Source: Streptomyces celluloflavus (GTDB taxonomy: Bacteria; Actinomycetota; Actinomycetes; Streptomycetales; Streptomycetaceae). From it: 64,000 nt of DNA. The stretch's first letter is position 1, and every line of letters starts with the position of its first letter. Under the pieces are notes generated by a model that worked only from the letters and a program-made list of their open reading frames with translations, was not told the origin of the DNA and searched no databases. The DNA lies in assembly GCA_000720995.1 (NCBI GenBank), contig JOEL01000023.1, forward strand, positions 23,672 to 87,671, read 5' to 3'. Shown here piece by piece: positions 1-64,000 of this stretch. Position numbers and translations under genes: made by a program.

Positions 1-1718
1 CCTTCGACCGCAATCCGCTGGATCTGGTGGCCGAGGCGGACGCCGCGGGCGTGGACCCGGTGGCGTACACGGTGGACCAGCTCCGCGACGGGCGGCTGGG
101 GTTCGCCGGTGAGGACCCGGACGCGCCGGAGAACTGGCCGCGGGTGATGACCGTCTGGCGGGCGAACCTCTTCGGTTCGTCCAGCAAGGGCAACGAGTAC
201 TTCCTCAAGCATCTGCTGGGCACCGACAGCCATGTGCAGGGCGGGGCGGCCCCGGCGGACTGCCGGCCGCGGGACGTGAAGTGGCGCGAGGGCGCCGAGG
301 GCAAGCTGGATCTGCTGGTCTCGCTGGACTTCCGGATGACGTCGACGACCCTGTTGTCGGACATCGTGCTGCCGGCCGCGACGTGGTACGAGAAGCACGA
401 TCTGTCCTCGACCGATATGCATCCGTTCGTCCACGCCTTCACCCCGGCCGTGGACCCGCCCTGGCAGACCAAGCCGGACTTCGACATCTTCCATGAACTC
501 GCCCAGAAGTTCAGTGAGTTGGCGAAGGGGCGGCTGGACACCCGGCGGGATCTGGTGGCGACCGCGTTGCAGCACGACACGGTGGACGAGACCGCCCAGC
601 CGGGCGGGGTGGCCCTGGACTGGCGGGCGGGCGACTGCGCGCCGGTGCCCGGCCGGACGATGCCGAAGCTGACGGTCGTCGAGCGCGACTACACGGCGGT
701 GGGCGAGAAGATGGCCGCGCTGGGCCCGCTCGTCGACACCCTGGGGGTGACCCAGAAGGCGGTCACGTACGACGTGACGCCCGAGGTCGGGACGCTGGGG
801 CGGCTGAACGGCACGGTAAGCGGCGGGGTCGCCGACGGGCGGCCGCGGCTCGACACCGCGCAGCGCGCCTGCGAGGCCATCCTGAAGCTGTCCGGCACCA
901 CCAACGGCCGGGTCGCCACGCACGGTTTCCGGCAGCTGGAGAAGCAGACCGGCCAGGAGATGGCGCATCTGGCGGCGGAGGCCGAGGGCAAGCAGATCTC
1001 GTTCCAGGACACCCAGTCGCGTCCGGTGCCGGTGATCACCTCACCGGAGTGGTCCGGCAGCGAGGCCGGCGGACGGCGCTACACCGCCTTCACGATCAAC
1101 ACCGAACACCTCAAGCCCTGGCACACCTTGACGGGCCGTCAGCACTTCTTCGTGGACCACGACTGGATGCACGAGGCGGGCGAGGCGATGCCGACGTACA
1201 AGCCGCCGCTGAACATGACGAGCCTGTACGGGGAGCCGGCCGTCGGCACGGTCGACGAACGGGGCGTCACGGTCCGCTACCTGACCCCGCACAACAAGTG
1301 GGCGATCCACTCCTCCTACCAGGACAACCAGCACATCGCGACGCTGGCCCGCGGCGGCCAGTCGGTGTGGATGAGCCCGCAGGACGCCGCGTCGATCGGC
1401 GTCCGGGACAACGACTGGGTGGAGGCCGTCAACCGCAACGGCGTGGTGACGGCGCGGGCGATCGTCTCGCACCGGATGCCGGCCGGGACGGTGTACATGT
1501 ACCACGCCCAGGAGCGCACGCTCGCGGTGCCGAAGACGGAGACCACCGGCAAGCGCGGCGGCATCCACAACTCGCTCACCCGCGCGGTCATCAAGCCGAC
1601 CCATCTCATCGGCGGCTACGCCCAGTTCGCCTGGGGTTTCAACTACCAGGGCCCCACCGGAAACCAGCGCGACGAGGTCACCGTGATCCGCCGCCGCGCG
1701 CAGGAGGTGCAGTACTGA
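1..1718 (+). CDS. narG: Respiratory nitrate reductase alpha subunit NarG, C-terminal part (5' end outside window)
   Basis: Catalytic molybdenum subunit of membrane-bound nitrate reductase, reducing nitrate to nitrite at the cytoplasmic face with electrons from quinol. The reading frame is open from base 3, so the true start and the N-terminal Fe-S/Mo-bis-MGD domains lie upstream; about 571 residues are visible. Seen here are blocks typical of the family: the stretch DIVLPAATWYEKHDLSSTDM, an SNNEYF-like segment (SSKGNEYFLKHLLGTDS), and the C-terminal molybdopterin-dinucleotide-binding region ending in YAQFAWGFNYQGPTGNQRDE. The stop codon overlaps the narH ATG (ATGA), so the two are translationally coupled. 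Identity is secure because narH, narJ and narI follow in order. Confidence 0.97.
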   Translation, partial: FDRNPLDLVAEADAAGVDPVAYTVDQLRDGRLGFAGEDPDAPENWPRVMTVWRANLFGSSSKGNEYFLKHLLGTDSHVQGGAAPADCRPRDVKWREGAEGKLDLLVSLDFRMTSTTLLSDIVLPAATWYEKHDLSSTDMHPFVHAFTPAVDPPWQTKPDFDIFHELAQKFSELAKGRLDTRRDLVATALQHDTVDETAQPGGVALDWRAGDCAPVPGRTMPKLTVVERDYTAVGEKMAALGPLVDTLGVTQKAVTYDVTPEVGTLGRLNGTVSGGVADGRPRLDTAQRACEAILKLSGTTNGRVATHGFRQLEKQTGQEMAHLAAEAEGKQISFQDTQSRPVPVITSPEWSGSEAGGRRYTAFTINTEHLKPWHTLTGRQHFFVDHDWMHEAGEAMPTYKPPLNMTSLYGEPAVGTVDERGVTVRYLTPHNKWAIHSSYQDNQHIATLARGGQSVWMSPQDAASIGVRDNDWVEAVNRNGVVTARAIVSHRMPAGTVYMYHAQERTLAVPKTETTGKRGGIHNSLTRAVIKPTHLIGGYAQFAWGFNYQGPTGNQRDEVTVIRRRAQEVQY

Positions 1719-3358
1719 TGGCCCCCCGTAAGGCCCGCACCGGGCGCCGCGTCATGGCCCAGGTCGCCATGGTGATGAACCTCGACAAGTGCATCGGCTG
1801 CCACACCTGCTCCGTCACCTGCAAGCAGGTGTGGAGCAACCGGGAGGGCACCGAGTACGTCTGGTTCAACAACGTCGAGACCCGGCCGGGGCAGGGCTAT
1901 CCCCGTACCTACGAGGACCAGGAGCGCTGGAAGGGCGGCTGGGAGCGGACCCGGCAGGGCAGGCTGCGGCTGCGCTCCGGCAGCCGGGCCGGCCGCCTCG
2001 GCAAGCTCTTCGCCAACCCGGACCTGCCGGGCGTCGAGGACTACTACGAGCCGTGGACGTACGAGTACAAGCAGCTGCTGGACGCCCCGGCCGGTGACGA
2101 CATGCCGACCGCGCGGCCCGTCTCGCAGCTGACCGGCGAGCCGATGGACACCATCACCTGGGGCCCCAACTGGGACGACGACCTGGGCGGGGCGAGCGAG
2201 CACGGCGACAAGGACCCGGTCATCGCCAAGCTCCGCCGGGAGCTGGGCACGAAGGTGCGGTTCGAGTTCGAGCAGTCCTTCATGTTCTATCTGCCGCGGA
2301 TCTGCGAGCACTGCCTCAACCCGGCGTGCGTGGCGGCCTGCCCCTCCGGCGCGATGTACAAGCGCGAGGAGGACGGCATCGTGCTGGTCGGACAGGACCA
2401 GTGCCGCGGCTGGCGGATGTGCGTCAGCTCCTGCCCGTACAAGAAGGTCTACTTCAACCACGCCACCGGCAAGGCCGAGAAGTGCACCTTCTGCTATCCG
2501 CGCATCGAGGCCGGGCAGCCGACGGTCTGCTCGGAGACCTGTGTGGGGCGGATGCGCTACCTCGGTGTCATGCTCTACGACCCGGACAAGGTGCTGGCGG
2601 CGGCCTCGGTGGCGGACGACCGGGACCTGTACCCGGCGCAGCTGGACGTCTTCCTCGATCCGCACGACCCGGACGTGGTCCGGGACGCGGAGGCCAGCGG
2701 TATCGCGCCCGACTGGATCGAGGCGGCCCGCAACTCCCCCGTCCGCAAGCTGATCTGCGAGTACCAGGTCGCGCTGCCGCTGCACCCGGAGTACCGCACC
2801 ATGCCGATGGTCTGGTACATCCCGCCGCTCTCCCCGGTGGTGGACGCGCTGGCCGGTACGGGCTTCGACGGCGAGGACGCCGGGAACCTGTTCGGCGCGA
2901 TCGAGTCGCTGCGCATCCCCGTCGAGTACCTGGCGGAGCTGCTGACCGCCGGGGACACCGTCGCGGTGGACTCGGTGCTGCGCCGGCTGGCCGCGATGCG
3001 GTCGTACATGCGGGGCGTCAATCTGCGCGACGAGCGGGACGCGGACATCGCCGGAGAGGTCGGGCTGACGGCCGGCCAGATGGAGGCGATGTTCCGGCTG
3101 CTGGCGATAGCCAAGTACGAGGACCGGTACGTCGTCCCCTCGGCGGCCCGCGCGGACGCGCAGCGGCTGGAGGACACCTATATCGGTCCCGGCGAGGGCG
3201 CCCCGGCCGGCTGCGAGGGCGCCCCCGGGGACACGTCCGACCCGGTGTCCGACGGGCGCGGGGCCAAGGTGAACCTGCTCAACTGGGATGCCAACGGCCG
3301 CCCGGACGGCCTCTTCCCGCCCCGCACGCCGGGCCGCGTTTCGGGCGGTGCGGTATGA
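1718..3358 (+). CDS. narH: Nitrate reductase beta subunit NarH (Fe-S electron transfer)
   Basis: Carries electrons from NarI haem to NarG through four Fe-S clusters. About 546 aa, slightly longer than usual. Cysteine groups visible in order: CIGCHTCSVTC near residue 23, CEHCLNPACVAACP, CRGWRMCVSSCPYKK, and CTFCYPR with a following CSETCVGR. The Trp in CRGWRMC replaces a cysteine, as expected for the 3Fe-4S cluster of NarH. The ATG at 1718 overlaps the narG stop. A second ATG at 1754 (MAQVAMVMNLDKC) is nearer the usual N-terminus and could be the real start. The stop overlaps the narJ ATG. Confidence 0.97.
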   Translation: MAPRKARTGRRVMAQVAMVMNLDKCIGCHTCSVTCKQVWSNREGTEYVWFNNVETRPGQGYPRTYEDQERWKGGWERTRQGRLRLRSGSRAGRLGKLFANPDLPGVEDYYEPWTYEYKQLLDAPAGDDMPTARPVSQLTGEPMDTITWGPNWDDDLGGASEHGDKDPVIAKLRRELGTKVRFEFEQSFMFYLPRICEHCLNPACVAACPSGAMYKREEDGIVLVGQDQCRGWRMCVSSCPYKKVYFNHATGKAEKCTFCYPRIEAGQPTVCSETCVGRMRYLGVMLYDPDKVLAAASVADDRDLYPAQLDVFLDPHDPDVVRDAEASGIAPDWIEAARNSPVRKLICEYQVALPLHPEYRTMPMVWYIPPLSPVVDALAGTGFDGEDAGNLFGAIESLRIPVEYLAELLTAGDTVAVDSVLRRLAAMRSYMRGVNLRDERDADIAGEVGLTAGQMEAMFRLLAIAKYEDRYVVPSAARADAQRLEDTYIGPGEGAPAGCEGAPGDTSDPVSDGRGAKVNLLNWDANGRPDGLFPPRTPGRVSGGAV

Positions 3359-4047
3359 CCCCGACCGCGCTGATCAGGTGGGTGGCCGCACAGTGCCTGT
3401 GCTACCCGGACGAGCGGCTCCTGCGCGAGCAGCTGCCGCTCATGCGGGAGGCGCTGGCGGAGCTGGCGGGGCCCTCCGCGGCGCCGGAGCACACGCGGTC
3501 GCCGAGTTCGCCGGAGTCTGCGGGGGACGCGGCCGCCGGCCTGCCCGCCTTCCTCGACCACCTCGCGGCCACCCCGGAACTGGACCTGGCCGCCCACTAC
3601 GTCGCCACCTTCGACAGCCGCAACCGCCGCTGCCTGTATCTGACGTGGTGGACGACGGGCGACACCCGCAACCGCGGCGCGGCGCTGGTCGCCGTGAAGG
3701 ACTTCTACCGGCGATACGGCATGGCGGGTGACTTCGGCGGCGAACTGCCCGACTTCCTGCCGGTGATGCTGGAGTTCGCCGCGCTCGCCGGCGATGCGGC
3801 GGGCACGGAGCTGCTGGACGGGCACCGCGCCGGACTGGAGCTGCTGCGGCTGTCGGTCGAGCAGAGCGGCTCCCCGTACGCCGCCGTGCTGCGGGCCGTC
3901 TGCGGCACGCTGCCCGGCCCGTCCCCGCGCACCCGCGAGGAGGCCAAGGCGCTGGCCCGCAGCGGCCCCCCGCAGGAGCTGGTCGGTATCGACCTCGCGC
4001 CCGCCCCGATCCCGGCAAGTGCCCTGTGGCAGAAGGTGACGTCATGA
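3355..4047 (+). CDS. narJ: Nitrate reductase assembly chaperone NarJ
   Basis: NarJ is a cytoplasmic TorD-like helical chaperone that inserts the Mo cofactor and attaches NarGH to NarI; it is not part of the final enzyme. 230 aa. Typical features are the early CLCYPDE segment and the LYLTWWTTGDTRNRG block followed by ADFLP-like sequence (ELPDFLPVMLEFAAL). ATGA overlaps exist at both ends, with narH (3355-3358) and narI (4044-4047). A low-complexity insert (residues about 38-60) separates the first helices; this is common in Streptomyces homologues. Confidence 0.95.
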   Translation: MTPTALIRWVAAQCLCYPDERLLREQLPLMREALAELAGPSAAPEHTRSPSSPESAGDAAAGLPAFLDHLAATPELDLAAHYVATFDSRNRRCLYLTWWTTGDTRNRGAALVAVKDFYRRYGMAGDFGGELPDFLPVMLEFAALAGDAAGTELLDGHRAGLELLRLSVEQSGSPYAAVLRAVCGTLPGPSPRTREEAKALARSGPPQELVGIDLAPAPIPASALWQKVTS

Positions 4048-4778
4048 ACACCCTGGACTGGATGCTGTGGGGGGTCTTCCCCTATGTCGCCGTCGTCGTG
4101 ATGGTCACCGCCATCGTCTGGCGGGCCCGCTACGACCGCTTCGGGTGGACCACCCACTCGTCGCAGTTCCGTGAGTCGCGGCTGCTGCGCATCGGCAGCC
4201 CGCTCTTCCACTACGGCATGCTCTTCGTCATCCTCGGGCACCTGGTGGGGCTCGTGATCCCCGCGTCGTGGACCGGCGCGGCCGGGCTGAGCGAGCACGC
4301 GTACCACCTGATGGCGGTCGTCACGGGCACGCTGGCGGGCGCCTGCGCGGTCGCCGGCCTCGGCATCCTCGTCTACCGCCGGCTCACCGTCCCCGCGGTG
4401 CGCCGGTCCACGCTGGGCAGCGACCATCTGATGTACACGCTGCTGATCGCCGCGATGCTGGCCGGTCTGACGGCGACCGTGCTGGTGCAGATCGCCGGTG
4501 TGGGCGGCGAGGACTACAACTACCGGGAGGGCATCTCGGTGTGGTTCCGGAGCCTGTTCGTCCTCCGGCCTGAGGTGGCGCTGATGGCGGCCGCCCCGAT
4601 GGCCTTCAAGGTGCACATCCTGCTGGGCTTCGGCCTGCTGCTGCTCGCACCGTTCACCCGCCTGATGCATGTCGTCGCCCTGCCGGTGCAGTACCTCTTC
4701 CGGCCGTACGTCGTCTACCGCAGCCGCCGGACGCCGGCGGGGCAGCCGCGGCGGCAGCTGTCGGGACGCAACCGGTAG
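4044..4778 (+). CDS. narI: Nitrate reductase gamma subunit NarI (cytochrome b)
   Basis: Membrane subunit that oxidises quinol and passes electrons to NarH. 244 aa with five predicted membrane helices, starting with MLWGVFPYVAVVVMVTAIVW. Candidate haem-ligand histidines are visible in helix 2 (LFHYGMLFVILGHLVG) and in the last helix (FKVHILLGFGLLLLAPFTRLMHV). The start overlaps narJ by four bases; an in-frame upstream start at 4026 would lie inside narJ and lacks support. The operon ends at a strong hairpin 23 bases downstream. Confidence 0.96.
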   Translation: MNTLDWMLWGVFPYVAVVVMVTAIVWRARYDRFGWTTHSSQFRESRLLRIGSPLFHYGMLFVILGHLVGLVIPASWTGAAGLSEHAYHLMAVVTGTLAGACAVAGLGILVYRRLTVPAVRRSTLGSDHLMYTLLIAAMLAGLTATVLVQIAGVGGEDYNYREGISVWFRSLFVLRPEVALMAAAPMAFKVHILLGFGLLLLAPFTRLMHVVALPVQYLFRPYVVYRSRRTPAGQPRRQLSGRNR

Positions 4779-4801
4779 TTGCCAGCGGGGGCGAGAACCA
4801 T

Positions 4802-4843
4802 ACGCCGACCGGCAGGGCCTCAAGGGGCCGCGCCGGTCGGCGT
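4802..4843. terminator. Bidirectional terminator between narI and the ECF sigma gene
   Basis: Perfect 12-bp inverted repeat (ACGCCGACCGGC and its complement) around an 18-base loop, lying between two converging genes. No long T-run follows, which is usual for Streptomyces terminators. Confidence 0.8.
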
Positions 4844-4849
4844 CCGTGT

Positions 4850-6430
4850 TCACTGCCAGGTGCAGATCCAGACAAGCGTCGAACCCCACCAGTGCCAGCC
4901 GCAGTGCAGGGACGAGGTGGGGTCGGGCGACGGCTCCGCCGTGGGCGGGACGGGGACGCTCGGCGTCGGGTCCGTGGGGGTGAAGGTGGGCGTGGGAACC
5001 GACGGGGTGGGGGTCGGCGGCCGGGGCGTCACCGTCGGCGCCGCCGTGGGGCCGCTCGTCGGACCGGTGGTCGGACCGCTCGTCGGACCGGTCGTCGGGC
5101 TGGGCGGCGGAGCTCCTGTCGGCGCGGCCGTCTGGGCGGACACCGAGGGATTCGGCGTCAGTCCCGGCGTTCCCGGCTCGGCCGGGGCGAGCGGCAGGAG
5201 GGGCGACGGCAGGGACGGTATGGCGGCCACGGAACGCGAGGGCGTCGGCTCGCTCCGCCAGGACTGCGGCTGATCCCCCGACGGGCCCGCTCCCTGTGCA
5301 CCGCCCGCCGCGGTGCCCGGCCCGCCACCCGGCGCGCCTCCGGTTCCCCCGCCCGACGCCCCTCCCGGCGGGGCGGGCTGCGGGGGCTCACCGCCACCGC
5401 TGTGCGACGGAGCCGCAGCCCGCTGCTGGGCGGCGCCGGGGTCGTTGCCGGTCAGGGCGAGCCCCGCGGCGACCGCCGCCCCGGCCACCGCCACCACCCC
5501 GACCCCGGCGACCGTCACGGCGAGCGGTCCGGCCTGGCGGACCTGGCCGCGCAGCAGATGCCGTACGGACCGCTGCGCCACCTTGAGCGCGCCGCCCCCG
5601 GAGGGGGGTGTGCCCGAGCCCGCGGCGGCGGCTCCGGTACCGGCCAGCGCCAGCAGGAACTTCGCCGAACCGCTCGTCAGGAACACCAGCAGCGCGGGGC
5701 CGGTGAGCGCCGGCAGCCGGTGGTTGGCGTGGGCCAGCAGCCTCATCCTGCCGTGGCAGTCCGGGCAGTCCAGGAGATGGCTGTCGACGTCGCCGGCCTG
5801 CTTGTCGGTGGCCTCGCCCCGGACGAACGCGGGCATCCGCTCCCAGTACGCGGCGCACGCCGGATTGTCCGGTGCGCCGGGCATCGTGCGCAGGAACGCC
5901 TGCCGCATCCCCTCGCGCGCCCGGTGCAGCAGCACCGCGGTCGCGCCCTTTCCGGCGCCGATCGCCTTGCCGACCGCCTCCAGCGACTGGTCCTCGGCCT
6001 CGGCCAGCCACAGTGCCTTCACCCAGCGCTGCGGCAGCTGGTCGAGGACCCTGGCGAGCAGATCGACATAGGCGATGCGCTGCATCGGGTCGGTGTCCGG
6101 GGCGGATTCGGCGGCCTCGGGCCAGGCGTGGCCGCCCTCCGGGTCGCGCGGGATCTCGCGGGCGGCGTTGGCGCCGACCGTGGTGGCGAGGTGGCGGATG
6201 GTGGTGCGCAGATACGCCGGGATGTTGTCGATGTGGTGGCCGCCCTGGATCCGTCGCCAGACGCGGAAATGGGCCTCGGCGACGAGGTCTTCGGCGAGCC
6301 AGGCGTTCGAGGTCAGTGAGCGGGCGTAGCCGACCAGACGGGGGTGCTCCTGTTCATAGAGCGCGGCGTAGGCGTCCGCCGGCGACTCCTCACAAGCCAC
6401 AACGGCGACATCGGGCACGGCATCTGACAT
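4850..6430 (-). CDS. ECF sigma factor fused to anti-sigma zinc finger, membrane segment and proline-rich tail
   Basis: 526 aa, about three times the length of a simple ECF sigma. Residues about 20-180 carry sigma region 2 (YEQEHPRLVGYARSLTSN, then LAEDLVAEAHFRVWRRI) and region 4 (LDQLPQRWVKALWLAE). Around 200-235 there is an HLLDCPDC motif (H-x3-C-x2-C), the signature of zinc-binding anti-sigma domains. Two hydrophobic stretches follow (ALLVFLTSGSAKFLLALAG and AVTVAGVGVVAVAGAAVAAG). A long Pro/Thr/Ser/Gly tail with GPTSGPTTG repeats then ends in an aromatic block, HCGWHWWGSTLVWICTWQ. I infer a membrane-tethered sigma factor kept inactive by its own domain until released; the outside tail may sense the cell envelope. 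It diverges from the SALP gene at 6671. ATG at 6430. Confidence 0.88.
   Translation of the reverse strand: MSDAVPDVAVVACEESPADAYAALYEQEHPRLVGYARSLTSNAWLAEDLVAEAHFRVWRRIQGGHHIDNIPAYLRTTIRHLATTVGANAAREIPRDPEGGHAWPEAAESAPDTDPMQRIAYVDLLARVLDQLPQRWVKALWLAEAEDQSLEAVGKAIGAGKGATAVLLHRAREGMRQAFLRTMPGAPDNPACAAYWERMPAFVRGEATDKQAGDVDSHLLDCPDCHGRMRLLAHANHRLPALTGPALLVFLTSGSAKFLLALAGTGAAAAGSGTPPSGGGALKVAQRSVRHLLRGQVRQAGPLAVTVAGVGVVAVAGAAVAAGLALTGNDPGAAQQRAAAPSHSGGGEPPQPAPPGGASGGGTGGAPGGGPGTAAGGAQGAGPSGDQPQSWRSEPTPSRSVAAIPSLPSPLLPLAPAEPGTPGLTPNPSVSAQTAAPTGAPPPSPTTGPTSGPTTGPTSGPTAAPTVTPRPPTPTPSVPTPTFTPTDPTPSVPVPPTAEPSPDPTSSLHCGWHWWGSTLVWICTWQ
5048..5100 (-). repeat. In-gene tandem repeat encoding the GPTSGPTTG tail
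   Basis: Direct repeats of a GTCGGACCG(C/G)T-type unit within the ECF sigma gene. They encode alternating GPTS/GPTT tetrapeptides in the presumed extracytoplasmic tail. The unit length is a multiple of three, so copy number could vary without a frameshift. Confidence 0.75.
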
Positions 6431-6570
6431 GGCGGCACAACCCCTGATATATCACCCCGGCGGTCCGGCTCCGCACCTCATGGTGAGCACGGCCCGGACC
6501 ACTGGACCATCGGCACATTGCTTGGGTTTCGCAAGCGTAAGGAGGCCATATTCTCTCATTCAAAGTTGCG

Positions 6571-6584
6571 TGACACAGGTCACG
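6571..6584. promoter_or_regulatory. Crp-like site upstream of the first SALP gene
   Basis: GTGACACAGGTCAC fits the Streptomyces Crp-type pattern GTG-N6-GNCAC and is symmetric (CGTGAC-N4-GTCACG). It ends 86 bases before the SALP start. A related site sits the same distance upstream of the second SALP gene (15463-15476). Binding is inferred only. Confidence 0.5.
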
Positions 6585-6670
6585 TTGGAATCCGGTGTAC
6601 TGGCGTAATGCCCCGGTCGTCATAGTGGTCATAGGGGAAAGGATCCGCACCGAATGCAAGGGAGCCGGCG

Positions 6671-7084
6671 ATGTCCACCGCCATCGACCAAGCCGTCCAC
6701 GCCCGCCTCATCGCGACCGCACCACAATCACGGATGATCCCGGCGGCCCTGCGCTACGACCGCACCGACCCGTTCGCGGTGCGCGTGGTGTTTCCCCCCA
6801 TCGCCTCACTGGACGGGGCGGAGGCGGAGTGGTCCTTCGCCCGCGACCTGCTGGAGGCGGGGCTGCGAGAGCCCTCCGGGACGGGCGATGTCCACATCTG
6901 GCCGTGCGGCCCGGACGCCACGATGCTGGAGTTCCACACCGCCGACGGGGTGGCGATGGTGCAGTTCGGCACGTGGGATCTCTGGCACTTCCTGGCCCGG
7001 TCGTACGAACTCGTCCCGAAAGGCGGCGAAATGCACCACCTCGATGTGGACGGCGATCTCGCCGCGCTGCTGCGCGGCGCCTAG
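6671..7084 (+). CDS. SsgA-like (SALP) sporulation and cell-division regulator, copy 1
   Basis: 137 aa, the usual SALP length. SALPs are actinomycete-specific proteins that help position septa and guide peptidoglycan synthesis and spore-wall maturation. The sequence shows the family pattern: an N-terminal VHARLIATAP segment, LRYDRTDPFAVRVVFP, WSFARDLLEAGL and the LEFHTADGVAMVQF block. ATG at 6671 follows an AGGGAG-like ribosome site (GCAAGGGAGCCGGCG). A closely similar 137-aa paralogue lies at 15565. I cannot say which SsgA-G class it belongs to. A strong terminator follows at 7106. Confidence 0.93.
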   Translation: MSTAIDQAVHARLIATAPQSRMIPAALRYDRTDPFAVRVVFPPIASLDGAEAEWSFARDLLEAGLREPSGTGDVHIWPCGPDATMLEFHTADGVAMVQFGTWDLWHFLARSYELVPKGGEMHHLDVDGDLAALLRGA

Positions 7085-7105
7085 GCCGCCTGCGGCCGGC
7101 TCAGG

Positions 7106-7160
7106 TGCGGCTTCGGGTTCCCGCCCGACGGACTCCGCCCGGCGGGAACCCGAAGCCGCA
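7106..7160. terminator. Very strong terminator after SALP copy 1
   Basis: Perfect 20-bp inverted repeat (arms 7106-7125 and 7141-7160) with a 15-base loop. It lies between the SALP gene and the converging MFS gene and probably serves both. Confidence 0.88.
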
Positions 7161-7221
7161 TACGTCCGTTATCGGTTGTGCGAGGGCGAGCGGCAGCGGC
7201 CGCCCGGCCGAGATGCTCGGG

Positions 7222-7257
7222 CCCGTCAGCCCGTCAGCCCGTCAGCCCGTCAGCCCG
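7222..7257. repeat. 8-bp tandem repeat across the MFS stop codon
   Basis: Four copies of CCCGTCAG in a row plus a partial fifth. The stop codon of the minus-strand MFS gene (7242-7244) lies inside. Because 8 is not a multiple of 3, slippage would change the C-terminus. Confidence 0.85.
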
Positions 7258-8498
7258 GTGGGCGCGGTCTGCGTGGCGGCGGCCGGCTGTGCGTTCGCGC
7301 GGCGGTCCAGCCGGGCGTCGGTCAGCGCCGCGCCGAGCGAGACCAGTCCGAGCGCGGCGCCCACCCAGCCGACCGAAGGGAGCCCGAGGCCGGCGCCGAT
7401 GGCCAGGCCGCCCAGCAGCGGCGCCACCGTGATCCCCAGCTGCATCGCCGAGACATTGGTCGCCCCGGCCAGGGTCGGCGCGCCGACCGCGATCGTGAAC
7501 ACCCGGGAGAGCACCGGCGGGTTGACGAGGAATCCGGTCAGTCCGAGCAGGAACACCAGCGGGACCGTGGCCGCCAGGTGGCTGCCCAGCAGGGCCAGTG
7601 CGACGGAGACGACGACCATGCCGAGGATCCCGGCGTACAGCGTCGGGAAGGGGTGCCGGTCCGAGGTCCGGCCGCCGATGGTCAGCCCGGCGAAGGCGCC
7701 GATCCCGAACAGCGCCAGCACGGCCGGCACCCAGCCGGCGGGCAGTCCGCCGCTGTCGGTCAGCAGCGCGCCCAGGTAGCTGAACGACACCATGTACGCC
7801 GCAGTGGTCAGCATGGTGTTGCCGTAGGCCACCCAGAGCCTGGGCCGGGCCATCGCGCGCAGCTCGGCGCCCCGGTCGGGAGCCGCCTCCTTGCCGCGGT
7901 CGGTGCCGGGCATCGTCAGCCGCACCGCGATCGCGGTCGCCGCGGTCAGCGCGGCCACCGCCCAGAACCCCGCGCGCCATCCGGAGTGTTCACCGATCAG
8001 GGTGCCGGCCGGACCACCGGCGACCATGGCCAGGCTCAGCCCGGTGACCACCACCGACAGCGCCCTGGCGGTGCGGTCCGGCGGGACCATGCGGATCGCG
8101 GTCGCCGACGCGACCGCCCAGAACCCGGCGTACGCCACTCCGCTGACCGCGCGGGCGGCCACCAGCGCCCCGTACCCGGGTATGAGCAGGCCGAACGCGA
8201 TGGCGACGACGAAGAGCGTCTGGCAGACCAGCAGGGTGGTGCGCGGAGGCCACCGCAGGGTGAGCACGGCCAGCGGCGGGGCGCCCAGCAGCACACCGGC
8301 CGCGAACGCGGAGATCAGCGTGCCGGCCGTCGGCAGCGACACCTGGAGGTCACCGGCGATGTCCAACAGCACGCCGACGATCAGGAACTCCGAGGTGCCC
8401 ATGGCGAAGAGGCTCAGGCCGAGCAGGTAGACCGCGAGGGGTATCCCGCGTCGCGCCGTGCTCTGCTCGTTCACGCTGTCTCCGGGTGCTGAGGTCAT
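7242..8498 (-). CDS. MFS drug/metabolite exporter (DHA1, AraJ/YdhP-like)
   Basis: 418 aa with about 12 hydrophobic segments. The first helix LAVYLLGLSLFAMGTSEFLIVGVL is the hallmark of the AraJ/CmlR-like DHA1 exporters, as is the DLQVSLPTAGTLISAFAAGV block. The start at 8498 (MTSAPGDSVNEQ) was chosen over the longer frame at 8639 because the extra 47 residues are low-complexity and a GAGAGA-type ribosome site precedes it. It is transcribed away from the XRE-cupin regulator at 8943, the likely controller. The substrate is unknown. The stop codon sits in an 8-bp tandem repeat. Confidence 0.88.
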   Translation of the reverse strand: MTSAPGDSVNEQSTARRGIPLAVYLLGLSLFAMGTSEFLIVGVLLDIAGDLQVSLPTAGTLISAFAAGVLLGAPPLAVLTLRWPPRTTLLVCQTLFVVAIAFGLLIPGYGALVAARAVSGVAYAGFWAVASATAIRMVPPDRTARALSVVVTGLSLAMVAGGPAGTLIGEHSGWRAGFWAVAALTAATAIAVRLTMPGTDRGKEAAPDRGAELRAMARPRLWVAYGNTMLTTAAYMVSFSYLGALLTDSGGLPAGWVPAVLALFGIGAFAGLTIGGRTSDRHPFPTLYAGILGMVVVSVALALLGSHLAATVPLVFLLGLTGFLVNPPVLSRVFTIAVGAPTLAGATNVSAMQLGITVAPLLGGLAIGAGLGLPSVGWVGAALGLVSLGAALTDARLDRRANAQPAAATQTAPTGLTG

Positions 8499-8942
8499 GG
8501 CAGGGTCTCTCTCTTGTCTTGCCGGTGCGGTGTGGTGCGTGTGGTACGGGCAGGGGCTGTGGGTACGGGACGGGCGGGCCCGGAGCCTGCCGTCGGGCCG
8601 GGTGGCGGGCGGTGACCGGGGCGTTTCCGCACGGTGCACGACATCGGACGGGCACGGCGGCCGGGGCAGCGGGCTCGCGGGCGTCCGTCCGACCGTCGGT
8701 CAGCTCCGCGCCGTACGCGGCGGCCCCGGCCCGCCGGGGCCGCCCCCGCGGAAGCACCACCGGCGCGGGGTGCGGAGCGGCCGTGCCCACGACGGCCGCG
8801 ACGACACATCCGGATTTCCGTGGCCGTCTCACTCATCGCGATCACCTCCGACAGGGCCTGGCTGATCCGCAGAGTGCTGCGGGTGGCAAGTTCGCGACGA
8901 TATTTGTTGCCGTTTCCGGGACGGACGCGGTGCAATGGAGAG
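8499..8942. promoter_or_regulatory. Divergent promoter region of the MFS exporter and XRE-cupin regulator
   Basis: 444 bases without a convincing gene. It contains an AT-richer patch near 8885-8911 with a GGCAA-N17-TTGCC dyad, a possible operator for the adjacent regulator. The longer ORFs crossing it are arginine/proline-rich shadow frames. Confidence 0.5.
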
Positions 8943-9626
8943 GTGGAACACTCTCCTGCCATCGCCCAGGCCCTGACCGAAGTCGGCCCCCGCCTCAAGC
9001 GTCTGCGTACCCAGCGCAGCGTCACACTGGCGGCGCTGTCCGAGGCCACCGGCATCTCCAAGAGCACCCTGTCCCGGCTGGAATCCGGCCAGCGCCGCCC
9101 CAGCCTGGAGCTGCTGCTGCCCATCGCCCAGGCCCACCAGGTCCCCCTCGACGAACTCGTCGGTGCCCCCGAGGTCGGCGACCCCCGTATCCGCCTCGCC
9201 GCCAAGCAGGTGAACGGCAATATGGTCCTGCCCCTGACCCGGCAGCCCGGTCCGCTCCAGACCTTCAAAATGGTGATCCCGGAGACCCAGAACACGCCCG
9301 AGGTGTGCACCCATGAGGGCTATGAGTGGGTCTATGTCCTCTCCGGACGGCTGCGGCTGATCCTGGCCGATCACGATCTGGTCCTGGACGCCGGTGAGGC
9401 CGCCGAGTTCGACACCCGGCTGCCGCACTGGTTCGGCAGCACCGGGCACGGCGCCGTCGAACTCCTCAGCCTCTTCGGCCGGCAGGGCGAACGCATGCAC
9501 GTCCGCGCCAGGCCCCACCGGCGCCAGAAGCCCGGCCATGAGACGGGCCGTGAACCGGGCCATGGGCACGGCCACGACCACAACCACCACCACAATCCGG
9601 GCCACAGCCACAGTCACGGCCACTGA
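8943..9626 (+). CDS. XRE-family regulator with C-terminal cupin domain and His-rich tail
   Basis: About 227 aa from GTG 8943. The N-terminus is a helix-turn-helix (RLKRLRTQRSVTLAALSEAT, then SKSTLSRLESGQRRPSLELL). Residues about 95-170 are a small cupin (EWVYVLSGRLRLILADHDLV, then GEAAEFDTRLPHWFG). This MutR/SutR-like layout usually senses a small ligand and controls a neighbouring transporter. The last 30 residues are dominated by His and Gly (GHGHGHDHNHHHNPGHSHSH), suggesting metal binding or a metal-linked signal. GAGAGG lies directly before the GTG, which is unusually close, so the start is uncertain. It is divergent from the MFS exporter. Confidence 0.87.
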   Translation: MEHSPAIAQALTEVGPRLKRLRTQRSVTLAALSEATGISKSTLSRLESGQRRPSLELLLPIAQAHQVPLDELVGAPEVGDPRIRLAAKQVNGNMVLPLTRQPGPLQTFKMVIPETQNTPEVCTHEGYEWVYVLSGRLRLILADHDLVLDAGEAAEFDTRLPHWFGSTGHGAVELLSLFGRQGERMHVRARPHRRQKPGHETGREPGHGHGHDHNHHHNPGHSHSHGH

Positions 9627-9629
9627 CCC

Positions 9630-9659
9630 GGCGTCGGTTCCCGGCCTGTCTCCGACGCC
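9630..9659. terminator. Hairpin after the XRE-cupin gene
   Basis: 8-bp inverted repeat GGCGTCGG/CCGACGCC with a 14-base loop, a few bases after the stop codon. Confidence 0.6.
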
Positions 9660-9922
9660 GCGACCGGCCCGCGGACCTGCCCGGTTCCCGGCGCGGTGAA
9701 GGCAATCCTTCGGTCGTCCCTTCGGCGGCACCGTATTGAGGCCGCCGTCCGTCGCTTCTATCTTCTGGCGAGGACACCGGCACAACGACCATGAACCAAC
9801 CGCCAAGCGCCGCGCACGAGTTGCTGTCCCGGGACAGCGAGCGCCCGCCGGGCGGTGTACCTCGCCGCCACCCGAACCGGGTTCGCGTCGTGGACAACGG
9901 ATGGCCAATCGGAGGTGGCACG

Positions 9923-10387
9923 ATGACGGACACAGTTCCCACCATGTACGAATGGATCGGCGGCGCGGAGCGGCTGGAGCGGCTGACCGAGGAGTTCTAC
10001 CGGCGGGTCCGCGAGGACGAGGTACTCGCCCCGCTTTTCGCCCGCATGGCGGATGACCACCCCCAGCATGTCGCGGTCTGGCTCGGCGAGGTCTTCGGCG
10101 GGCCGGAAGCCTATACCGAGGGGCACGGCGGTTTTCCGCACATGCTCTCCCGGCACCGCGGCCGGGGCATCCGGCCGGAACAGCGGGAGCGCTGGGTGAA
10201 ACTCTTCATGGAGGCCGCCGACCACGTCGGAGTGCCCACCGACGCGGAATTCCGGTCCGCGTTCGTGGGCTATATCGAGTTCGGCTCGCGCCGCGCCATG
10301 GCCAATTCGCAGCTGGACGCGAAGCCGGGCACCCGGGAAACCATCAAGACCTGGGGCTGGGGCGAGGCGCCCCCCGGCACCGACTGA
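9923..10387 (+). CDS. Truncated haemoglobin, group II (trHbO/GlbO-like)
   Basis: 154 aa. Group II truncated globins bind O2 and react with NO and peroxides, and are linked to respiration and nitrosative stress in actinobacteria. Visible features: TMYEWIGGAERLERLTEEFY with the B10 tyrosine, GGFPHMLSRHRG with the proximal histidine, and RWVKLFMEAAD with the G8 tryptophan typical of group II. ATG 9923 follows GGAGGTG at 9911; the longer frame from 9791 has a low-complexity leader and was rejected. Having nitrate reductase in the same window gives a plausible NO source. Confidence 0.94.
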   Translation: MTDTVPTMYEWIGGAERLERLTEEFYRRVREDEVLAPLFARMADDHPQHVAVWLGEVFGGPEAYTEGHGGFPHMLSRHRGRGIRPEQRERWVKLFMEAADHVGVPTDAEFRSAFVGYIEFGSRRAMANSQLDAKPGTRETIKTWGWGEAPPGTD

Positions 10388-11142
10388 TCTCCGCCGGTCC
10401 CGTCCCTCAGCGGCGACGGGACGGCCGGGCCGAGGCGTCGGCGTGCGACATCGGGGGCGGACGGGCGGGACCGCGGGCGCGGTACGGCGCCGGGCGGCGG
10501 CTCGTCCGCCGGGCTCGCCGCGCCCGGACACCGCACCGGACGGACACCGGGCAGCCGCGCGGGGCGTCGGGGAGCCGACGGCGCTCCGCGCGGTGTGCCG
10601 GGTACGCACGTCACGGGCCGGCTCCACGGAAATCCTTCGGCCGCCGAACTCCCGGCGGTATCCGACGAGTTCACTTCAGGGCGCGTGAATCCGGTCGGGC
10701 AGCTGACACACGGCTGGGCGTCGCGCCGACGAGCGGGGCCACGGTGGGGATGCGAGTCCGCCTCGCCCGGTCGTTGCGCGGGCTCCCGACGAGGCGGGGG
10801 CCATCGAGCACGACAGCAGGTCGTGGACCCGGGGCCGGCCGCGCCGTCGACGAGCCGCCGACCACGCGGGCGTGGATGCCACGGGCCGGATCGGGCTGGC
10901 TCGGGAGATCCAGCCCGAGCATGTCGCGGCGTGGCGGCCGCCCTGCTCGCGACGGGCCGTCGCACCGTCCCGCTCAGCCCGCTGCATCCGCCCGGCCGAG
11001 GCACAGGCCCCAGAACCCGGCCGGAGCGCGGGTACGCCATCGGCGGCCTCGAACTCGGCTGACCGGTACGGCGCGGCGGTGACTCCCGCCGCCCGCGCCG
11101 GAGCCCGCGACCAGCACAGCACGGACATCGAGAGGACCAGAG
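10388..11142. other. 755-base region with no convincing gene
   Basis: Both strands carry open frames here, but they are rich in Arg/Pro/Gly, lack domains and overlap each other, as expected for shadow frames at this GC. I see no RNA gene. The last 40 bases hold the ribosome site of the methyltransferase. It may be decayed sequence or a long regulatory region. Confidence 0.5.
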
Positions 11143-12195
11143 GTGCCAGAGATGGCGGAATGGAACGCGGCACAGCTCAAGGCACGCCGGACGCTGATGC
11201 AGCGGCTGTTCGGTTCGAGGATCACCGAGGTGGTGAGCCTGGCGGCCAGGATGGATCTCCCCGACGCGATCGGGGAGGGCGAGGCGGATGCCACCGATCT
11301 GGCCCGGCGGTACGAGATCCCCCCGGAGCAGATGAACCGGCTGCTCCGGGCGCTCGCGAGCCAGGGGCTGTGCGAGGAACGTGCCCCGGGGAGGTTCGCG
11401 CTCACCGACGTCGGCTCCCTGCTGCGCAAGGAGCACCCGGGCTCCCTGTACGACTTCGCGCGGTTCCACACCGCACCGGAGACGCTGCGCCCCTGGACCC
11501 GTCTGGAGGACAGCATCCGTACCGGGCGCACCGCCTTCGACGAGCACTTCGGCAGGCCGCTCTACGCATACCTCGCCGACGAACCGGAACTGACGGCGCT
11601 GTTCAACGCGGCCATGAGCGAGGAGAGCCGCGAAACGGCCGACACGGTGGTCGAGCACTTCGACTTCGGCCCGTACACCACGGTGACCGACATCGGCGGC
11701 GGTGACGGGACGCTGATCATCGCGATCCTGGAACGCCATCCCGGGCTGAACGGCGTGATCTTCGAAACCGTCGAGGGGGCCGCCCAGTCCGCCGGTACCC
11801 TCAAGGCCGCGGGGCTGGACGGGCGGTGCGCGGTCGCCACCGGGGACTTCTTCGACGCCGTACCGGCGGGCTCGGATCTGTACGTGATCAAGAGCGTCAT
11901 CCACAACTGGAACGACGAGCGCGCGGCCGCCATCCTGCGCAACTGCCGCGCGGCGATGTCCCCGGAGAGCCGGCTGCTGATCATCGATGTCGTGCTGCCC
12001 GAGCTGGTGACCCCGGACACCGCGGGGCTGGACCCTTACATCAAGGACCTTCAGATGCTGGTTCTCGTCGGCGGGAAGGAACGCACCCGCGCCGATTTCG
12101 ACCAGCTGTGCGCGCAGGCCGGACTCACCGTCACCAGGGTGGTGCCGCTGCCGTCCCACGTCGGTCTCAGCGTCATCGAGATCGCACCGGTCTGA
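11143..12195 (+). CDS. SAM-dependent O-methyltransferase (dimerisation plus class I fold)
   Basis: 350 aa. The N-terminal winged-helix dimerisation domain (residues about 10-100) contains TEVVSLAARMDLPDAIGEG and ALTDVGSLLRKEHPGS-like segments. The SAM-binding glycine loop is VTDIGGGDGTLIIAIL, followed by IKSVIHNWNDERAAAILRNC, the family's catalytic-His region. This architecture matches natural-product O-methyltransferases (hydroxyneurosporene/TcmN-DmpM type). No biosynthetic genes are adjacent, so the substrate is unknown. GTG 11143 follows AGAGGA with suitable spacing; ATG 11152 is an alternative. The TetR gene converges from the other side. Confidence 0.9.
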   Translation: MPEMAEWNAAQLKARRTLMQRLFGSRITEVVSLAARMDLPDAIGEGEADATDLARRYEIPPEQMNRLLRALASQGLCEERAPGRFALTDVGSLLRKEHPGSLYDFARFHTAPETLRPWTRLEDSIRTGRTAFDEHFGRPLYAYLADEPELTALFNAAMSEESRETADTVVEHFDFGPYTTVTDIGGGDGTLIIAILERHPGLNGVIFETVEGAAQSAGTLKAAGLDGRCAVATGDFFDAVPAGSDLYVIKSVIHNWNDERAAAILRNCRAAMSPESRLLIIDVVLPELVTPDTAGLDPYIKDLQMLVLVGGKERTRADFDQLCAQAGLTVTRVVPLPSHVGLSVIEIAPV

Positions 12196-12307
12196 CCCGG
12201 TCGTCGCGGTACGCCGCCGGGGCCGCCGTCATGGTGGCCCCGGCGGCCTGGGCACGGGAGCGATGAGCCGCGAATCTGCCACGACGGCGAATCGCCACGG
12301 CGGGTGA

Positions 12308-12943
12308 TCATTGATCGCCCGCAGCTTCCTTTCCCCCGTCCGCGGGCGAGCCGAACAGGTTCGCCAGATGTAGATCCAGCAGTTCCAGCGCCTGCTGCGG
12401 GCCGTGTACGTCCAGCAGGATGTATGTGGAGAGGCCGTCGACCAGGCTGATCAGCAACATCGCCTCGTCCTCGGTGGCGCGTTCCGGCGCCAGTTCGCCC
12501 CGTTCCGCGGCCAGCCGCAGCTGGTCGGCGAAGAAGGCACGCAGTACGGGGATGCCGTCCCGGGCCTCGGCGCGCAGTTGCTCGTCGTGCACGGCGCGGG
12601 CGAAGTAGGCGACGCCGACCAGCGTCCCGATGCGGCTCTTCGCGTCCAGCGGGAGCATCCCCGCCAGACAGGCGCGCAGTACCGGACGCGGGGACGGTTC
12701 GGCGCCGGCCGCCTCGATGCTCGCGCGGATCCGGTCACCGGCCAGCTGGTTGATGCGCCGCAGCGCGAAGGCGAGCATCTCGTCCTTGGTGCGGAAGTAG
12801 TGCTGGAGCCGGCCGAGCGAGATGCCGGCCTCGGCGGCGACATCGCGCAGGCTGGCGCCGTCCAGGCCCCGGGTGCTCGCGATCCGCCAGAGCGCCCCGG
12901 AGATCTCCTGCCGTCTGGCCTCGTGGTCCACCTTCTTGGGCAC
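12308..12943 (-). CDS. TetR-family transcriptional regulator (BetI-like)
   Basis: 211 aa. N-terminal HTH: RRQEISGALWRIASTRGL, then SLRDVAAEAGISLGRLQHYF, ending in the typical RTKDEML. The ligand domain resembles BetI_C (TLVGVAYFARAVHDEQLRAEA). The start is GTG 12943, preceded by GGAGGAAGGAGT on the minus strand. It diverges from the PH-domain operon; a 15-bp palindrome in the shared intergenic region is a candidate operator. Its control of the PH-domain genes is inferred from position only. Confidence 0.92.
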   Translation of the reverse strand: MPKKVDHEARRQEISGALWRIASTRGLDGASLRDVAAEAGISLGRLQHYFRTKDEMLAFALRRINQLAGDRIRASIEAAGAEPSPRPVLRACLAGMLPLDAKSRIGTLVGVAYFARAVHDEQLRAEARDGIPVLRAFFADQLRLAAERGELAPERATEDEAMLLISLVDGLSTYILLDVHGPQQALELLDLHLANLFGSPADGGKEAAGDQ

Positions 12944-13019
12944 CGATGACTCCTTCCTCCGCTCAGCGGCCGGTTCCGCTGCCTGGTGGCCGGGGGCGCA
13001 CGTCCGGCCGGCGCACTTT

Positions 13020-13057
13020 TACAAGTCGCTTGTACCGTTATAACGTACCGGTAATCA
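13020..13057. promoter_or_regulatory. Candidate TetR operator and promoter for the PH-domain operon
   Basis: TACAAGTCGCTTGTA (13020-13034) is a perfect 6+3+6 palindrome. TTGTAC at 13030 and TAATCA at 13052 could be -35 and -10 elements spaced 16 bases apart, so a repressor on the palindrome would cover the -35. CGTTATAACG, another short palindrome, lies between them. Confidence 0.6.
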
Positions 13058-13087
13058 ATACGATTGACTTGGAAACCGGTGACCCTG

Positions 13088-13606
13088 ATGCCCGAGCACC
13101 CCGCGCCACTTCTGCGCCCGCCCCGCCATCGCGTCGATCCCCGCGCCCGCGCCTGGTGGACCCGCCAGGCGCTGCTGACGCTCAGCGGCCCGCTGCTGCT
13201 CACCGCGCTGGCCCTGGCCGTGCTCTCCGTACTGTTCTTCCCCGGCGCGCTGCCGTGGCTGGGCCCACTGCTGCTGGCCGTGCTCGTGCTGCCCGCCCTC
13301 GGCTATCTCCTGGTGATGCCGCGCCTGCGGTACGCCGTCCACGCCTGGGAGCTGGGTGAGCGCGCGGTCTACGCGGCGGGCGGCTGGCTCTGGCAGCAGC
13401 GCCGGATCGCGCCGTTGTCCCGGGTGCAGACGGTGGATACCGTGCGCGGCCCCCTCCAGCGGCGCTACGGGCTGGCGACGGTGACCGTCACCACCGCCTC
13501 CACCGCGGGCGATATCAAGATCGCGGGGCTGTCCGACGCCGACGCCGAGGAGTTGTCGCGCCGGATCGGCGAGGCCGCGCAGGACGTGCCGGGTGATGCC
13601 GCATGA
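13088..13606 (+). CDS. Membrane protein with bacterial PH domain (YdbS-like, first of pair)
   Basis: 172 aa from ATG 13088. Two membrane segments occupy residues about 30-80 (LLLTALALAVLSVLFFPGAL and LLLAVLVLPALGYLLVMP). A bPH_2 domain follows, with IAPLSRVQTVDTVRGPLQRRYGLATVTVTT. Family members (formerly DUF304) occur in pairs with a larger multi-PH protein, as here. No clear ribosome site precedes ATG 13088; in-frame TTG 13064 or GTG 13079 could serve a nearly leaderless transcript. The stop overlaps the next ATG. Confidence 0.9.
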   Translation: MPEHPAPLLRPPRHRVDPRARAWWTRQALLTLSGPLLLTALALAVLSVLFFPGALPWLGPLLLAVLVLPALGYLLVMPRLRYAVHAWELGERAVYAAGGWLWQQRRIAPLSRVQTVDTVRGPLQRRYGLATVTVTTASTAGDIKIAGLSDADAEELSRRIGEAAQDVPGDAA

Positions 13607-15279
13607 GCGCCCCCGAGCCCGTCACCGCACCGGGCGGGCCGCCGCCGTGGCGCCGGCTGGATCCGCGCACCCTGCTGGTGCACTGCGGCTGGCTGGCCGC
13701 ACCGCTCGGCTCGCTCGCGCTCACCGCGCTGGCCACCGGCGGCCGGATCGGCACCGGGGCATGGATCACGCTGGCCGCCGTCGCCGTCTCGTTCGCCGTC
13801 GTCACCGCGCTCGGCCTGATCCGCTGGGCCCGGACGGACTTCCGGGTCACCCACGACACCCTCGACGTGCGGAGCGGACTGCTGACCCGGCGGCTGCGCA
13901 GTGTGCCGCTGCACCGCATCCGCACGGTCGATCTGACGGCGTCACCGCTGCACCGGCTGCTGGGCGTCACCGTGCTGCGCGCCGGTACCGCGGGTTCCGC
14001 GGACGGCGGGGGCGAGCTGACCCTGGAGGCGCTCTCGGTACCCGAGGCGGACCGGCTGCGCACCGCGCTGCTCGCGCACGCCGACACCGGGGCGGCCGGC
14101 GAGGACCCGGTGCTGGCCCGCGTCAACTGGCGCTGGCTGCGGTACGCGCCGCTCACCTTCTGGGTCGTCGGCGGGGTGTTCGTCGTGCTGGGCGCCGTCT
14201 ACCGGGTACTGGACGGCATCGGCATCGAGCCGTGGAAACTGGGCTTCGTCCAGCGGGCGTTCCGGGAGTTCGGGGCGAGCATGCTGTGGCTGACCGTCCC
14301 CGCGGTGCTGCTCGCCGTCGTCGCCCTGGGCTCGGCCGGCGCCGTCGTCCTCTATATCGAGGGCTGGTGGAACCACACCCTGGAGTGGGCCGACGCGCGC
14401 ACACTGCGGGTGCGCCACGGACTGCTCACCACCCGCTCGGTCACCATCGAACGGGCCCGGCTGCGCGGGGTGCTGCTCCGCGAACCGCTACTGCTGCGGG
14501 CCGGCGGCGGTGCGACGGTCCGCGCGGTGGCGGGCGGGCTCGGCGACCGCGACGAGAACCGGCGGCGCAGCGCGCTGCTGCCGCCCGCGCCCCGCCGGGA
14601 GGCGCTGCGGGTGGCGGGCGGCGCCCTGCGGTCCCCCTTCCCCGACCCGGAGCCGACGCCGGGGACCGGTCGGGCGCCGGACACGCTGACCCGGCATCCG
14701 CGGGCCGCCCTGCGCCGGCGGCGGACGCGCGGCCTGCTCTTCGCGGTCCTGCCCGGCACGGCGGTCCTCGCGGGCCTCGGGGTGGCGTTCACGCCCGTAC
14801 TGCTGCACTGCGCCTGGATCTACGCCGCCCTCACGATGCCGGCAGTGTGGTGGCTGGCCCACGACGCGTACCGCAATCTGGGGCACGGTGTACGCGGCCG
14901 CCATCTGGTCGTCCGCTCGGGCACCTTCAGCCGCGACACCCTCGCCCTCCAGCGCGAGGCGGTCATCGCCTGGACGTTCACCACCTCCCCGTTCACCCGC
15001 CGGGCCGGCCTCGTCGCGCTGACCGCGGCGGTCGCGGCGGGCGAGGACGGCTACCGCATTCCGGATGTCGCCGCCGACCGCGCCCCGGCCTTCGCCGCGA
15101 TGGCCGCCCCGGGAATCCTGGAGGAATTCCTGCTGCGTCCGGACGAGGCACCGCAGAGGGTTCCGGCATACGGCGCACCCGGCGCGAAGCAGGTGCGGAA
15201 GGGGGCGACGGAAGCCACCGGGTGGACGAGGCGGCCGGCCGTCGATGGCGTCAACTCCCCCAACACCAAAGGGAGTTGA
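13603..15279 (+). CDS. Large membrane protein with several bacterial PH domains (YdbT-like)
   Basis: 558 aa. Contains three bPH_2-type repeats separated by membrane pairs: LRSVPLHRIRTVDLTASPLHRLLG, then IERARLRGVLLREPLLLRAGG, then FSRDTLALQREAVIAWTF. Translationally coupled to the smaller PH protein (ATGA). In Bacillus the ydbST pair is tied to resistance against envelope-active agents; a similar role here is only inference. The C-terminal 30 residues are polar and not conserved-looking. Confidence 0.9.
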   Translation: MSAPEPVTAPGGPPPWRRLDPRTLLVHCGWLAAPLGSLALTALATGGRIGTGAWITLAAVAVSFAVVTALGLIRWARTDFRVTHDTLDVRSGLLTRRLRSVPLHRIRTVDLTASPLHRLLGVTVLRAGTAGSADGGGELTLEALSVPEADRLRTALLAHADTGAAGEDPVLARVNWRWLRYAPLTFWVVGGVFVVLGAVYRVLDGIGIEPWKLGFVQRAFREFGASMLWLTVPAVLLAVVALGSAGAVVLYIEGWWNHTLEWADARTLRVRHGLLTTRSVTIERARLRGVLLREPLLLRAGGGATVRAVAGGLGDRDENRRRSALLPPAPRREALRVAGGALRSPFPDPEPTPGTGRAPDTLTRHPRAALRRRRTRGLLFAVLPGTAVLAGLGVAFTPVLLHCAWIYAALTMPAVWWLAHDAYRNLGHGVRGRHLVVRSGTFSRDTLALQREAVIAWTFTTSPFTRRAGLVALTAAVAAGEDGYRIPDVAADRAPAFAAMAAPGILEEFLLRPDEAPQRVPAYGAPGAKQVRKGATEATGWTRRPAVDGVNSPNTKGS

Positions 15280-15462
15280 CCGAGGCAGCGGGTCAGGTGC
15301 GCGGCGCGGCCGGGTGAGCGGGCACCGACCGCACGGAAGGCGCAGAAGCGGCCAATTTCGGCATATATTGCGCATTCCCGCTGGATCCACGGGTACGACC
15401 GGCCTTCCGGATCCATTTCCAGGCCCTGCCCGCTACCCCGATTCACACCCGGGATTCACAAC

Positions 15463-15476
15463 ATGACGCAGATCAC
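15463..15476. promoter_or_regulatory. Crp-like site upstream of the second SALP gene
   Basis: ATGACGCAGATCAC matches the site upstream of SALP copy 1 (GTGACACAGGTCAC) at 11 of 14 positions. It ends 88 bases before its gene, against 86 in the other case. The first base of the motif is off-consensus. Confidence 0.4.
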
Positions 15477-15564
15477 ACACCTGTCGCATGCACGGCGGGC
15501 ACGGACGCGCCGTCCTACTCCATGCGCCATGCCCATGACCCGACACCGTGAGGGAGCCGCCGCG

Positions 15565-15978
15565 ATGGACCGAGTCATCGATCAAGCCGTCAAGGTCCGT
15601 CTCATCGCGACGGCGCCCGGCCCGCACGCGGTGCCCGCGGTGCTGCACTATCACCTCGCCGATCCGCTCGCGGTCCGGATGTCGTTCCCGCCGGAGATCT
15701 CACTGGACGGCGTCGCGGTGGACTGGGCGTTCGCCCGGGAACTGCTCGCCGAGGGACTGTCCTCCCCGGCCGGCCGGGGAGATGTACGGGTGCGGCCGTG
15801 CGGCCCGGACCGCACCGTGATGGAGTTCCACGCGGACGAGGGCATCGCCATGGTCCAGCTGGACACCGCGGACGTCCGGCAGTTCCTGACGCGCTCCTAC
15901 GCGGTGGTGCCGGCCGGACGTGAGCCGGCGCACCTGGGCGTCGAGCGCGGCCTCGCGGAGCTGTTCGGCGCGGCGTGA
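15565..15978 (+). CDS. SsgA-like (SALP) sporulation and cell-division regulator, copy 2
   Basis: 137 aa when started at ATG 15565, exactly the length of the copy at 6671 and aligned to it from residue 1. Shared blocks: IDQAVKVRLIATAP, LADPLAVRMSFPPEISLDG, WAFARELLAEGL, GDVRVRPCGPD and MEFHADEGIAMVQL. The longer frame from 15463 runs through the Crp-like site and lacks homology, so it was rejected. AGGGAG precedes the start. The two copies differ most at the C-terminus. A role in septum or spore-wall formation follows from the family. Confidence 0.93.
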   Translation: MDRVIDQAVKVRLIATAPGPHAVPAVLHYHLADPLAVRMSFPPEISLDGVAVDWAFARELLAEGLSSPAGRGDVRVRPCGPDRTVMEFHADEGIAMVQLDTADVRQFLTRSYAVVPAGREPAHLGVERGLAELFGAA

Positions 15979-16064
15979 GGCGGCACCGGCGGCGGGGCCC
16001 GGCGCCCGGCCGGAACCCCTCGGTCCGCCCGCATCCGCCGCGCCGCCCCCACCGTGCGGCACGC

Positions 16065-16841
16065 TCAGCGCTGCGGGAAGCCGAAGCCGTAACCCTGCTG
16101 CTGCATCCACGGCAGCAGCTCCTCCAGCGCCGCCACCGTCCGGGCGCGGTTGCCGCCGCCGTCGTGGAAGAGGACGGTCGGGCCGTTCGACAACTCACCG
16201 CGGACGGTCGCCTCGATCGTCGCGACGCTGCCGCCCTCGAAGTCCTTGCTGTCGACGTTCCAGCCCAGCGGGCGCATCCCGTGCGCCGCGGCGAGCTGCC
16301 TGCTGTAGGGGGTGAAGGCGCCGCCGGGCGCGCGGTAGTACTCCACCTCCGCGCCGCCGGACGCGTCCTCGATCATCTTCCGGGCGTCGAGGATCTGCTG
16401 CGACTGGTAGCTCTGCGACCGGTGGTCCATGGCGGTGTTGTGGTCCATGGTGTGGTCGCAGAGCTTGTGCCCCGCGGCCACGACCTTCTTGACCAGCTCC
16501 GGGTGGGCCCGTGCCTGCGGGCCGATCATGCAGAACACCGCCTTGACGTCGTACTTCTTCAGCACCGCGAGCGCCTTCGGGGTCCAGATCGGGTCCGGGC
16601 CGTCGTCGATGGTGATGTTCAGGCTGCGGCCCGGCCGGTCCGAGGCGTGCACGATGGACGGGTCGATCTTGGCGGCCGCGGGGGTACGGCCGGCCTGCTG
16701 CCCCGTTTCGGGGGCGTCGGCACGGGCCTGGGAGCCGTCGCCGGACGGGGTGAACGCGAGCGCCCCCGCGACGACGAACGACACCACCGCTGCCGCCGCC
16801 GCTCCGATGATGCCACCCTGGATGCCGAAGCGCCGTGCCAT
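16065..16841 (-). CDS. Secreted or membrane-anchored polysaccharide deacetylase (NodB/CE4)
   Basis: 258 aa from ATG 16841. An N-terminal hydrophobic segment (IIGAAAAAVVSFVVAGALAF, residues 11-30) acts as signal or anchor. The CE4 motifs are intact: ITIDDGPDP (catalytic base D79, metal ligand D80), HTMDH (H130 and H134, metal ligands), YRAPGGAFTPYS and LGWNVDSKDFEGG. The enzyme probably removes acetyl groups from peptidoglycan or another surface polymer. It is divergent from the two-component operon at 16995, which may control it. Confidence 0.92.
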   Translation of the reverse strand: MARRFGIQGGIIGAAAAAVVSFVVAGALAFTPSGDGSQARADAPETGQQAGRTPAAAKIDPSIVHASDRPGRSLNITIDDGPDPIWTPKALAVLKKYDVKAVFCMIGPQARAHPELVKKVVAAGHKLCDHTMDHNTAMDHRSQSYQSQQILDARKMIEDASGGAEVEYYRAPGGAFTPYSRQLAAAHGMRPLGWNVDSKDFEGGSVATIEATVRGELSNGPTVLFHDGGGNRARTVAALEELLPWMQQQGYGFGFPQR

Positions 16842-16994
16842 GTGAACCCCGTCCCTTGTGCCGTGCCCGTGTGCGTACCGTATGACAGCGGGCGGATGCG
16901 TACGCCGGCCGCCCTGCACCACGACAGATGCTCAGAATTCCGGGCAGGCTCCCCCTGTTACGGATCCATCATGAAACTTATTGATACTGAACCC

Positions 16995-17702
16995 ATGCCA
17001 CGTGTACTTCTGATCGAAGATGACGCCGCCGTACGGGACGGAGTGACGCTCGCGCTCCGGCGTCGCGGTCACGAAGTGGAGGCCGCAGCCAGCGGCGAGG
17101 AGGGCCTCGACGTCCTGCCGGCCTTCCGCCCCGACATCGTGCTGCTGGACCTGATGCTGCCCGGCAAGGACGGTTTCCAGGTCTGCCGGCTGATCCGCGC
17201 CGAACGCCAGCTGCCGATCATCATGCTCACCGCCCGCGGTGACGACCTGGACGTGGTCCTCGGACTGGAGGCCGGCGCCGACGACTACATCATCAAGCCC
17301 GCCCGCGGCGAGGTCCTGGAAGCCCGCATCCGCGCCGTGCTGCGCCGTACCGCGCTGCCCGCCGACGGTGCGCCCGCCGTCACCGAACCGGGTCCTTCCC
17401 CGGTCGAGACCTACGGCGAGCTGGCCATCGACCGGGCCGGTCTGGTCGTCACCAAGGGCCGCAAGGACCTGCCGCTGGCGCCGTCGGAGATGAAGCTGCT
17501 GCTGTTCCTGTCCGCCACCCCGGGGCAGGTCTTCAGCCGCCAGCAACTGCTCGAACACGTCTGGGAGCACAGCTACCACGGCGATGCGCGGCTGGTCGAC
17601 GCCTGTGTGATGCGGCTGCGGACGAAGATAGAGGACACCCCGCGCAGCCCCCGTTACGTCCAGACCGTGCGCGGCTTCGGCTACCGCTTCGGACCGCTGT
17701 GA
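16995..17702 (+). CDS. OmpR/AfsQ1-type response regulator
   Basis: 235 aa from ATG 16995 (MPRVLLIEDD). Receiver: D9/D10, phosphoacceptor D52 (IVLLDLMLPG), conserved LTAR threonine, and lysine in DDYIIKPA. The C-terminal winged helix contains LAPSEMKLLLFLSATPG and ends RYVQTVRGFGYRFGPL. An in-frame ATG at 16971 would add eight residues. The stop overlaps the kinase GTG. Regulator, kinase and a downstream lipoprotein resemble the afsQ operon, but the divergent sigQ gene expected there is absent, so I leave it unnamed. Confidence 0.93.
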   Translation: MPRVLLIEDDAAVRDGVTLALRRRGHEVEAAASGEEGLDVLPAFRPDIVLLDLMLPGKDGFQVCRLIRAERQLPIIMLTARGDDLDVVLGLEAGADDYIIKPARGEVLEARIRAVLRRTALPADGAPAVTEPGPSPVETYGELAIDRAGLVVTKGRKDLPLAPSEMKLLLFLSATPGQVFSRQQLLEHVWEHSYHGDARLVDACVMRLRTKIEDTPRSPRYVQTVRGFGYRFGPL

Positions 17703-19363
17703 GGCGCCTGACCCGCCTCGTACCGACCCGCTCGCAGCTGGGCGGGCTGCGGGCCCGGCTGGTCGTCGCCTTCCTGCTGGTCGCCGCCGTGAGCGCGCTG
17801 ACCACCGCGGGGCTGACCTACCGCGAGGCCCGTAACGCCATCCTCCAGCGTTCCCAGGACGCCGCCGTCAACGATCTGCGGGCGCAGGTCAATTCGCTGG
17901 CGCCGGAGCTCGCGGTGCCGCCCTCCCAGGCCGATCTGGATTCCTTCCGGGTGCAGTTGGAGCGCTCCGGGAAGTCCCGGGACTGGGACGTCTCCGTCTA
18001 CTACCACGGTCTGCCGGAGAGCAGCGAAGGCGGTCTGCGCCGCGATGTGGTGATGCCGGCGGGCGTCATCGACTCGGTCGAGAAGCGCCATGTGCCGGTC
18101 TTCCAGCGGGTGGACCGCGGCGGCGATCCCTGGCTGGTGATCGGGATGCCGGTCCGCGAGTCGACCGGTTCGCCGTCGCCGCTGTCCGTCTACGCCCAGC
18201 TGCCGCTGCGGGCCGAGGAGGCCAATGTCGAGGCGCTGGTGAGCGCCGCGCGCGGCGGGGCGGTGCCGGTGCTCGCGCTGGCCGTGATCCCGGCCCTGCT
18301 CGCCGCGCGCGGTGTGCTGCGGCCCGTACGGGGGCTGCGGCAGGCCGCCGGGCGGATCGCCGAGGGCAAGCTGGACACCCGGCTGGAGGTGAAGGGCGCC
18401 GACGAACTCGCCGATCTGTCCCGCACCTTCAACGACATGGCCGCGAAGCTGGAGGAGAGCGTGGCCGAGCTGCGCCGGCTGGAGTCCAACGCCCGGCGCT
18501 TCGCGGCCGATGTCTCGCACGAGCTGCGTACGCCGCTCGCGGCGATGGCCGCGGTCACCGACGTCCTCGACGAGGACGCCGAGTCCCTCGATCCCGACAC
18601 CGCCGCCGCGGTCCGGCTGATCAGCCAGGAGACCGGCAAGCTGGCCCGGATGGTGGAGGACCTGATGGAGGTCTCCCGGTTCGACGCGGGGGCCGCGGCG
18701 CTGCACCTGGACGAGGTGGACGTCGCCGAGACCATCCGCAAGACCCTCCAGGCCAGGGCCTGGCAGCAGCGGGTGACGGCGGACCTGGCGCCCGGCGTAC
18801 GGGCCCGGCTCGACCCCCGCCGGCTGGACGTGGTGGTCGCGAACCTGGTGGGCAACGCCCTGCACCACGGCGGCGAGCCCGTCCGGGTGCTGCTGCACGC
18901 GCCCGAGCCGGGTGCGGAGCGGCTGCTGATCGAGATCTCCGACAGCGGCCCCGGTATCGACCCCGAGGTCCTGCCGCACGTCTTCGACCGCTTCTTCAAG
19001 GCGGATTCGGCCCGCGCCCGGTCCGAGGGCAGCGGTCTGGGCCTGGCCATCGCGCTGGAGAACGTCCGGCTGCACGGCGGAACGGTACGCGCCGCCAACG
19101 CCCCCGAGGGCGGCGCGGTGTTCACCGTGGATCTGCCGCTGCACCACGGTGAGCGGACCGCCACGGCCCAGGACACGGCCACCGACGACCCGGCGGAGGA
19201 CGATCCGGCCGCGGCCGCGGCGGGGTACCCGACGGCCGACGCGGTCGAGCGGGCCGCCGCGTACGACGCGAAGCACCCGGCCGCCGCCCTGCCGGCCACC
19301 GCGGCCACCGACGACGGCCGGGACGCGCTGCGTCCCCCGGCCGGTAAGGAGAGCGAGGCATGA
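17699..19363 (+). CDS. Membrane sensor histidine kinase, partner of the upstream regulator
   Basis: 554 aa from GTG 17699. TM1 (LVVAFLLVAAVSALTTAGLT, residues 21-40), an extracellular sensor domain to about residue 185, TM2 (VLALAVIPALLAA) and HAMP follow in order. The HisKA box is FAADVSHELRTPLAAM with H274; HATPase_c has NLVGNALHHGG, DSGPGID and GSGLGLAIA. A 70-residue Ala/Asp/Glu-rich C-terminal tail follows the ATPase domain and is unusual. The start overlaps the regulator and the stop overlaps the lipoprotein ATG. Confidence 0.94.
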   Translation: MRRLTRLVPTRSQLGGLRARLVVAFLLVAAVSALTTAGLTYREARNAILQRSQDAAVNDLRAQVNSLAPELAVPPSQADLDSFRVQLERSGKSRDWDVSVYYHGLPESSEGGLRRDVVMPAGVIDSVEKRHVPVFQRVDRGGDPWLVIGMPVRESTGSPSPLSVYAQLPLRAEEANVEALVSAARGGAVPVLALAVIPALLAARGVLRPVRGLRQAAGRIAEGKLDTRLEVKGADELADLSRTFNDMAAKLEESVAELRRLESNARRFAADVSHELRTPLAAMAAVTDVLDEDAESLDPDTAAAVRLISQETGKLARMVEDLMEVSRFDAGAAALHLDEVDVAETIRKTLQARAWQQRVTADLAPGVRARLDPRRLDVVVANLVGNALHHGGEPVRVLLHAPEPGAERLLIEISDSGPGIDPEVLPHVFDRFFKADSARARSEGSGLGLAIALENVRLHGGTVRAANAPEGGAVFTVDLPLHHGERTATAQDTATDDPAEDDPAAAAAGYPTADAVERAAAYDAKHPAAALPATAATDDGRDALRPPAGKESEA

Positions 19364-19935
19364 GCGCCCGCAACGCCCCGACCGCCGCACGGGCCGGACG
19401 GCTCGCCCTGGGCGGCCTGCTGGCCGGTGCGCTGGCCGGCTGCGGTATCGCGCCCACCGACGTCATCGACGCGGGCGTGCCCGCCTCCGGGGTGAAGGCC
19501 CCGGGCCAGCCCGTCTCCGATGTCCAGCTGTTCTTCTACGGACAGTCGGGGCTCCGCTCGGCGACCCGGCCGACGAAGACGCCGGCCGGTCCGCAGAGCG
19601 CACTCGACCTGCTCCTGGCGGGCCCGGACCACGCGGAGCGGATGCGCGGGCTCTCCAGCGTCCTGCCGAAGTTCTCCGGCCCGCTGACGGCCGACACGAC
19701 CGAAGGCCGGGTCCAGATCACCTTGCCGAGCATGCGGGCGCTGAACTCCGCCGCGATGAACCAGCTGGTGTGCACCGTGGCCAACGCCCAGGTCCCCGGG
19801 CACAAACCGCCGGGGCAGGTCCTGGTGACCCTGATGGACGCGCAGACCCGCGTCGGCCCCATGATCTGCGGCGGCAACAACGCCTTCCCGGTCATCGAGC
19901 CCAGCCCGACGGAGTCGTCGCCGCCCACGCAGTAG
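19360..19935 (+). CDS. Lipoprotein encoded with a two-component system (GerMN-like region)
   Basis: 191 aa. A type II signal peptide ends in the lipobox LAGC (residues 24-27: GALAGCGIAP), so the protein is anchored outside the membrane. The body has VQLFFYGQSGLR, ALDLLLAGP and a segment around GRVQITLPSMRALNSAAMNQ that resembles GerMN/spore-germination lipoprotein domains. The ATG overlaps the kinase stop. A likely role is modulating the kinase, as CseA does for CseC; this is inferred. Confidence 0.85.
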   Translation: MSARNAPTAARAGRLALGGLLAGALAGCGIAPTDVIDAGVPASGVKAPGQPVSDVQLFFYGQSGLRSATRPTKTPAGPQSALDLLLAGPDHAERMRGLSSVLPKFSGPLTADTTEGRVQITLPSMRALNSAAMNQLVCTVANAQVPGHKPPGQVLVTLMDAQTRVGPMICGGNNAFPVIEPSPTESSPPTQ

Positions 19936-20035
19936 GCGGCCGGGGCGCGCGGGCGGGGGCGCGTTACGGTGGAGGGAGGCACCCGCCTGGCACGAAGAGG
20001 ATCGGACGGCCCTGAGACCTCGGGAGACCCACACG

Positions 20036-20437
20036 ATGACCGAGCGCAAACCACCTGGTGTCAGCTTCGAGTCGTGGATCGACAAGCAGATCCGCGAGGC
20101 GACGGAGCGGGGTGACTTCGCCCATCTGACGGGCGCGGGCAAACCGCTCGCCGGTCTCGACAAGCCGTATGACGAGCTGTGGTGGGTCAAGGAGAAGATG
20201 AGCCGGGAGAACCTCTCGTACCTCCCGCCGACGCTCGCCCTGAGCAAGGAGGCCGAGGACGCGCTGGAGGCGGCGTCCAGGGCTCCCTCGGAGGCCGCGC
20301 TGCGCCGCATCCTGACGGCCGTCAACGACAAGATCCGCGCGGCGCACCGCGTTCCGCTGGAGGGCCCGCCGCGCCCGCTCGTCCCCTTCGACATCGACGA
20401 GGCCGCCCGCGACTGGCGGGCCCGGCACGGTCGTTAG
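20036..20437 (+). CDS. DUF1992 (DnaJ-homologue C28-like) domain protein
   Basis: 133 aa. The DUF1992 core is clear: FESWIDKQIREATERGDF, then GAGKPLAGLDKPYDELWWVK. The function of the family is not established. ATG 20036 follows GGGAGA. It is a stand-alone gene between the two-component operon and mutA. Confidence 0.9.
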   Translation: MTERKPPGVSFESWIDKQIREATERGDFAHLTGAGKPLAGLDKPYDELWWVKEKMSRENLSYLPPTLALSKEAEDALEAASRAPSEAALRRILTAVNDKIRAAHRVPLEGPPRPLVPFDIDEAARDWRARHGR

Positions 20438-20623
20438 CGGCGGGTCGGCCCGCCGGACAGGGCGGGCCGGCCCCTTCCGCACCGCGCACCCCGCCCCGGA
20501 TACGAACAGGCGCGGGACGCACGAGCACCCGGCCGACCGGACGGGTGGACCCGCGGCCGAAGAGGGCAAGGTCACAGCGGGAGCCCCTGCTCCCGCTCGT
20601 ACCCGTTCCCCTAGCCTGCTGCC

Positions 20624-22516
20624 ATGACCGCCGAGTCCCCCGAACTCCCCCTGGCCGCCGCGTTCCCCGAAGCGGACCGAGCACAGTGGCAGCGCCTCGT
20701 CGAAGGCGTGCTGCGCAAGTCGGGCGTCACCGAGGCGTCCGGCGCCGCCGCCGAGGACGCGCTCGCCACCGATCTCCAGGACGGGATCCGCGTCCGTCCG
20801 CTGTACACCGCCGAGGACGGCGGCGGTGCCCTGGGCCATCCCGGTTTCCCCCCGTTCGTCCGGGCCGGGCGCCCCCAGGGCGGCGCCGTCGCCGGATGGG
20901 ACGTACGCCAGCGCCACACGGACACCGATCCGCGGCGCGCCAACGCGGCGGTCCTCGCCGATCTGGAGAACGGTGTCACCTCGCTCTGGCTGACCGTCGG
21001 GGACGGCGGGCTGCCGGTGTCAGGGCTGGCGGCGGCCCTTGAGGGCGTCTATCTGGACCTGGCCGCGGTGGTCCTGGACGCCGGCGCGGACTTCGCCCCG
21101 GCCGCCGAGGAACTGCTGCGGCTGCACGCCGTGTCCGAGGCTCCGCTCGGCGAGGCGGCCGGCGGGCTCGGCGCCGACCCGCTGGGCCTGCTCGCCCGCA
21201 CCGGTGACGCCGGCGCGCTCGGCTCCCGGCTGGCCGCGGCCGTCGGGCTGGCGCTGCGCTGCGCGGACGAGGCGCCCGGGATGCGGGCGCTGGCCGTGGA
21301 CGCGCTGCCGTACCACGAGGCGGGTGGCTCGCCCGCCGAGGAGCTGGGGACGTCGCTGGCCACCGGCGTCGCCTATCTGCGGGAGCTGACCGGGGCCGGT
21401 CTGGATATCGACGCGGCCTGCCGGCAGCTGGAGTTCCGCTACGCCGCCACCGCGGACCAGTTCCTGACGATCGCCAAGCTGCGGGCGGCCCGCCGGCTGT
21501 GGGCGCGGGTCGCCGAGGTGTGCGGCGCGTCGCCCGCCGCGTCCGCCCAGCGCCAGCACGCGGTCACCTCGTCGGTGATGATGACCCGTCGCGATCCGTG
21601 GGTGAACATGCTGCGGACGACGGTCGCCGGGCTGTCCGCCGGGGTGGGCGGCGCGGACGCGGTGACGGTGCTGCCGTTCGACGCCGCGCTGGGCCTGTCG
21701 GATGCTTTCGCCCGGCGGATCGCCCGCAACACCCAGTCCGTGCTGCTGGAGGAGTCGCATCTGTCGAAGGTGATCGACCCGGCGGGCGGTTCCTGGTACG
21801 TGGAGCGGCTCACCGAGGAGCTGGCCCGCGCGGGGTGGGCGTGGTTCCAGGAGATCGAGGGCGCGGGCGGCCAGGCCGCCGCGCTGCGCTCCGGGCTGAT
21901 CGGCGAGCGGCTGGCGGCCACCTGGCGGCGGCGCTCGGCCGATCTCGCCCACCGCCGCGAACCGATCACCGGCGTCAGCGAGTTCCCGCACCTCGGCGAG
22001 GTGCCCGTGGTGCGCGAGGCGGCCCCGGTGCCGGCGAGCCGGGGGTCCGGCGGACTGCCGCGGGTGCGCCGGGACGACGCGTACGAACGGCTGCGGGCCC
22101 GGTCCGACGCGCACCTGGCGGCGACCGGGTCCCGTCCGAAGGTGTTCCTCGCGGCGCTGGGGCCGGCGGCGGTGCACACCGCGCGGGTCGCGTTCGCCGC
22201 CAACCTCTTCCAGGCGGGCGGTATCGAGGCGGTCCACGAACCGGCGTCGGTGGACGCCGGGTCGGTGGCCGAGGCGTTCGTCCGCAGCGGGGCGGGCGTC
22301 GCGTGCCTGTGCTCGGGCGACGCGGTCTACGCCGAGCAGGCGGCGGCCGTGGCGGCCGCGCTGAAATCGGCGGGCGCGTCGCGGGTCCATCTGGCGGGCC
22401 GGCCCGGCGAGCGCCGGGCGCACTACGTAGAGGCCGGCGTGGACTCCTTCGTCTTCGCGGGCTGCGATGCGGTCGAGGTCCTCACCTCGGCCCTGGACGT
22501 CATGGAGGTGGCGTGA
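20624..22516 (+). CDS. mutA: Methylmalonyl-CoA mutase small (non-catalytic) subunit
   Basis: 630 aa. Forms the heterodimer with MutB that interconverts succinyl-CoA and (R)-methylmalonyl-CoA, linking odd-chain and branched carbon to the TCA cycle and supplying polyketide extender units. The barrel region carries [19 protein letters not shown] and [19 protein letters not shown]. The cobalamin domain lacks the DxHxxG histidine motif ([18 protein letters not shown]), as expected for the small subunit. The stop overlaps the mutB ATG. ATG 20624 was chosen; the spacer upstream has no other clear start. Confidence 0.95.
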
Positions 22517-24741
22517 TGGACGACACGACGCGACGGGCGGGCGCCATCCCGGACTTCAGCACGGTCGGGCTGGGGGACGCGGGCGGGGCCGGCGGCGGGG
22601 CCGAGCGGTGGGCGGACGCGGTACAGCAGGCCACCGGCAAGAGCGTCGCGGACCTGACCTGGGAGACGCCCGAGGGCATCGACGTCAAACCGCTCTACAC
22701 CGAGGCGGACCTCGGCGGGCTGGACTTCCTGGGCACCTACCCGGGCATCGCGCCGTATCTGCGCGGCCCGTATCCGACGATGTACGTCAACCAGCCGTGG
22801 ACGGTCCGGCAGTACGCCGGCTTCTCCACCGCCGAGGAGTCCAACGCCTTCTACCGGCGCAATCTCGCCGCCGGCCAGAAGGGGTTGTCGGTCGCCTTCG
22901 ACCTGCCCACCCACCGCGGGTACGACAGCGACCATCCGCGGGTGACCGGCGATGTCGGCATGGCGGGCGTCGCCATCGACTCGATCTACGACATGCGCCA
23001 GCTCTTCGAGGGCATCCCGCTGGACCGGATGACCGTGTCGATGACGATGAACGGCGCGGTGCTGCCGGTGCTGGCGCTGTACATCGTGGCCGCCGAGGAA
23101 CAGGGCGTACCGCCCGAGAAGCTGGCCGGGACCATCCAGAACGACATCCTCAAGGAGTTCATGGTCCGCAACACCTACATCTATCCGCCGCAGCCCTCGA
23201 TGCGGATCATCTCCGACATCTTCGCGTACACCGCGCAGAAGATGCCGCGCTACAACTCCATCTCGATCTCCGGCTACCACATCCAGGAAGCGGGCGCGAC
23301 GGCCGACCTGGAGCTGGCGTACACCCTCGCCGACGGGGTGGAGTATCTGCGCGCGGGTCTGGCGGCGGGGATGGACGTGGACGCGTTCGCGCCGCGGCTG
23401 TCGTTCTTCTGGGCGATCGGTATGAACTTCTTCATGGAGATCGCCAAGCTGCGGGCGGCCCGGCTGCTGTGGGCCCGGCTGGTGCGGGGCTTCGACCCGA
23501 AGAACCCCAAGTCCCTCTCGCTGCGCACCCATTCGCAGACCTCGGGCTGGTCGCTGACCGCGCAGGACGTGTTCAACAACGTCACCCGGACCTGTGTGGA
23601 GGCGATGGCCGCGACCCAGGGGCACACCCAGTCGCTGCACACCAACGCGCTGGACGAGGCGCTGGCGCTGCCCACCGACTTCTCCGCCCGCATCGCCCGT
23701 AACACCCAGCTCTTCCTGCAACAGGAGTCGGGCACCTGCCGGGTCATCGACCCGTGGGGCGGCAGCGCGTACGTCGAGCGGCTCACCCACGATCTGGCGC
23801 GGCGGGCCTGGCAGCACATCGAGGAGGTCGAGGCGGCCGGCGGGATGGCCAAGGCCATCGACGCGGGCATCCCCAAACTGCGGGTCGAGGAGGCCGCGGC
23901 GCGCACCCAGGCGCGGATCGACTCGGGGCGGCAGGCCCTGATCGGCGTGAACAAGTACCGCGTGGCGAGCGACGAGGAGATCGACGTCCTCAAGGTCGAC
24001 AACTCCGCGGTGCGCACCCAGCAGATCGAGAAACTGCGGCGGCTGCGCGCCGAGCGCGACGAGGACGTCTGCCAGGACGCGCTGCGGGCGCTGGCGGCGG
24101 CGGCCGGGTCCGCGCCGGGTCCGGGCCTGGCGGGCAATCTGCTGGCGCTGGCCGTGGACGCGGCCCGCGCGATGGCGACGGTCGGCGAGATCTCGGACGC
24201 CCTGGAGTCGGTGTACGGGCGGCACTCCGGCCAGATCCGTACGATCTCCGGTGTGTACCGAGACGAAGCGGGTCCCTCCTCCGGTGTGGAGCGCACCCGG
24301 GCGCTGGTGGCCGAGTTCGAGCGCGCCGAAGGGCGCCGGCCGCGCATCCTGGTGGCCAAGATGGGCCAGGACGGCCATGACCGCGGCCAGAAGGTGATCG
24401 CCACCGCCTTCGCCGACCTGGGTTTCGACGTGGATGTCGGCCCGCTGTTCCAGACCCCGGCGGAGGTGGCCCGGCAGGCGGTGGAGGCCGATGTGCACAT
24501 CGTCGGGGTGTCCTCGCTGGCGGCCGGTCATCTGACGCTGGTGCCCGCGCTGCGCGAGGCGCTGGCCGCGGAGGAGCGCGAGGACATCACGGTCGTGGTG
24601 GGCGGGGTGATCCCGCCGGCGGACGTGCAGACGCTGCGCGACATGGGTGCCGCCGCCGTCTTCCCGCCCGGCACCGTCATCCCCGACGCCGCCCACGACC
24701 TGGTCCGGGACCTGGCCTCGGTCCTCGGCCACGAGCTGTGA
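22516..24741 (+). CDS. mutB: Methylmalonyl-CoA mutase large (catalytic) subunit
   Basis: 741 aa. The active-site barrel includes [59 protein letters not shown] and [20 protein letters not shown]. The C-terminal B12 domain has the base-off motif DGHDRG (D619, H621) in [18 protein letters not shown] 22516 overlaps the mutA stop; GTG 22513 is an alternative. The first 40 residues are a variable subunit-interaction segment. Confidence 0.97.
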
Positions 24742-24754
24742 GCGGGTGCCCGCC

Positions 24755-25774
24755 ATGCCTGTCAGCATCGATGTCGACCGCTACGCCGAGGGGGTCCGGG
24801 CCGGCTCCAGGGCCTGGATCGCCCGCGCCGTCACACTGGTGGAGTCCACCCGCGCCGACCACCGGGCGGCGGCCCAGCGGCTGCTGATCGCGCTGCTGCC
24901 GTACTCCGGCGCGGCCCGCCGGATGGGGATCAGCGGGGTGCCGGGCGTCGGCAAGTCCACCTTCATCGACGCGCTCGGCACGCTGCTGACCGGCGCCGGG
25001 CACCGGGTGGCGGTGCTGGCAGTCGATCCGTCCTCCAGCCGGACGGGCGGCAGCATCCTGGGCGACAAGACCCGGATGGAGCGGCTGGCGACCGACCCGG
25101 CGGCGTTCGTCCGCCCCTCCCCCACGTCCGGCACGCTCGGCGGGGTGGCGCGGGCGACCCGCGAGTCCATCGTGGTGATGGAGGCCGCGGGCTACGACGT
25201 CGTCCTGGTGGAGACGGTCGGCGTCGGCCAGTCCGAGACCGCCGTCGCGAACATGGTCGACACCTTCCTGCTGCTGACGCTGGCGCGCACCGGCGACCAG
25301 TTGCAGGGCATCAAGAAGGGTGTGCTGGAGCTGGCGGACCTGGTCTCGGTCAACAAGGCCGACGGTCCGCACGAGCGGGACGCCCGCTCCGCAGCCCGCG
25401 AACTGGCCGGTGCGCTGCGGCTGTTGCAGCCCGCGGACGCGGTCTGGACCCCGCCGGTGCTGACGTGCAGCGCCCGCGAGGGCACCGGGCTCAAGACGGT
25501 GTGGGAGCGGATCGAACAGCACCGCGCCCTGCTGGAGTCCACCGGCGCGCTGGCCGAGCGGCGCCGCGCCCAACAGGTGGACTGGACCTGGGCGATGGTG
25601 CGCGAACGGCTGATGGACCGCCTCCGGGACCATCCGGAGGTGCGCCGCCTGGGCCCCGGGGTCGAACGGGAGGTCCGCGCGGGCGAGATCACCGCGACAC
25701 TGGCCGCCGAACGGCTCCTGACGGCGTTCGGACTGCCGGACGGCTCCCCCGATGGTGTGCCGGACGGGCGGTAG
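24755..25774 (+). CDS. meaB: Methylmalonyl-CoA mutase GTPase chaperone MeaB
   Basis: 339 aa G3E-family GTPase that guards cobalamin loading and protects the mutase from inactivation. Walker A: GVPGVGKST (61-69). Downstream motifs: AVDPSSSRTGGSILGDKTRM, VVLVETVGVGQSE and the base-specificity segment VSVNKADG. ATG 24755 (or in-frame GTG 24746) begins 13 bases after mutB, so the three genes form one operon. Confidence 0.95.
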   Translation: MPVSIDVDRYAEGVRAGSRAWIARAVTLVESTRADHRAAAQRLLIALLPYSGAARRMGISGVPGVGKSTFIDALGTLLTGAGHRVAVLAVDPSSSRTGGSILGDKTRMERLATDPAAFVRPSPTSGTLGGVARATRESIVVMEAAGYDVVLVETVGVGQSETAVANMVDTFLLLTLARTGDQLQGIKKGVLELADLVSVNKADGPHERDARSAARELAGALRLLQPADAVWTPPVLTCSAREGTGLKTVWERIEQHRALLESTGALAERRRAQQVDWTWAMVRERLMDRLRDHPEVRRLGPGVEREVRAGEITATLAAERLLTAFGLPDGSPDGVPDGR

Positions 25775-25889
25775 TTGGGGCCGTGAGGCGGCCGCGCCGG
25801 GCGGGTCGCCCCGGGGCCGGGCGCGGCCGTACCGGCGGTGCCCGGCCGGTCCCGCCGCACGCCGCCCCTGATCCGGCCCCTTCCGGGTT

Positions 25890-25911
25890 AGGGGAGTTGC
25901 CCTACTCCCCT
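25890..25911. promoter_or_regulatory. Dyad upstream of the AhpD-like gene
   Basis: Arms AGGGGAGT (25890-25897) and ACTCCCCT (25904-25911) around six bases. A second, overlapping dyad (TAGGG/CCCTA) shares the centre. It could be a regulator site or a weak terminator for meaB; it lies about 150 bases before the next start. Confidence 0.45.
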
Positions 25912-26058
25912 CGGTGTAGACGGGGCCGGGCAGTGGTCCGGGTGCAGTAGGGGAAACAGCAGCCCTGCGTACGACGACGCCCGCCGGACCGGCCGCGAGG
26001 ATCGAACCCAGACAGCGGCCGACCAGGGCCGCAGCGTCCAGGAGTGGGAGATCACGCT

Positions 26059-27120
26059 GTGCCGAGCCCGTACCGCTACACCACGCCCGCCGCCCCCAAG
26101 GCGGCCACCGGTGAGACCGCCGCCGTGTACCGGCAGTTGGACCTCGACCTGGGTGTCCGGCGGGCGCCGGCGTTCACGGTGCTGTCGGCCGCGCCCGCAC
26201 TGCTGGTGGCGTCCTGGGTGGCGGTGCGCGAATCGCTGCTCGCGGGCGGCGCACCCCGGGACGCCAAGGCGCTGGTCGCGGCCGGAGTCGTGCGGGCCAC
26301 CCCCGGCGCGGTCCGGGTGGCCGGGCATCTGCCGGCCCCGCACGTCGTCGGCGGCCGCCGGTTCGCCGAAGCGCTCGGGACCGGCGGCGCCCCCGAGGAC
26401 GCCGCGCACGCCCGGCTGCTGGCCTGGGGCGCGGCCACCCACACCCCGGGCGCCCCCGAACTGGCCGACCCGCCCTTCCCGCCCGGCCACGCCCCCGAAT
26501 ACCTCGGCACGGCGCTCGCCGCCCATTTCGTCGGCCGTATCGCCGCCGCGCTGCTCACCGAGCGCGCACCGGCGGGCCCCCGGCGGCTCCGGTCGGCGGT
26601 GCGGGCGCTCGGCGGGCGGTCTGGGACGGCTGCCGAGCGGCGCCCGCCGCGTCCCGGGGAGAGCCTGGCGCTGCTCGGCGGCGGCTGCGGCCCCGAGCCG
26701 TCCTGGGCCGACGGGGCGCCGGTCGGCGCGGGGTTCGCGGCGCTGCGGCGCGCCGCGACGGCGGACAGCCCGGCGCTGACCGACGCGGTGCGCACGACGG
26801 TGCTGGCGGCGGTGACCGACTGGGACGGCGGCCGTCCGCCGACGGCGCGCTCCTGGCTGTACGGGTCGTTGTCCGCGCTGCGCGGCGCGGACCGGCCGGC
26901 CGCCGCGCTGGCGCTGCTCGGCGCGCTGGCACCGGATCAGGTACGCGACACCGACATCGAGTTCTGGCGGTCCACCGCACCGGACCGGACGGCCGGTGAC
27001 GCCGATCTGGTCCGGCTGATCGCCTTCGGCGCGTACGCGGCCGCCGCCCGCGTCGAGGCGTCCCTCGCCCCCGCGACGCGCCGCCGGTCCGGTGCGCCCG
27101 CCGGCCTCCCCCGGCCCTGA
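26059..27120 (+). CDS. Probable AhpD-like / carboxymuconolactone-decarboxylase-fold protein lacking the CxxC
   Basis: 353 aa from GTG 26059, preceded by GGGAG with eight-base spacing; GTG 26044 would add five residues. The start YRYTTPAAP, the helical LSAAPALLVASWVAVRESLL and the ALVAAGVVRATPGAVRVAGH segment resemble AhpD-like proteins. The reactive CxxC-x3-H site expected at the last segment is absent, and the only cysteine I see is in LGGGCGPEP. A second helical half follows (residues 190-340). Peroxidase activity is therefore unlikely by the usual mechanism. The family call is moderate. Confidence 0.5.
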   Translation: MPSPYRYTTPAAPKAATGETAAVYRQLDLDLGVRRAPAFTVLSAAPALLVASWVAVRESLLAGGAPRDAKALVAAGVVRATPGAVRVAGHLPAPHVVGGRRFAEALGTGGAPEDAAHARLLAWGAATHTPGAPELADPPFPPGHAPEYLGTALAAHFVGRIAAALLTERAPAGPRRLRSAVRALGGRSGTAAERRPPRPGESLALLGGGCGPEPSWADGAPVGAGFAALRRAATADSPALTDAVRTTVLAAVTDWDGGRPPTARSWLYGSLSALRGADRPAAALALLGALAPDQVRDTDIEFWRSTAPDRTAGDADLVRLIAFGAYAAAARVEASLAPATRRRSGAPAGLPRP

Positions 27121-27209
27121 CGCGCGCCCCTCGCGGCGCACGACCGCCGTATGCGATCCGACGCGGAGCCGCCCCTGGTGTCCTCGCCGGTCATCCGTCG
27201 CCGGGCGCG

Positions 27210-27719
27210 TCAGCCGCGCGTCGAGACGGTGGCCCAGACCGTCTTGCCGGAGCCGTCCGGCGGTGTCCAGCCCCAGGATTCGCTGAGCCGGTCGACGATG
27301 TGCAGCCCCCGCCCGGACTCGGTGAACTTGTCGAGGGACCTGACGACCGGTGCGCCGCTGCCGGAGTCCGAGACCGCGCAGAGCACGGTGGCGTCCCGGC
27401 GGGTCAGGGCGAGCCAGGCGGGACAGACGGCGCGGGACCGCACGGCGGCGGCCGCGTCGTCGGCGCCCCGGCCGGTGCCGTGGCGCAGGGCGTTGCTGAC
27501 GAGTTCGGAGACGACGAGCGCGGTGTCGTCGGCGACGGCGGCGCACACCCGCCAGCCTTCGAGCGTCGACCGGGTGAAGCGGCGGGCGTCCGCGACCGTC
27601 CGCGCGGAGCGGCTGAGCCCGCAGGCGGCGAAGCCGCGGGGGCCCGGTATCCACCAGGCGTCGTCACACCGTCCTTCCCGAAGGGCGTCGTGCACGGTCT
27701 CGGCCGGATGTGTGGTCAT
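27210..27719 (-). CDS. RsbW-like ATP-binding regulatory protein (HATPase_c_2)
   Basis: About 169 aa from ATG 27719, preceded by GGAG six bases away. HATPase features: SARTVADARRFTRSTLEGW, DDTALVVSELVSNALRHGTG (N-box) and SGRGLHIVDRLSESWGW (G-box). Such Streptomyces proteins sit beside XRE-DUF5753 and DUF397 genes in WhiJ/AbaA-type loci that affect development and antibiotics. Here it is divergent from the DUF397 gene. The partner sigma factor, if any, is not identifiable. Confidence 0.9.
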   Translation of the reverse strand: MTTHPAETVHDALREGRCDDAWWIPGPRGFAACGLSRSARTVADARRFTRSTLEGWRVCAAVADDTALVVSELVSNALRHGTGRGADDAAAAVRSRAVCPAWLALTRRDATVLCAVSDSGSGAPVVRSLDKFTESGRGLHIVDRLSESWGWTPPDGSGKTVWATVSTRG

Positions 27720-27917
27720 CACGATCTCCGCGAATGAGGCTTTTCGGGGGCTGGGCCGGGTGTCCCGGGACGGCTAATATCCTGGGTGGCCGCCCGCCGC
27801 TGCAAGTGCATCTGCAATTACATCGGCAAGGACGGTCGTTCAGGGGCTTGTTCACGCCAACGTGATCGCAGGCTCGGGATCGGTCGGAGGCACGTCCTCC
27901 AGCAAGGAGCAGCTGTT

Positions 27918-28160
27918 ATGGAGCCGGTGACCAACGGCATACGGGCGACCAGCATCGAGCACGCCGTATGGCGCAAGAGCCGCCGCAGCAATCCCAGCGG
28001 CAACTGCGTTGAGCTGGCCGTTCTTTCCGACGGCGGGGTGGCGGTGCGCAACTCCCGGTATGCGTCGGGTCCGGCGCTGATCTACACCCGCGACGAGATG
28101 GCGGCCTTCGTCCAGGGCGCCAAGGACGGCGACTTCGACGACCTCGTCGGCCGAGGCTGA
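27918..28160 (+). CDS. DUF397 small protein (WhiJ-locus type)
   Basis: 80 aa. The DUF397 core is clear: WRKSRRSNPSGNCVELAVL, then GVAVRNSR and FVQGAKDGDFD. ATG 27918 follows AAGGAG by eight bases, so longer upstream frames are not needed. These proteins are thought to be partners of XRE-DUF5753 regulators, and one follows directly. Confidence 0.93.
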   Translation: MEPVTNGIRATSIEHAVWRKSRRSNPSGNCVELAVLSDGGVAVRNSRYASGPALIYTRDEMAAFVQGAKDGDFDDLVGRG

Positions 28161-28182
28161 GGCATATGTCGGCTGGATAGTC

Positions 28183-28214
28183 CCCATCGCTGTACGTACG
28201 TTCGTAGCGATGGG
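28183..28214. promoter_or_regulatory. Inverted repeat upstream of the WhiJ-like XRE gene
   Basis: 9-bp arms CCCATCGCT and AGCGATGGG flank a TACGTACGTTCGTA core. It lies between the DUF397 stop and the regulator start and is a candidate operator or autoregulatory site. Confidence 0.55.
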
Positions 28215-28251
28215 ACACTGGGCGCTCACCCGACCACCCAGGGGAGTCACC

Positions 28252-29160
28252 ATGATCGCCGCGCAGCCGAGCCACGACCCGTCTCTGCGTCGCTATCTAG
28301 AGCACCCACGCGGCGGCCCGACCGTGCTCCGCATCGTGCTCGGCACACAGCTGCGCCGGCTGCGCGAGGCGGCCGGCGTCACCCGCGAGGCCGCCGGGGA
28401 CGCCATCCGCGGCTCGCACGCGAAGATCAGCCGCCTGGAGCTCGGCCGGGTCAGCTGCAAGGAGCGGGACATCTCGGACCTGCTGACGCTCTATCACGTC
28501 ACGGACGAGGCGTTCCGCGCCGACTTCCTCGCCCTGGCCCGCCGGACCGGCACGCCCGGCTGGTGGCATCAGTACGGCGATGTGCTGCCCGGCTGGTTCG
28601 AGACGCATATCGGTCTCGAAGAGGCCGCCTCCGTCATCCGCACATACGAAGTCCAGTTCGTTCCGGGCCTGTTGCAGACGGCGGACTACGCCCGTGCCGT
28701 CACCCAGCTCGGCCACCCGCGGGCCTCTGCGGAGGAGATCGAGCGCCGGGTCGCGCTGCGCCTCCAGCGGCAGGCGCTGCTGACCGCGCCCGACGCACCG
28801 CGACTGTGGGCGGTGGTGGACGAGGCGTCGCTGCGCCGCCCGCTCGGTGGAGCGCAGGTGATGGCGGGTCAGCTGCGTCATCTGCTGGCGGTATCACGGC
28901 TGCCGAATGTCACGCTCCAGATCGCACCGTTCAGCCTCGGAGGTCTCGCGGCGGCCGGTGGCCCGATCACGATCCTGCGGTTCCTGGAGCCGGATCTGCC
29001 CGACATCGTGTACCTGGAGCAGCTGACCAGCGCGCTCTATCTGGACAAGCGCGACGACGTGGATCACTACCTCGCCGTGATGGACCGGCTGAGCGCGCAG
29101 GCGGAATCGCCGCGCGAGTCCCAGGAGATGCTGGAGAGGCTGCTGACGCAGGCGAGCTGA
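28252..29160 (+). CDS. XRE regulator with DUF5753 domain (WhiJ-like)
   Basis: 302 aa from ATG 28252 after GGGGAGT. N-terminal HTH: LRRLREAAGVTREAAGDAIR, then SHAKISRLELGRVSCKERDI. The rest is DUF5753: IRTYEVQFVPGLLQTADYAR and PNVTLQIAPFSLGG. This regulator class, with DUF397 and an RsbW-like ATPase, recurs many times in each Streptomyces genome. The longer frame from 28210 runs into the inverted repeat and was not used. A clear hairpin follows the stop. Confidence 0.93.
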   Translation: MIAAQPSHDPSLRRYLEHPRGGPTVLRIVLGTQLRRLREAAGVTREAAGDAIRGSHAKISRLELGRVSCKERDISDLLTLYHVTDEAFRADFLALARRTGTPGWWHQYGDVLPGWFETHIGLEEAASVIRTYEVQFVPGLLQTADYARAVTQLGHPRASAEEIERRVALRLQRQALLTAPDAPRLWAVVDEASLRRPLGGAQVMAGQLRHLLAVSRLPNVTLQIAPFSLGGLAAAGGPITILRFLEPDLPDIVYLEQLTSALYLDKRDDVDHYLAVMDRLSAQAESPRESQEMLERLLTQAS

Positions 29161-29182
29161 CGGAGCGCCGGCGGCGACGAGA

Positions 29183-29213
29183 AGAGGGACGGACCTCAAA
29201 GGCCCGTCCCTCT
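29183..29213. terminator. Terminator after the WhiJ-like regulator
   Basis: 10-bp perfect stem AGAGGGACGG/CCGTCCCTCT with an 11-base loop, followed by a pyrimidine-rich CTTCTTC tail. Confidence 0.8.
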
Positions 29214-29295
29214 CTTCTTCATCTCCCCCGGCGGCGTCCGCGGCCAGCGCCCGTCATCGGCGCCCACTGACAGCGCCCACGCCGGTGTCCGCGCG

Positions 29296-30111
29296 CTACG
29301 GCTTGCGGGCGATACCGCCGAACTCGATCCATTCCATGGAGAGTTGCTTGGGTCCCAGATCCGAGTCCGGCATCCAGGTGGAGACCTCCACGAGACCGGG
29401 CTCCAGAATCTCCAGACCCTCCAGGTAGGACGCCAGCTCGTGCTCCTGCCGCACCCGGCCCCACTGGCCGTGCGTGCTGACCCGCATGAACTCGGTGACG
29501 AAGTCGCGGGTCGCCGCGTCCTCGCTGACCAGCTGGCACACCACCAGGAAGCTGCCCGGCGCCAGCCGGTCGGCGACCCGCCTGATCAGCGCCGCGGGGT
29601 CGTCGGAGTCCGGGATGCAGTGCAGCACCGAGACGAAGAGGGCGGCGACCGGCTCGTCGAAGTCGATCAGCCGCTCGACCTCGGGGCTGGTGAAGATGCC
29701 CTCGGTGTCGCGCATATCGGCCTGGATGACGGCCGTGTTGGCGTTCTCCTCCAGCAGCGCGCGGCCGTGCGCCAGCACGATCGGGTCGTTGTCGACGTAG
29801 ACCACCCGGGACTCCGGATCCACCTGCTGCGCGACCTGGTGGACGTTGTCCTGCGTCGGCAGACCTGATCCGTGGTCGATGAACTGGCGGATGCCGTGTT
29901 CGCGGGCCAGCCAGCGGACCGCCCGTTGCAGGAAGCGCCGGTTGTTGATCGCCAGCACCTGGGTGCTCGGGGCGGCCTTGCTCAACTCCTCGCATGCCTC
30001 GCGGTCGACGGCGTAGTTGTCCTTGCCGCCCAGGTAGTAGTCGTACATCCGCGCCACACTCGCGATGCTGACATCGACGACACCGGACCGCGGCTGTATT
30101 TCCTGGCTCAT
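29296..30111 (-). CDS. SAM-dependent methyltransferase, DUF574/Methyltransf_19 family
   Basis: 271 aa from ATG 30111 (MSQEIQ); the long upstream extension is a shadow. Family blocks: ARMYDYYLGGKDNYAVDREA, FIDHGSGLPTQDNVHQVAQ, VVYVDNDPIVLAHGRALL, VLHCIPDSDDPAALIRRVAD. These enzymes are abundant in Streptomyces, often near WhiJ-type loci as here; the substrate is unknown. The ribosome site (GGGAAAG) is weak. Confidence 0.92.
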   Translation of the reverse strand: MSQEIQPRSGVVDVSIASVARMYDYYLGGKDNYAVDREACEELSKAAPSTQVLAINNRRFLQRAVRWLAREHGIRQFIDHGSGLPTQDNVHQVAQQVDPESRVVYVDNDPIVLAHGRALLEENANTAVIQADMRDTEGIFTSPEVERLIDFDEPVAALFVSVLHCIPDSDDPAALIRRVADRLAPGSFLVVCQLVSEDAATRDFVTEFMRVSTHGQWGRVRQEHELASYLEGLEILEPGLVEVSTWMPDSDLGPKQLSMEWIEFGGIARKP

Positions 30112-30664
30112 TCCACACTTTCCCGTCGCTATGACATCCACCGCCCTGCGGGCGCGACGACCGTGCCACGACGGACGACCGCTTCGGTGCAGTGCCCAAC
30201 ATACCCACCGGATGGCGGTTGTTGCAGGCGAGCGGCGCACTCCCGGGCTCGGGCGGGGGCGAGTTGCCGCTCGCGGCCGCGGGGCGGGCATCCGCCCGGG
30301 GTGCCGATCAAGAGGGCGCAACCGGCCACCCGGGGTCCGCCGGGCACGGCCGCCGTGGCCGCGGCCGACCGGTCCGCGGCGCCCGGCTCCCGCGCCGCCG
30401 GTACCTCGTACGCCCCTCCGCGCCACGCCACGGGCTCCGGCCCACGAGGCTCGCCGGCGTCCGCGTCCCGGCGCCCGGCCACCGGCACCCGCGCCGGGAA
30501 ATCTCATCGAGCTCTCACACAGTGCTTATCACCTCGTCACACCGCGCCCCTACCGTCCTCGGCAGGCCCGTCACCGCCCCGCCCTGCCCGGATTGCGCCG
30601 CTACGAGCCCTCACCGCACAGCCGCTCGGCGCCCCCGGCCGACGGAGCCCAGAGGAGAATGCAC
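30112..30664. other. 553-base region with no convincing gene
   Basis: Open frames on both strands have no recognisable domain. The stretch holds the methyltransferase promoter on one side and the ABC-ATPase promoter on the other. AT-richer sequence around 30505-30540 is a plausible promoter position. No RNA gene or repeat was seen. Confidence 0.5.
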
Positions 30665-31351
30665 GTGTACCACCTGACCGGCGTCACCAAGTGCTACCGA
30701 CGCGGCAGCGAGCTCGTACGGGCCCTGGACGGCATCGGGCTCTACGTCGAGGACGGTGGCACCCTGGTCGTGCGGGGCCCGGCGGACTCGGGCAAGTCGA
30801 CCTTGCTGCGCATCCTGGGCGGTCTGGAGCGCCCCACCCACGGCAGTGTGGAACTCGACGGCACGGACCTGGCCACGCTCACCGAGTCCCGGCTGAGCCG
30901 GATACGCGCCGAGTCGATCGGGCTGGTCCCGCGCCGCGGCGATCTCACGCCCGGCCTCACCGCGCGGCAGAACGTGGCGAGCGCCCTCGTACCGCTGCGG
31001 CTGCGGCCCGCCGACCGGTGGGAGCTGGCCGGTGAGGCCCTGGAGGAGGTCGGCGCGGGCGGTCGACTCGACCGGATTCCGGCGGAGTTGGACGAGGTCA
31101 TGCGGCGGCGCGTGGCGCTGGCGCGGGCGCTGGTGAAACGGCCCACGGTGCTGCTGGCGGACCAGCCGACCGCCGGGCTGGACGGCCCCGGCGCCCGCGA
31201 CGGCTTCGCCGACCTGCTCGAACGGCTGTGGTGGCAGGGCCGGTTCACCTGGATCGTGGTCACCGAGGACGATGCCCTCGCCCGGCGGGCGCCGCGACTG
31301 GCAACGATGTCGCGGGGAACGCTGACGGCGGCGCCCCGTACCCACGGCTGA
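30665..31351 (+). CDS. Orphan ABC-ATPase-like protein with degenerate catalytic motifs (LolD/MacB-like)
   Basis: 228 aa from GTG 30665 (GGAG seven bases upstream); ATG 30659 lies too close to that site. Overall fold and length match LolD/MacB ATPases. Walker A is intact (GPADSGKST, 38-46). The Q-loop position reads LVPRRGD, the LSGGQ signature is replaced by ELDEVMR (141-147), the catalytic glutamate after Walker B is Gln (LLADQPTAGLD, Q167), and the H-loop histidine is Glu (VVTEDD, E201). ATP binding may persist, but normal hydrolysis is unlikely. No permease gene is adjacent. It could be a regulatory ATPase or a decaying paralogue, though the frame is intact. Confidence 0.85.
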   Translation: MYHLTGVTKCYRRGSELVRALDGIGLYVEDGGTLVVRGPADSGKSTLLRILGGLERPTHGSVELDGTDLATLTESRLSRIRAESIGLVPRRGDLTPGLTARQNVASALVPLRLRPADRWELAGEALEEVGAGGRLDRIPAELDEVMRRRVALARALVKRPTVLLADQPTAGLDGPGARDGFADLLERLWWQGRFTWIVVTEDDALARRAPRLATMSRGTLTAAPRTHG

Positions 31352-31552
31352 ACGGACGACGGCGGGCCTGCCCGTCCGTGTCTCCATGTCTCCGTGTCGG
31401 CGCGGGCGTCGGCCTCCTCGGTGGACGGGCCGGGCGACGGCGCGTCCGACCGGGGCCTTCGGTGTCGGCGGCCGGCCTGGCGGTGGGAGCGGCGAGCTCG
31501 GATGCCCGCGCACCGACGGGTGCCCGCCCGGGGGCCGCCGTGACGGCCCGTC

Positions 31553-32014
31553 CTACGCCTTGGGGATGTCGAAGTAGCGGTTCAGCCCGGCGGCGAGGCC
31601 GAGGTCGCCGGACGCCTTGAGCTTGCGGGTCAGGACCATCTTCACCGGGTTGCCGTTGCCGGAGACGAGTCGGAGGAACGCGGCGTCGCCCATCATCAGC
31701 GTCAGCTGCGCCTCGGTGTCCGTACGGCCCTCGCGGACGGTGCAGACGCCGTCGGCGATGGTGGTCTCGTAGACCACCTCGGACTCACCGGTGATCCGCC
31801 AGCGGATCAGGGCGCTCAGCGCACCGGCGGCCGCCGGCCGGAACTGCCGCTCCATCCGCCCGAAGACCTCACCGAGCACCCGCGTCCGCAGCTCGCCGTG
31901 CGCGATCTCGTCGATCTGCCCGCCGGTCAGCCCTTTCATGATCTTCGCGAACTCTTCGGGGGTGACGCTCGCGAAGTCGAGCCGGGCCAGGAGGGCACGC
32001 ACATCGTCGGCCAC
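31553..32014 (-). CDS. SCP2 sterol-transfer-family lipid-binding protein
   Basis: 153 aa from GTG 32014, seven bases after AAGGAG; the frame can extend to 32032 but would cover the ribosome site. SCP2 features: residues about 50-150 with IRWRITGESEVVYETTIADG, AQLTLMMGDAAFLRLVSGNG and ending GDLGLAAGLNRYFDIPKA. Binds hydrophobic ligands; the partner pathway is unknown. An AT-rich operator-like dyad lies just upstream. Confidence 0.85.
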   Translation of the reverse strand: MADDVRALLARLDFASVTPEEFAKIMKGLTGGQIDEIAHGELRTRVLGEVFGRMERQFRPAAAGALSALIRWRITGESEVVYETTIADGVCTVREGRTDTEAQLTLMMGDAAFLRLVSGNGNPVKMVLTRKLKASGDLGLAAGLNRYFDIPKA

Positions 32015-32019
32015 GGAGA

Positions 32020-32055
32020 CACTCCTTACCAAAAAGTAAACTTACCAGTAAGTAA
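32020..32055. promoter_or_regulatory. AT-rich operator-like repeats upstream of the SCP2 gene
   Basis: CTTACCAGTAAG (32041-32052) is a 5+2+5 dyad. It sits in a short AT-rich tract with further TTACC and GTAA half-sites (from 32026 on), unlike the flanking DNA. This is typical of TetR-family operators at fatty-acid or lipid genes. Confidence 0.5.
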
Positions 32056-32169
32056 GATTACGGTGCGGCAGTGGGCCCGGCAAGCAGGTGACGGAGCCTC
32101 CGGAGGGCGGCGGCGCAGGGGTGTCCCGGCGGTCTGGCCGGTCGGCCGCCGGGCCGGTAGAAGAGGTGG

Positions 32170-33123
32170 ATGACCACAGAGCAGAGTCAGCCGATGACCG
32201 GGGCCGCGCCGTCCGCCGAGGCGGCACCGGCGGCCGGGGGGACGCCGTCGACCGAGGAGATGGTCCTGGCCAACCAGGCGAACTGGGACGCCCGCACCCC
32301 CGTCCACGTCGCCAGCGAGTTCTACGGCCTGGACGGGTCCCGGACCGCCGAGGACTGGTTCGCGCCATTCGAATGGACGGATCTCGGCAGCCTCCAGGGG
32401 CGGGACGTCCTGCATCTCCAGTGCCATCTGGGCACCGAGACGGCCGCGTTCACCGAACGGGGTGCGGCGCACACCGTGGGCCTCGACTTCTCCGCCGCGG
32501 CGGTCGCCGAGGCCCGGCGGCTCGCCGCGGCGGCGGGCCGGGACGTGGAGTTCGTCCGGTCCGATGTCCACCGGGCCGTGGAGGCGCTCGGCGACCGCCG
32601 CTTCGATGTCATCTACACCGGCAAGGGGGCCCTGTGCTACCTGCCGGACCTGACCGTCTGGGCCGGTGTCATCAGCTCGCTGCTGCGGCCGGGCGGCACC
32701 TTCTATCTGGTCGAGTTCCACCCGCTGCTCGACGCGCTCGGCCCGACGACCAGCCCGGACCCGCAGCAGCTCCGGCTCCATTACGACTACTTGGGCGGGC
32801 GCGGCCCCATCAGGAGCGATACGCCCCGCACCTACACCGATGGCCCGCCCCTGACGGGTGCAACGACGAGTTACGAGTGGCGGCACGGCATCGGCGAGGT
32901 CGTCTCGGCCGTCACCGGCGCCGGGCTGACCGTCCAACTGATCCGCGAGACCGAGCTGCTGCCCTGGAAGCGCTTCGACGCCATGGTGCCGGCCGACAAC
33001 GGCTGGTGGCGCCTGCCGCCGTCGGAGCCGGTCATCCCCCTGCTGTTCGCGCTGCGGGCGGTGAAACCGGCGGCCGGCCATGTCCCGCCGGGTGCCCGGT
33101 CCGGCCACGGCGATACGGCGTAG
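32170..33123 (+). CDS. Class I SAM-dependent methyltransferase
   Basis: 317 aa. The SAM loop is a variant, VLHLQCHLGTETAAF (residues about 80-94), followed by VGLDFSAAAVAEARRL, FVRSDVHRAVEAL and IYTGKGALCYLPDL. This HLQCHLG form is found in a broad Streptomyces family often annotated as methyltransferase type 11/12. The Ala/Pro-rich first 35 residues are variable. ATG 32170 follows AGAGGTGG. Substrate unknown. Confidence 0.87.
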   Translation: MTTEQSQPMTGAAPSAEAAPAAGGTPSTEEMVLANQANWDARTPVHVASEFYGLDGSRTAEDWFAPFEWTDLGSLQGRDVLHLQCHLGTETAAFTERGAAHTVGLDFSAAAVAEARRLAAAAGRDVEFVRSDVHRAVEALGDRRFDVIYTGKGALCYLPDLTVWAGVISSLLRPGGTFYLVEFHPLLDALGPTTSPDPQQLRLHYDYLGGRGPIRSDTPRTYTDGPPLTGATTSYEWRHGIGEVVSAVTGAGLTVQLIRETELLPWKRFDAMVPADNGWWRLPPSEPVIPLLFALRAVKPAAGHVPPGARSGHGDTA

Positions 33124-33183
33124 ACGCAGACGCAGACGACGGCATTGGCATCGGCATGGACGGCGGACGTCACGGCGGCGGCG

Positions 33184-33699
33184 CTACGGAAGCGGAAGCC
33201 GGTCCAACGCGTCGGCGAGGGTGGCACCGTCCGCCGCGCGCCGGTAGACCGAGCGCAGCAGCTGGTCCTTGGCGGGGCCGCCGACCCGCCACACCAGGTG
33301 CCAGGCGTCCGCGCCGACGGCGGTGAAGGTCCCCGCGTACCGGTCCGCGGCGCAGGGGTGGGCGGCGGTCCACCGGCCATCGCGCAGATCGAGGTCGTGA
33401 AAGGGCCGGCCGTCGGCGAAGGCGATCTGCGCGGTGCCGTCCGGCCGGGGCCGCAGCCGCAGCGTCCGGCCGGCCGGATGCACCGTCCCGCCCCAGGTCA
33501 GCTCGCCCTCCTCGGTGTGCAGCAGCCCGTCCCCCGCGGGATCCGGCCGGAAGTCGGCCAGGCCGCGGAAGCTGCCCTCGGCGCCGGACCGCAGATCCTG
33601 GACGGTGCGTGCGACATACCAGCGGCCGGCGAGATACGCCGCCACGTCGGGGACCGGGTACGGGGCGGGGCGGCCGGGCTCTGAGCACATGGACACCAT
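33184..33699 (-). CDS. DUF6314-family protein
   Basis: 171 aa from ATG 33699; ATG 33690 (MCSEP) is equally possible, and neither has a strong ribosome site. The start of the domain, VPDVAAYLAGRWYVARTVQD, and the blocks FRGLADFRPDP, EEGELTWGG and RYAGTFTAVGADAWHLVWRV suggest a lipocalin/calycin-like barrel. Function unknown. It converges with the methyltransferase at 32170. Confidence 0.8.
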   Translation of the reverse strand: MVSMCSEPGRPAPYPVPDVAAYLAGRWYVARTVQDLRSGAEGSFRGLADFRPDPAGDGLLHTEEGELTWGGTVHPAGRTLRLRPRPDGTAQIAFADGRPFHDLDLRDGRWTAAHPCAADRYAGTFTAVGADAWHLVWRVGGPAKDQLLRSVYRRAADGATLADALDRLPLP

Positions 33700-33916
33700 G
33701 GTCCCCGCCGCCCTCACCCGGCGCCGCACCGCCCCCGCCACACCCGTGCCCCTCCCCCGGCCCCGCGTACCGTGCGGACCCACCCCGGCCGTCCTACTCT
33801 CGGTGCAGAGACCGTCACCGAGGCCCGCCCGGCGCCCCGGCGGGCCGTACGCCGTCGCTCGGGCATCGGGCCCGCCACAGCGGTCTCGTACGGGACCGGA
33901 GACCGGAGGCGCGACC

Positions 33917-35386
33917 ATGCCGGAGCTGTTCATCGGCGGTCAGTGGACCGCAGCGGCCGACGGGCAGGTACGGGAGATCCGCTGCCCCGCGGACGGCATA
34001 CCGGTCGCGACCGTCGACGAGGGCGGGCCGAAGGACGCCGCCGCCGCGATCGCCGCGGCCCGTACCGCCTTCGACGACGGGCCGTGGCCGGGAACACCGG
34101 CCGCCGAACGGGGCCGGCTGGTGCTGCGCGTCGCCGATCTGCTGGTGCGCGACAAGGCGGAGCTGGCCCGTGCCGAATCCCTGGACACCGGGAAGCGGCT
34201 GGTCGAGAGCGCCTACGACATGGACGACATCGCCAACTGCTTCCGCTATTTCGGCAACCTCGGCGCGGCCGGCGGTACCGACCGGGTCGTGGACACCGGC
34301 CAGCCGGAGACGGACAGCACGGTGCGGCACGAGCCGGTCGGCGTCTGCGCGCTGATCACCCCGTGGAACTATCCGCTGCTCCAGACAGCCTGGAAGGTCG
34401 CCCCCGCCGTCGTCACCGGCAACACCTTCATCCTCAAGCCCAGCGAACTGACCCCGCACACCGCCATCCACCTCATGCGGCTGCTGGCCGAAGCCGGGCT
34501 GCCGGACGGCGCCGCCAATCTGGTGCTGGGCGCCGGGCCCGCCGTGGGCGCGCCGCTCACCCAGGACCCGCGGGTGGACCTGGTGTCGTTCACCGGCGGG
34601 CTGGTCACCGGGCGGCGCATCATGGCGGCGGCCGCGCCCACCGTGAAGAAGATCGCCCTCGAACTGGGCGGCAAGAACCCCAACATCGTCTTCGCGGACG
34701 CCGAGTTCGACACCGCGGTCGACTACGCGCTGATGGCGGTCTTCCTGCACTCCGGTCAGGTCTGCTCGGCCGGCGCCCGGCTGCTCGTCCAGGACGAGCT
34801 GCACGACACGTTCGTGGACGAGCTGGTGGCCCGCGCCCGGCGGATCCGGCTCGGCGGCCCGTTCGACGAGCACGCCCGCACCGGCCCGCTGATCTCCGCG
34901 GCACACCGCGAGAAGGTCGCGGCGTATGTCGCGGCCGGGCTCGACGAGGGCGCCGTACTGCGCTGCGGCGGTGCGCCGCCCGACGACCCGGCGCTGCGGG
35001 ACGGCTTCTACTATCTGCCGACCGTGCTCGACGAGTGCACCCCCGATATGTCCGTCGTGCGCGACGAGTCGTTCGGCCCGGTCCTGACGGTGGAGCGGTT
35101 CCGCACCGAGGACGAGGCCGTCCGGCTCGCCAACGACACCGTGTACGGCCTGGCCGGGGCGGTGTGGACGCAGGACGCCGGGCGGGCGCGCCGGGTGGCC
35201 GCCCGGATGCGCGCGGGCACGGTCTGGATCAACGATTTCCACCCCTATGTGCCGCAGGCCGAATGGGGCGGTATGAAGCAGTCCGGGGTCGGGCGGGAGC
35301 TGGGGCCGACGGGGCTGGCCGAGTACCAGGAGGCCAAGCACGTCTGGCGCAACACGGCGCCGCGTCCGCAGAGGTGGTTCGAGTGA
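33917..35386 (+). CDS. NAD(P)-dependent aldehyde dehydrogenase (betaine-aldehyde type)
   Basis: 489 aa; ATG 33917 lies seven bases after GGAGG. Catalytic Cys283 (HSGQVCSAGARL) and general-base Glu249 (IALELGGKNP) are present, with the NAD-binding ITPWNYPLLQTAWKVAPA. Close to BetB/GbsA enzymes by motif pattern. The stop overlaps the permease GTG, and a GMC oxidoreductase is third in the operon. Alcohol to aldehyde to acid oxidation of choline or a related aminoalcohol is a sound reading, but the exact substrate is not proved. Confidence 0.93.
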   Translation: MPELFIGGQWTAAADGQVREIRCPADGIPVATVDEGGPKDAAAAIAAARTAFDDGPWPGTPAAERGRLVLRVADLLVRDKAELARAESLDTGKRLVESAYDMDDIANCFRYFGNLGAAGGTDRVVDTGQPETDSTVRHEPVGVCALITPWNYPLLQTAWKVAPAVVTGNTFILKPSELTPHTAIHLMRLLAEAGLPDGAANLVLGAGPAVGAPLTQDPRVDLVSFTGGLVTGRRIMAAAAPTVKKIALELGGKNPNIVFADAEFDTAVDYALMAVFLHSGQVCSAGARLLVQDELHDTFVDELVARARRIRLGGPFDEHARTGPLISAAHREKVAAYVAAGLDEGAVLRCGGAPPDDPALRDGFYYLPTVLDECTPDMSVVRDESFGPVLTVERFRTEDEAVRLANDTVYGLAGAVWTQDAGRARRVAARMRAGTVWINDFHPYVPQAEWGGMKQSGVGRELGPTGLAEYQEAKHVWRNTAPRPQRWFE

Positions 35387-37050
35387 GCGCGGCCGGCTCC
35401 GGAACCCCCGCCGAACCCGACCGCCCCGGGCCCGCCCGTCCCGGATCCGCCCGCCCTGGATCCGCCCGCTCCGGCGCCCGGCCCGGGACGCGGGCCGCGC
35501 GTACGGACACCGGGACGGCGCACGACGACGAATCGCTCGCCGAGTTTGGCTACCGGCCCGAACTCAAGCGCACGCTGGGCAACTTCCACACCTTCGCCGC
35601 CGGCATCAGCTACATCTCGATCCTCACCGGCACCTTCCAGCTCTTCTACTTCGGGGTCAACCACGGCGGCCCGGCCTACTGGTGGTCCTGGCCGATGGTC
35701 TTCCTCGGCCAGCTGATGGTGGCCCTGTGCTTCTGCGAGCTGGCCGCCCGTTATCCGGTGGCCGGTTCGATCTACAACTGGGCCAAGCGGCTGGGCGGTC
35801 CGCACGTCGGGTGGCTCGGCGGCTGGATGATGCTGACCGCCACCATGGTCTCGCTCTCCGCCGTGGCGCTCGCCTACCAGGTGACGCTGCCGCAGATCTC
35901 CTCGTGGTTCCAGTTCATCGGCAACGGCACCGGCCGGACCGATGCGGCGGCCAACGCGGTGGTGCTCGGCACCGCGCTCGTCACGTTCACCACCCTGGTC
36001 AACGCCTTCGGCGTCAAACTGATGGCCCGGATCAACTCCGCGGGCGTCACGATCGAGCTGATCGCCGCCATTGTGCTGATCATCCTGCTGGCCGCGCACA
36101 CCACCCGCGGCCCCAGCGCGCTGCTCGACACCCACGGTCTGGGCAGCGGCCAGCCGTTCGGCTACCTCGGCGCGTTCCTGACCGCGTCCCTGGCCTCGGC
36201 CTATGTCATGTACGGCTTCGACACGGCCTCGTCGCTCGGCGAGGAGTGCAAGGACCCGGGCCGCAACGCGCCCCGCGCGATCCTGCGGGCGCTGATCGCC
36301 TCGTTCCTCATCGGCGGGCTGATCCTGCTCTTCGCCCTCCTGGCGGCGCCCGATCTGCACTCCAAGCGGCTGACCGTGGACGGCCTCCAGTACGTGGTGC
36401 TGGTGACGCTCGGCTCGACCATGGGGCAGCTGGTGCTGTGGTGCGTGGTCATCGCGATCACCGTGTGCGAACTGGCGGTGCACACCGCCGGCATCCGGCT
36501 GGCGTTCGCGATGGCCCGGGACAACAACCTCCCCGCCGCCTCACTGCTCGCCAAGGTCAGCCCGCGCTTCCGCACCCCGGTGCTGCCCGCGGTCATCATC
36601 GGGCTGGTGGCGATCGGCATCCTGGTGCTCAATGTGAACCAGCCGCAGATCTTCTCGGTGCTCACCAGCATCGCGATCATCATGATCTACCTGGCGTATC
36701 TGCTGGTCACCCTGCCGATGCTGGTCAAGCGGCTGCGCGGCACCTGGACACCGGCGAAGGGCAAGTTCTCGCTCGGGAAGTTCGGCCTCCCGGTGAACAT
36801 CCTCGCCGTGCTGTGGGGCGCGGGGATGTCCCTCAACCTCGCCTGGCCGCGTGCCGTGGTCTACAACGCCACCGGTCCGCAGCACTGGTATCTGCGCTGG
36901 GGCGCCTTCCTGTTCATCGGCATCGTGGGGCTCGGCGGGTTCACCTACTACTGGTTCGTCCAGCGCAAGCGCACCGGTGTGCTGGCCGGTCACGCCGCTC
37001 TCGCCGACCCCGCCGACCCCACTGCCCCCGCCGGTCCCACCTTCCCCTGA
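35383..37050 (+). CDS. APC-superfamily amino acid/amine permease
   Basis: 555 aa from GTG 35383, overlapping the dehydrogenase stop. A Pro/Arg/Ala-rich cytoplasmic leader of about 45 residues precedes twelve membrane helices. Family blocks: FGYRPELKRTLGNFHTFAAG, ARYPVAGSIYNWAKRLGGP, YGFDTASSLGEECKDPGRNA and AGIRLAFAMARDNNLPA. This pattern is typical of GABA/choline/ethanolamine-type APC carriers. It likely imports the operon's substrate. Confidence 0.92.
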   Translation: MSAAGSGTPAEPDRPGPARPGSARPGSARSGARPGTRAARTDTGTAHDDESLAEFGYRPELKRTLGNFHTFAAGISYISILTGTFQLFYFGVNHGGPAYWWSWPMVFLGQLMVALCFCELAARYPVAGSIYNWAKRLGGPHVGWLGGWMMLTATMVSLSAVALAYQVTLPQISSWFQFIGNGTGRTDAAANAVVLGTALVTFTTLVNAFGVKLMARINSAGVTIELIAAIVLIILLAAHTTRGPSALLDTHGLGSGQPFGYLGAFLTASLASAYVMYGFDTASSLGEECKDPGRNAPRAILRALIASFLIGGLILLFALLAAPDLHSKRLTVDGLQYVVLVTLGSTMGQLVLWCVVIAITVCELAVHTAGIRLAFAMARDNNLPAASLLAKVSPRFRTPVLPAVIIGLVAIGILVLNVNQPQIFSVLTSIAIIMIYLAYLLVTLPMLVKRLRGTWTPAKGKFSLGKFGLPVNILAVLWGAGMSLNLAWPRAVVYNATGPQHWYLRWGAFLFIGIVGLGGFTYYWFVQRKRTGVLAGHAALADPADPTAPAGPTFP

Positions 37051-37065
37051 TCTGGAGACGGCACC

Positions 37066-38664
37066 ATGCCCCGAGAGGCCCCTGTGGACGAGAACCGTGC
37101 GGACCGGACCCCGGTGGACGAGTTCGACTACGTGGTGGTGGGCGGCGGTACGGCCGGTGCGGTGGTGGCCGCCCGGCTGTCCGAGGACCCGGCCGTCAGC
37201 GTCTGCGTGCTGGAGGCCGGGCCCTCCGACGTCGACGACCCCGCCGTCCTCCGCCTCGACCGGTGGATGGCGCTGCTAGAATCCGGTTACGACTGGGACT
37301 ATCCGGTCGAACCGCAGGAGAACGGCAACAGCTTCCTGCGGCACGCCCGCGCCAAGGTGCTGGGCGGCTGCTCCTCGCACAACTCCTGCATCGCCTTCTG
37401 GGCCCCGGCCGAGGACCTCGACGAGTGGGGCGCGCTGGGCTGTACGGGCTGGAGCGCGGCCGACTGCTTCCCGCTCTTCCAGCGGCTGGAGACCAACGAC
37501 GCCCCGGGCGACCACCACGGCCGCAGCGGTCCGGTGACCCTGCGCAGCGTCCCGCCCCACGACCCGTGCGGGGTGGCCCTCCTGGAGGCGTGCGCGGCGG
37601 CCGGTATCCCCACCACCCCCTTCAACACCGGCCGGACCGTCCTCCGCGGGGCGAACTGGTTCCAGATCAACTGCCGCCCCGACGGGGTCCGTTCCTCCGC
37701 CTCGGTCTCCTATCTGCACCCCGTCCTGGGCACCCGGCCCCGTCTCGACGTCCGCACCGGTGTCCAGGCCAGACGGCTGGTCTTCGACGACGCCCGGCGG
37801 TGCACCGGCGTCGACTACCTCTCCCCCGACCTGATCCACACCCGTACCGTCCGCGCCCGCCGCGAGGTCGTCCTCTCCTGCGGCGCCATCGACTCCCCCA
37901 AGCTCCTGATGCTGTCGGGCATCGGTCCGGCCGGGCATCTGCGCGCCACCGGTATCGAGCCGCTGGTCGACTCCCCCGGCGTCGGCTCCCACCTCCAGGA
38001 CCACCCGGAGGGCGTGATCATGTGGGACGCCCGGCAGCCCATGGTCACCTCGTCCACCCAGTGGTGGGAGATCGGTATCTTCGCCGCCACCGAACCCGGC
38101 CTGGACCGCCCGGACCTGATGTTCCACTACGGCTCGGTGCCCTTCGACATGAACACCTACCGGCGCGGCTACCCCACCTCCGAGAACGCCTTCTGCCTCA
38201 CCCCGAACGTCACCCGCGCCCGCTCCCTGGGCACCGTCCGGCTGCGCACCCGCGACTTCCGCGACAAGCCCCGGGTCGATCCGCGCTACTTCACCGATGA
38301 GCACGACGTACGCGTCATGACGCACGGTCTGCGCCTGGCCCGCGAGATCGTCGCCCAGGCCCCCATGGCCGGCTGGGCCGGTGCCGAGCTCGCCCCCGGG
38401 CCCGGCGTCCGCTCCGACGCCGACCTCCTCGACTACATCCGCACCACCCACAACACCGTCTACCACCCCGCCTGCACCGTCCGCATGGGCGCCCCCGACG
38501 ACCCGGATACTCCTCTGGACCCGCAGCTCCGTGTGAAGGGCGTCACCGGACTGCGCGTCGCCGACGGCTCGGTCATGCCGTTCCTGACGGCGGTCAATCC
38601 GTGCATCACGACGATGATGATCGGGGAGAAGTGCGCGGACCTCCTGCGGGCGGAGCGCCCCTGA
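37066..38664 (+). CDS. GMC-family FAD oxidoreductase (choline dehydrogenase-like)
   Basis: 532 aa. The FAD-binding YVVVGGGTAGAVVAARL is near residue 23 and GGCSSHNSCIAFWAP forms the second GMC signature. The C-terminal active-site region has YHPACTVRMG and NPCITTMMIGEKCADLL with the catalytic His and Asn. It begins 15 bases after the permease. Oxidises an alcohol to the aldehyde used by the first gene of the operon; choline is a candidate. A CTA codon and slightly higher AT near 37280 are unremarkable. Confidence 0.93.
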   Translation: MPREAPVDENRADRTPVDEFDYVVVGGGTAGAVVAARLSEDPAVSVCVLEAGPSDVDDPAVLRLDRWMALLESGYDWDYPVEPQENGNSFLRHARAKVLGGCSSHNSCIAFWAPAEDLDEWGALGCTGWSAADCFPLFQRLETNDAPGDHHGRSGPVTLRSVPPHDPCGVALLEACAAAGIPTTPFNTGRTVLRGANWFQINCRPDGVRSSASVSYLHPVLGTRPRLDVRTGVQARRLVFDDARRCTGVDYLSPDLIHTRTVRARREVVLSCGAIDSPKLLMLSGIGPAGHLRATGIEPLVDSPGVGSHLQDHPEGVIMWDARQPMVTSSTQWWEIGIFAATEPGLDRPDLMFHYGSVPFDMNTYRRGYPTSENAFCLTPNVTRARSLGTVRLRTRDFRDKPRVDPRYFTDEHDVRVMTHGLRLAREIVAQAPMAGWAGAELAPGPGVRSDADLLDYIRTTHNTVYHPACTVRMGAPDDPDTPLDPQLRVKGVTGLRVADGSVMPFLTAVNPCITTMMIGEKCADLLRAERP

Positions 38665-38711
38665 GCGGCGCCGGGGAATACCGGCACCGCCCCCGGACGA
38701 CGGTCATCCCC

Positions 38712-39884
38712 TCACCGGGCCGCCGGCGCCGGAAGCACACATCTGACCCGCCAGCCCCCGCCGTGCGGCCCCGCCTCCAGCGTGCCGCCCAGTGCGCCGA
38801 CCCGCTCCGCCAGTCCGGCCAGCCCCGTCCCCCCGCCGTCGCGGGTGGGCGCCGGCGTCCCGCCGCCGTCGTCGGCGACGGTCACCTCCACCGCCCGGCC
38901 GGCGGTACGTCCGGTGGACACCGCGATCCGTGAGGCGTGCGGGGCATGCCGCCGGATGTTGGTCAGCGACTCCAGGACCGCGCGGTACGCCGCGTCGTCG
39001 GCCTCCCGCGCCAGGACGCCCGCGATGCCGTCCTCCTGGTTCAGCTCCGTACGGGCCCCGGTCATCGCGGCGAACCTGCCGACCAGTTCGGCCAGATCGG
39101 CCAGGCCGTACAGCCGGGTGGCCGGCGGCTCCGCCCACGTCCCGCCCTCTCCCGTACGCAGGGTGCGCACCATCTGGTCCATGGCGTCCAGCGCCCGCGT
39201 CCCCGCCTGCTCGATGCGCGCGTAGAGCTCGTCGTTCCGCTCCCGTGCCCCGTCGTCGAGCTGGGCGGCCTGGGCCTCCAGGACGATGCCGGTCACCTCG
39301 TGGGCGACGAAGTCATGGAGATCGCGGGCGACTTCGCCGCGCTGGTCGCGCAGCGCCTCGGTGACCGCGCGCGCCCGCCGGTCGTCCAGCGACCGGAGGT
39401 AGAGCCCGACGCCCGTCGCACCCGCGGCGGGGAGGAAGGCCAGCAGCGCCATGAAGACCGATTCCCGCCACCCGGGTTGGGGTGCGTGCAGCGTCATCCG
39501 CAGCGGCAGGAGCACCACGGCGGTCCCGGCCAGCCCGCCGAGCCAGCTGACGTGGGGGCGGGGCGCCCGCCGGATCACCCGGTACAGGAGTACCAGCAGG
39601 GCGGTCATCTCGAACGGCAGCCACAGGAGGACCTGTCCCGCCACCCCGGACCAGACGAAGTCCAGCACCAGGGAGAGCCCCGCCACGACGCCCGCGGACC
39701 GGGCCGGCGAGATCCGCTTCACGGGCCAGGGGTATATCGCGGCCACCAGCGCCACCGCCGCGGCGCCCGCCAGGACCCAGGCGCCGGGCGGACCCATGAG
39801 GGCGGGCAGCAGCATCATCATCGCGGCCACGCCGCACCACCATGCCCGGCGCTTCCGTCTCTTGGGCGTCCCCGTGTACTCCAT
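38712..39884 (-). CDS. NarL-type sensor histidine kinase (HisKA_3), no adjacent regulator
   Basis: 390 aa from ATG 39884. About five to six membrane segments fill residues 15-165 and there is no large extracellular domain. The HisKA_3 motif EVARDLHDFVAHEVTGIV gives H190. The ATPase has ESLTNIRRHAP and VADDGGGTP, then GTGLAGLAERVGALGG. No response regulator is beside it, so it is an orphan or pairs at a distance. No strong ribosome site precedes the start. Confidence 0.9.
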   Translation of the reverse strand: MEYTGTPKRRKRRAWWCGVAAMMMLLPALMGPPGAWVLAGAAAVALVAAIYPWPVKRISPARSAGVVAGLSLVLDFVWSGVAGQVLLWLPFEMTALLVLLYRVIRRAPRPHVSWLGGLAGTAVVLLPLRMTLHAPQPGWRESVFMALLAFLPAAGATGVGLYLRSLDDRRARAVTEALRDQRGEVARDLHDFVAHEVTGIVLEAQAAQLDDGARERNDELYARIEQAGTRALDAMDQMVRTLRTGEGGTWAEPPATRLYGLADLAELVGRFAAMTGARTELNQEDGIAGVLAREADDAAYRAVLESLTNIRRHAPHASRIAVSTGRTAGRAVEVTVADDGGGTPAPTRDGGGTGLAGLAERVGALGGTLEAGPHGGGWRVRCVLPAPAAR

Positions 39885-40025
39885 AGCGCCCGAGGTTACG
39901 CAGGCGCGCCGGCCGGGCACCCGGCGGTGCCGGGCCGCGCCGCCGCACCGCCCGGACCAGCGGGTTCCCGTCCGGGGCCACAGGGCCGGGTCCGGTGCCG
40001 CCGTCCGCCGGGGACCGGCAGGTGG

Positions 40026-40041
40026 GGACCGGTCGGCCCAT
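40026..40041. promoter_or_regulatory. DevR/OsdR-like box upstream of the XRE-PNPOx gene
   Basis: GGGACCGGTCGGCCCA: half-sites GGACC and GGCCC separated by four bases. It shares form with the sites at 48829, 52159 and 52178 and resembles DosR-type boxes of mycobacteria. It lies 82 bases before the start. Confidence 0.5.
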
Positions 40042-40123
40042 GCGCCGGGCGGGCGCGCCGCCGCAGGCTGGGCGTGCGGGCCGCGGCCGCCCGCCCCGAA
40101 CGCGGCGAAGGGATGTGGCCACG

Positions 40124-40885
40124 ATGACGGACCACGAGACCGGCTCCCCGACCGGGCCGGCCCTTGAGCCCAGCGATCTGGGCCGCAGGGTGGCGCTGCG
40201 CCGTCAGCAGCTGGGGCTCACCCGTGAACAGGTGGCGGCCCGCGCCGCCGCCGCGCCGGATTACCTCCGGTATGTGGAGGAGCAGCCGGCCACCCCCGGT
40301 ATGGGGTTCATGCTGCGTCTCGCCGAGGCCCTGGACACCAGCGTGGCGGAGCTGGTCGGCGGGACGGCGGAGCTCCCGGCGGGCCTCGGCCGGGCCGCCG
40401 CCCGTCCCGAGGTGCTGGTCCTCACCGTGCAGGAGTGCCGGGAGCTGCTCGCCACCCATGGTGTGGGCAGGGTGGCGGTGACGGTGGCGGACGCGCCCGC
40501 CGTCTTCCCGGTGAACTACACCGTCGCCGGGAAACTGGTCGCCTACCGGACGGCACCGGATGCCGGGCCGGCCGCCGCGGCCGGTCATGAGGCCGCCCTC
40601 GAAGTCGATCACCTCGACGACGCGTTCAGCGCGGGCTGGAGTGTCCTGGTCGTGGGGCCGGCCCATGCGGTCACCGATCTCGACGAACTGCTCACGCTGG
40701 AGGAGAACGCCTATACGGCCCCCTGGGTCGGCGGCGGGCGCCGGCAGTGGATCGCCATCCGGCCCAAGCGGGTCACCGGGCGCCGGATCCGCGTCCAGGG
40801 CTCCCGGCGGCGGAGCCGTACGCCCGGCCCGGAGGACGCCGGCACCGGCATGGACTCCGGCGTGGACTCCGGTGAGTACGCGTGA
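40124..40885 (+). CDS. XRE helix-turn-helix fused to pyridoxamine-phosphate-oxidase-like flavin/F420 domain
   Basis: 253 aa. Residues 15-80 form an HTH (RVALRRQQLGLTREQVAARA, then LRLAEALDTSVAELVGG). Residues about 95-220 form a split-barrel PNPOx-like domain: CRELLATHGVGRVAVTVADA, VFPVNYTVAGKLVAYRTAPD and WSVLVVGPAHAV. This fusion is common near actinobacterial dormancy genes, and the barrel probably binds flavin or F420. A DevR-like box lies upstream. ATG 40124 follows AAGGGA at ten bases. Confidence 0.9.
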   Translation: MTDHETGSPTGPALEPSDLGRRVALRRQQLGLTREQVAARAAAAPDYLRYVEEQPATPGMGFMLRLAEALDTSVAELVGGTAELPAGLGRAAARPEVLVLTVQECRELLATHGVGRVAVTVADAPAVFPVNYTVAGKLVAYRTAPDAGPAAAAGHEAALEVDHLDDAFSAGWSVLVVGPAHAVTDLDELLTLEENAYTAPWVGGGRRQWIAIRPKRVTGRRIRVQGSRRRSRTPGPEDAGTGMDSGVDSGEYA

Positions 40886-40965
40886 CGTGCCGCGGTTCCG
40901 CGGCGGACGGAACCCGAAGCCGGCAGCCCCGGGGGTACGACGAGCAGCGGAGGAAGTGGGGAGTC

Positions 40966-41265
40966 ATGGCCAGAACGGTGGAGTGGGCGGTACGGCTGTA
41001 CCTCTTCGAGGAGGACGGGACGACCAAGGCGCGGGCGGTGCTCGACACCGGAACCTCGACGGTCACCGGCCACGGAACCGCGCGGTGCAGTCCCGAGGAC
41101 CCGGACGTGCCGGAGATCGGCGATGAACTGGCCGCCGGACGCGCCCTGACCGGCCTCGGACGCCTACTGATGCGGGTGGCCGACCAGGACCTGGCAGGCC
41201 TCGGCGCCGCACCGCCCGGCCGGGCGCGGCCGGCGCCGTACGGATGGGCCGACGCGGCGCTCTGA
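40966..41265 (+). CDS. DUF1876 small protein
   Basis: 99 aa from ATG 40966 after GGGGAGTC. The DUF1876 core (dsRBD-like fold) is seen in VEWAVRLYLFEEDGTTKARA, VTGHGTARCSPEDPDVPEIG and ELAAGRALTGLGRLLM. The family often sits with dormancy and universal-stress genes, as here. Function unknown. Confidence 0.88.
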   Translation: MARTVEWAVRLYLFEEDGTTKARAVLDTGTSTVTGHGTARCSPEDPDVPEIGDELAAGRALTGLGRLLMRVADQDLAGLGAAPPGRARPAPYGWADAAL

Positions 41266-41301
41266 GCGGGGCACGCACGACGCGAGCCGCCCGTGCTTCC
41301 G

Positions 41302-41328
41302 GCGGCCGATCCCTGAGGGGTCGGCCGC
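41302..41328. terminator. Hairpin after the DUF1876 gene
   Basis: About 12-bp stem (GCGGCCGA paired with TCGGCCGC, extended by CCC/GGG and one T-G pair) with a three-base loop. Confidence 0.65.
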
Positions 41329-41383
41329 GCGGGCGGGTGCGGCTCACCGTGCCGGACGGTGCGATGTTCCGTAGCGTCGTCCC

Positions 41384-42205
41384 ATGGCGCAGGATCACGG
41401 CAGCGAGCGGCCCGGGAAGCTCCCCCGGTCCCTGTACGAGCGCGAGCTGTACCGGTTGCAGACGGAGCTGGTGAAGCTCCAGGAGTGGGTCCGGGCCGAA
41501 GGCGTCCGGCTCACCGTGGTCTTCGAGGGGCGCGACGCGGCCGGCAAGGGGAGCACGATCAAGCGCGTCGCGGAGCGTCTCAATCCCCGGGTGACGCGGA
41601 TCGTCGCGCTGCCCCGGCCCACCGAGCGGGAGCGCACCCAGTGGTACTTCCAGCGCTACACCGGGCATCTCCCCGCGGCCGGCGAGATCGTGCTGTTCGA
41701 CCGGAGCTGGTACAACCGGGCCGGTGTCGAGAAGGTGATGGGGTTCTGCACGGCGGCGGAGCACCGGCGGTTCCTCCGGCAGTGCCCGGTCTTCGAACGG
41801 ATGCTGGTGGAGGACGGGATCCTGCTGCGCAAGTACTGGTTCTCGGTCAGTGACCACGTCCAGGAGCAGCGGTTCCAAAGCCGGCTGGCGGACCCCACCC
41901 GGCGCTGGAAGCTCTCCCCCATGGACCTGGAGTCCCTCACCCGCTGGGAGGCGTACTCCCGGGCGAAGGACGAGATGTTCGTGCACACCGATGTCCCGGA
42001 GTCACCGTGGTACGTCGTCGAGAGCGACGACAAGCGGCGGGCCCGGCTGAACATGATCGCCCATCTGCTGTCGACCGTCCCGTACGAGGCCGTCCCGCCC
42101 CCGGTGCTCACCCTGCCGCCGCGCCCGCCGGGCACCGGCTACCGACGGCCGCCCCGCAGCCTCCAGACGTACGTCCCCGATCATGCCGCCGGGCTCCACG
42201 GGTGA
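41384..42205 (+). CDS. Polyphosphate kinase 2 (class I-type)
   Basis: 273 aa. PPK2 transfers phosphate between polyphosphate and nucleotides. Walker A EGRDAAGKGSTI (48-59), lid segment LPRPTERERTQWYFQRY and Walker B LFDRSWYNRAGVE are all present. The YWFSVSDHVQEQRFQSR block is typical. Single-domain length suggests NDP phosphorylation, but the class cannot be fixed by eye. In a dormancy block it would regenerate GTP/ATP when respiration slows. ATG 41384 has no strong ribosome site. Confidence 0.93.
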   Translation: MAQDHGSERPGKLPRSLYERELYRLQTELVKLQEWVRAEGVRLTVVFEGRDAAGKGSTIKRVAERLNPRVTRIVALPRPTERERTQWYFQRYTGHLPAAGEIVLFDRSWYNRAGVEKVMGFCTAAEHRRFLRQCPVFERMLVEDGILLRKYWFSVSDHVQEQRFQSRLADPTRRWKLSPMDLESLTRWEAYSRAKDEMFVHTDVPESPWYVVESDDKRRARLNMIAHLLSTVPYEAVPPPVLTLPPRPPGTGYRRPPRSLQTYVPDHAAGLHG

Positions 42206-42299
42206 GGGGCGGCAGCCGTTCGAGGTGCCCATTCGCCCACGGCGACTACCGTGGAGGTGTGGCCCTGCCGGTGGCGTACGGGCCACGGCCGGAGGTGCG

Positions 42300-44036
42300 G
42301 TGGGCGACAACGGAACCGCCCGGAGAGCTGCGGCCCGGCGACGGCTGGGCGCGCTGCCGGAGGGCCTTCAGGAGCGCCTCGACGCCGTACGGCGCGGCCC
42401 CGGCGAGGAGGCGCCGCATCTGCTGCTCGAAGCCGTCCTGTCGGTGGGCCGGGGGCTGGACCTGCCGCAGGTGCTGCGGCGCATCGTCGAGGCGGCGGTG
42501 GTGGTCGTGGACGCCGAGTACGGTGCGCTGGGCGTCGTCGGCGAGGGCACCCGGCTCGCGAAGTTCCTGCCCGTCGGGGTGAGCCCGGAGCAGGAGCGCG
42601 CCATCGGCGGGCTGCCGGCCGGGCACGGCATCCTCGGCGAGCTGATCCGCCACCCCGTTCCGCTGCGGCTGGCGGAGCTGTCCGAGCACCCCTCGTCGTA
42701 CGGGTTCCCGCCGAACCATCCGCCGATGCACTCCTTCCTCGGCGTCCCCATCACGGTGCACGACGAGGTGTTCGGCAGCCTCTACCTCACCGAGAAGCGG
42801 GGCGGCGGAGAGTTCGACGCGCAGGACGAGACGGTGCTGTCGACCCTCGCCGTGGCCGCGGGGATGGCCATCGAGAACGCCCGGCTCTACGAGGAGGCCC
42901 GCTGCCGCCAGCAGTGGCTGGAGGCGCACAGTGATATCGTCGCCGGTCTGCTGCCCGGCAGTCTGCTGCCGGGGGCGGACGAGAAGCACGTCCTGCGGAC
43001 GATCGTCGACCACGCGCTGCGCATTCTCGCCGCCGATCTCGGTGTTCTCGCGCTGCCCACCGGGGACCATGCGCTGCGTGTGGTCCTGGCGTCCGGTGTC
43101 GACGCCGAAGCGCACCAGGGTCTGGTGCTGCCCCGGGACGGTTCGTTCGCCGGTGCGGCCCTGGACGCCGGCGGTCCCCTGCTCAGCCTCGATGTCGAGC
43201 ACCATCCCGAGGTCACCGCGGGTCCCTCGCGCTGGGCGGGTCTGGGGCCCGCGGTCGCGGTCCCCATGATCACGGGTGAGCGGGTGCGCGGCGTCCTCCT
43301 GCTGGCCCGCCTCCGGCGGCGTGCCGCGTTCACCGCGTCGGAGACCGCGCCGCTGCTGACGTTCGCGGGGCAGGCGGCGCTCGCCATGGAACTGGCCGAA
43401 CAGCGCCAGTCCGCCGAGCAGCTCGCGCTGCTCGCGGACCGCGACCGGATCGCGCGTGACCTGCACGATCTGGCCATTCAGCGGCTCTTCGCCACCGGTA
43501 TGACGCTCCAGAGCGCGGTGCGCTTCGTCGACCACCCCGAGGCGAGTGAGCGGCTGCTGCGCGCGGTGGACGATCTGGACGAGACGATCAAAATCATCCG
43601 GTCGACCATCTTCGGGCTCCGCACCCACGACCGGGGCCGTACGGCCCACGGGCTGCGGATCCGCGCCGTCACGGCGGTGGAGCAGGCGGCCCGCGCCCTG
43701 GGTTTCCCGCCCGCCCTCCACATGGCGGGGCTCATCGACACGGACGTCCCCGAGGACACCGCCGACCATGTCGTCGCCGTCCTCGGGGAGGCGCTGTGCA
43801 ACGCCGCGCGGCATGCGCACGCGACCTGCGTGGACGTCTCGCTGACCGCGCGCGACGGCACGCTGGCGCTGCGGGTCACGGACAACGGGGTGGGCATCGG
43901 TCCGGGCGGCCGCCGCAGCGGGCTGCGCAATCTCGCCCGGCGGGCCGAGAGCCTGGGCGGTGCGCTGACGGTCGAGGCGCCGGCGGACGGCGGCACCCGT
44001 CTGGAGTGGCGCGTACCGCTCCGCCCGGATGCCTGA
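42300..44036 (+). CDS. GAF-domain sensor histidine kinase (DevS/DosT/OsdK-like)
   Basis: 578 aa from GTG 42300 (GGAGG four bases upstream); the frame is open back to 42183 inside the PPK2 end. GAF1 (about 45-195) contains VVDAEYGALGVVGEG, HSFLGVPITVHDEVFGSLYL and TLAVAAGMAIENARLYEEA. GAF2 is at about 220-360. The dimerisation motif DRIARDLHDLAIQRLFATGM gives H389, and the ATPase has EALCNAARHAHAT and DNGVGIGP. This is the DevS layout, sensing O2/NO or redox through haem in GAF1; haem binding is not proved here. The likely partner is the regulator at 46699. Confidence 0.93.
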   Translation: MGDNGTARRAAARRRLGALPEGLQERLDAVRRGPGEEAPHLLLEAVLSVGRGLDLPQVLRRIVEAAVVVVDAEYGALGVVGEGTRLAKFLPVGVSPEQERAIGGLPAGHGILGELIRHPVPLRLAELSEHPSSYGFPPNHPPMHSFLGVPITVHDEVFGSLYLTEKRGGGEFDAQDETVLSTLAVAAGMAIENARLYEEARCRQQWLEAHSDIVAGLLPGSLLPGADEKHVLRTIVDHALRILAADLGVLALPTGDHALRVVLASGVDAEAHQGLVLPRDGSFAGAALDAGGPLLSLDVEHHPEVTAGPSRWAGLGPAVAVPMITGERVRGVLLLARLRRRAAFTASETAPLLTFAGQAALAMELAEQRQSAEQLALLADRDRIARDLHDLAIQRLFATGMTLQSAVRFVDHPEASERLLRAVDDLDETIKIIRSTIFGLRTHDRGRTAHGLRIRAVTAVEQAARALGFPPALHMAGLIDTDVPEDTADHVVAVLGEALCNAARHAHATCVDVSLTARDGTLALRVTDNGVGIGPGGRRSGLRNLARRAESLGGALTVEAPADGGTRLEWRVPLRPDA

Positions 44037-44042
44037 GGTACC

Positions 44043-45431
44043 TCAGGGGGTGTGCCGAGGCGGCTGCGGGTCGGCCCGGCGGCCGTCCCCGGGCGGGGTG
44101 GCGGCGCCCCGGACGCGGTGTTCGATCCGGTGCCGGACGCGTGCGGCGAGGTCCGTGAGCGGGCCCGAGAAGGACGCCCGTACCGGTGTCGGGGAGCGGA
44201 TGGACCGGGCCGTTTCCGGGAGCTGTGCCAGGTCGGCCGCGAGCCGCCGGGCGGCGTCCGGCAGCCGGCCGGGCGGTCCGGTGCGCACCCCGTCCCGCAT
44301 CACCGTCTCCAGGAGCGGCACCCCGTCGGCGGGCGGCGGCTCGTCGGCGAGGCCGATCACATCGGCGCAGCCGGGGCGGCGGAACACCTGTTTGCGGCCG
44401 GGCGCCGTCACCTTCGCCGACGACAGCTTCATCACGGGCCGGCCGTCGTACTCGACGAGCTTGTAGGCGGAGTCGAGGTAGGGGGCGTCGGCGCTGACGC
44501 CGATGCGCGTGCCCACGGCGTAGACGTCGATCGGCGCGTCCGCCGCCGTCAGATCGTCCAGGGCGAATTCGTCCAGCCCGCCGCTGGCGACGATGCGGAC
44601 GCGGTGCAGCCCTGCCTCGTCGAGCACCGCCCGTGCGCGCACCGCGAGCGCCCCGAGGTCGCCGCTGTCCAGGCGGATGGCGGAACCGTCGGTGCGGCCG
44701 AGGTCGCGCAGCACCCGCGCCGCCACCGCGACGCCGGACTCCGTGTCGTAGGTGTCCACCAGGAACGTCACCGGTCCCGGATGGGACCGGGCGAAGGCGG
44801 TGAAGGCGGCCTCCTCGTCCTCGAACGCCTCGATGTAGGAGTGCGCCATGGTGCCGACGGCCGTCAGATGCTCGGCGTGGGCCGCCGCCACGTTGCTGGT
44901 GCCCGCGAAACCGGCCATGGCGCCGAGCCGGGCCGCCTGGTATCCCGCGGCCGTGCCGTGGGTGCGCCGCAGCGAGAAGTCGACGACCGGATGTCCCCGG
45001 GCGGCGATGACGCACCGTGCGCACTTGGCGGCGATGGCGGTCTGATGGCTGAGCTGGTTCAGGACGAACGTCTCGACGAGCTGTGCCTGGGGCAGCGGGG
45101 CCGTGATCTCCAGCAGCGGTTCACCGGCCAGCACGACGTGCCCCTCGGGGACGGCTCTGACCTCACCGGTGAAGCGCAGGTCCCGCAACGGTGCCAGGTC
45201 CGCGGCCGGCTGGCGCAGGGTCTCGGCGAAGGTGTCGATGTCCGCCGCCCCGACGTGGAATCCGGCGAGGAAGTCGAGGGCCGATTCCAGGCCGGCGGCG
45301 ACCAGGAAGGCCCGGCCGGGCGGCAGGTCGCGCACGAAGCAGCTGAACGTCGCCGGCTGCGTCATCCGCTCGCGGAGGTACGAGAGCGCCATGGTCACTT
45401 CGTACAGATCGGTCGTGGCGGCATCCGACAT
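44043..45431 (-). CDS. pncB: Nicotinate phosphoribosyltransferase
   Basis: 462 aa. Converts nicotinate and PRPP to nicotinate mononucleotide for NAD salvage. Family blocks: TDLYEVTMALSYLRERM, VVDFSLRRTHGTAAGYQAAR, GTSNVAAAHAEHLTAVGTMA HSYIEAF and IRLDSGDLGALAVRAR. It lies between the sensor kinase and its likely regulator, pointing to NAD balance as part of the same response; second pncB copies in actinobacterial hypoxia regulons are known. Confidence 0.95.
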   Translation of the reverse strand: MSDAATTDLYEVTMALSYLRERMTQPATFSCFVRDLPPGRAFLVAAGLESALDFLAGFHVGAADIDTFAETLRQPAADLAPLRDLRFTGEVRAVPEGHVVLAGEPLLEITAPLPQAQLVETFVLNQLSHQTAIAAKCARCVIAARGHPVVDFSLRRTHGTAAGYQAARLGAMAGFAGTSNVAAAHAEHLTAVGTMAHSYIEAFEDEEAAFTAFARSHPGPVTFLVDTYDTESGVAVAARVLRDLGRTDGSAIRLDSGDLGALAVRARAVLDEAGLHRVRIVASGGLDEFALDDLTAADAPIDVYAVGTRIGVSADAPYLDSAYKLVEYDGRPVMKLSSAKVTAPGRKQVFRRPGCADVIGLADEPPPADGVPLLETVMRDGVRTGPPGRLPDAARRLAADLAQLPETARSIRSPTPVRASFSGPLTDLAARVRHRIEHRVRGAATPPGDGRRADPQPPRHTP

Positions 45432-45449
45432 CGGCTGCTCCTTCCCTGG

Positions 45450-45489
45450 CCCCGGGCCGCCCGCCGCGGCTGCCGCGGGCGGCCCGGGG
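45450..45489. terminator. Strong GC hairpin between the DUF1259 gene and pncB
   Basis: Perfect 15-bp stem (arms 45450-45464 and 45475-45489, CCCCGGGCCGCCCGC and its complement) with a 10-base loop. Terminates the DUF1259 transcript before pncB. Confidence 0.8.
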
Positions 45490-45520
45490 TACGCCGGTCA
45501 GAGCTTCCCGGCGCCGCCCG

Positions 45521-46534
45521 TCACGCGACGCCGTCGGTGGCCGGCGCGTTGTTCGTGGCGTCCACCGCGGCGCGAAGGGCGCGGGCGAGCTTGACGGCGT
45601 CGTCCACGGCCCAGAAGTGGGTGAAGAACAGGCGGGGTTCGTCCGTCAGGCCGTGGTTGTGGAGTTCGACGAGATCGATCCCGCCGCGGCGCAGCGCCTT
45701 GAGAACATTCTGGACTTCCCCGGCGACCATGGCGAAGTCACCGTTGAGCGCGGCCCGGCCGTTGCCCAGGGGCTGGAAGGTGAAGCTGGTGGTCGCCCCG
45801 AGGCCCGAGGGCAGGACGCGGCCCCCGTCGGTGATGGTCTCGCGGCGGACGAAGATGCAGGAGTGGACCCCGCCGTCGCTGGTTCCCTTGGCGCCCAGTG
45901 CGGCGTCGATGCCGTCGGTGTCCAGTTCGAGGGGGACCGGCGCGCTCTGCCGGGCCGGGGGCGGGGTGTCCGTGTGGTCGAGGATGGTGCGCACACCGCG
46001 GGCCAGGGCCACCGGGTCGGGGCCGTGCCCGTGGATGTGCGTCCACCAGATGTCGGGGTTCTGGGCGAGCAGGTGCTTGTGGATCGCGGTCTGTGTGAAC
46101 CCCTGCGCATGCACGGCGTCGCTGAGCGACTGCAACTCGCACTCGGTGACCACCAGATCGCCCATGGCCATCGTCATGCCGTCGCTGTAGCGGACGAAGG
46201 ACACGTGCGAGCCGAGCGCGAGCGCCGGCCTGACGATGACCCCCTGGGAGACCACGTGCAGGTCGCCGCGCGGGAAGGCGGTGTGGTGGTACTCCCCCCG
46301 GATCAGCGTGCCGGCCCGGCCCAGTGTCTTCGCGACGTCCTGCCAGTCCGTCTCGGCCGTGGGCACCGGCTTGGCCGGCTTCCCCTTCACCGGCTCGCTG
46401 AGCGCGGTGGATCCGGAGCACGCGGCGGCCACGCCCGCCCCGGCCAGTACGGGCACCAGCACGGCCCCGGCCAGCAGCCGTCGCCGCTGCAGCAGCGCTC
46501 CCGCGCGCCGGTCCTCCTGTTGTCCTCGGCTCAT
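45521..46534 (-). CDS. DUF1259 exported protein with Tat-like signal
   Basis: 337 aa from ATG 46534, eight bases after GGAGGT. The N-terminus LQRRRLLAGAVLVPVLAGAG followed by VAAACSGS looks like a Tat or lipoprotein export signal. The mature part contains two DUF1259 repeats: LGRAGTLIRGEYHHTAFPR, MGDLVVTECELQSLSDAV, HIHGHGPDPVALARGVR and VELHNHGLTDEPRLFFTHFW. Many conserved histidines suggest a metal site. Function unknown. Direct repeats upstream may control it. Confidence 0.88.
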   Translation of the reverse strand: MSRGQQEDRRAGALLQRRRLLAGAVLVPVLAGAGVAAACSGSTALSEPVKGKPAKPVPTAETDWQDVAKTLGRAGTLIRGEYHHTAFPRGDLHVVSQGVIVRPALALGSHVSFVRYSDGMTMAMGDLVVTECELQSLSDAVHAQGFTQTAIHKHLLAQNPDIWWTHIHGHGPDPVALARGVRTILDHTDTPPPARQSAPVPLELDTDGIDAALGAKGTSDGGVHSCIFVRRETITDGGRVLPSGLGATTSFTFQPLGNGRAALNGDFAMVAGEVQNVLKALRRGGIDLVELHNHGLTDEPRLFFTHFWAVDDAVKLARALRAAVDATNNAPATDGVA

Positions 46535-46548
46535 CGATGAGTACCTCC

Positions 46549-46583
46549 GTTGACGACACGCGTTGACGGCATAGAGTGACGAC
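46549..46583. promoter_or_regulatory. Three direct repeats upstream of the DUF1259 gene
   Basis: GTTGACGAC (46549), GTTGACGGC (46562) and AGTGACGAC (46575) recur with a 13-base period directly upstream of the minus-strand start. Possible binding sites for a regulator that docks along one DNA face irregularly. Confidence 0.5.
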
Positions 46584-46698
46584 ATAAAAGCACGCAGTTA
46601 CCCAGATACCGGTACATACTGCTCGGTCGGCGTAGTCGCGTGTGGCCGCCGGGGCGCTGCGGGAGGCGCCGGGGCCCGGCCGGGGCGGGGCGGGGCGG

Positions 46699-47406
46699 TC
46701 AGTTCCGGTGCGGTCCGGCGTCCGGGTCCGGCGGCGGGGTCGCCCGGGTGGCGAGTACCGCCGCCTGGACGCGGCGCCCGACGCCGAGTTTGGCCAGCAG
46801 GCGGGAGATGTGGTTCTTGACCGTCTTCTCGGAGAGGTAGAGCCGCTTGCCGATCTGACGGTTTGTCAGCCCTTCGCCGATCAGGCCGAGGATCTCCCGC
46901 TCCCGCGGCGACAGGCCGGACAGCGCGTTCTCCTCGTGCTCCGCGCCGGGGTCCGGGCCGCGCAGACTGCTCATCAGCCGCGCCGTGGTCGCCGGGTCGA
47001 GCATCGAGCGGCCGGACGCGACCGTGCGGACCGCGGCGACCAGATCCTCGCCCTTGATCTCCTTCAGGACGTAGCCCGCCGCACCGGCCATGATCGCGTC
47101 GAGCAGCGCATCGTCGTCGTCGAACGACGTGAGCATCAGACAGGCCAGACCCGGCAGGCGCGAGCGCAGCTGCCGGCAGACGGTGATCCCGTCACCGTCC
47201 GGCAGCCGCACATCGAGTACGGCGACATGCGGCCGCAGCGCCGGCACCCGGGCCAGCGCGTGATCGGCGGTGCCCGCGTCGCCGACCACCTCGATATCGG
47301 GCTCCGCGTCCAGCAGGTCCTGCACACCGCGGCGGACCACTTCGTGATCGTCGAGCAGGAACACCCGGATGGGCGCCCGCGGTGAGAACTGTCCCGTGTC
47401 GCTCAT
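46699..47406 (-). CDS. NarL/DevR-type response regulator (OsdR-like)
   Basis: 235 aa from ATG 47406, preceded by GGAGG. Receiver with phosphoacceptor D65 ([13 protein letters not shown]) and the [10 protein letters not shown] start typical of DevR. LuxR-type [23 protein letters not shown], then [19 protein letters not shown]. The most likely partner of the GAF kinase at 42300, though pncB and the DUF1259 gene lie between. Probable binder of the GGRCC-N4-GGCCC dyads (inferred). Confidence 0.93.
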
Positions 47407-47518
47407 GGCGCCCTCCACGCGCTCGCCCGGCGTCGCCCCGTCTCCCATGGTGCGGTGCGTGCCCGAGGTGCGCCAGGGCCGGCCGGGGCGGCGCCCGCCG
47501 GATGCCGGCCGCCGCCGG

Positions 47519-47977
47519 TCACCAGCGGTCGGCGCTGCCCGGTGGCCCGTACAGCTCCAGGAGCCGGGTGCGGGTGCGGTGCAGCCGGTCGGCCACCGTC
47601 TGCGCGGCATAGCGGTACATCGCGCGGCCCAGTACGGCGTCGGCCTCGCACAGTGCGCGCACCGCCGTGGCGTCGAACTCCACGGCATCCACCGGACGCA
47701 CCGCCTCCGCCCCCAGGTGCCAGAGGTACGGCGGGAACAGCCAGGACCAGCCGACCAGATCGTCCCGGCCGAGCGTCTCGACGACCGCCGCCCGCCGCCC
47801 CGGGACGTGCAGGTCGAGGGCGACCAGACCCGAGCGGATGACCCAGAACCGGTCCGCCGAGCGGCCCTCCTCGAAGATGCGGGTGCCCCGCGGCAGGGAC
47901 ACGTTGCGCGCCACCTCGGTCAGCCGCTCGGCCGCCCCGGCGGGCAGCACGTCGAGCAGACTCCTGGTCGTGGTCAT
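47519..47977 (-). CDS. Stand-alone cyclic-nucleotide-binding-fold protein (Crp-like sensor, no HTH)
   Basis: 152 aa from ATG 47977, five bases after GGAGG. cNMP fold: [60 protein letters not shown]. The C-terminal DNA-binding domain of Crp/FNR proteins is missing. It overlaps the CBS-BON stop by four bases, so it is translated with it. Likely a small-ligand sensor acting on a partner protein. Confidence 0.88.
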
Positions 47978-48693
47978 CTCGTCCTCCGTCCCGGGGCGGC
48001 GGCCGGGGACTCCCGGCGGGCCGGGCCGCCGCCGCTGTGCCGTCCCCGGCCGGGCGCGGCCGCGGTGCGCGTGGTGGTCTCCCCCGGCTGGTGGTACGCG
48101 GCCGCGCGGCGGTACGTCAGCCGGTCCACCACCGCGATCACGCCGTGGACCTGGCGCGTCATCCGTACGGCCACGGCCGCGTCGCCGCTGCTCTCCAGGC
48201 AGCCGCTCAGCGCCACCACGCCGCCGCGCACCGAGACCTGCACCCGGTGCGGGCCCAGCCACAGGGTGCGGACCATGATCTCGTCGAGGACCTCGTCGCG
48301 GATGTCCGCATCCGGCCGGCAGAAGATCTGCAACAGGTCGCGCCGGGTGACGATGCCGACCAGGCGGGCCTCCTCGTCCACGACCGGCAGCCGCCCGATG
48401 CGGTGCTCGGTCAGCAGGCGGGCCGCCCGGACAAGGGAGTCGTCCGCCCGGATGGTGATCGCCGGGACGGACATCAGCTCCCCCGCGGTCGGCGGTCCCG
48501 CGCCGCCGGTCCGCCGGACGCGCCGCAGATCGGCCGCGGAGACGACCCCGGCCACCCGCTCGTCGGCGTCCACCACCGGCAGCGCGCCGACGTCGTACTC
48601 GGCCAGCCACCGCTGGAGGTCCTCGCGCGGGGTCGCGCGCAGCGCCCGGACCACCTCGCCGGTCATCACGCTGCCGACCCTCCGTGGCTTCAT
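47974..48693 (-). CDS. Tandem CBS-domain protein with BON domain
   Basis: 239 aa from ATG 48693 (GGAGGG seven bases upstream). CBS pair at residues about 8-125: VGSVMTGEVVRALRATPRED, VGALPVVDADERVAGVVSAA and LTEHRIGRLPVVDEEARLVG. BON domain at about 135-205: IRDEVLDEIMVRTLWLGPHR, then VVALSGCLES. Adenosine-nucleotide sensing is the usual CBS role. The Gly/Arg/Pro tail is variable. It shares a divergent control region, including a DevR-like box, with the phosphoglucomutase operon. Confidence 0.92.
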   Translation of the reverse strand: MKPRRVGSVMTGEVVRALRATPREDLQRWLAEYDVGALPVVDADERVAGVVSAADLRRVRRTGGAGPPTAGELMSVPAITIRADDSLVRAARLLTEHRIGRLPVVDEEARLVGIVTRRDLLQIFCRPDADIRDEVLDEIMVRTLWLGPHRVQVSVRGGVVALSGCLESSGDAAVAVRMTRQVHGVIAVVDRLTYRRAAAYHQPGETTTRTAAAPGRGRHSGGGPARRESPAAAPGRRTR

Positions 48694-48828
48694 CGCACGC
48701 CCTCCTTCGGCGCCCGCCCCGCCGGGCGGCCGGTGCGGACGGCGGCCGCGCGGCCCGGCTCTCGCGGGCGGCACTCCCATCATCGGACGGTGCGGGGCCC
48801 GGTCACAGGGGCCTTCCGGGACCGCCCG

Positions 48829-48844
48829 AGGACCAATCGGCCCT
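48829..48844. promoter_or_regulatory. DevR/OsdR-like box in the CBS-BON / phosphoglucomutase divergent region
   Basis: AGGACCAATCGGCCCT: the same GGACC-N4-GGCCC form as at 40026, near-symmetric, and placed where it could serve both divergent transcripts. Confidence 0.55.
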
Positions 48845-48954
48845 GCCGGGGGCGGCTGCGCCGGGCCCCGCCGCCGCTCCCGCGCGACGCGCCCGCGGCC
48901 GGGGGCCGTGGTGCCATGGAGAGGACCCCCTGACGGAGGGAGGGATCCGCCATC

Positions 48955-49716
48955 ATGGGCGACGCGCCGTCCCTGGCCGACTGTCTGCGTTCACTGCGGG
49001 CCGTGGTCTTCGACACCGACGGAGTCATCCTCGACTCCGCCCGGGTCCACGCCGCGGCCTGGCAGGGCGCCTTCGACGCCTGTCTGTCGGCCGTGGGCGG
49101 GCAGCGGCCGTTCGACCCGGTGGACGACTACCGCCGGTATGTCGACGGCCGCTCCCGGCAGGACGGGGCCGCCGGATTCCTCGCGTCCCGGGGGCTGGAC
49201 CTGCCGTTCGGTGACCCCGCCGACCCGCCGGGCACCGCCACGGTGTGGGCCGTCGCGGCCCGCAAGGAGGAACTGTTCACCGGGCTGCTGCGCGCGCAGG
49301 GCATCGTCGCCTGGCCCGGCACCGTACGCCTGCTGCACGCGCTGCGGCGCCGGCGGATACCGTGCGCGGCCGTCTCGGCGTCCCGCCACGCGGCCGAGCT
49401 GCTCGCCGCGGCGGGCATCGACGGCCTCTTCCGGGCCGTGGTGGACGGCAACGAGGCGCGGCGGCTGGCGCTGCCGGGCAAACCGGACCCGGCGCTCTTC
49501 GTGGAGGCGGCCCGGCGCCTCGGCGTCCCGGTCGGCGACACCGCCGTGGTGGAGGACGCCCTGGCCGGTGTCGAGGCCGGCCGGCGCGGTGGATTCGGCC
49601 TCGTGGTGGGCGTGGACCGCACGGCCGGCCCGGTCGGCACGGCCGCCCTGCGCCGCCACGGCGCCGATGTCGTGGTGAGCGACCCCGGCGAGCTGCTGAC
49701 ATCCGGGGAGGGCTGA
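48955..49716 (+). CDS. HAD-family beta-phosphoglucomutase
   Basis: 253 aa. HAD motif I VVFDTDGVILDSARVHAAAW (nucleophile D19 or thereabouts), motif II VSASRHAAELL, and motifs III/IV in LPGKPDPALFVEAARRLGV and VVEDALAGVEAGRRGGFG. Paired with the GH65 phosphorylase that follows and overlaps it: phosphorylase makes beta-glucose-1-phosphate and this enzyme converts it to glucose-6-phosphate. GGAGGGAG precedes the start. Confidence 0.92.
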   Translation: MGDAPSLADCLRSLRAVVFDTDGVILDSARVHAAAWQGAFDACLSAVGGQRPFDPVDDYRRYVDGRSRQDGAAGFLASRGLDLPFGDPADPPGTATVWAVAARKEELFTGLLRAQGIVAWPGTVRLLHALRRRRIPCAAVSASRHAAELLAAAGIDGLFRAVVDGNEARRLALPGKPDPALFVEAARRLGVPVGDTAVVEDALAGVEAGRRGGFGLVVGVDRTAGPVGTAALRRHGADVVVSDPGELLTSGEG

Positions 49717-52118
49717 TGACCGGCGACTGGACCTGGTCGTACGAGGGGTACGAACCGGCGGAGGAACGGCTGCGCGAGACGCTGTGCACCCTCGGCAACG
49801 GCTACTTCGCCACCCGCGGCGCCGCGTCCGAGACGCCCGCCGGGCCCACACACGGTCCGGGCACGTACGCGGCGGGCTGCTACAACCGGCTGGCCTCCAC
49901 CGTGGCGGACCGCCGGGTCGAGCACGAGGACATGGTCAATCTGCCCAACTGGCTGCCGCTGCGCTACCGCATGTGCCCGGCGGACGTACCCCCCGGGCCG
50001 TGGCTGACCCCCGACGGCGGACAACTGGTGGAGCACCGGCAGACGTTGGACCTGCGGCACGGCACCCTGACCCGGTGGACGGTCTACGCGGACGACGACG
50101 GGCGACGGCTGAGCGTCACGCAGTGCCGCCTGGTGCACATGGGCGACCCGCATCTGGCCGCGCTGCGCACCTCGTTCACGGCCGACGGGTGGACGGGCGG
50201 GGTGGAGGTCGTGGCCGGGATCGACGGGGATGTCCGCAACACCGGTGTCGAGCGGTACCGCGCTCTCGCCAACCGGCATCTGACCGGCTGGGCGACCGGT
50301 TCCGAGCAGGACGACACGGTGTGGCTGGGCTGCCGCACCGTCACCTCCGACATCCGTATCGCACTGGCCGCGCGCACCCGGGCGGCCGGCCCCGGGAGCG
50401 CGAAGCCGCGGGCCTGCCTCACCGCCCGCCGGGCCCGCCAAGGGCTGACCCTGCCCGTCGGACCCGGCACCGACGCCGTCGTCGACAAGACGGTGGCGCT
50501 GTACACCTCCCACGACCCGGCGATCGGCAACGCGGTGAGCGCGGCCGTCCGCGCCGCGCACCAGGCTCCGGAGTTCCCGCTGCTGCTGGCCGCGCACCGG
50601 CGCGCCTGGGAGCACCTCTGGCAGCAGACGAAGCTGGAGGTCCCCGGTGAGGCGGGCCGGATTCTGCGGCTGCACCTCTTCCATGTGCTCCAGACCCTCT
50701 CGCCGCACTCGGCCGAGCTGGACGTCGGGGTACCGGCGCGGGGCCTGCACGGCGAGGCGTACCGCGGGCACGTCTTCTGGGACGAGCTCTTCGTGCTGCC
50801 GTTCCTGAACCTGCATCTGCCGGAGGTCTCCCGGGCCCTGCTCGGCTACCGCCACCGCCGGCTGTCCGCGGCCTGCCGGTCGGCGCGGGAGGCGGGCCGG
50901 GCGGGGGCGATGTACCCCTGGCAGAGCGGCAGCGACGGCCGGGAGGAGGCGCCGGAGGTCCATCTCAACCCGCGCTCGGGCCGCTGGCTGCCCGATCACT
51001 CCCGGTTGCAGCACCACGTCGGCTCGGCGATCGCGTACAACGTGTGGCAGTACTGCCAGGCCAGCGGCGATACGGAGTTCCTGCACACCAAGGGCGCGGA
51101 GATGGTGCTGGAGATCGCCCGCTTCTGGGCGGCCGGCTCGGTCTGGGACCCGGCCCTGGGCCGCTACCGCATCCGCGGGGTCGTCGGTCCCGACGAGTAC
51201 CACGACGGCTATCCGGCGGCCACCGAACCGGGGCTGGACGACAACACCTATACGAACGTCACCGCGGCCTGGGTGCTGCGGCGCGCGCTGGAGCTCTGCC
51301 ACACCCTCCCCGAGACCCGGCGGCAGCAGCTGTTCGAGCGCATCCGGCTCGGTCCGGACGAGCGGGAACGCTGGGAGGACATCGCACACCGGCTCCATGT
51401 GCCGCACCACCGCGGGGTCATCAGCCAGTTCGCGGGCTACGGCGATCTGGCGGAGCTCGACTGGGAGGGCTACCGGAAGCGGTACGGGGACATCCGGCGG
51501 CTGGACCGGATCCTGGAGGCGGAGGACGACACCCCCAACCGCTACCAGGCGTCCAAGCAGGCCGATGTGCTGATGCTGGGCTACCTCTTCTCACCGGCGG
51601 AACTCGCCGGGGTGTTCCGGCAGCTCGGCTACCCCCTCGACGACGACATCTGGCACACCACCGTCGACTACTACCTGCGCCGCACCAGCCACGGATCGAC
51701 GCTCAGCGCCCTGGTGCACGCCTGGGTGCTGGCACGGGCCCGCCGGGCCGACGCCTGGACGTACTGCGAGGAGGCGCTGACCGGGGACGTGGCGGACCTC
51801 CAGGGCGGCACCACCGCCGAGGGCATCCACCTGGGCGCGATGGCGGGCACGCTGGATCTCGTCCAGCGCGGGATGACCGGCCTGGAGACCCGCGACGGCG
51901 CGCTGTGGCTCGCCCCGGCGCCGATCCCCCAGCTCTCGGAGTTCGGGGTACGGCTGCGCTATCTGCGCCACTGGGACATCGACCTGCACATCCGGGCCAA
52001 GCAGGTGTACCTGGCGGTACCGGAATCGGGCCACGCCCCGTTGCGGGTGAAGCTCGGCGGCCACACGTTCACGGTCGCCCCCGGCACGAGCTGCCGGCTC
52101 GACCTGCCCGGCAGCTGA
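49716..52118 (+). CDS. Glycoside hydrolase family 65 phosphorylase (trehalose/maltose/kojibiose type)
   Basis: 800 aa, normal for GH65. The catalytic acid is E494 in VVGPDEYHDGY; other blocks are ETLCTLGNGYFATRGAAS, RGLHGEAYRGHVFWDELFVL, MYPWQSGSDGREE and NRYQASKQADVLMLGYLF. It phosphorolyses a glucose disaccharide to glucose and beta-glucose-1-phosphate, saving ATP, which fits a low-oxygen block. Trehalose is the most likely store in Streptomyces, but specificity cannot be read here. ATGA overlap with the mutase. Confidence 0.93.
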   Translation: MTGDWTWSYEGYEPAEERLRETLCTLGNGYFATRGAASETPAGPTHGPGTYAAGCYNRLASTVADRRVEHEDMVNLPNWLPLRYRMCPADVPPGPWLTPDGGQLVEHRQTLDLRHGTLTRWTVYADDDGRRLSVTQCRLVHMGDPHLAALRTSFTADGWTGGVEVVAGIDGDVRNTGVERYRALANRHLTGWATGSEQDDTVWLGCRTVTSDIRIALAARTRAAGPGSAKPRACLTARRARQGLTLPVGPGTDAVVDKTVALYTSHDPAIGNAVSAAVRAAHQAPEFPLLLAAHRRAWEHLWQQTKLEVPGEAGRILRLHLFHVLQTLSPHSAELDVGVPARGLHGEAYRGHVFWDELFVLPFLNLHLPEVSRALLGYRHRRLSAACRSAREAGRAGAMYPWQSGSDGREEAPEVHLNPRSGRWLPDHSRLQHHVGSAIAYNVWQYCQASGDTEFLHTKGAEMVLEIARFWAAGSVWDPALGRYRIRGVVGPDEYHDGYPAATEPGLDDNTYTNVTAAWVLRRALELCHTLPETRRQQLFERIRLGPDERERWEDIAHRLHVPHHRGVISQFAGYGDLAELDWEGYRKRYGDIRRLDRILEAEDDTPNRYQASKQADVLMLGYLFSPAELAGVFRQLGYPLDDDIWHTTVDYYLRRTSHGSTLSALVHAWVLARARRADAWTYCEEALTGDVADLQGGTTAEGIHLGAMAGTLDLVQRGMTGLETRDGALWLAPAPIPQLSEFGVRLRYLRHWDIDLHIRAKQVYLAVPESGHAPLRVKLGGHTFTVAPGTSCRLDLPGS

Positions 52119-52158
52119 CGGGGCGCACCGATTCCGGTGCCGGTCCGTACCGCCGGGT

Positions 52159-52193
52159 GGGCCGGTCGGCCCGGGTGGGGGCCCTGCGGCCCC
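52159..52193. promoter_or_regulatory. Tandem DevR/OsdR-like boxes upstream of the universal stress gene
   Basis: Two dyads: GGGCC-GGTC-GGCCC (52159-52172) and GGGGCC-CTGC-GGCCCC (52178-52193), 19 bases apart start to start, about two helical turns. Both keep the four-base spacer of the other sites. Confidence 0.55.
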
Positions 52194-52265
52194 TCGCGAG
52201 CCGCGCGCGTACCGGACGACCGTGGGAGGTGAACCGTGGAACCGCTCGCCGCCCGGAGGTGCGCC

Positions 52266-53168
52266 ATGACCCGCCCCGTGACCGTCGGACTGGACGGCTC
52301 CCCCGCGAGCCTCGCCGCCGCCGACTGGGGTGCCCGGGAGGCGCTGCGCCGGGAGCTGCCGCTCTGCCTCGTCCACGCCTGGGAGTGGCAGCCCTACACG
52401 AACGCGCCGCTCGCGGGGACGGAGGGACCCCGGCAGTGGTCCGAGCGCGTGCCCCGCGAGGCCGCCGCGGATCTCCGCAACCGCTATCCGGACCTGGACA
52501 TCACCACGGACCACCGCACGGGCCCGCCCCCGGAGGTGCTGTGCGACGCGGCCCGGGAGGCGGAGCTGCTGGCCATGGGCAGCGCCCGGATCGGCACCCT
52601 CGCCGGTTTCCTCCTCGGCTCCGTCGGGCTGTCCACGGCCGCGCACAGCGAGCGGCCGGTCGTCTTCGTCCGCGCCGGGACGACGGCCGACGACGAGCAC
52701 CGGCCCGCGACGGACGGCCGGCCCCCGGCGGCGATGGCCTACCGTCCGGTGGTGCTCGGCCTGGATCTGAGCCGACCGTGCGCGGAGGTGATCCGGTTCG
52801 CCTTCGACACCGCGGCGCTCCGGGCGGCCCCGCTCCGGGTGGTGCACGGCTGGCATCCGCCTGCCTACATCGCCTACGGCGCCGGGGTGCGCCCGACCCT
52901 GCGGGCCGACATGGCGGCGGAGCAGACCGAGACGATGCGCACCGCGCTGCGGCCGTGGCGGGAGAAGTACCCCGGTATCGACGTGATCGAGCAGTCCGCG
53001 TCCGGCCCGCCGGCCCGTCACCTCGTGGCGGCGGGCGCCGAGGCCGGACTCGTCGTCATCGGCCGGCGGACCGGCCGCTCCTGGGTCGGCCCGCCCCGCA
53101 TCGGGCACGTCGCACACGCGGTCCTGCACCACTGCCCGGCGCCGGTCGCGGTCGTTCCGTACGCGTGA
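52266..53168 (+). CDS. Tandem universal stress protein (UspA-like)
   Basis: 300 aa from ATG 52266; GTG 52236 also has a good GGGAGG site and would add ten residues. Two Usp domains: VTVGLDGSPASLAAADWGAR with MGSARIGTLAGFLLGSVGLS (ATP-loop G-2x-G-9x-GS type), and VVLGLDLSRPCAEVIRFAF with IGRRTGRSWVGPPRIGHVAH. Tandem Usp proteins (Rv2623-like) bind ATP and slow growth in hypoxia. Preceded by two DevR-like boxes. Confidence 0.93.
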   Translation: MTRPVTVGLDGSPASLAAADWGAREALRRELPLCLVHAWEWQPYTNAPLAGTEGPRQWSERVPREAAADLRNRYPDLDITTDHRTGPPPEVLCDAAREAELLAMGSARIGTLAGFLLGSVGLSTAAHSERPVVFVRAGTTADDEHRPATDGRPPAAMAYRPVVLGLDLSRPCAEVIRFAFDTAALRAAPLRVVHGWHPPAYIAYGAGVRPTLRADMAAEQTETMRTALRPWREKYPGIDVIEQSASGPPARHLVAAGAEAGLVVIGRRTGRSWVGPPRIGHVAHAVLHHCPAPVAVVPYA

Positions 53169-53337
53169 GGGCGCGCCGCGGTGGCGGGCGGCGGCGCACG
53201 GTGGCGGTCGCGGCGGGAGCGGGGCGGCGGGGCCACGGGGCTCCGGACCGGGTGGGCGGACGGACCGCCGGCGTTCCGTCCGGTGTCCTCGCCGCCGGTT
53301 CCGGGGCCGGGGACACCGGGCGGCCCGCCGACCGGGC

Positions 53338-54090
53338 TCAGACGGCGGTGCGTCCGCCGTCGACGGGCAGCACCACGCCGTGGACGAAGCTCGCCGCATC
53401 GCTGGCCAGATAGGCGATCGCCTCGGCGATCTCCTGCGGTGCGGCCACGCGGCCCGCCGGGGCCTGGGCCGCCAGGACGTCGAGGTCCTCACCCATACCG
53501 GCGGTGCCCTCGGTACGTACCGGGCCGGGCCGGACGGCGTTGACCCGCACACCGCGCGGGCCGTACTCGGCGGCCCACGCCTTGGTCAGCAGCTCCACGG
53601 CCGCTTTGCTCGACCCGTACAGCGCCATCCCCGTCATACCGCTCTCGGCGGCGATCGTGCTGAGGTTGACGATCGCGCCGCCGCCCCGTTCGGCCATCGC
53701 CGGGGCGAGCGCCGCGACCAGATGGAAGGGGGCCTTCACATTGAGTTCGTAGACGGCGTCGATGTCGTGCTCCCGCGCCTCCTCGGTGGGGCCGAAGGGG
53801 TAGCTGCCCGCATTGTTGACCAGGATGTCGACCCGGCCCCCGCCCAGGGTTTCCGCTTCCCGCGCCAGTTGTCGCACCGACTCCGCCTTGCGCAGGTCCG
53901 CGGCGAGGAAGTCGGCCTTGCCGCCGCGGTCCCTGATGGCACCGACCACGGACTCGCCGCGGGAACGGTCACGGCCCGCGACCACCACATGCGCACCCCG
54001 CTCGGCGAGCAGTGCCGCGGTGGCGGCGCCGATACCACTGGTCGCTCCGGTCACCAGGGCCACGCGTCCGGTCAGATCAAAAGAATCCAT
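53338..54090 (-). CDS. Short-chain dehydrogenase/reductase (SDR)
   Basis: 250 aa from ATG 54090 (AAGGA seven bases upstream). Cofactor loop TGATSGIG (14-21), NNAG, and catalytic S144, Y158 and K162 (LYGSSKAAV) are present. R40 after the second strand (VVAGRDRS) points to NADPH. The C-terminus AYLASDAASFVHGVVLPVDG is classical. Substrate unknown. Three 16-bp iterons upstream probably carry its control. Confidence 0.93.
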   Translation of the reverse strand: MDSFDLTGRVALVTGATSGIGAATAALLAERGAHVVVAGRDRSRGESVVGAIRDRGGKADFLAADLRKAESVRQLAREAETLGGGRVDILVNNAGSYPFGPTEEAREHDIDAVYELNVKAPFHLVAALAPAMAERGGGAIVNLSTIAAESGMTGMALYGSSKAAVELLTKAWAAEYGPRGVRVNAVRPGPVRTEGTAGMGEDLDVLAAQAPAGRVAAPQEIAEAIAYLASDAASFVHGVVLPVDGGRTAV

Positions 54091-54158
54091 GAGCCGTCCT
54101 TCGCATCGGAGGGCCGAGCACCCCGCGACCCGACCGCGCCGCGACCGCTCCTCCCTCA

Positions 54159-54206
54159 TCTCGTTCGTGAGCTGTCTCGTTCGTGAGCTATCTCGTTCGT
54201 GAGCTG
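54159..54206. repeat. Three 16-bp iterons upstream of the SDR gene
   Basis: Three head-to-tail copies of TCTCGTTCGTGAGCT(G/A) at 54159, 54175 and 54191, identical except the last base. Each holds a CTC-N6-GAG dyad. They lie 69-116 bases upstream of the minus-strand SDR start, where a promoter is expected. Confidence 0.9.
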
Positions 54207-54801
54207 ACGCGCATCGGCAAGCGCGGATCCGCGCCGCGGATTCCGTCACCGCCACAGGCGCTGCCGGGAGCCGCCATTGATACGGGAATTCTGCGCGGCC
54301 AACGGGCTTCGCGACGTGCGCCGCGCTGCTGCGACGCAGGTCAGGGCCGTTTCGGCGACCAGAGGTGGCCCTTATGGCGGCACTTCGCGAGGCGTATGGG
54401 CGAGGTGCGGCGGACGGCGGGCTTCGCCTGATGGCCTGACGCGGGAGGCTCACGGACGCGGCTGTCGACTTCTGCTGACGCACTGCCGGGTCTCACGGAC
54501 GCGCTGTCGGCTCTTGCGGAGGGGCGGGCGGCTCTCGCGGAGGGGCGGGCAGTCGGGCGGCCTCGCCCTGTGGTGCGGTCCCGGACAGCGTCCCGGGGGC
54601 CGGAGGCGCGCGGAGTCCGCCACGTCACCTCGGCCGGTGGGCCGGTGGGCCGGTCGGTCGGTCCACGGGCGAGCCGGACCTTGGTCGTCGGCCCGCGGCA
54701 GGACCGGCCGAGCGCCTGGCCGCCTGGCCGCCGCGCATCGGACCGCCCCAGGAGCCGGCACACATCGCCGGACTCCCGCCGGACTCCCGCCGGGGCCGGC
54801 C
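54207..54801. other. 595-base region with no convincing gene
   Basis: No domain is recognisable in either strand. It contains partial direct repeats: TCACGGACGCG twice (near 54450 and 54490) and a GCGGAGGGGCGGGCGGCTCT-like unit twice (about 54515-54555). It looks like decayed or repeat-rich DNA. Confidence 0.5.
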
Positions 54802-55851
54802 TCAGGCGGCGGACCTGGCTCCGGCCGGGCGTCGCCGGAGCTCCGGCGTGGTGAGCGTCGGCGGAGTCCAGGCGCCGTCCGGCGGATAGAGGTCGGTGCC
54901 GGGCGGGACGATCTCGTCGATCCGGTCGAGGACGGCGTCGTCCAGCACCACCGAGGTGCCCTTGAGGGTGGACCGCAGCTGCTCCATCGTGCGCGGGCCG
55001 ATGATCACCGACGTGACGGCAGGATGCGCGAGCGGGAAGGCGATGGCCAACTCCGGCAGCGTGCAGCCCACTTCCTCGGCCACGGCGACGAGCTGCTCGA
55101 CGGCCTCCAGCTTCGCGGCGGTGCGCGGCGCCGACGGATCGAAGCGGTCCGGGTTCAGGGTGGGGCGTCCACTGCTCAGATCGAGAGCCCGGCCCTTGCG
55201 GTAACGCCCGGTCAGGAACCCCGAGGCCAACGGGCTCCAGGTCAGCACCCCCATGCCCAGGCGCTGCGCCACCGGCAACATATGCCTCTCCACGCCTCGG
55301 GCCAGCAGCGAGTATGGCGGCTGCTCGGTGCGGAACCGCTGGAGCCCCCGGCGGTCGGCCACGTGGTACGCCTCGACGATCTCGTCCGCGGGGAACGTGG
55401 AGCAGCCGAACGCCCTGATCTTGCCCTGGCTCACGAGATCGGTCAGCGCGGAGAGCGTCTCCTCGATATCGGTCGTATGGTCCGGCCGATGCACCTGGTA
55501 CAAATCGATCCAGTCCGTGCCCAGCCGCCGCAGACTGTCCTCCACCTCCCGGACGATCCAACGCCGCGAGTTGCCACCCCGGTTGGGGCCGTCCCCCATG
55601 GGGAAATGGACCTTGGTTGCCAGTACCACCTCGTCGCGACGGCCCTTCAACGCCTTGCCGACTATCGTCTCCGACTCCCCTGCCGAGTACATATCGGCGG
55701 TGTCGACGAAATTGATCCCCTCGTCGAGCGCGGCGTGGATGATCCGGACACACTCGTCGTGGTCGGAGTTACCAACGAAACCGAACATCATGGTACCGAG
55801 ACAGTAAGGACTGACCTCGATACCGGTCCCGCCCAGAACGCGGTGGCGCAT
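54802..55851 (-). CDS. Aldo/keto reductase
   Basis: 349 aa. The catalytic tetrad is visible: D50, Y55 (VDTADMYSAGESE), K80 (LATKVHF) and H121 (YQVHRPDH). The C-terminal cofactor region includes VTSVIIGPRTMEQLRSTL. Typical of the YajO/PdxI-like class; substrate unknown. Monocistronic, with ATG 55851. The C-terminal 20 residues are Arg/Ala-rich and variable. Confidence 0.93.
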   Translation of the reverse strand: MRHRVLGGTGIEVSPYCLGTMMFGFVGNSDHDECVRIIHAALDEGINFVDTADMYSAGESETIVGKALKGRRDEVVLATKVHFPMGDGPNRGGNSRRWIVREVEDSLRRLGTDWIDLYQVHRPDHTTDIEETLSALTDLVSQGKIRAFGCSTFPADEIVEAYHVADRRGLQRFRTEQPPYSLLARGVERHMLPVAQRLGMGVLTWSPLASGFLTGRYRKGRALDLSSGRPTLNPDRFDPSAPRTAAKLEAVEQLVAVAEEVGCTLPELAIAFPLAHPAVTSVIIGPRTMEQLRSTLKGTSVVLDDAVLDRIDEIVPPGTDLYPPDGAWTPPTLTTPELRRRPAGARSAA

Positions 55852-56033
55852 GAACTCTCCTTGCCCGTCATCAACTTGAACGCCGCGACCTTACGACTTG
55901 GAGTCCGCTCCAGGGCAAGCCTGATTCCCCCGCTCAGCTCGCCTTCCCTCTTCGGCGTAAGCCGCCTCAAGCCCTGCTTCGCCGACCGGGGCGAACGCCT
56001 TCGCTCCGCCGCGCGAAGGATTGTTACGCTGCC

Positions 56034-56633
56034 ATGGTGATCCTGCCGACGACCCAAGAGATACGTGCACTGCACGAAAAGTACGCGCCCACACGTGAGG
56101 CATTCGATCTCGTATACACCCACTGCGAGATCGTCTCCCGCATCGCGGAACAGCTGATGGCAGACACCGTTCTCCCGCTTGATGCCGCGCTTGTGCGTGT
56201 CGGTGCGCTGCTCCACGACATCGGCGTCTACCGGCTCTACGACCGCACCGGACGGCTTGATCACAGCAGCTACCTCCGCCACGGAATCCTCGGCCACGAG
56301 ATCCTCCGCCAGGAGGGCTTCCCGGAGCGACTCCGCCGTTTCTGCTCCTGCCACACCGGAGTCGGCATCACCAGGCACGACATACGCGAAAACGGACTGG
56401 ACCTCCCCGAGGCCGATTACCTGGCCGAGACCGCCGAAGAGCAATTGGTGATGTACGCGGACAAGTTTCACAGCAAAACCACACCGCCGACGTTCCTCAC
56501 AGCCAGCTCTTACGGTGTGCACCTAGAGAAATTCGGCGGGGACAAACTCCACGCATTCCACCTCCTGTGCACCCGGTTCGGCGAGCCCGACCTCACCCCC
56601 CTCGGAGCACAGTACGGCCACCGGCAAGTATGA
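56034..56633 (+). CDS. HD-domain phosphohydrolase
   Basis: 199 aa. Metal-binding pattern: H31-region (VYTHCEIVSRIAEQL), HD in VGALLHDIGVYRL, then LRHGILGHEIL and CSCHTGVGI. Typical of HD proteins acting on nucleotides or tRNA ends; the exact substrate is unknown. ATG 56034 or GTG 56037 start; AAGGA lies 13 bases upstream, a long spacing. The base composition is less GC-rich than the core genes to the left. Confidence 0.88.
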   Translation: MVILPTTQEIRALHEKYAPTREAFDLVYTHCEIVSRIAEQLMADTVLPLDAALVRVGALLHDIGVYRLYDRTGRLDHSSYLRHGILGHEILRQEGFPERLRRFCSCHTGVGITRHDIRENGLDLPEADYLAETAEEQLVMYADKFHSKTTPPTFLTASSYGVHLEKFGGDKLHAFHLLCTRFGEPDLTPLGAQYGHRQV

Positions 56634-57117
56634 GCCGATCACCGAACAGCATCTCGAAAGGGATCAGGGTCTGCCCCATCAGGCGGACATAGGAGCGGCC
56701 TTCGCGTGAACCTGTCCTGCTCCGCCACGTAGACATGGGCAGCACCGCGAAAGGCGCGGTCGGGGCCCCGCCGGCGCCGAGCCCGTCCGGCCCTGCCCGG
56801 TGCGGCTGACGCCGCAGCCCCGCCTCCGTACACACGGTGAACCGCCGGCGCACAGTGGCCCGCGAGACCCCGAACAACGCCCCGGCCCTACGTCCTTCCG
56901 CGCGCCCGCACCCTCCGCACCCGGGCGCCCGACGCCGGCACCGCACCCGCACTGTTCGTGCAGCGCGCCGTTTGCGCAGTACAGGGCCGGACAATCGCGG
57001 GCCAAAATCACATTGACCCGAAATCCGCGCCCCTCCTACTGCCGAACGCACTATTCCACAGGCACAGGACTGCCCGGCTCTCCAGTATCCGCTCTCAATA
57101 ATCAGGGAAGGACTGAC
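56634..57117. other. 484-base region, possible remnant of an HTH or transposase gene on the minus strand
   Basis: A minus-strand frame (about 56800-56900) reads ALFGVSRATVRRRFTVCTEA, an HTH-like segment, but no complete domain surrounds it. It lies in a run of broken genes and is probably degenerate. The asnB fragment's ribosome site occupies the right end. Confidence 0.35.
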
Positions 57118-57690
57118 ATGTGCGGCATCGCCGGATGGGTTGATTTCACACGCGGCATATTCCGGGAGCGTGCGACGGCACAGCGAATGACGGCCACCAT
57201 GGCCTGCCACGGCCCGGACGACGAAGGTCTGTGGACTCATGCGCATATGGCGCTCGGTCACCGGCGGCTGGCCGTCATCGACATCTCCGGCGGCCGCCAG
57301 CCGATGCCTTCACCAAAGACCGACGGCGACGGTGTTCCGCACGTGGCGCTCAGCTACAGCGGAGGGGTCTACAACTTCGCGGAAATCCGTGAGGAGTTGG
57401 TGCTGTCCGGTCACCGCTTCCGCACCCGCAGCGATACGGAGGTCGTACTGCGCGCCTATCTGGAGTGGGGTGCGAAATTCGTCGAGCGTGTACGCGTTCG
57501 CGCTCTGGGACAGTCACACCGAGGAACTGCTGCTGGTGCGGAACCGGCTCGGCATCAAGCCGCTGTCCCGTCGGCGCCGGGTACCTCATGGGAACGGCGC
57601 TGTTCGCCAGTGCCAGCGTGCCGGTGCTCACCATCGCCCTGGCCGCCTTCGTCCTGATCGGCATGGCGGTGGACTGTCCACGACAGCCTG
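57118..57690 (+). pseudogene. Asparagine synthase fragment, frameshifted and joined to a membrane-protein fragment
   Basis: ATG 57118 (after GGAAGGA) opens a class II glutamine amidotransferase: MCGIAGWVDF with the N-terminal catalytic Cys, CHGPDDEGLW, LGHRRLAVIDISGGRQPM, SYSGGVYNFAEIREEL and TRSDTEVVLRAYLEWG. Near 57487 the frame breaks; the next part, YAFALWDSHTEELLLVRNRL GIKPL, continues in frame +2 with a few residues of the LNGMF loop missing. After about 57565 homology stops and a third frame reads GYLMGTALFASASVPVLTIA followed by LAAFVLIGMAVD, a membrane helix pair from another gene. The synthase domain is gone. This is a deletion junction, not a working gene. Confidence 0.85.
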
Positions 57691-57748
57691 CGGTCTGGCG
57701 TTGCTCACTTCGCTCCTCTCAGGTGTCGGCTGTCCACCCGGACAGTGG

Positions 57749-58138
57749 CTAGAGGTCTTGGGCGCAACGGAAGCCCACGACGTTGCTGGCACCACGCCGC
57801 CGGTACAGGGCCTTGACGCTGGCTTGGACGGCGCGCAGCGGGTTGCCGTACGAGCCGCCGCAGATTACTGCTTCGCCAGGGTCGTTGAGGCTGGTGGCGG
57901 TCCGTTCCCAGACGTTGCCGACCATGCCGCGGATACCGAAAGGGCAGCAGTTGGCTGGGTGTGCGTCGACGGGTGCGACCCAGGCTTCTGCGAGTTGGTT
58001 GCGGTCGTATTCGGCTTTCCATGCCTGGCACGTGACTACGAGGCGTCCGGTTCATGCGTCGACGCGGTTGACAGCTTCGAGGTCGGGGGCGTCGCCCCAG
58101 GGGAAGAGGCGGCCGTCGGTGCCGCGGCCGCCCTCGAC
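57749..58138 (-). pseudogene. FGE-sulfatase (SUMF1-like) domain gene remnant with internal stop
   Basis: Read on the minus strand, the frame gives GTDGRLFPWGDAPDLEAVN, then an in-frame TGA, then TCQAWKAEYDRNQLAEAWV, GIRGMVGNVWERTATSLND, CGGSYGNPLRA and GASNVVGFRCAQDL before a TAG at 57749. PWGD, GNVWE, GGSY and GFRCA are hallmarks of formylglycine-generating-enzyme-like proteins. The N-terminal half is missing and joins a recombinase fragment near 58138. Too broken to work. Confidence 0.8.
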
Positions 58139-58415
58139 GCCGGAGCAAACCCCACCCTCGTCGCGGGATGGATCACCGAAGCCCAAAACGCGCAGACCAC
58201 TGCCCGACGACAGCTCGCCACAGCGTCACGCAATCGACGGTAGATCCTCGCCGACGGCCAGATCCACCACATGATCAAGACCCTCGGCAACATGGCCGAC
58301 CGACTCCAAGCCGCGGCCCCCGAGAACAAAGCACCGCTCTACGCCAACCTCAGCCTTGAGCTGAAGCACCACGCAAACCAGCGGGTTGTGACCATACGGT
58401 CACAACCCGCCGACA
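58139..58415 (+). pseudogene. C-terminal remnant of a large serine recombinase
   Basis: The frame reads AGANPTLVAGWITEAQNAQT, an amber TAG at 58241-58243, then in the same frame ILADGQIHHMIKTLGNMADR and ENKAPLYANLSLELKHHANQ RVV. This matches the end of actinobacterial site-specific serine recombinases (DAGADPxLVAxWI ... ALGDL ... ADKAEVY ... LGLxLTYHP). The catalytic and zinc-ribbon domains are lost. It lies directly next to a tRNA 3' fragment, the usual place for an integrase. Confidence 0.75.
58381..58410. terminator. Perfect 13-bp hairpin next to the tRNA fragment
   Basis: GCGGGTTGTGACC and its complement around the loop ATAC. It lies 3' of the minus-strand tRNA-Leu-like fragment, where a tRNA terminator is expected, and also overlaps the end of the recombinase remnant. 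Confidence 0.7.
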
Positions 58416-58431
58416 TGTGCATATTGCATTG

Positions 58432-58454
58432 TGTGTCCGAGGGGGGACTTGAAC
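58432..58454 (-). repeat. 3' end of a tRNA-Leu-like gene, candidate attachment-site remnant
   Basis: The minus strand reads GTTCAAGTCCCCCCTCGGAC followed by ACA: a T-arm and the 3' acceptor strand of a tRNA whose 5' strand would be GTCCGAG, as in Streptomyces tRNA-Leu. No 5' half or anticodon arm exists to the right. This is how one end of an element integrated into a tRNA gene looks. By orientation, the element would extend to the right. Confidence 0.7.
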
Positions 58455-58573
58455 TCTCCACTCGGGCACCAGCCCACAACCGATCTGACCTGGGGAAACG
58501 CCCGCTGACAGGCTTCATTTCGGCGGGCGCTTCTCCTGTTCTTTCCTGCTGTTTCAGGGGCTTTCGGGGCCCT

Positions 58574-58602
58574 GTTGGTCATGCGTTGGTCATGTGACCA
58601 AC
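58574..58602. repeat. GTTGGTCATG direct repeat and palindrome
   Basis: GTTGGTCATG occurs twice (58574 and 58585). The second copy forms an 8+2+8 inverted repeat with TGACCAAC (58595-58602). Possible recombinase or excisionase arm sites beside the tRNA fragment. Confidence 0.5.
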
Positions 58603-58830
58603 CCTCCTCCGAGGCGTCCGTCCCTGGTCAGGCTTCCCGGACGGCGCCACGGGGCTACGCCCAGTCTGCACGGTCGCGTACGTGACCGTGTACCGGGGTG
58701 GGCTGGCGCGGTCGGGGACCTGTTTATGCAAGGACACGCATAGTCGTGTTCACGCATAGACGCGTAGCGCTACCCCCTCTACTGTCGTTGGCCAGGCGGC
58801 CCAAACGGGGCCAGAGCAAGGGGGTTTGGC

Positions 58831-59040
58831 ATGGCCGAACGTTCGGCACTCACCCGGCTCACGGGCAACGGCAACGGCGAGTGCGGAGAGAAGGACTGTC
58901 CGAACGTGTACCGCACGGCTACCGGATCGTTCGTGGTGCAGGGCGACGTGTCCGCCGCCTTCACCCCGCCTGCTGGGGAAGGGCTCGTGGAAATCCCGGA
59001 GGCGGTTCTCAGGGAGGCAATCCGTGCACTTGGATGGTGA
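58831..59040 (+). CDS. Small hypothetical protein upstream of the DUF6879/XRE pair
   Basis: 69 aa. ATG 58831 follows AAGGGGG. Sequence includes GECGEKDCPNVYRTATGSFV and VQGDVSAAFTPPAGEGLVEI, with a Cys pair near residue 18-23. Its position before DUF6879 and XRE-DUF5753 genes resembles the small DUF397-like partners of WhiJ loci, but the sequence is different. It overlaps the next gene by 17 bases. Confidence 0.75.
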   Translation: MAERSALTRLTGNGNGECGEKDCPNVYRTATGSFVVQGDVSAAFTPPAGEGLVEIPEAVLREAIRALGW

Positions 59041-59536
59041 CGCGTGGAATGACTGCTTCGATTCCATGGAGCGTGAGGCGTGGCGACTGGAAACGCTGCC
59101 CGTCTACACCATGCCCCAGGAGGCGGAGAAGGTGAAGCGCTTCCTCGCCGGGGAGAAATCCCCGGACGATTACACGTCGGCCTGGATGGACGAGGTTCGG
59201 CAATGGGCCTCGGAAGGGAAGAGCGTCGGCAGGGTGCACGTCGTGACCCGCCCACTCTCGGACTACCTCCGGTTCGAGTTCGAGTATTACTACCGGCACC
59301 ACGTGAAGGCGGGCGAGAATATCCGAATTCTCGACCTCACCGAGCGGGCGAACCCGGGGCTTCCGGATCAGGATTTCTGGATTTTCGATGAGTCCAAGGT
59401 GGTCCGGATGAACTACCGGGCGGACGGGACACAGATCAACCGGGAACTGTACGAGGGTGATCCTGACCCGTATAGGCAGTGGAAGCGGATTGCCGTTAAC
59501 GAGTCGGTTCCATTCCTGGAGTACGTGAGCGGGTGA
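59024..59536 (+). CDS. DUF6879-family protein
   Basis: 170 aa from GTG 59024 after GGGAGG. The family blocks are FDSMEREAWRLETLPVY, DEVRQWASEGKSVGRVHVV, LSDYLRFEFEYYYRHHVKAG and DFWIFDESKVVRMNY. Such proteins recur next to XRE-DUF5753 regulators in Streptomyces and probably work with them. The stop overlaps the regulator GTG. GC is lower than in the chromosomal core. Confidence 0.85.
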   Translation: MHLDGDAWNDCFDSMEREAWRLETLPVYTMPQEAEKVKRFLAGEKSPDDYTSAWMDEVRQWASEGKSVGRVHVVTRPLSDYLRFEFEYYYRHHVKAGENIRILDLTERANPGLPDQDFWIFDESKVVRMNYRADGTQINRELYEGDPDPYRQWKRIAVNESVPFLEYVSG

Positions 59537-60366
59537 CGTTCGACCCTGAACAGTTGGGGCAGCCGAAGCAAGAATTGGCCGCCCTGCTGAAAGAACTACG
59601 CAAGCGAGCCGGCCTCACTGGGGACCGGCTCGCTCGGCGTTGCAACATGTCCCAATCGAAGATCAGTCGGATCGAGAACGGGAAAGCGCAACCGAGCCTG
59701 CTCGACCTGGAGAGAATCCTCCGGGCTGTCGTTGCTCCGCCCGAGGTCATCGAGGAGGTCATTGCCCTCGCGAGGCTGGCCAATACCGAGTGGCAAGACC
59801 TGCGCTCGCTGCGGCGAAGGGGGCTGGAGAAGAAGCAGACCGAACTTGCCGCGCTCGAATCCTCCTCTACGGAGTTCCGTTTCTTCCTGCTCTCGATGAT
59901 TACGGGACTGCTGTCCACCCCTGAGTACATCCGGGCCAGCCTTGCCCATTCACCGACTGATGTCACTAAGACGATCGCGAGAAAATTGGAGCGACAGGAG
60001 GTTCTTTACGACACGAAGAAGCAGTTCTCCTTCATCCTCACCGAACAGGCCGTGAGGTGGCCACTACTGCCCCCGGCCGCGATGGCGATGCAGATTGACC
60101 GGCTGGCCTCATTGACCTACCTGCCGAATGTGAAGCTCGGTGTCATCCCAATCGCGGGATACAAGCCCATAGTCCCGATGGACACCTTCACTGTCTACGA
60201 CAACACCCTGGCCACTGTGGAGAACACCACCGGAGTCGTGATCCTGAGAGATCCACGCGACATCGAAATGCATTTGGAGCTGTTCTCGACACTGGAGGGG
60301 TACGCACTGTTCGGGGCCGAAGCGCGAGCCTTGTTGACGGAGTGGGCTGCCGCCTGCCGTTCATGA
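59533..60366 (+). CDS. XRE regulator with DUF5753-like domain (second WhiJ-type locus)
   Basis: 277 aa from GTG 59533. HTH: LLKELRKRAGLTGDRLARRC, then NMSQSKISRIENGKAQPSLL. Effector part: LLSTPEYIRASLAHSPTD, LTEQAVRWPLLPPAAMAMQI and PNVKLGVIPIAG. Translationally coupled to the DUF6879 gene. It lies directly upstream of the small ORFs and the peptide-modification cassette and may regulate them. Confidence 0.92.
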   Translation: MTFDPEQLGQPKQELAALLKELRKRAGLTGDRLARRCNMSQSKISRIENGKAQPSLLDLERILRAVVAPPEVIEEVIALARLANTEWQDLRSLRRRGLEKKQTELAALESSSTEFRFFLLSMITGLLSTPEYIRASLAHSPTDVTKTIARKLERQEVLYDTKKQFSFILTEQAVRWPLLPPAAMAMQIDRLASLTYLPNVKLGVIPIAGYKPIVPMDTFTVYDNTLATVENTTGVVILRDPRDIEMHLELFSTLEGYALFGAEARALLTEWAAACRS

Positions 60367-60428
60367 TCTTTAGTCCAGTACGGGAAAGAACTACACAGCC
60401 GCCGCTTTCTGGGCCAATGATTTCCTCC

Positions 60429-60530
60429 ATGACAGCGACCGAGCGAAACGAAGAGCGGGTGCGCTACGGCGTGGATCGGGGGCTGGAGTACCGGCAGACG
60501 TTCGACCTTGACGGTGGTGTGCGCTCATGA
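60429..60530 (+). CDS. Possible small ORF between regulator and cassette (33 aa)
   Basis: ATG 60429 (or 60417, adding four residues) opens MTATERNEERVRYGVDRGLE and runs to a TGA that overlaps the next ATG. No good ribosome site. The coupling to the next small ORF supports it slightly. Function unknown. Confidence 0.4.
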   Translation: MTATERNEERVRYGVDRGLEYRQTFDLDGGVRS

Positions 60531-60700
60531 CCGGGCGCATGACGCTGCGGGTGTCGTATGACGGCGGTCGGACGTACGGCCCGGTGCGCACAGTCAAGGT
60601 GAACCCGCGCAACGCGGTGATCTTGAGTTCCCCGACCAAGTACCCGCCGTGCGGCTGTCCTCGGTGTACGGGGCGACCGTCGCCGCCGAGGTCGGCGTGA
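60527..60700 (+). CDS. Small Cys-containing ORF (57 aa)
   Basis: ATG 60527 overlaps the preceding stop (ATGA). The product begins MTGRMTLRVSYDGGRTYGPV and ends with a CGCPRC cluster and a basic PSPPRSA tail. Three clustered cysteines suggest a metal site. It is shorter than most ORF finders report. Could be a small regulatory protein of the locus or of a mobile element. Confidence 0.5.
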   Translation: MTGRMTLRVSYDGGRTYGPVRTVKVNPRNAVILSSPTKYPPCGCPRCTGRPSPPRSA

Positions 60701-60796
60701 TGCCCCTTGCGGTCCGACAACCGCCGCACTCGTCGCTGTCCCCGTTTGCTTCCTGCCGGATTCCCGGTAGGAGTTCCCGAGAAGAGAGGTAGTCCG

Positions 60797-60934
60797 ATGG
60801 TGGAGGAAAACATCGGTTCGGTGGCCCCCGCTGGGGGTGGCCTGCCTATCGCGAAGCGGAAGATCGTGGCTGCACGCACTCGCGCCGAGCAGGAGTCGGA
60901 CAACACCAGTGGCCGTTCCGACGGCAACGACTGA
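60797..60934 (+). CDS. 45-aa peptide, candidate RiPP precursor or small regulatory peptide
   Basis: ATG 60797 follows GAGAGG at good spacing. The peptide runs MVEENIGSVAPAGGGLPIAK, then a basic RKIVAARTR patch, then an acidic/polar tail ending GRSDGND. It stops 14 bases before a JmjC/cupin-4 oxygenase gene, followed by a reductase and a kinase-fold gene with overlapping ends. A gene this small at the head of such an operon is the usual place for a precursor peptide. No cysteines, so not a lanthipeptide-type core. I know no family match. Confidence 0.6.
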   Translation: MVEENIGSVAPAGGGLPIAKRKIVAARTRAEQESDNTSGRSDGND

Positions 60935-60948
60935 CGGGAGCGCCCACG

Positions 60949-62136
60949 GTGCTTGACGCAGCCTCGTGGGCGAGGCGTCTGGGCGGGGACAGGTTCCTCG
61001 CCCAGACGTACCACCGCTCCTACGCACACTTCCCCAGCGCCGTCGACACGGCGGGGCTCTTCTCCTGGGACGACCTGAACCGGATCATCGCCACACAGCG
61101 GCTGGAGCCGCCCCGGCTCCGCCTGTCGGCTGACGGTGAGATGGTGCCGCTCCACCGCTACGCGATCCCGACCACGAACCGCCGAGCGGTCACCTGGTCC
61201 CGTATCCAGCCGTCCGACTTCCATGCGCAGCTCAGAGACGGGGCGTCGTTGGTTCTCGATGCGGTGGAGAAGATCCACCGGCCCGTAGGCGTGGCTGCCG
61301 AAGAGTTGGAACGCTTCCTCGGAACTCCCGTTCAGACCAACGTCTACGCCTCGTGGACTGAGCGGGAGGGGTTCGGCCGGCACTGGGACGACCATGACGT
61401 GATCGTGGTTCAGTTGCACGGCTCGAAGCGATGGCGCCTGTGGGGGATGACCCGTGAGGCGCCCACCTTCCGGGACGTGGAGCCGCCAGAGGAACCGGAG
61501 GTCGACCCTGTGGCGGACCTCGTTCTGTCCCCGGGTGACGTGCTCTACCTGCCGCGCGGTTGGTGGCACGCGGTCACCGCCGACCAGGGAACGGAATCGC
61601 TGCACCTGACGTTCGGCTTGGTCCCGCACACAGGTGCCGACCTAATGCTCTGGGTCGTCGATCAGCTCCGGGCCTCTCTCGCACTCCGCAGGGACATTCC
61701 ACGCTTCGGGTCGTTGGCGCAGCAGTCGGACTTCATCGATGCCATACGCCGTGAGGTGGCCGACATGATGACGGACCCGCGCCTCGTGGAGCAGTGGGCG
61801 GAGTCGATCGACACGACCGACCTGGGCCACGCGATTCCCTCGCTCCCGTACGTGGACGGGCTCCCCGCACGATCGGAGATCACGGTCAAGCTCACCGCGC
61901 CGAGGGGCCGCCTGACGGCGAACCCCGAGCAGAACACAGTCACCTTCTCGGCGGCCGGTACTGCATGGGACTTCGCCGAGTCCGCAACGCCCGCGCTGGG
62001 CACACTGCTGACCAACCGGCCGACCACACTCGGTGAGATGGCCGACTCCGCCGGACTGGAAGTCAAGGACGTGGCCGAACTGGTCTCGACCCTCATCGAA
62101 GGCCATGCCGTCGCAGTCGTGGGGACCGCGCTGTGA
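60949..62136 (+). CDS. JmjC/cupin-4-type Fe(II)/2-oxoglutarate oxygenase (ROX-like)
   Basis: 395 aa from GTG 60949 (GGGAG eight bases upstream). The core DSBH has the metal triad H145, D147 (GFGRHWDDHD) and H207 (LPRGWWHAVT), with the QLHGSKRWRLWG segment typical of cupin-4 ribosomal-protein hydroxylases (YcfD/MINA-like). The C-terminal winged-helix-like part (about 280-395) resembles the dimer/substrate domain of that family. These enzymes hydroxylate Arg or His side chains in proteins; here the neighbouring peptide is a natural candidate substrate (inference). The stop overlaps the next GTG. Confidence 0.9.
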   Translation: MLDAASWARRLGGDRFLAQTYHRSYAHFPSAVDTAGLFSWDDLNRIIATQRLEPPRLRLSADGEMVPLHRYAIPTTNRRAVTWSRIQPSDFHAQLRDGASLVLDAVEKIHRPVGVAAEELERFLGTPVQTNVYASWTEREGFGRHWDDHDVIVVQLHGSKRWRLWGMTREAPTFRDVEPPEEPEVDPVADLVLSPGDVLYLPRGWWHAVTADQGTESLHLTFGLVPHTGADLMLWVVDQLRASLALRRDIPRFGSLAQQSDFIDAIRREVADMMTDPRLVEQWAESIDTTDLGHAIPSLPYVDGLPARSEITVKLTAPRGRLTANPEQNTVTFSAAGTAWDFAESATPALGTLLTNRPTTLGEMADSAGLEVKDVAELVSTLIEGHAVAVVGTAL

Positions 62137-63038
62137 CCGCCGTGCTCTCCCTTGGGACATACCGCGTGCGTGCCGTCAGCCAGGCGGCACGCACCGCCCT
62201 GGCCGCCGGTAGCCCCTGGGTGGACACGGCACCCAACTACGCCCATGGTCGGGCGCATGAGGAGTTGAGCCCACTCCTGGGGGAGTACCCGACCGTTCGA
62301 GTAGCCACGAAGACGGGGTTCTTCACTGCGGAACAAGGGTGCAGAGCTCTGGCTGACGGCGTGCTCACCCAGGGCGAGTCGGCTGGTAGGCACAGCCTTG
62401 AACGGGGCTTCGTCCGCTGGCAGACGGAGCGTTCGTTGGCCGCGCTCGGCCGCGTGGACATGGTCTTCGTGCACAACCCGGAGCATCACGCACACGACTG
62501 TGACCGTGCCGCTCTCCTCGGGCGTGTGCGGGAAGCCTTCGCAGCGCTGGAAGAGTTCGCCCATGCGGGCAGGATCGGCGGGTACGGCGTCGCCACATGG
62601 TCGGGCATGGGCTCCGAAGCCTTCACTGTTTCCGAGTTGCTCGCGCTCGCCCGGCAGGCGGCAGGCTCCGCCGGACATCACTTCACGGGCTTGCAGGTGC
62701 CCGTCAGCCTGGTCATGGATGACGTGATCAGGCAGGCACTCGACGGCGGTGGACCGCTGGTGCAGGCGAAGGACGCGGGGGTGATCACGTTCGGCTCGGC
62801 CCCCCTGCACGGGGGCGAACTCCTCGACGCCATGACACCCGAACTGGTGAACCTCATCCGCCCCGGCCTGTCAGCCGCAGCCGCTGCCCTGCTGGCCGCT
62901 GGCTCGTGCCCTGGCCTCGATGTTGTCCTGAGTTCAGCGAGCACTCGCGAGCACTGGGACGATGTAGCCAAGGCTCTGGCTGCGCCTCTGACGGCCCAGG
63001 AACTCAGGAAGGTAACGGATGAACTCGCCTCTGAATGA
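62133..63038 (+). CDS. Aldo/keto reductase of the peptide cassette
   Basis: 301 aa from GTG 62133, overlapping the oxygenase stop. Shorter than classical AKRs, but the tetrad is present: D31, Y36 (VDTAPNYAHG), K60 (VATKTGF) and H114 (VFVHNPEH). The C-terminal cofactor loop is divergent (VVLSSASTREHWDDV). It overlaps the kinase-fold gene by 20 bases, so the three enzymes are made together. Confidence 0.88.
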   Translation: MTAVLSLGTYRVRAVSQAARTALAAGSPWVDTAPNYAHGRAHEELSPLLGEYPTVRVATKTGFFTAEQGCRALADGVLTQGESAGRHSLERGFVRWQTERSLAALGRVDMVFVHNPEHHAHDCDRAALLGRVREAFAALEEFAHAGRIGGYGVATWSGMGSEAFTVSELLALARQAAGSAGHHFTGLQVPVSLVMDDVIRQALDGGGPLVQAKDAGVITFGSAPLHGGELLDAMTPELVNLIRPGLSAAAAALLAAGSCPGLDVVLSSASTREHWDDVAKALAAPLTAQELRKVTDELASE

Positions 63039-63873
63039 GGAGGTACAGGCCCTGATGGAGGCCGCCCACAACCGGGCGGCCAAGGCTCTGGGTCTCACCT
63101 GCACGGGGCCGCTGGCATGGGGCTTCCTCGGCGTCACCCTCGGGCGCCGAGCGGGGGACCGGTGGCTACGGGTCAGCCGATCAGCGAAGAGGAACGCGGG
63201 CAGGAAGCGGGGGGAAGGCATCGTGGGAGCCTCCCTGTTCGTACCCGAAGGCGTTCCGCGCCCCCGCCTGTACGGGGTGCACGACTGGACTGACGACGAG
63301 TGGGCTTTCGAGGCGGAAGTCCTGGACTACGTGACGCAGCCCGTGGTGTCCCCGCATCGGGCCGACATCGACAACGACCCGGGGTTGCCGGATGAGTGGT
63401 GGACGGACCTTCGCCAAGCCCTTGCCCTGCTCACTGAGGCCGAGGGGGTGAAGGTGACCGTCCGGGACGGGTGGATTGAGCGGGCCTTCCCTCAGTTCCT
63501 CGGTATCCCGGCCCCCGTCAAGGTGGAGCGGGTGACCGGTCATGGTGATCTGCACTGGGGCAACCTCACCGGCGCACCCCTGTGCCTGTTGGACTGGGAG
63601 CGGTGGGGGCTGGTGCCCCTGGGCTACGACGCGGGCCTCCTCCACGTCAACAGCTTGCTTGTCCCTGACGTGGCCGACCGTATCCGGCAGGAGTTCGCTG
63701 CGGTCCTGGACACCCCCGCTGGCCGAATCGGAGAACTCGCAGCCCTGGCGGAGATGCTGCAAGCCGTAGCCCGTGGCTGGTACTCCGACCTTGCGCCCCA
63801 CCTCGTTGCCCGCGCGGAAGCCCTCACTGGAGTGCGCCCGCCCGTCCCCGTGCACTCCGAGGTGAGCGCCTGA
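63019..63873 (+). CDS. APH-fold phosphotransferase of the peptide cassette
   Basis: 284 aa from ATG 63019 (GGAAGG upstream). Kinase-fold motifs: catalytic loop HGDLHWGN (H175, D177, N182) and the metal aspartate LLDWERWG (D192). The N-lobe nucleotide loop is weak (WGFLGVTLGRRAGDRWLRVS). Related APH proteins phosphorylate small molecules, antibiotics or, in class V lanthipeptide pathways, Ser/Thr of peptides. Its overlap with the reductase gene ties it to the cassette. Confidence 0.88.
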   Translation: MNSPLNEEVQALMEAAHNRAAKALGLTCTGPLAWGFLGVTLGRRAGDRWLRVSRSAKRNAGRKRGEGIVGASLFVPEGVPRPRLYGVHDWTDDEWAFEAEVLDYVTQPVVSPHRADIDNDPGLPDEWWTDLRQALALLTEAEGVKVTVRDGWIERAFPQFLGIPAPVKVERVTGHGDLHWGNLTGAPLCLLDWERWGLVPLGYDAGLLHVNSLLVPDVADRIRQEFAAVLDTPAGRIGELAALAEMLQAVARGWYSDLAPHLVARAEALTGVRPPVPVHSEVSA

Positions 63874-63894
63874 CTGTGCTCCTGAGCGCCTGCC

Positions 63895-64000
63895 TCAGGC
63901 ACTGTCGGCAAGGTGCCGGTAGAGGGTGGCCCGGTGCACTCCGAGCGCCTTGGCGATGGCGGTGACGCTCTCTCCCTTGGCGTAGCGGGCACGGGCTACG
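63895..64000 (-). CDS. Serine recombinase/resolvase, C-terminal end (partial, runs off window)
   Basis: The minus strand reads ARARYAKGESVTAIAKALGV followed by HRATLYRHLADSA and a stop at 63895-63897. This is the Hin/resolvase C-terminal HTH (normally ...VAEIAALLGVSRATLYRHL). The catalytic domain is beyond the window. It converges on the cassette and supports a mobile setting. Confidence 0.85.
   Translation of the reverse strand, partial: VARARYAKGESVTAIAKALGVHRATLYRHLADSA

What the first reader, a model, noticed from the sequence alone, without database searches (positions are those of the whole stretch)
60797..63873. Undescribed cassette: 45-aa peptide + JmjC/cupin-4 oxygenase + aldo/keto reductase + APH-fold kinase
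Seen: a small peptide gene with a good ribosome site, followed 14 bases later by three enzyme genes with overlapping ends (60949-62136, 62133-63038, 63019-63873). The oxygenase keeps its H145/D147/H207 iron triad, the reductase its tetrad and the kinase HGD/N/D. Known: cupin-4 oxygenases hydroxylate Arg/His in proteins, and APH-fold enzymes can phosphorylate Ser/Thr in peptide natural products. Inference: hydroxylation, redox change and phosphorylation of the peptide, with its basic KRK..RTR patch or polar Ser/Thr/Asp tail as target. I know no RiPP class with this enzyme set. The alternative is a small-molecule pathway with an unrelated small protein.
Basis: partly seen in the sequence, partly recalled or inferred. 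Interest (0 to 1): 0.85.

Follow-up and report, generated by a model that had tools for sequence, protein, structure and literature searches.

The report
Conserved peptide with three modifying enzymes
Soil actinomycetes carry a four-gene cassette that appears to make a tiny peptide and then oxidise and phosphorylate its tail; the tail is nearly constant across distant genera, which points to one dedicated product, still unknown.

Summary
In detail: a 45-aa ORF, JmjC oxygenase, aldo/keto reductase (AKR) and APH-fold kinase lie at the stated coordinates with intact catalytic residues. The cassette is conserved: of 77 named actinomycete loci fetched with the JmjC protein, 71 hold all four genes by my filters, from Streptomyces to Actinomadura and Nocardiopsis; all 77 keep the peptide, a variant or a remnant. 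The peptide is under purifying selection (dN/dS 0.10 tail, 0.12 helix) and splits into a leader helix and a near-invariant tail, SD..(S/T)G..D.ND. A sister class keeps the leader pattern, changes the tail and keeps the three enzyme types (14 of 14 loci read). A kinase paralogue in the same genome closes an FxLD lanthipeptide cluster. Best reading: a new RiPP class, with the JmjC winged helix as likely leader-binding part. The basic patch is variable leader; the Asp/Asn/Ser/Thr tail is the likelier target. Which residues change, and what the product does, are unproven. I found no description of this enzyme set; one 2025 paper mentions bacterial JmjC relatives in RiPP-like contexts.

The parts
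59533..60366 (+). XRE-type regulator (HTH_31 + DUF5753), probable regulator, not conserved as an orthologue across the family
   Evidence: Pfam (DUF5753 1.4e-30, HTH_31 1.7e-17); tblastn one search finds close relatives upstream in the nearest Streptomyces loci, weak or none elsewhere
60784..60789 (+). ribosome-binding site GAGAGG of the peptide gene
   Evidence: sequence; purine-rich sites before most relatives' starts
60797..60934 (+). precursor peptide gene, 45 aa (MVEENIGSVAPAGGGLPIAKRKIVAARTRAEQESDNTSGRSDGND)
   Evidence: dN/dS
60842..60883 (+). leader helix L16-R29 (pattern L..A...I.AAR.R)
   Evidence: alignment of 71 distinct peptides; dN/dS 0.12 for residues 15-33
60896..60931 (+). core/tail S34-D45 (SDNTSGRSDGND)
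   Evidence: S34, D35, G39, D42, N44, D45 in all 71 pattern-selected peptides; dN/dS 0.10
60949..62136 (+). JmjC_2 (ROX-type) Fe(II)/2OG oxygenase, 395 aa, GTG start
   Evidence: Pfam; invariant H145/D147/H207; fold match to NO66, MINA53, YcfD
61849..62133 (+). C-terminal winged-helix domain of the oxygenase, candidate leader-binding (RRE-like) domain
   Evidence: strands then three helices in the model; ROXA-like_wH above cut-off in the orthologue L083 (27.7 bits), no such match in the window protein itself
62133..63038 (+). aldo/keto reductase, 301 aa, full D31/Y36/K60/H114 tetrad
   Evidence: Pfam
63019..63873 (+). APH-fold kinase, 284 aa, HGD/N/D motifs

Best explanation
The cassette is a ribosomal peptide (RiPP) pathway of a class I did not find described. 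The 45-aa peptide is the precursor. Its helix L16-R29 is the leader, read by the enzymes; the winged-helix domain at the C-terminus of the JmjC protein is the likeliest docking site (inferred). The tail S34-D45 is the core. Most likely the JmjC enzyme hydroxylates the beta-carbon of one or more of the invariant Asp/Asn residues (D35, D42, N44, D45), the kinase phosphorylates a Ser/Thr of the core (S34 or the S/T before G39) or the newly made hydroxyl, and the AKR interconverts an alcohol and a carbonyl at or near residue 41. A general protease would then release the tail. Shown here by comparison: the cassette, its gene order, overlapping genes, the peptide's conservation and its two-part layout. 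Inferred: that the enzymes act on the peptide, which residues change, and in what order. The near-constant tail suggests one dedicated product (signal, cofactor or metal ligand) rather than a diversifying antibiotic.
For: 71 of 77 loci hold all four genes by my filters; the JmjC/AKR overlap is 4 nt in 71 of 75 measured, AKR and kinase genes overlap in 71 of 72, and the peptide stop is 8-22 nt before the JmjC start in 71 of 73. Purifying selection on the peptide. A sister class keeps the leader pattern, has different tails and keeps JmjC, AKR and APH (14 of 14 loci read). In a draw of 394 genomes of the class 14 close loci (L214-L227) were read: 13 have the tail, the 14th lacks AKR and keeps a degenerate end; nine of the 14 had not been read before, all nine with the tail. 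Two complete loci that my pattern filter missed (L165, L171) have the peptide when read. In the window's own genome a kinase paralogue closes a cluster with an FxLD lanthipeptide precursor (TIGR04363, 55.7 bits, cut-off 30), LanB (Lant_dehydr_N 1.7e-228), LanC-like and Lant_dehydr_C proteins; two other kinase relatives lie beside radical SAM/SPASM genes. JmjC relatives in Nocardiopsidaceae follow a prolyl oligopeptidase gene and a different short peptide. Precedents: CaoK phosphorylates Ser/Thr of CaoA (PMC9486802, abstract and passages); JmjC enzymes BipG/BpmG in biphenomycin pathways (PMC12707348, PMC12257519, passages). Two separate AKR losses on the JmjC tree both coincide with residue 41 being Gly.
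Against: No mass-spectrometric proof. No protease, exporter or immunity gene was recognised among the gene families shared by at least 3 of 33 class I loci (by eye, mostly not scanned). Gly at position 41 also occurs with AKR kept in a Nocardiopsis clade (L107, L110, L113, L224, L225), so the AKR-residue 41 link is not strict; S34 is kept in two AKR-less loci (L185, L186) and lost in two (L090, L175). The AKR-less peptides L090, L185 and L186 do not keep the full helix pattern (R29 missing). Leader and winged-helix charges correlate (rho -0.60, 33 leaders) but the link nearly vanishes after correction for descent (r -0.08). The core is more conserved than usual for a RiPP. A PDB search with the winged-helix profile gave nothing convincing (best 0.023, not an RRE; the RRE TfuB1 at 0.12). 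Of 13 kinase relatives found without a JmjC neighbour, 10 had no RiPP-type neighbour that I recognised.
Confidence: 0.82

Rival explanations
1. Small-molecule pathway: the three enzymes act on a metabolite and the small ORF is an unrelated protein.
For: AKR and APH-fold enzymes usually act on small molecules (family knowledge; nearest folds are choline and aminoglycoside kinases).
Against: The peptide, a variant or a remnant is present in 77 of 77 loci, keeps a fixed tail under purifying selection, and in the sister class changes its tail while the leader pattern stays. ROX-type JmjC enzymes act on proteins and peptides (family knowledge).
Confidence: 0.06
2. The small ORF is a regulatory upstream peptide (nascent-chain sensor or translational coupler), not an enzyme substrate.
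For: Short, 14 nt from the next gene, overlapping operon, C-terminal end very conserved.
Against: Different JmjC clades pair with quite different tails, including one with a prolyl oligopeptidase gene next to the peptide; a separate helix is conserved as well as the end; in the Nocardiopsidaceae clade the peptide stop is about 60-120 nt from the JmjC start (14 loci).
Confidence: 0.05
3. RiPP-like scaffold: the modified tail is broken down to one or a few residues, as with PQQ or mycofactocin (recalled), and the product is a cofactor or signal. This is a variant of the best explanation, not exclusive of it.
For: The tail is nearly invariant from Streptomyces to Nocardiopsis, unlike diversifying antibiotics; HTH regulators in several neighbourhoods; no exporter recognised.
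Against: No dedicated peptidase recognised in class I; the sister class and the Nocardiopsidaceae clade have different tails.
Confidence: 0.25
4. The kinase makes dehydro-amino acids: phosphorylation then elimination, with the AKR reducing the result, a lanthipeptide-like route without Cys.
For: APH-type kinases of class V lanthipeptides and thioamitides do the first step (PMC9486802, passages); S/T41 is absent where AKR is absent in two lineages; a HopA1-like lyase gene exists elsewhere in the genome (contig C10).
Against: No lyase recognised in the conserved cassette (by eye); the one HopA1-like gene of the genome is on another contig; no Cys in any of the 71 distinct class I peptides.
Confidence: 0.08

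Closest known systems
Class V lanthipeptides and thioamitides (CaoK/LxmK/TvaC kinases)
   Same: APH-fold kinase beside a short precursor gene in actinomycetes
   Different: No HopA1-like lyase or decarboxylase recognised in the cassette, no Cys in the core; JmjC and AKR instead
Biphenomycin RiPPs (BipG/BpmG JmjC hydroxylases; PbsQ cupin)
   Same: JmjC-family oxygenase modifies a ribosomal precursor (BipG described as an alpha-KG/Fe(II) ornithine hydroxylase, PMC12707348 passages)
   Different: No MNIO, B12-radical SAM or arginase recognised here; core lacks the aromatic motif; ROX-like enzyme with winged helix; AKR and kinase present
ROX ribosomal oxygenases (YcfD/RoxA, NO66, MINA53)
   Same: JmjC_2 domain with Fe triad and C-terminal winged helix; best PDB matches by sequence and fold
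   Different: Encoded in a peptide cassette; no conserved His in the peptide, core Arg column is R/K/V, so Asp/Asn is the likelier target
JmjC-RRE fusions mentioned in PMC12710340 (passages)
   Same: PF08007 fused to a winged-helix RRE-like domain; bacterial relatives in RiPP-like contexts
   Different: The passages seen give no precursor family, partner enzymes or classes for the bacterial relatives
PQQ and mycofactocin (recalled)
   Same: Near-constant core, suggesting one dedicated product
   Different: Those use radical SAM enzymes; product here unknown

Membership tests
RiPP pathway | short precursor gene next to modifying enzymes, co-inherited | tested here: met
   71 of 77 loci with all four genes; the rest variant, broken, cut or lost to my filters
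RiPP pathway | leader/core layout | tested here: met
   leader pattern shared by class I and the sister class while tails differ
RiPP pathway | leader-recognition (RRE) domain, three strands then three helices | tested here: inconclusive
   order present in the model, with an extra strand on either side, but the same fold is the known ROX winged helix; PDB profile search not convincing; charge test not robust
RiPP pathway | dedicated protease or exporter (common, not strictly defining) | tested here: inconclusive
   none recognised by eye among families shared by at least 3 of 33 class I loci; a prolyl oligopeptidase gene in 7 of 7 enlarged Nocardiopsidaceae JmjC loci
RiPP pathway | modification of the precursor shown chemically | not testable with these tools
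   needs co-expression and mass spectrometry
Lanthipeptide (class V) | Cys in the core, HopA1-like lyase with the kinase | tested here: not met
   no Cys in 71 of 71 distinct class I peptides; no lyase recognised in the cassette neighbourhoods, the genome's only HopA1 match is on another contig
ROX-type JmjC oxygenase | JmjC_2 domain, HxD...H triad, C-terminal winged helix | tested here: met
Aldo/keto reductase | Asp/Tyr/Lys/His tetrad | tested here: met
   29 of 29 aligned
APH-fold kinase | fold plus HGD...N and Asp | tested here: met
   Pfam APH is below its cut-off for the window protein

The most novel reading that the evidence does not exclude
JmjC_2/winged-helix enzymes define a superfamily of ribosomal pathways that make beta-hydroxylated, in part phosphorylated, Asp-rich peptides; in class I the near-invariant tail yields a single dedicated molecule, perhaps a ribosomally made metal ligand or a cofactor or signal, built with an AKR and an APH kinase, a combination I found in no described RiPP class.
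Probability: 0.22. Interest if true: 0.85.

Novelty: new variant of a known kind. Interest (0 to 1): 0.72.

Why it matters
If true, it adds a RiPP class spread over several actinomycete families, with a compact four-gene test case. It would show that JmjC enzymes of the ribosomal-oxygenase type, known for modifying ribosomal proteins, were recruited to natural-product peptides, and that their winged helix may serve as a leader-binding domain. The constant tail makes the question of a dedicated small molecule directly testable.

Tried and rejected
Leader/winged-helix charge co-variation: raw rho -0.60 but r -0.08 with independent contrasts; dropped as evidence.

JmjC-AKR fusion in L113 (689 aa): a frameshift, since the winged helix reads on in another frame and ends in a stop; rejected.

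Arg or His hydroxylation as for YcfD/NO66: the core Arg column is R 50, K 14, V 7 of 71 distinct peptides; 6 of 71 peptides hold any His and none is in the conserved part. R27 (70 of 71) and R29 (71 of 71) in the leader stay possible.

Siderophore reading of the Nocardiopsidaceae clade: FhuF-like genes and, in three loci, SIP genes and exporter genes lie near, but in one genome two ORFs of NRPS size (identified by eye, not scanned) lie in the same stretch and in two others the FhuF-like gene is several genes away; kept only as a lead.

AKR acting on S34: S34 is kept in two AKR-less loci, so residue 41 fits better, with the Nocardiopsis exceptions.

Limits of the counts. The tail pattern used itself requires the conserved tail letters, so invariance of those letters is partly by selection; the three named loci it missed (L072, L090, L099) were read by eye, and two complete loci it missed (L165, L171) were read. 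In one search, 17 of 109 loci lacked the pattern, 14 of them distant JmjC homologues (28-37%). One search kept the best 80 of 129 candidates (77 loci). dN/dS used 31 loci: 45-aa peptide, JmjC identity at least 75%, 395-aa JmjC. In one search only 30 matches became loci. Loci L134-L163 hold only part of the JmjC gene and were not read for peptides. The five AKR-less loci include one (L184, same genome as L227) with only a degenerate peptide end and one (L175) cut by the contig end inside the peptide.
Full report
What is there. The window holds, on the + strand, a 45-codon ORF (60797-60934), a JmjC_2 protein (60949-62136), an aldo/keto reductase (62133-63038) and an APH-fold kinase (63019-63873), with an XRE/DUF5753 regulator upstream (59533-60366). 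The window ends at the end of its contig.

Is the peptide real. A scan of named genomes with the JmjC protein returned 77 loci (best 80 of 129 confirmed candidates kept). In 71 of 77 all four genes were found by my filters. The six others: L070 and L103 had the kinase rejected by my open-frame filter although a kinase match is there; L072 has the JmjC gene split by about 2.5 kb, with the peptide intact; L090 lacks AKR and has a variant peptide; L091 is cut by the contig end; L099 is degenerate. The JmjC/AKR overlap is 4 nt in 71 of 75 measured, AKR and kinase overlap in 71 of 72, and the peptide stop lies 8-22 nt before the JmjC start in 71 of 73. In 31 Streptomyces loci the peptide has dN/dS 0.26 (first 13 residues 0.61, helix 0.12, tail 0.10; JmjC gene 0.17) and 0.90 nucleotide identity against 0.36 just upstream; pairwise differences by codon position are 1398, 1218 and 3468.

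Layout of the peptide. In an alignment of 71 distinct peptides from 92 loci selected by a tail pattern, L16, R29, S34, D35, G39, D42, N44 and D45 are invariant; I23, A25 and R27 nearly so. The tail residues are affected by the selection pattern; L16, R29 and the helix are not. All 71 have a Ser or Thr between D35 and G39, and none has Cys. The KRK of the window is VED, VEE or VER in Nocardiopsis and Actinomadura relatives, so the patch is not a conserved target. Outside this set, the AKR-less peptides L090, L185 and L186 lack R29.

Sister classes. More distant JmjC proteins (about 30% identity) come with an AKR and a kinase gene, the kinase mostly on the opposite strand (12 of 13, and L181); all 14 loci read have a peptide with a similar leader (for example LLVAVEELTAVHDR) and a different tail, either SDN.GSSGD.PWPGGDGNL.D.E or SD....SAGDDG.NRD..N.P. 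In Nocardiopsidaceae 14 of 16 fetched loci of a further JmjC clade carry a short peptide ending D.DG.D.SSDFI, 62-120 nt before the JmjC start, without AKR or kinase beside it (L241 differs and L243 is cut), and in 7 of 7 enlarged loci a prolyl oligopeptidase gene lies upstream. All these tails are rich in Asp, Gly, Ser and Thr.

How common. In 121 genomes of the window's genus 50 have some JmjC match and 16 a close one (about 46% identity or more, my reading). In 394 genomes of the class 57 have a match at 1e-50 and 14 a close one; of the 14 loci read, 13 have the tail and the 14th lacks AKR and keeps a degenerate end. Five of these genomes had been read before; the other nine all have the tail, some nearly identical to named loci. 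The kinase profile matches 74 of 150 genomes of the family. Cassettes also occur on plasmids, for instance in S. virginiae and S. glaucescens, where peptide and kinase are annotated as hypothetical proteins.

Enzymes. The JmjC model (pLDDT 88) matches NO66, YcfD-like and MINA53 enzymes over most of the chain; sequence search agrees. Its C-terminal domain has strands followed by three helices; ROXA-like_wH is above cut-off in one of five orthologues scanned (L083), not in the window protein. The AKR is nearest to IolS by profile. The kinase model matches choline and aminoglycoside kinases at TM-scores of about 0.40-0.58. No NCBIfam match for the peptide, JmjC, AKR or kinase up to E 1, nor for five relatives' peptides up to E 10.

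Links to RiPPs. In the window's own genome a kinase relative (1e-97 to the profile) closes a cluster with an FxLD lanthipeptide precursor (TIGR04363, 55.7 bits, cut-off 30), LanB (Lant_dehydr_N 1.7e-228), a LanC-like protein and a Lant_dehydr_C/TIGR03891 protein. Two other kinase relatives follow radical SAM/SPASM genes. Of the 13 kinase loci without JmjC looked at, the remaining 10 had no RiPP-type neighbour that I recognised by eye.

A clue to the AKR. Five AKR-less loci (L090, L175, L184, L185, L186) end in GKGDGND, with Gly where S/T41 stands. On a JmjC tree they form two separate groups (support 0.989 for four; L175 apart, support 0.73), so absence of AKR and of S/T41 coincide twice. A Nocardiopsis clade has Gly there with AKR kept, so the link is suggestive only.

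Literature. Searches for the enzyme set, the tail motifs and JmjC with RiPP terms found no description (open-access library only). PMC12710340 (passages only) says the closest bacterial JmjC relatives (about 30%) of RRE-JmjC fusions appeared in RiPP-like contexts. PMC12257519 and PMC12707348 (passages) describe JmjC/cupin hydroxylases in biphenomycin pathways. PMC9486802 (abstract and passages) shows CaoK phosphorylating Ser/Thr. PMC12291118 (passages) describes RosX, a kinase-fold cyclase lacking catalytic residues; here the catalytic motifs are kept. PMC7794033 (passages) links PF01636 proteins to RiPPs. PMC13381572 (passages) reports HprK-like peptide kinases.

Judgement. The RiPP reading is strong on comparative evidence; the chemistry is inference. 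I rate it a new variant of a known kind.

Noticed in passing
L164 (own genome C15), 4024-10573, - strand: FxLD lanthipeptide cluster: precursor (TIGR04363), LanB, LanC-like, Lant_dehydr_C protein, and a relative of the window's kinase at its end.
   Followed up: partly
L005 (own genome C21), 5368-8394, + strand: Second copy of the whole cassette in the same genome, tail SDGGGTGRTDSND.
   Followed up: yes
L072 (S. roseoverticillatus), about 3500-6000: JmjC gene split by about 2.5 kb with a maturase/HNH-like reading by eye, perhaps a group II intron; the peptide is intact.
   Followed up: no
L035, L036, L129, upstream of a distant JmjC homologue: Small ORFs with tandem EGPADGGAAGTPGVHDGGADGGA-like repeats, perhaps multi-core precursors.
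   Followed up: no
L024, L026, upstream of a JmjC homologue: Another conserved peptide (MADNTARNT.EQEFPEVEVKVSPVAERARATFAKTHNRAGVPDFTQMFGDS.K), with no AKR or kinase match nearby.
   Followed up: no
L168, L180: Relatives of the kinase beside radical SAM/SPASM genes; no precursor was recognised.
   Followed up: partly
L244-L250: Prolyl oligopeptidase gene, short acidic peptide and JmjC in Nocardiopsidaceae, with FhuF-like genes in the same stretch and SIP genes in three.
   Followed up: partly
L067, L070, L073, L093, L094, L097, L098, L100, about 1.2-2.5 kb upstream, - strand: A RibD_C-type reductase (scanned in L073 only, 3.5e-38) at a similar place in Kitasatospora-type and Actinomadura-type loci.
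   Followed up: partly
window 63895-64000, - strand: End of a resolvase-type recombinase gene beyond the kinase (HTH_7 1.4e-8); the contig ends here.
   Followed up: partly
window 58826-59536, + strand: DUF6879 protein (5.2e-51) just before the XRE/DUF5753 regulator; similar ORFs stand near the cassette in five other compared loci.
   Followed up: no
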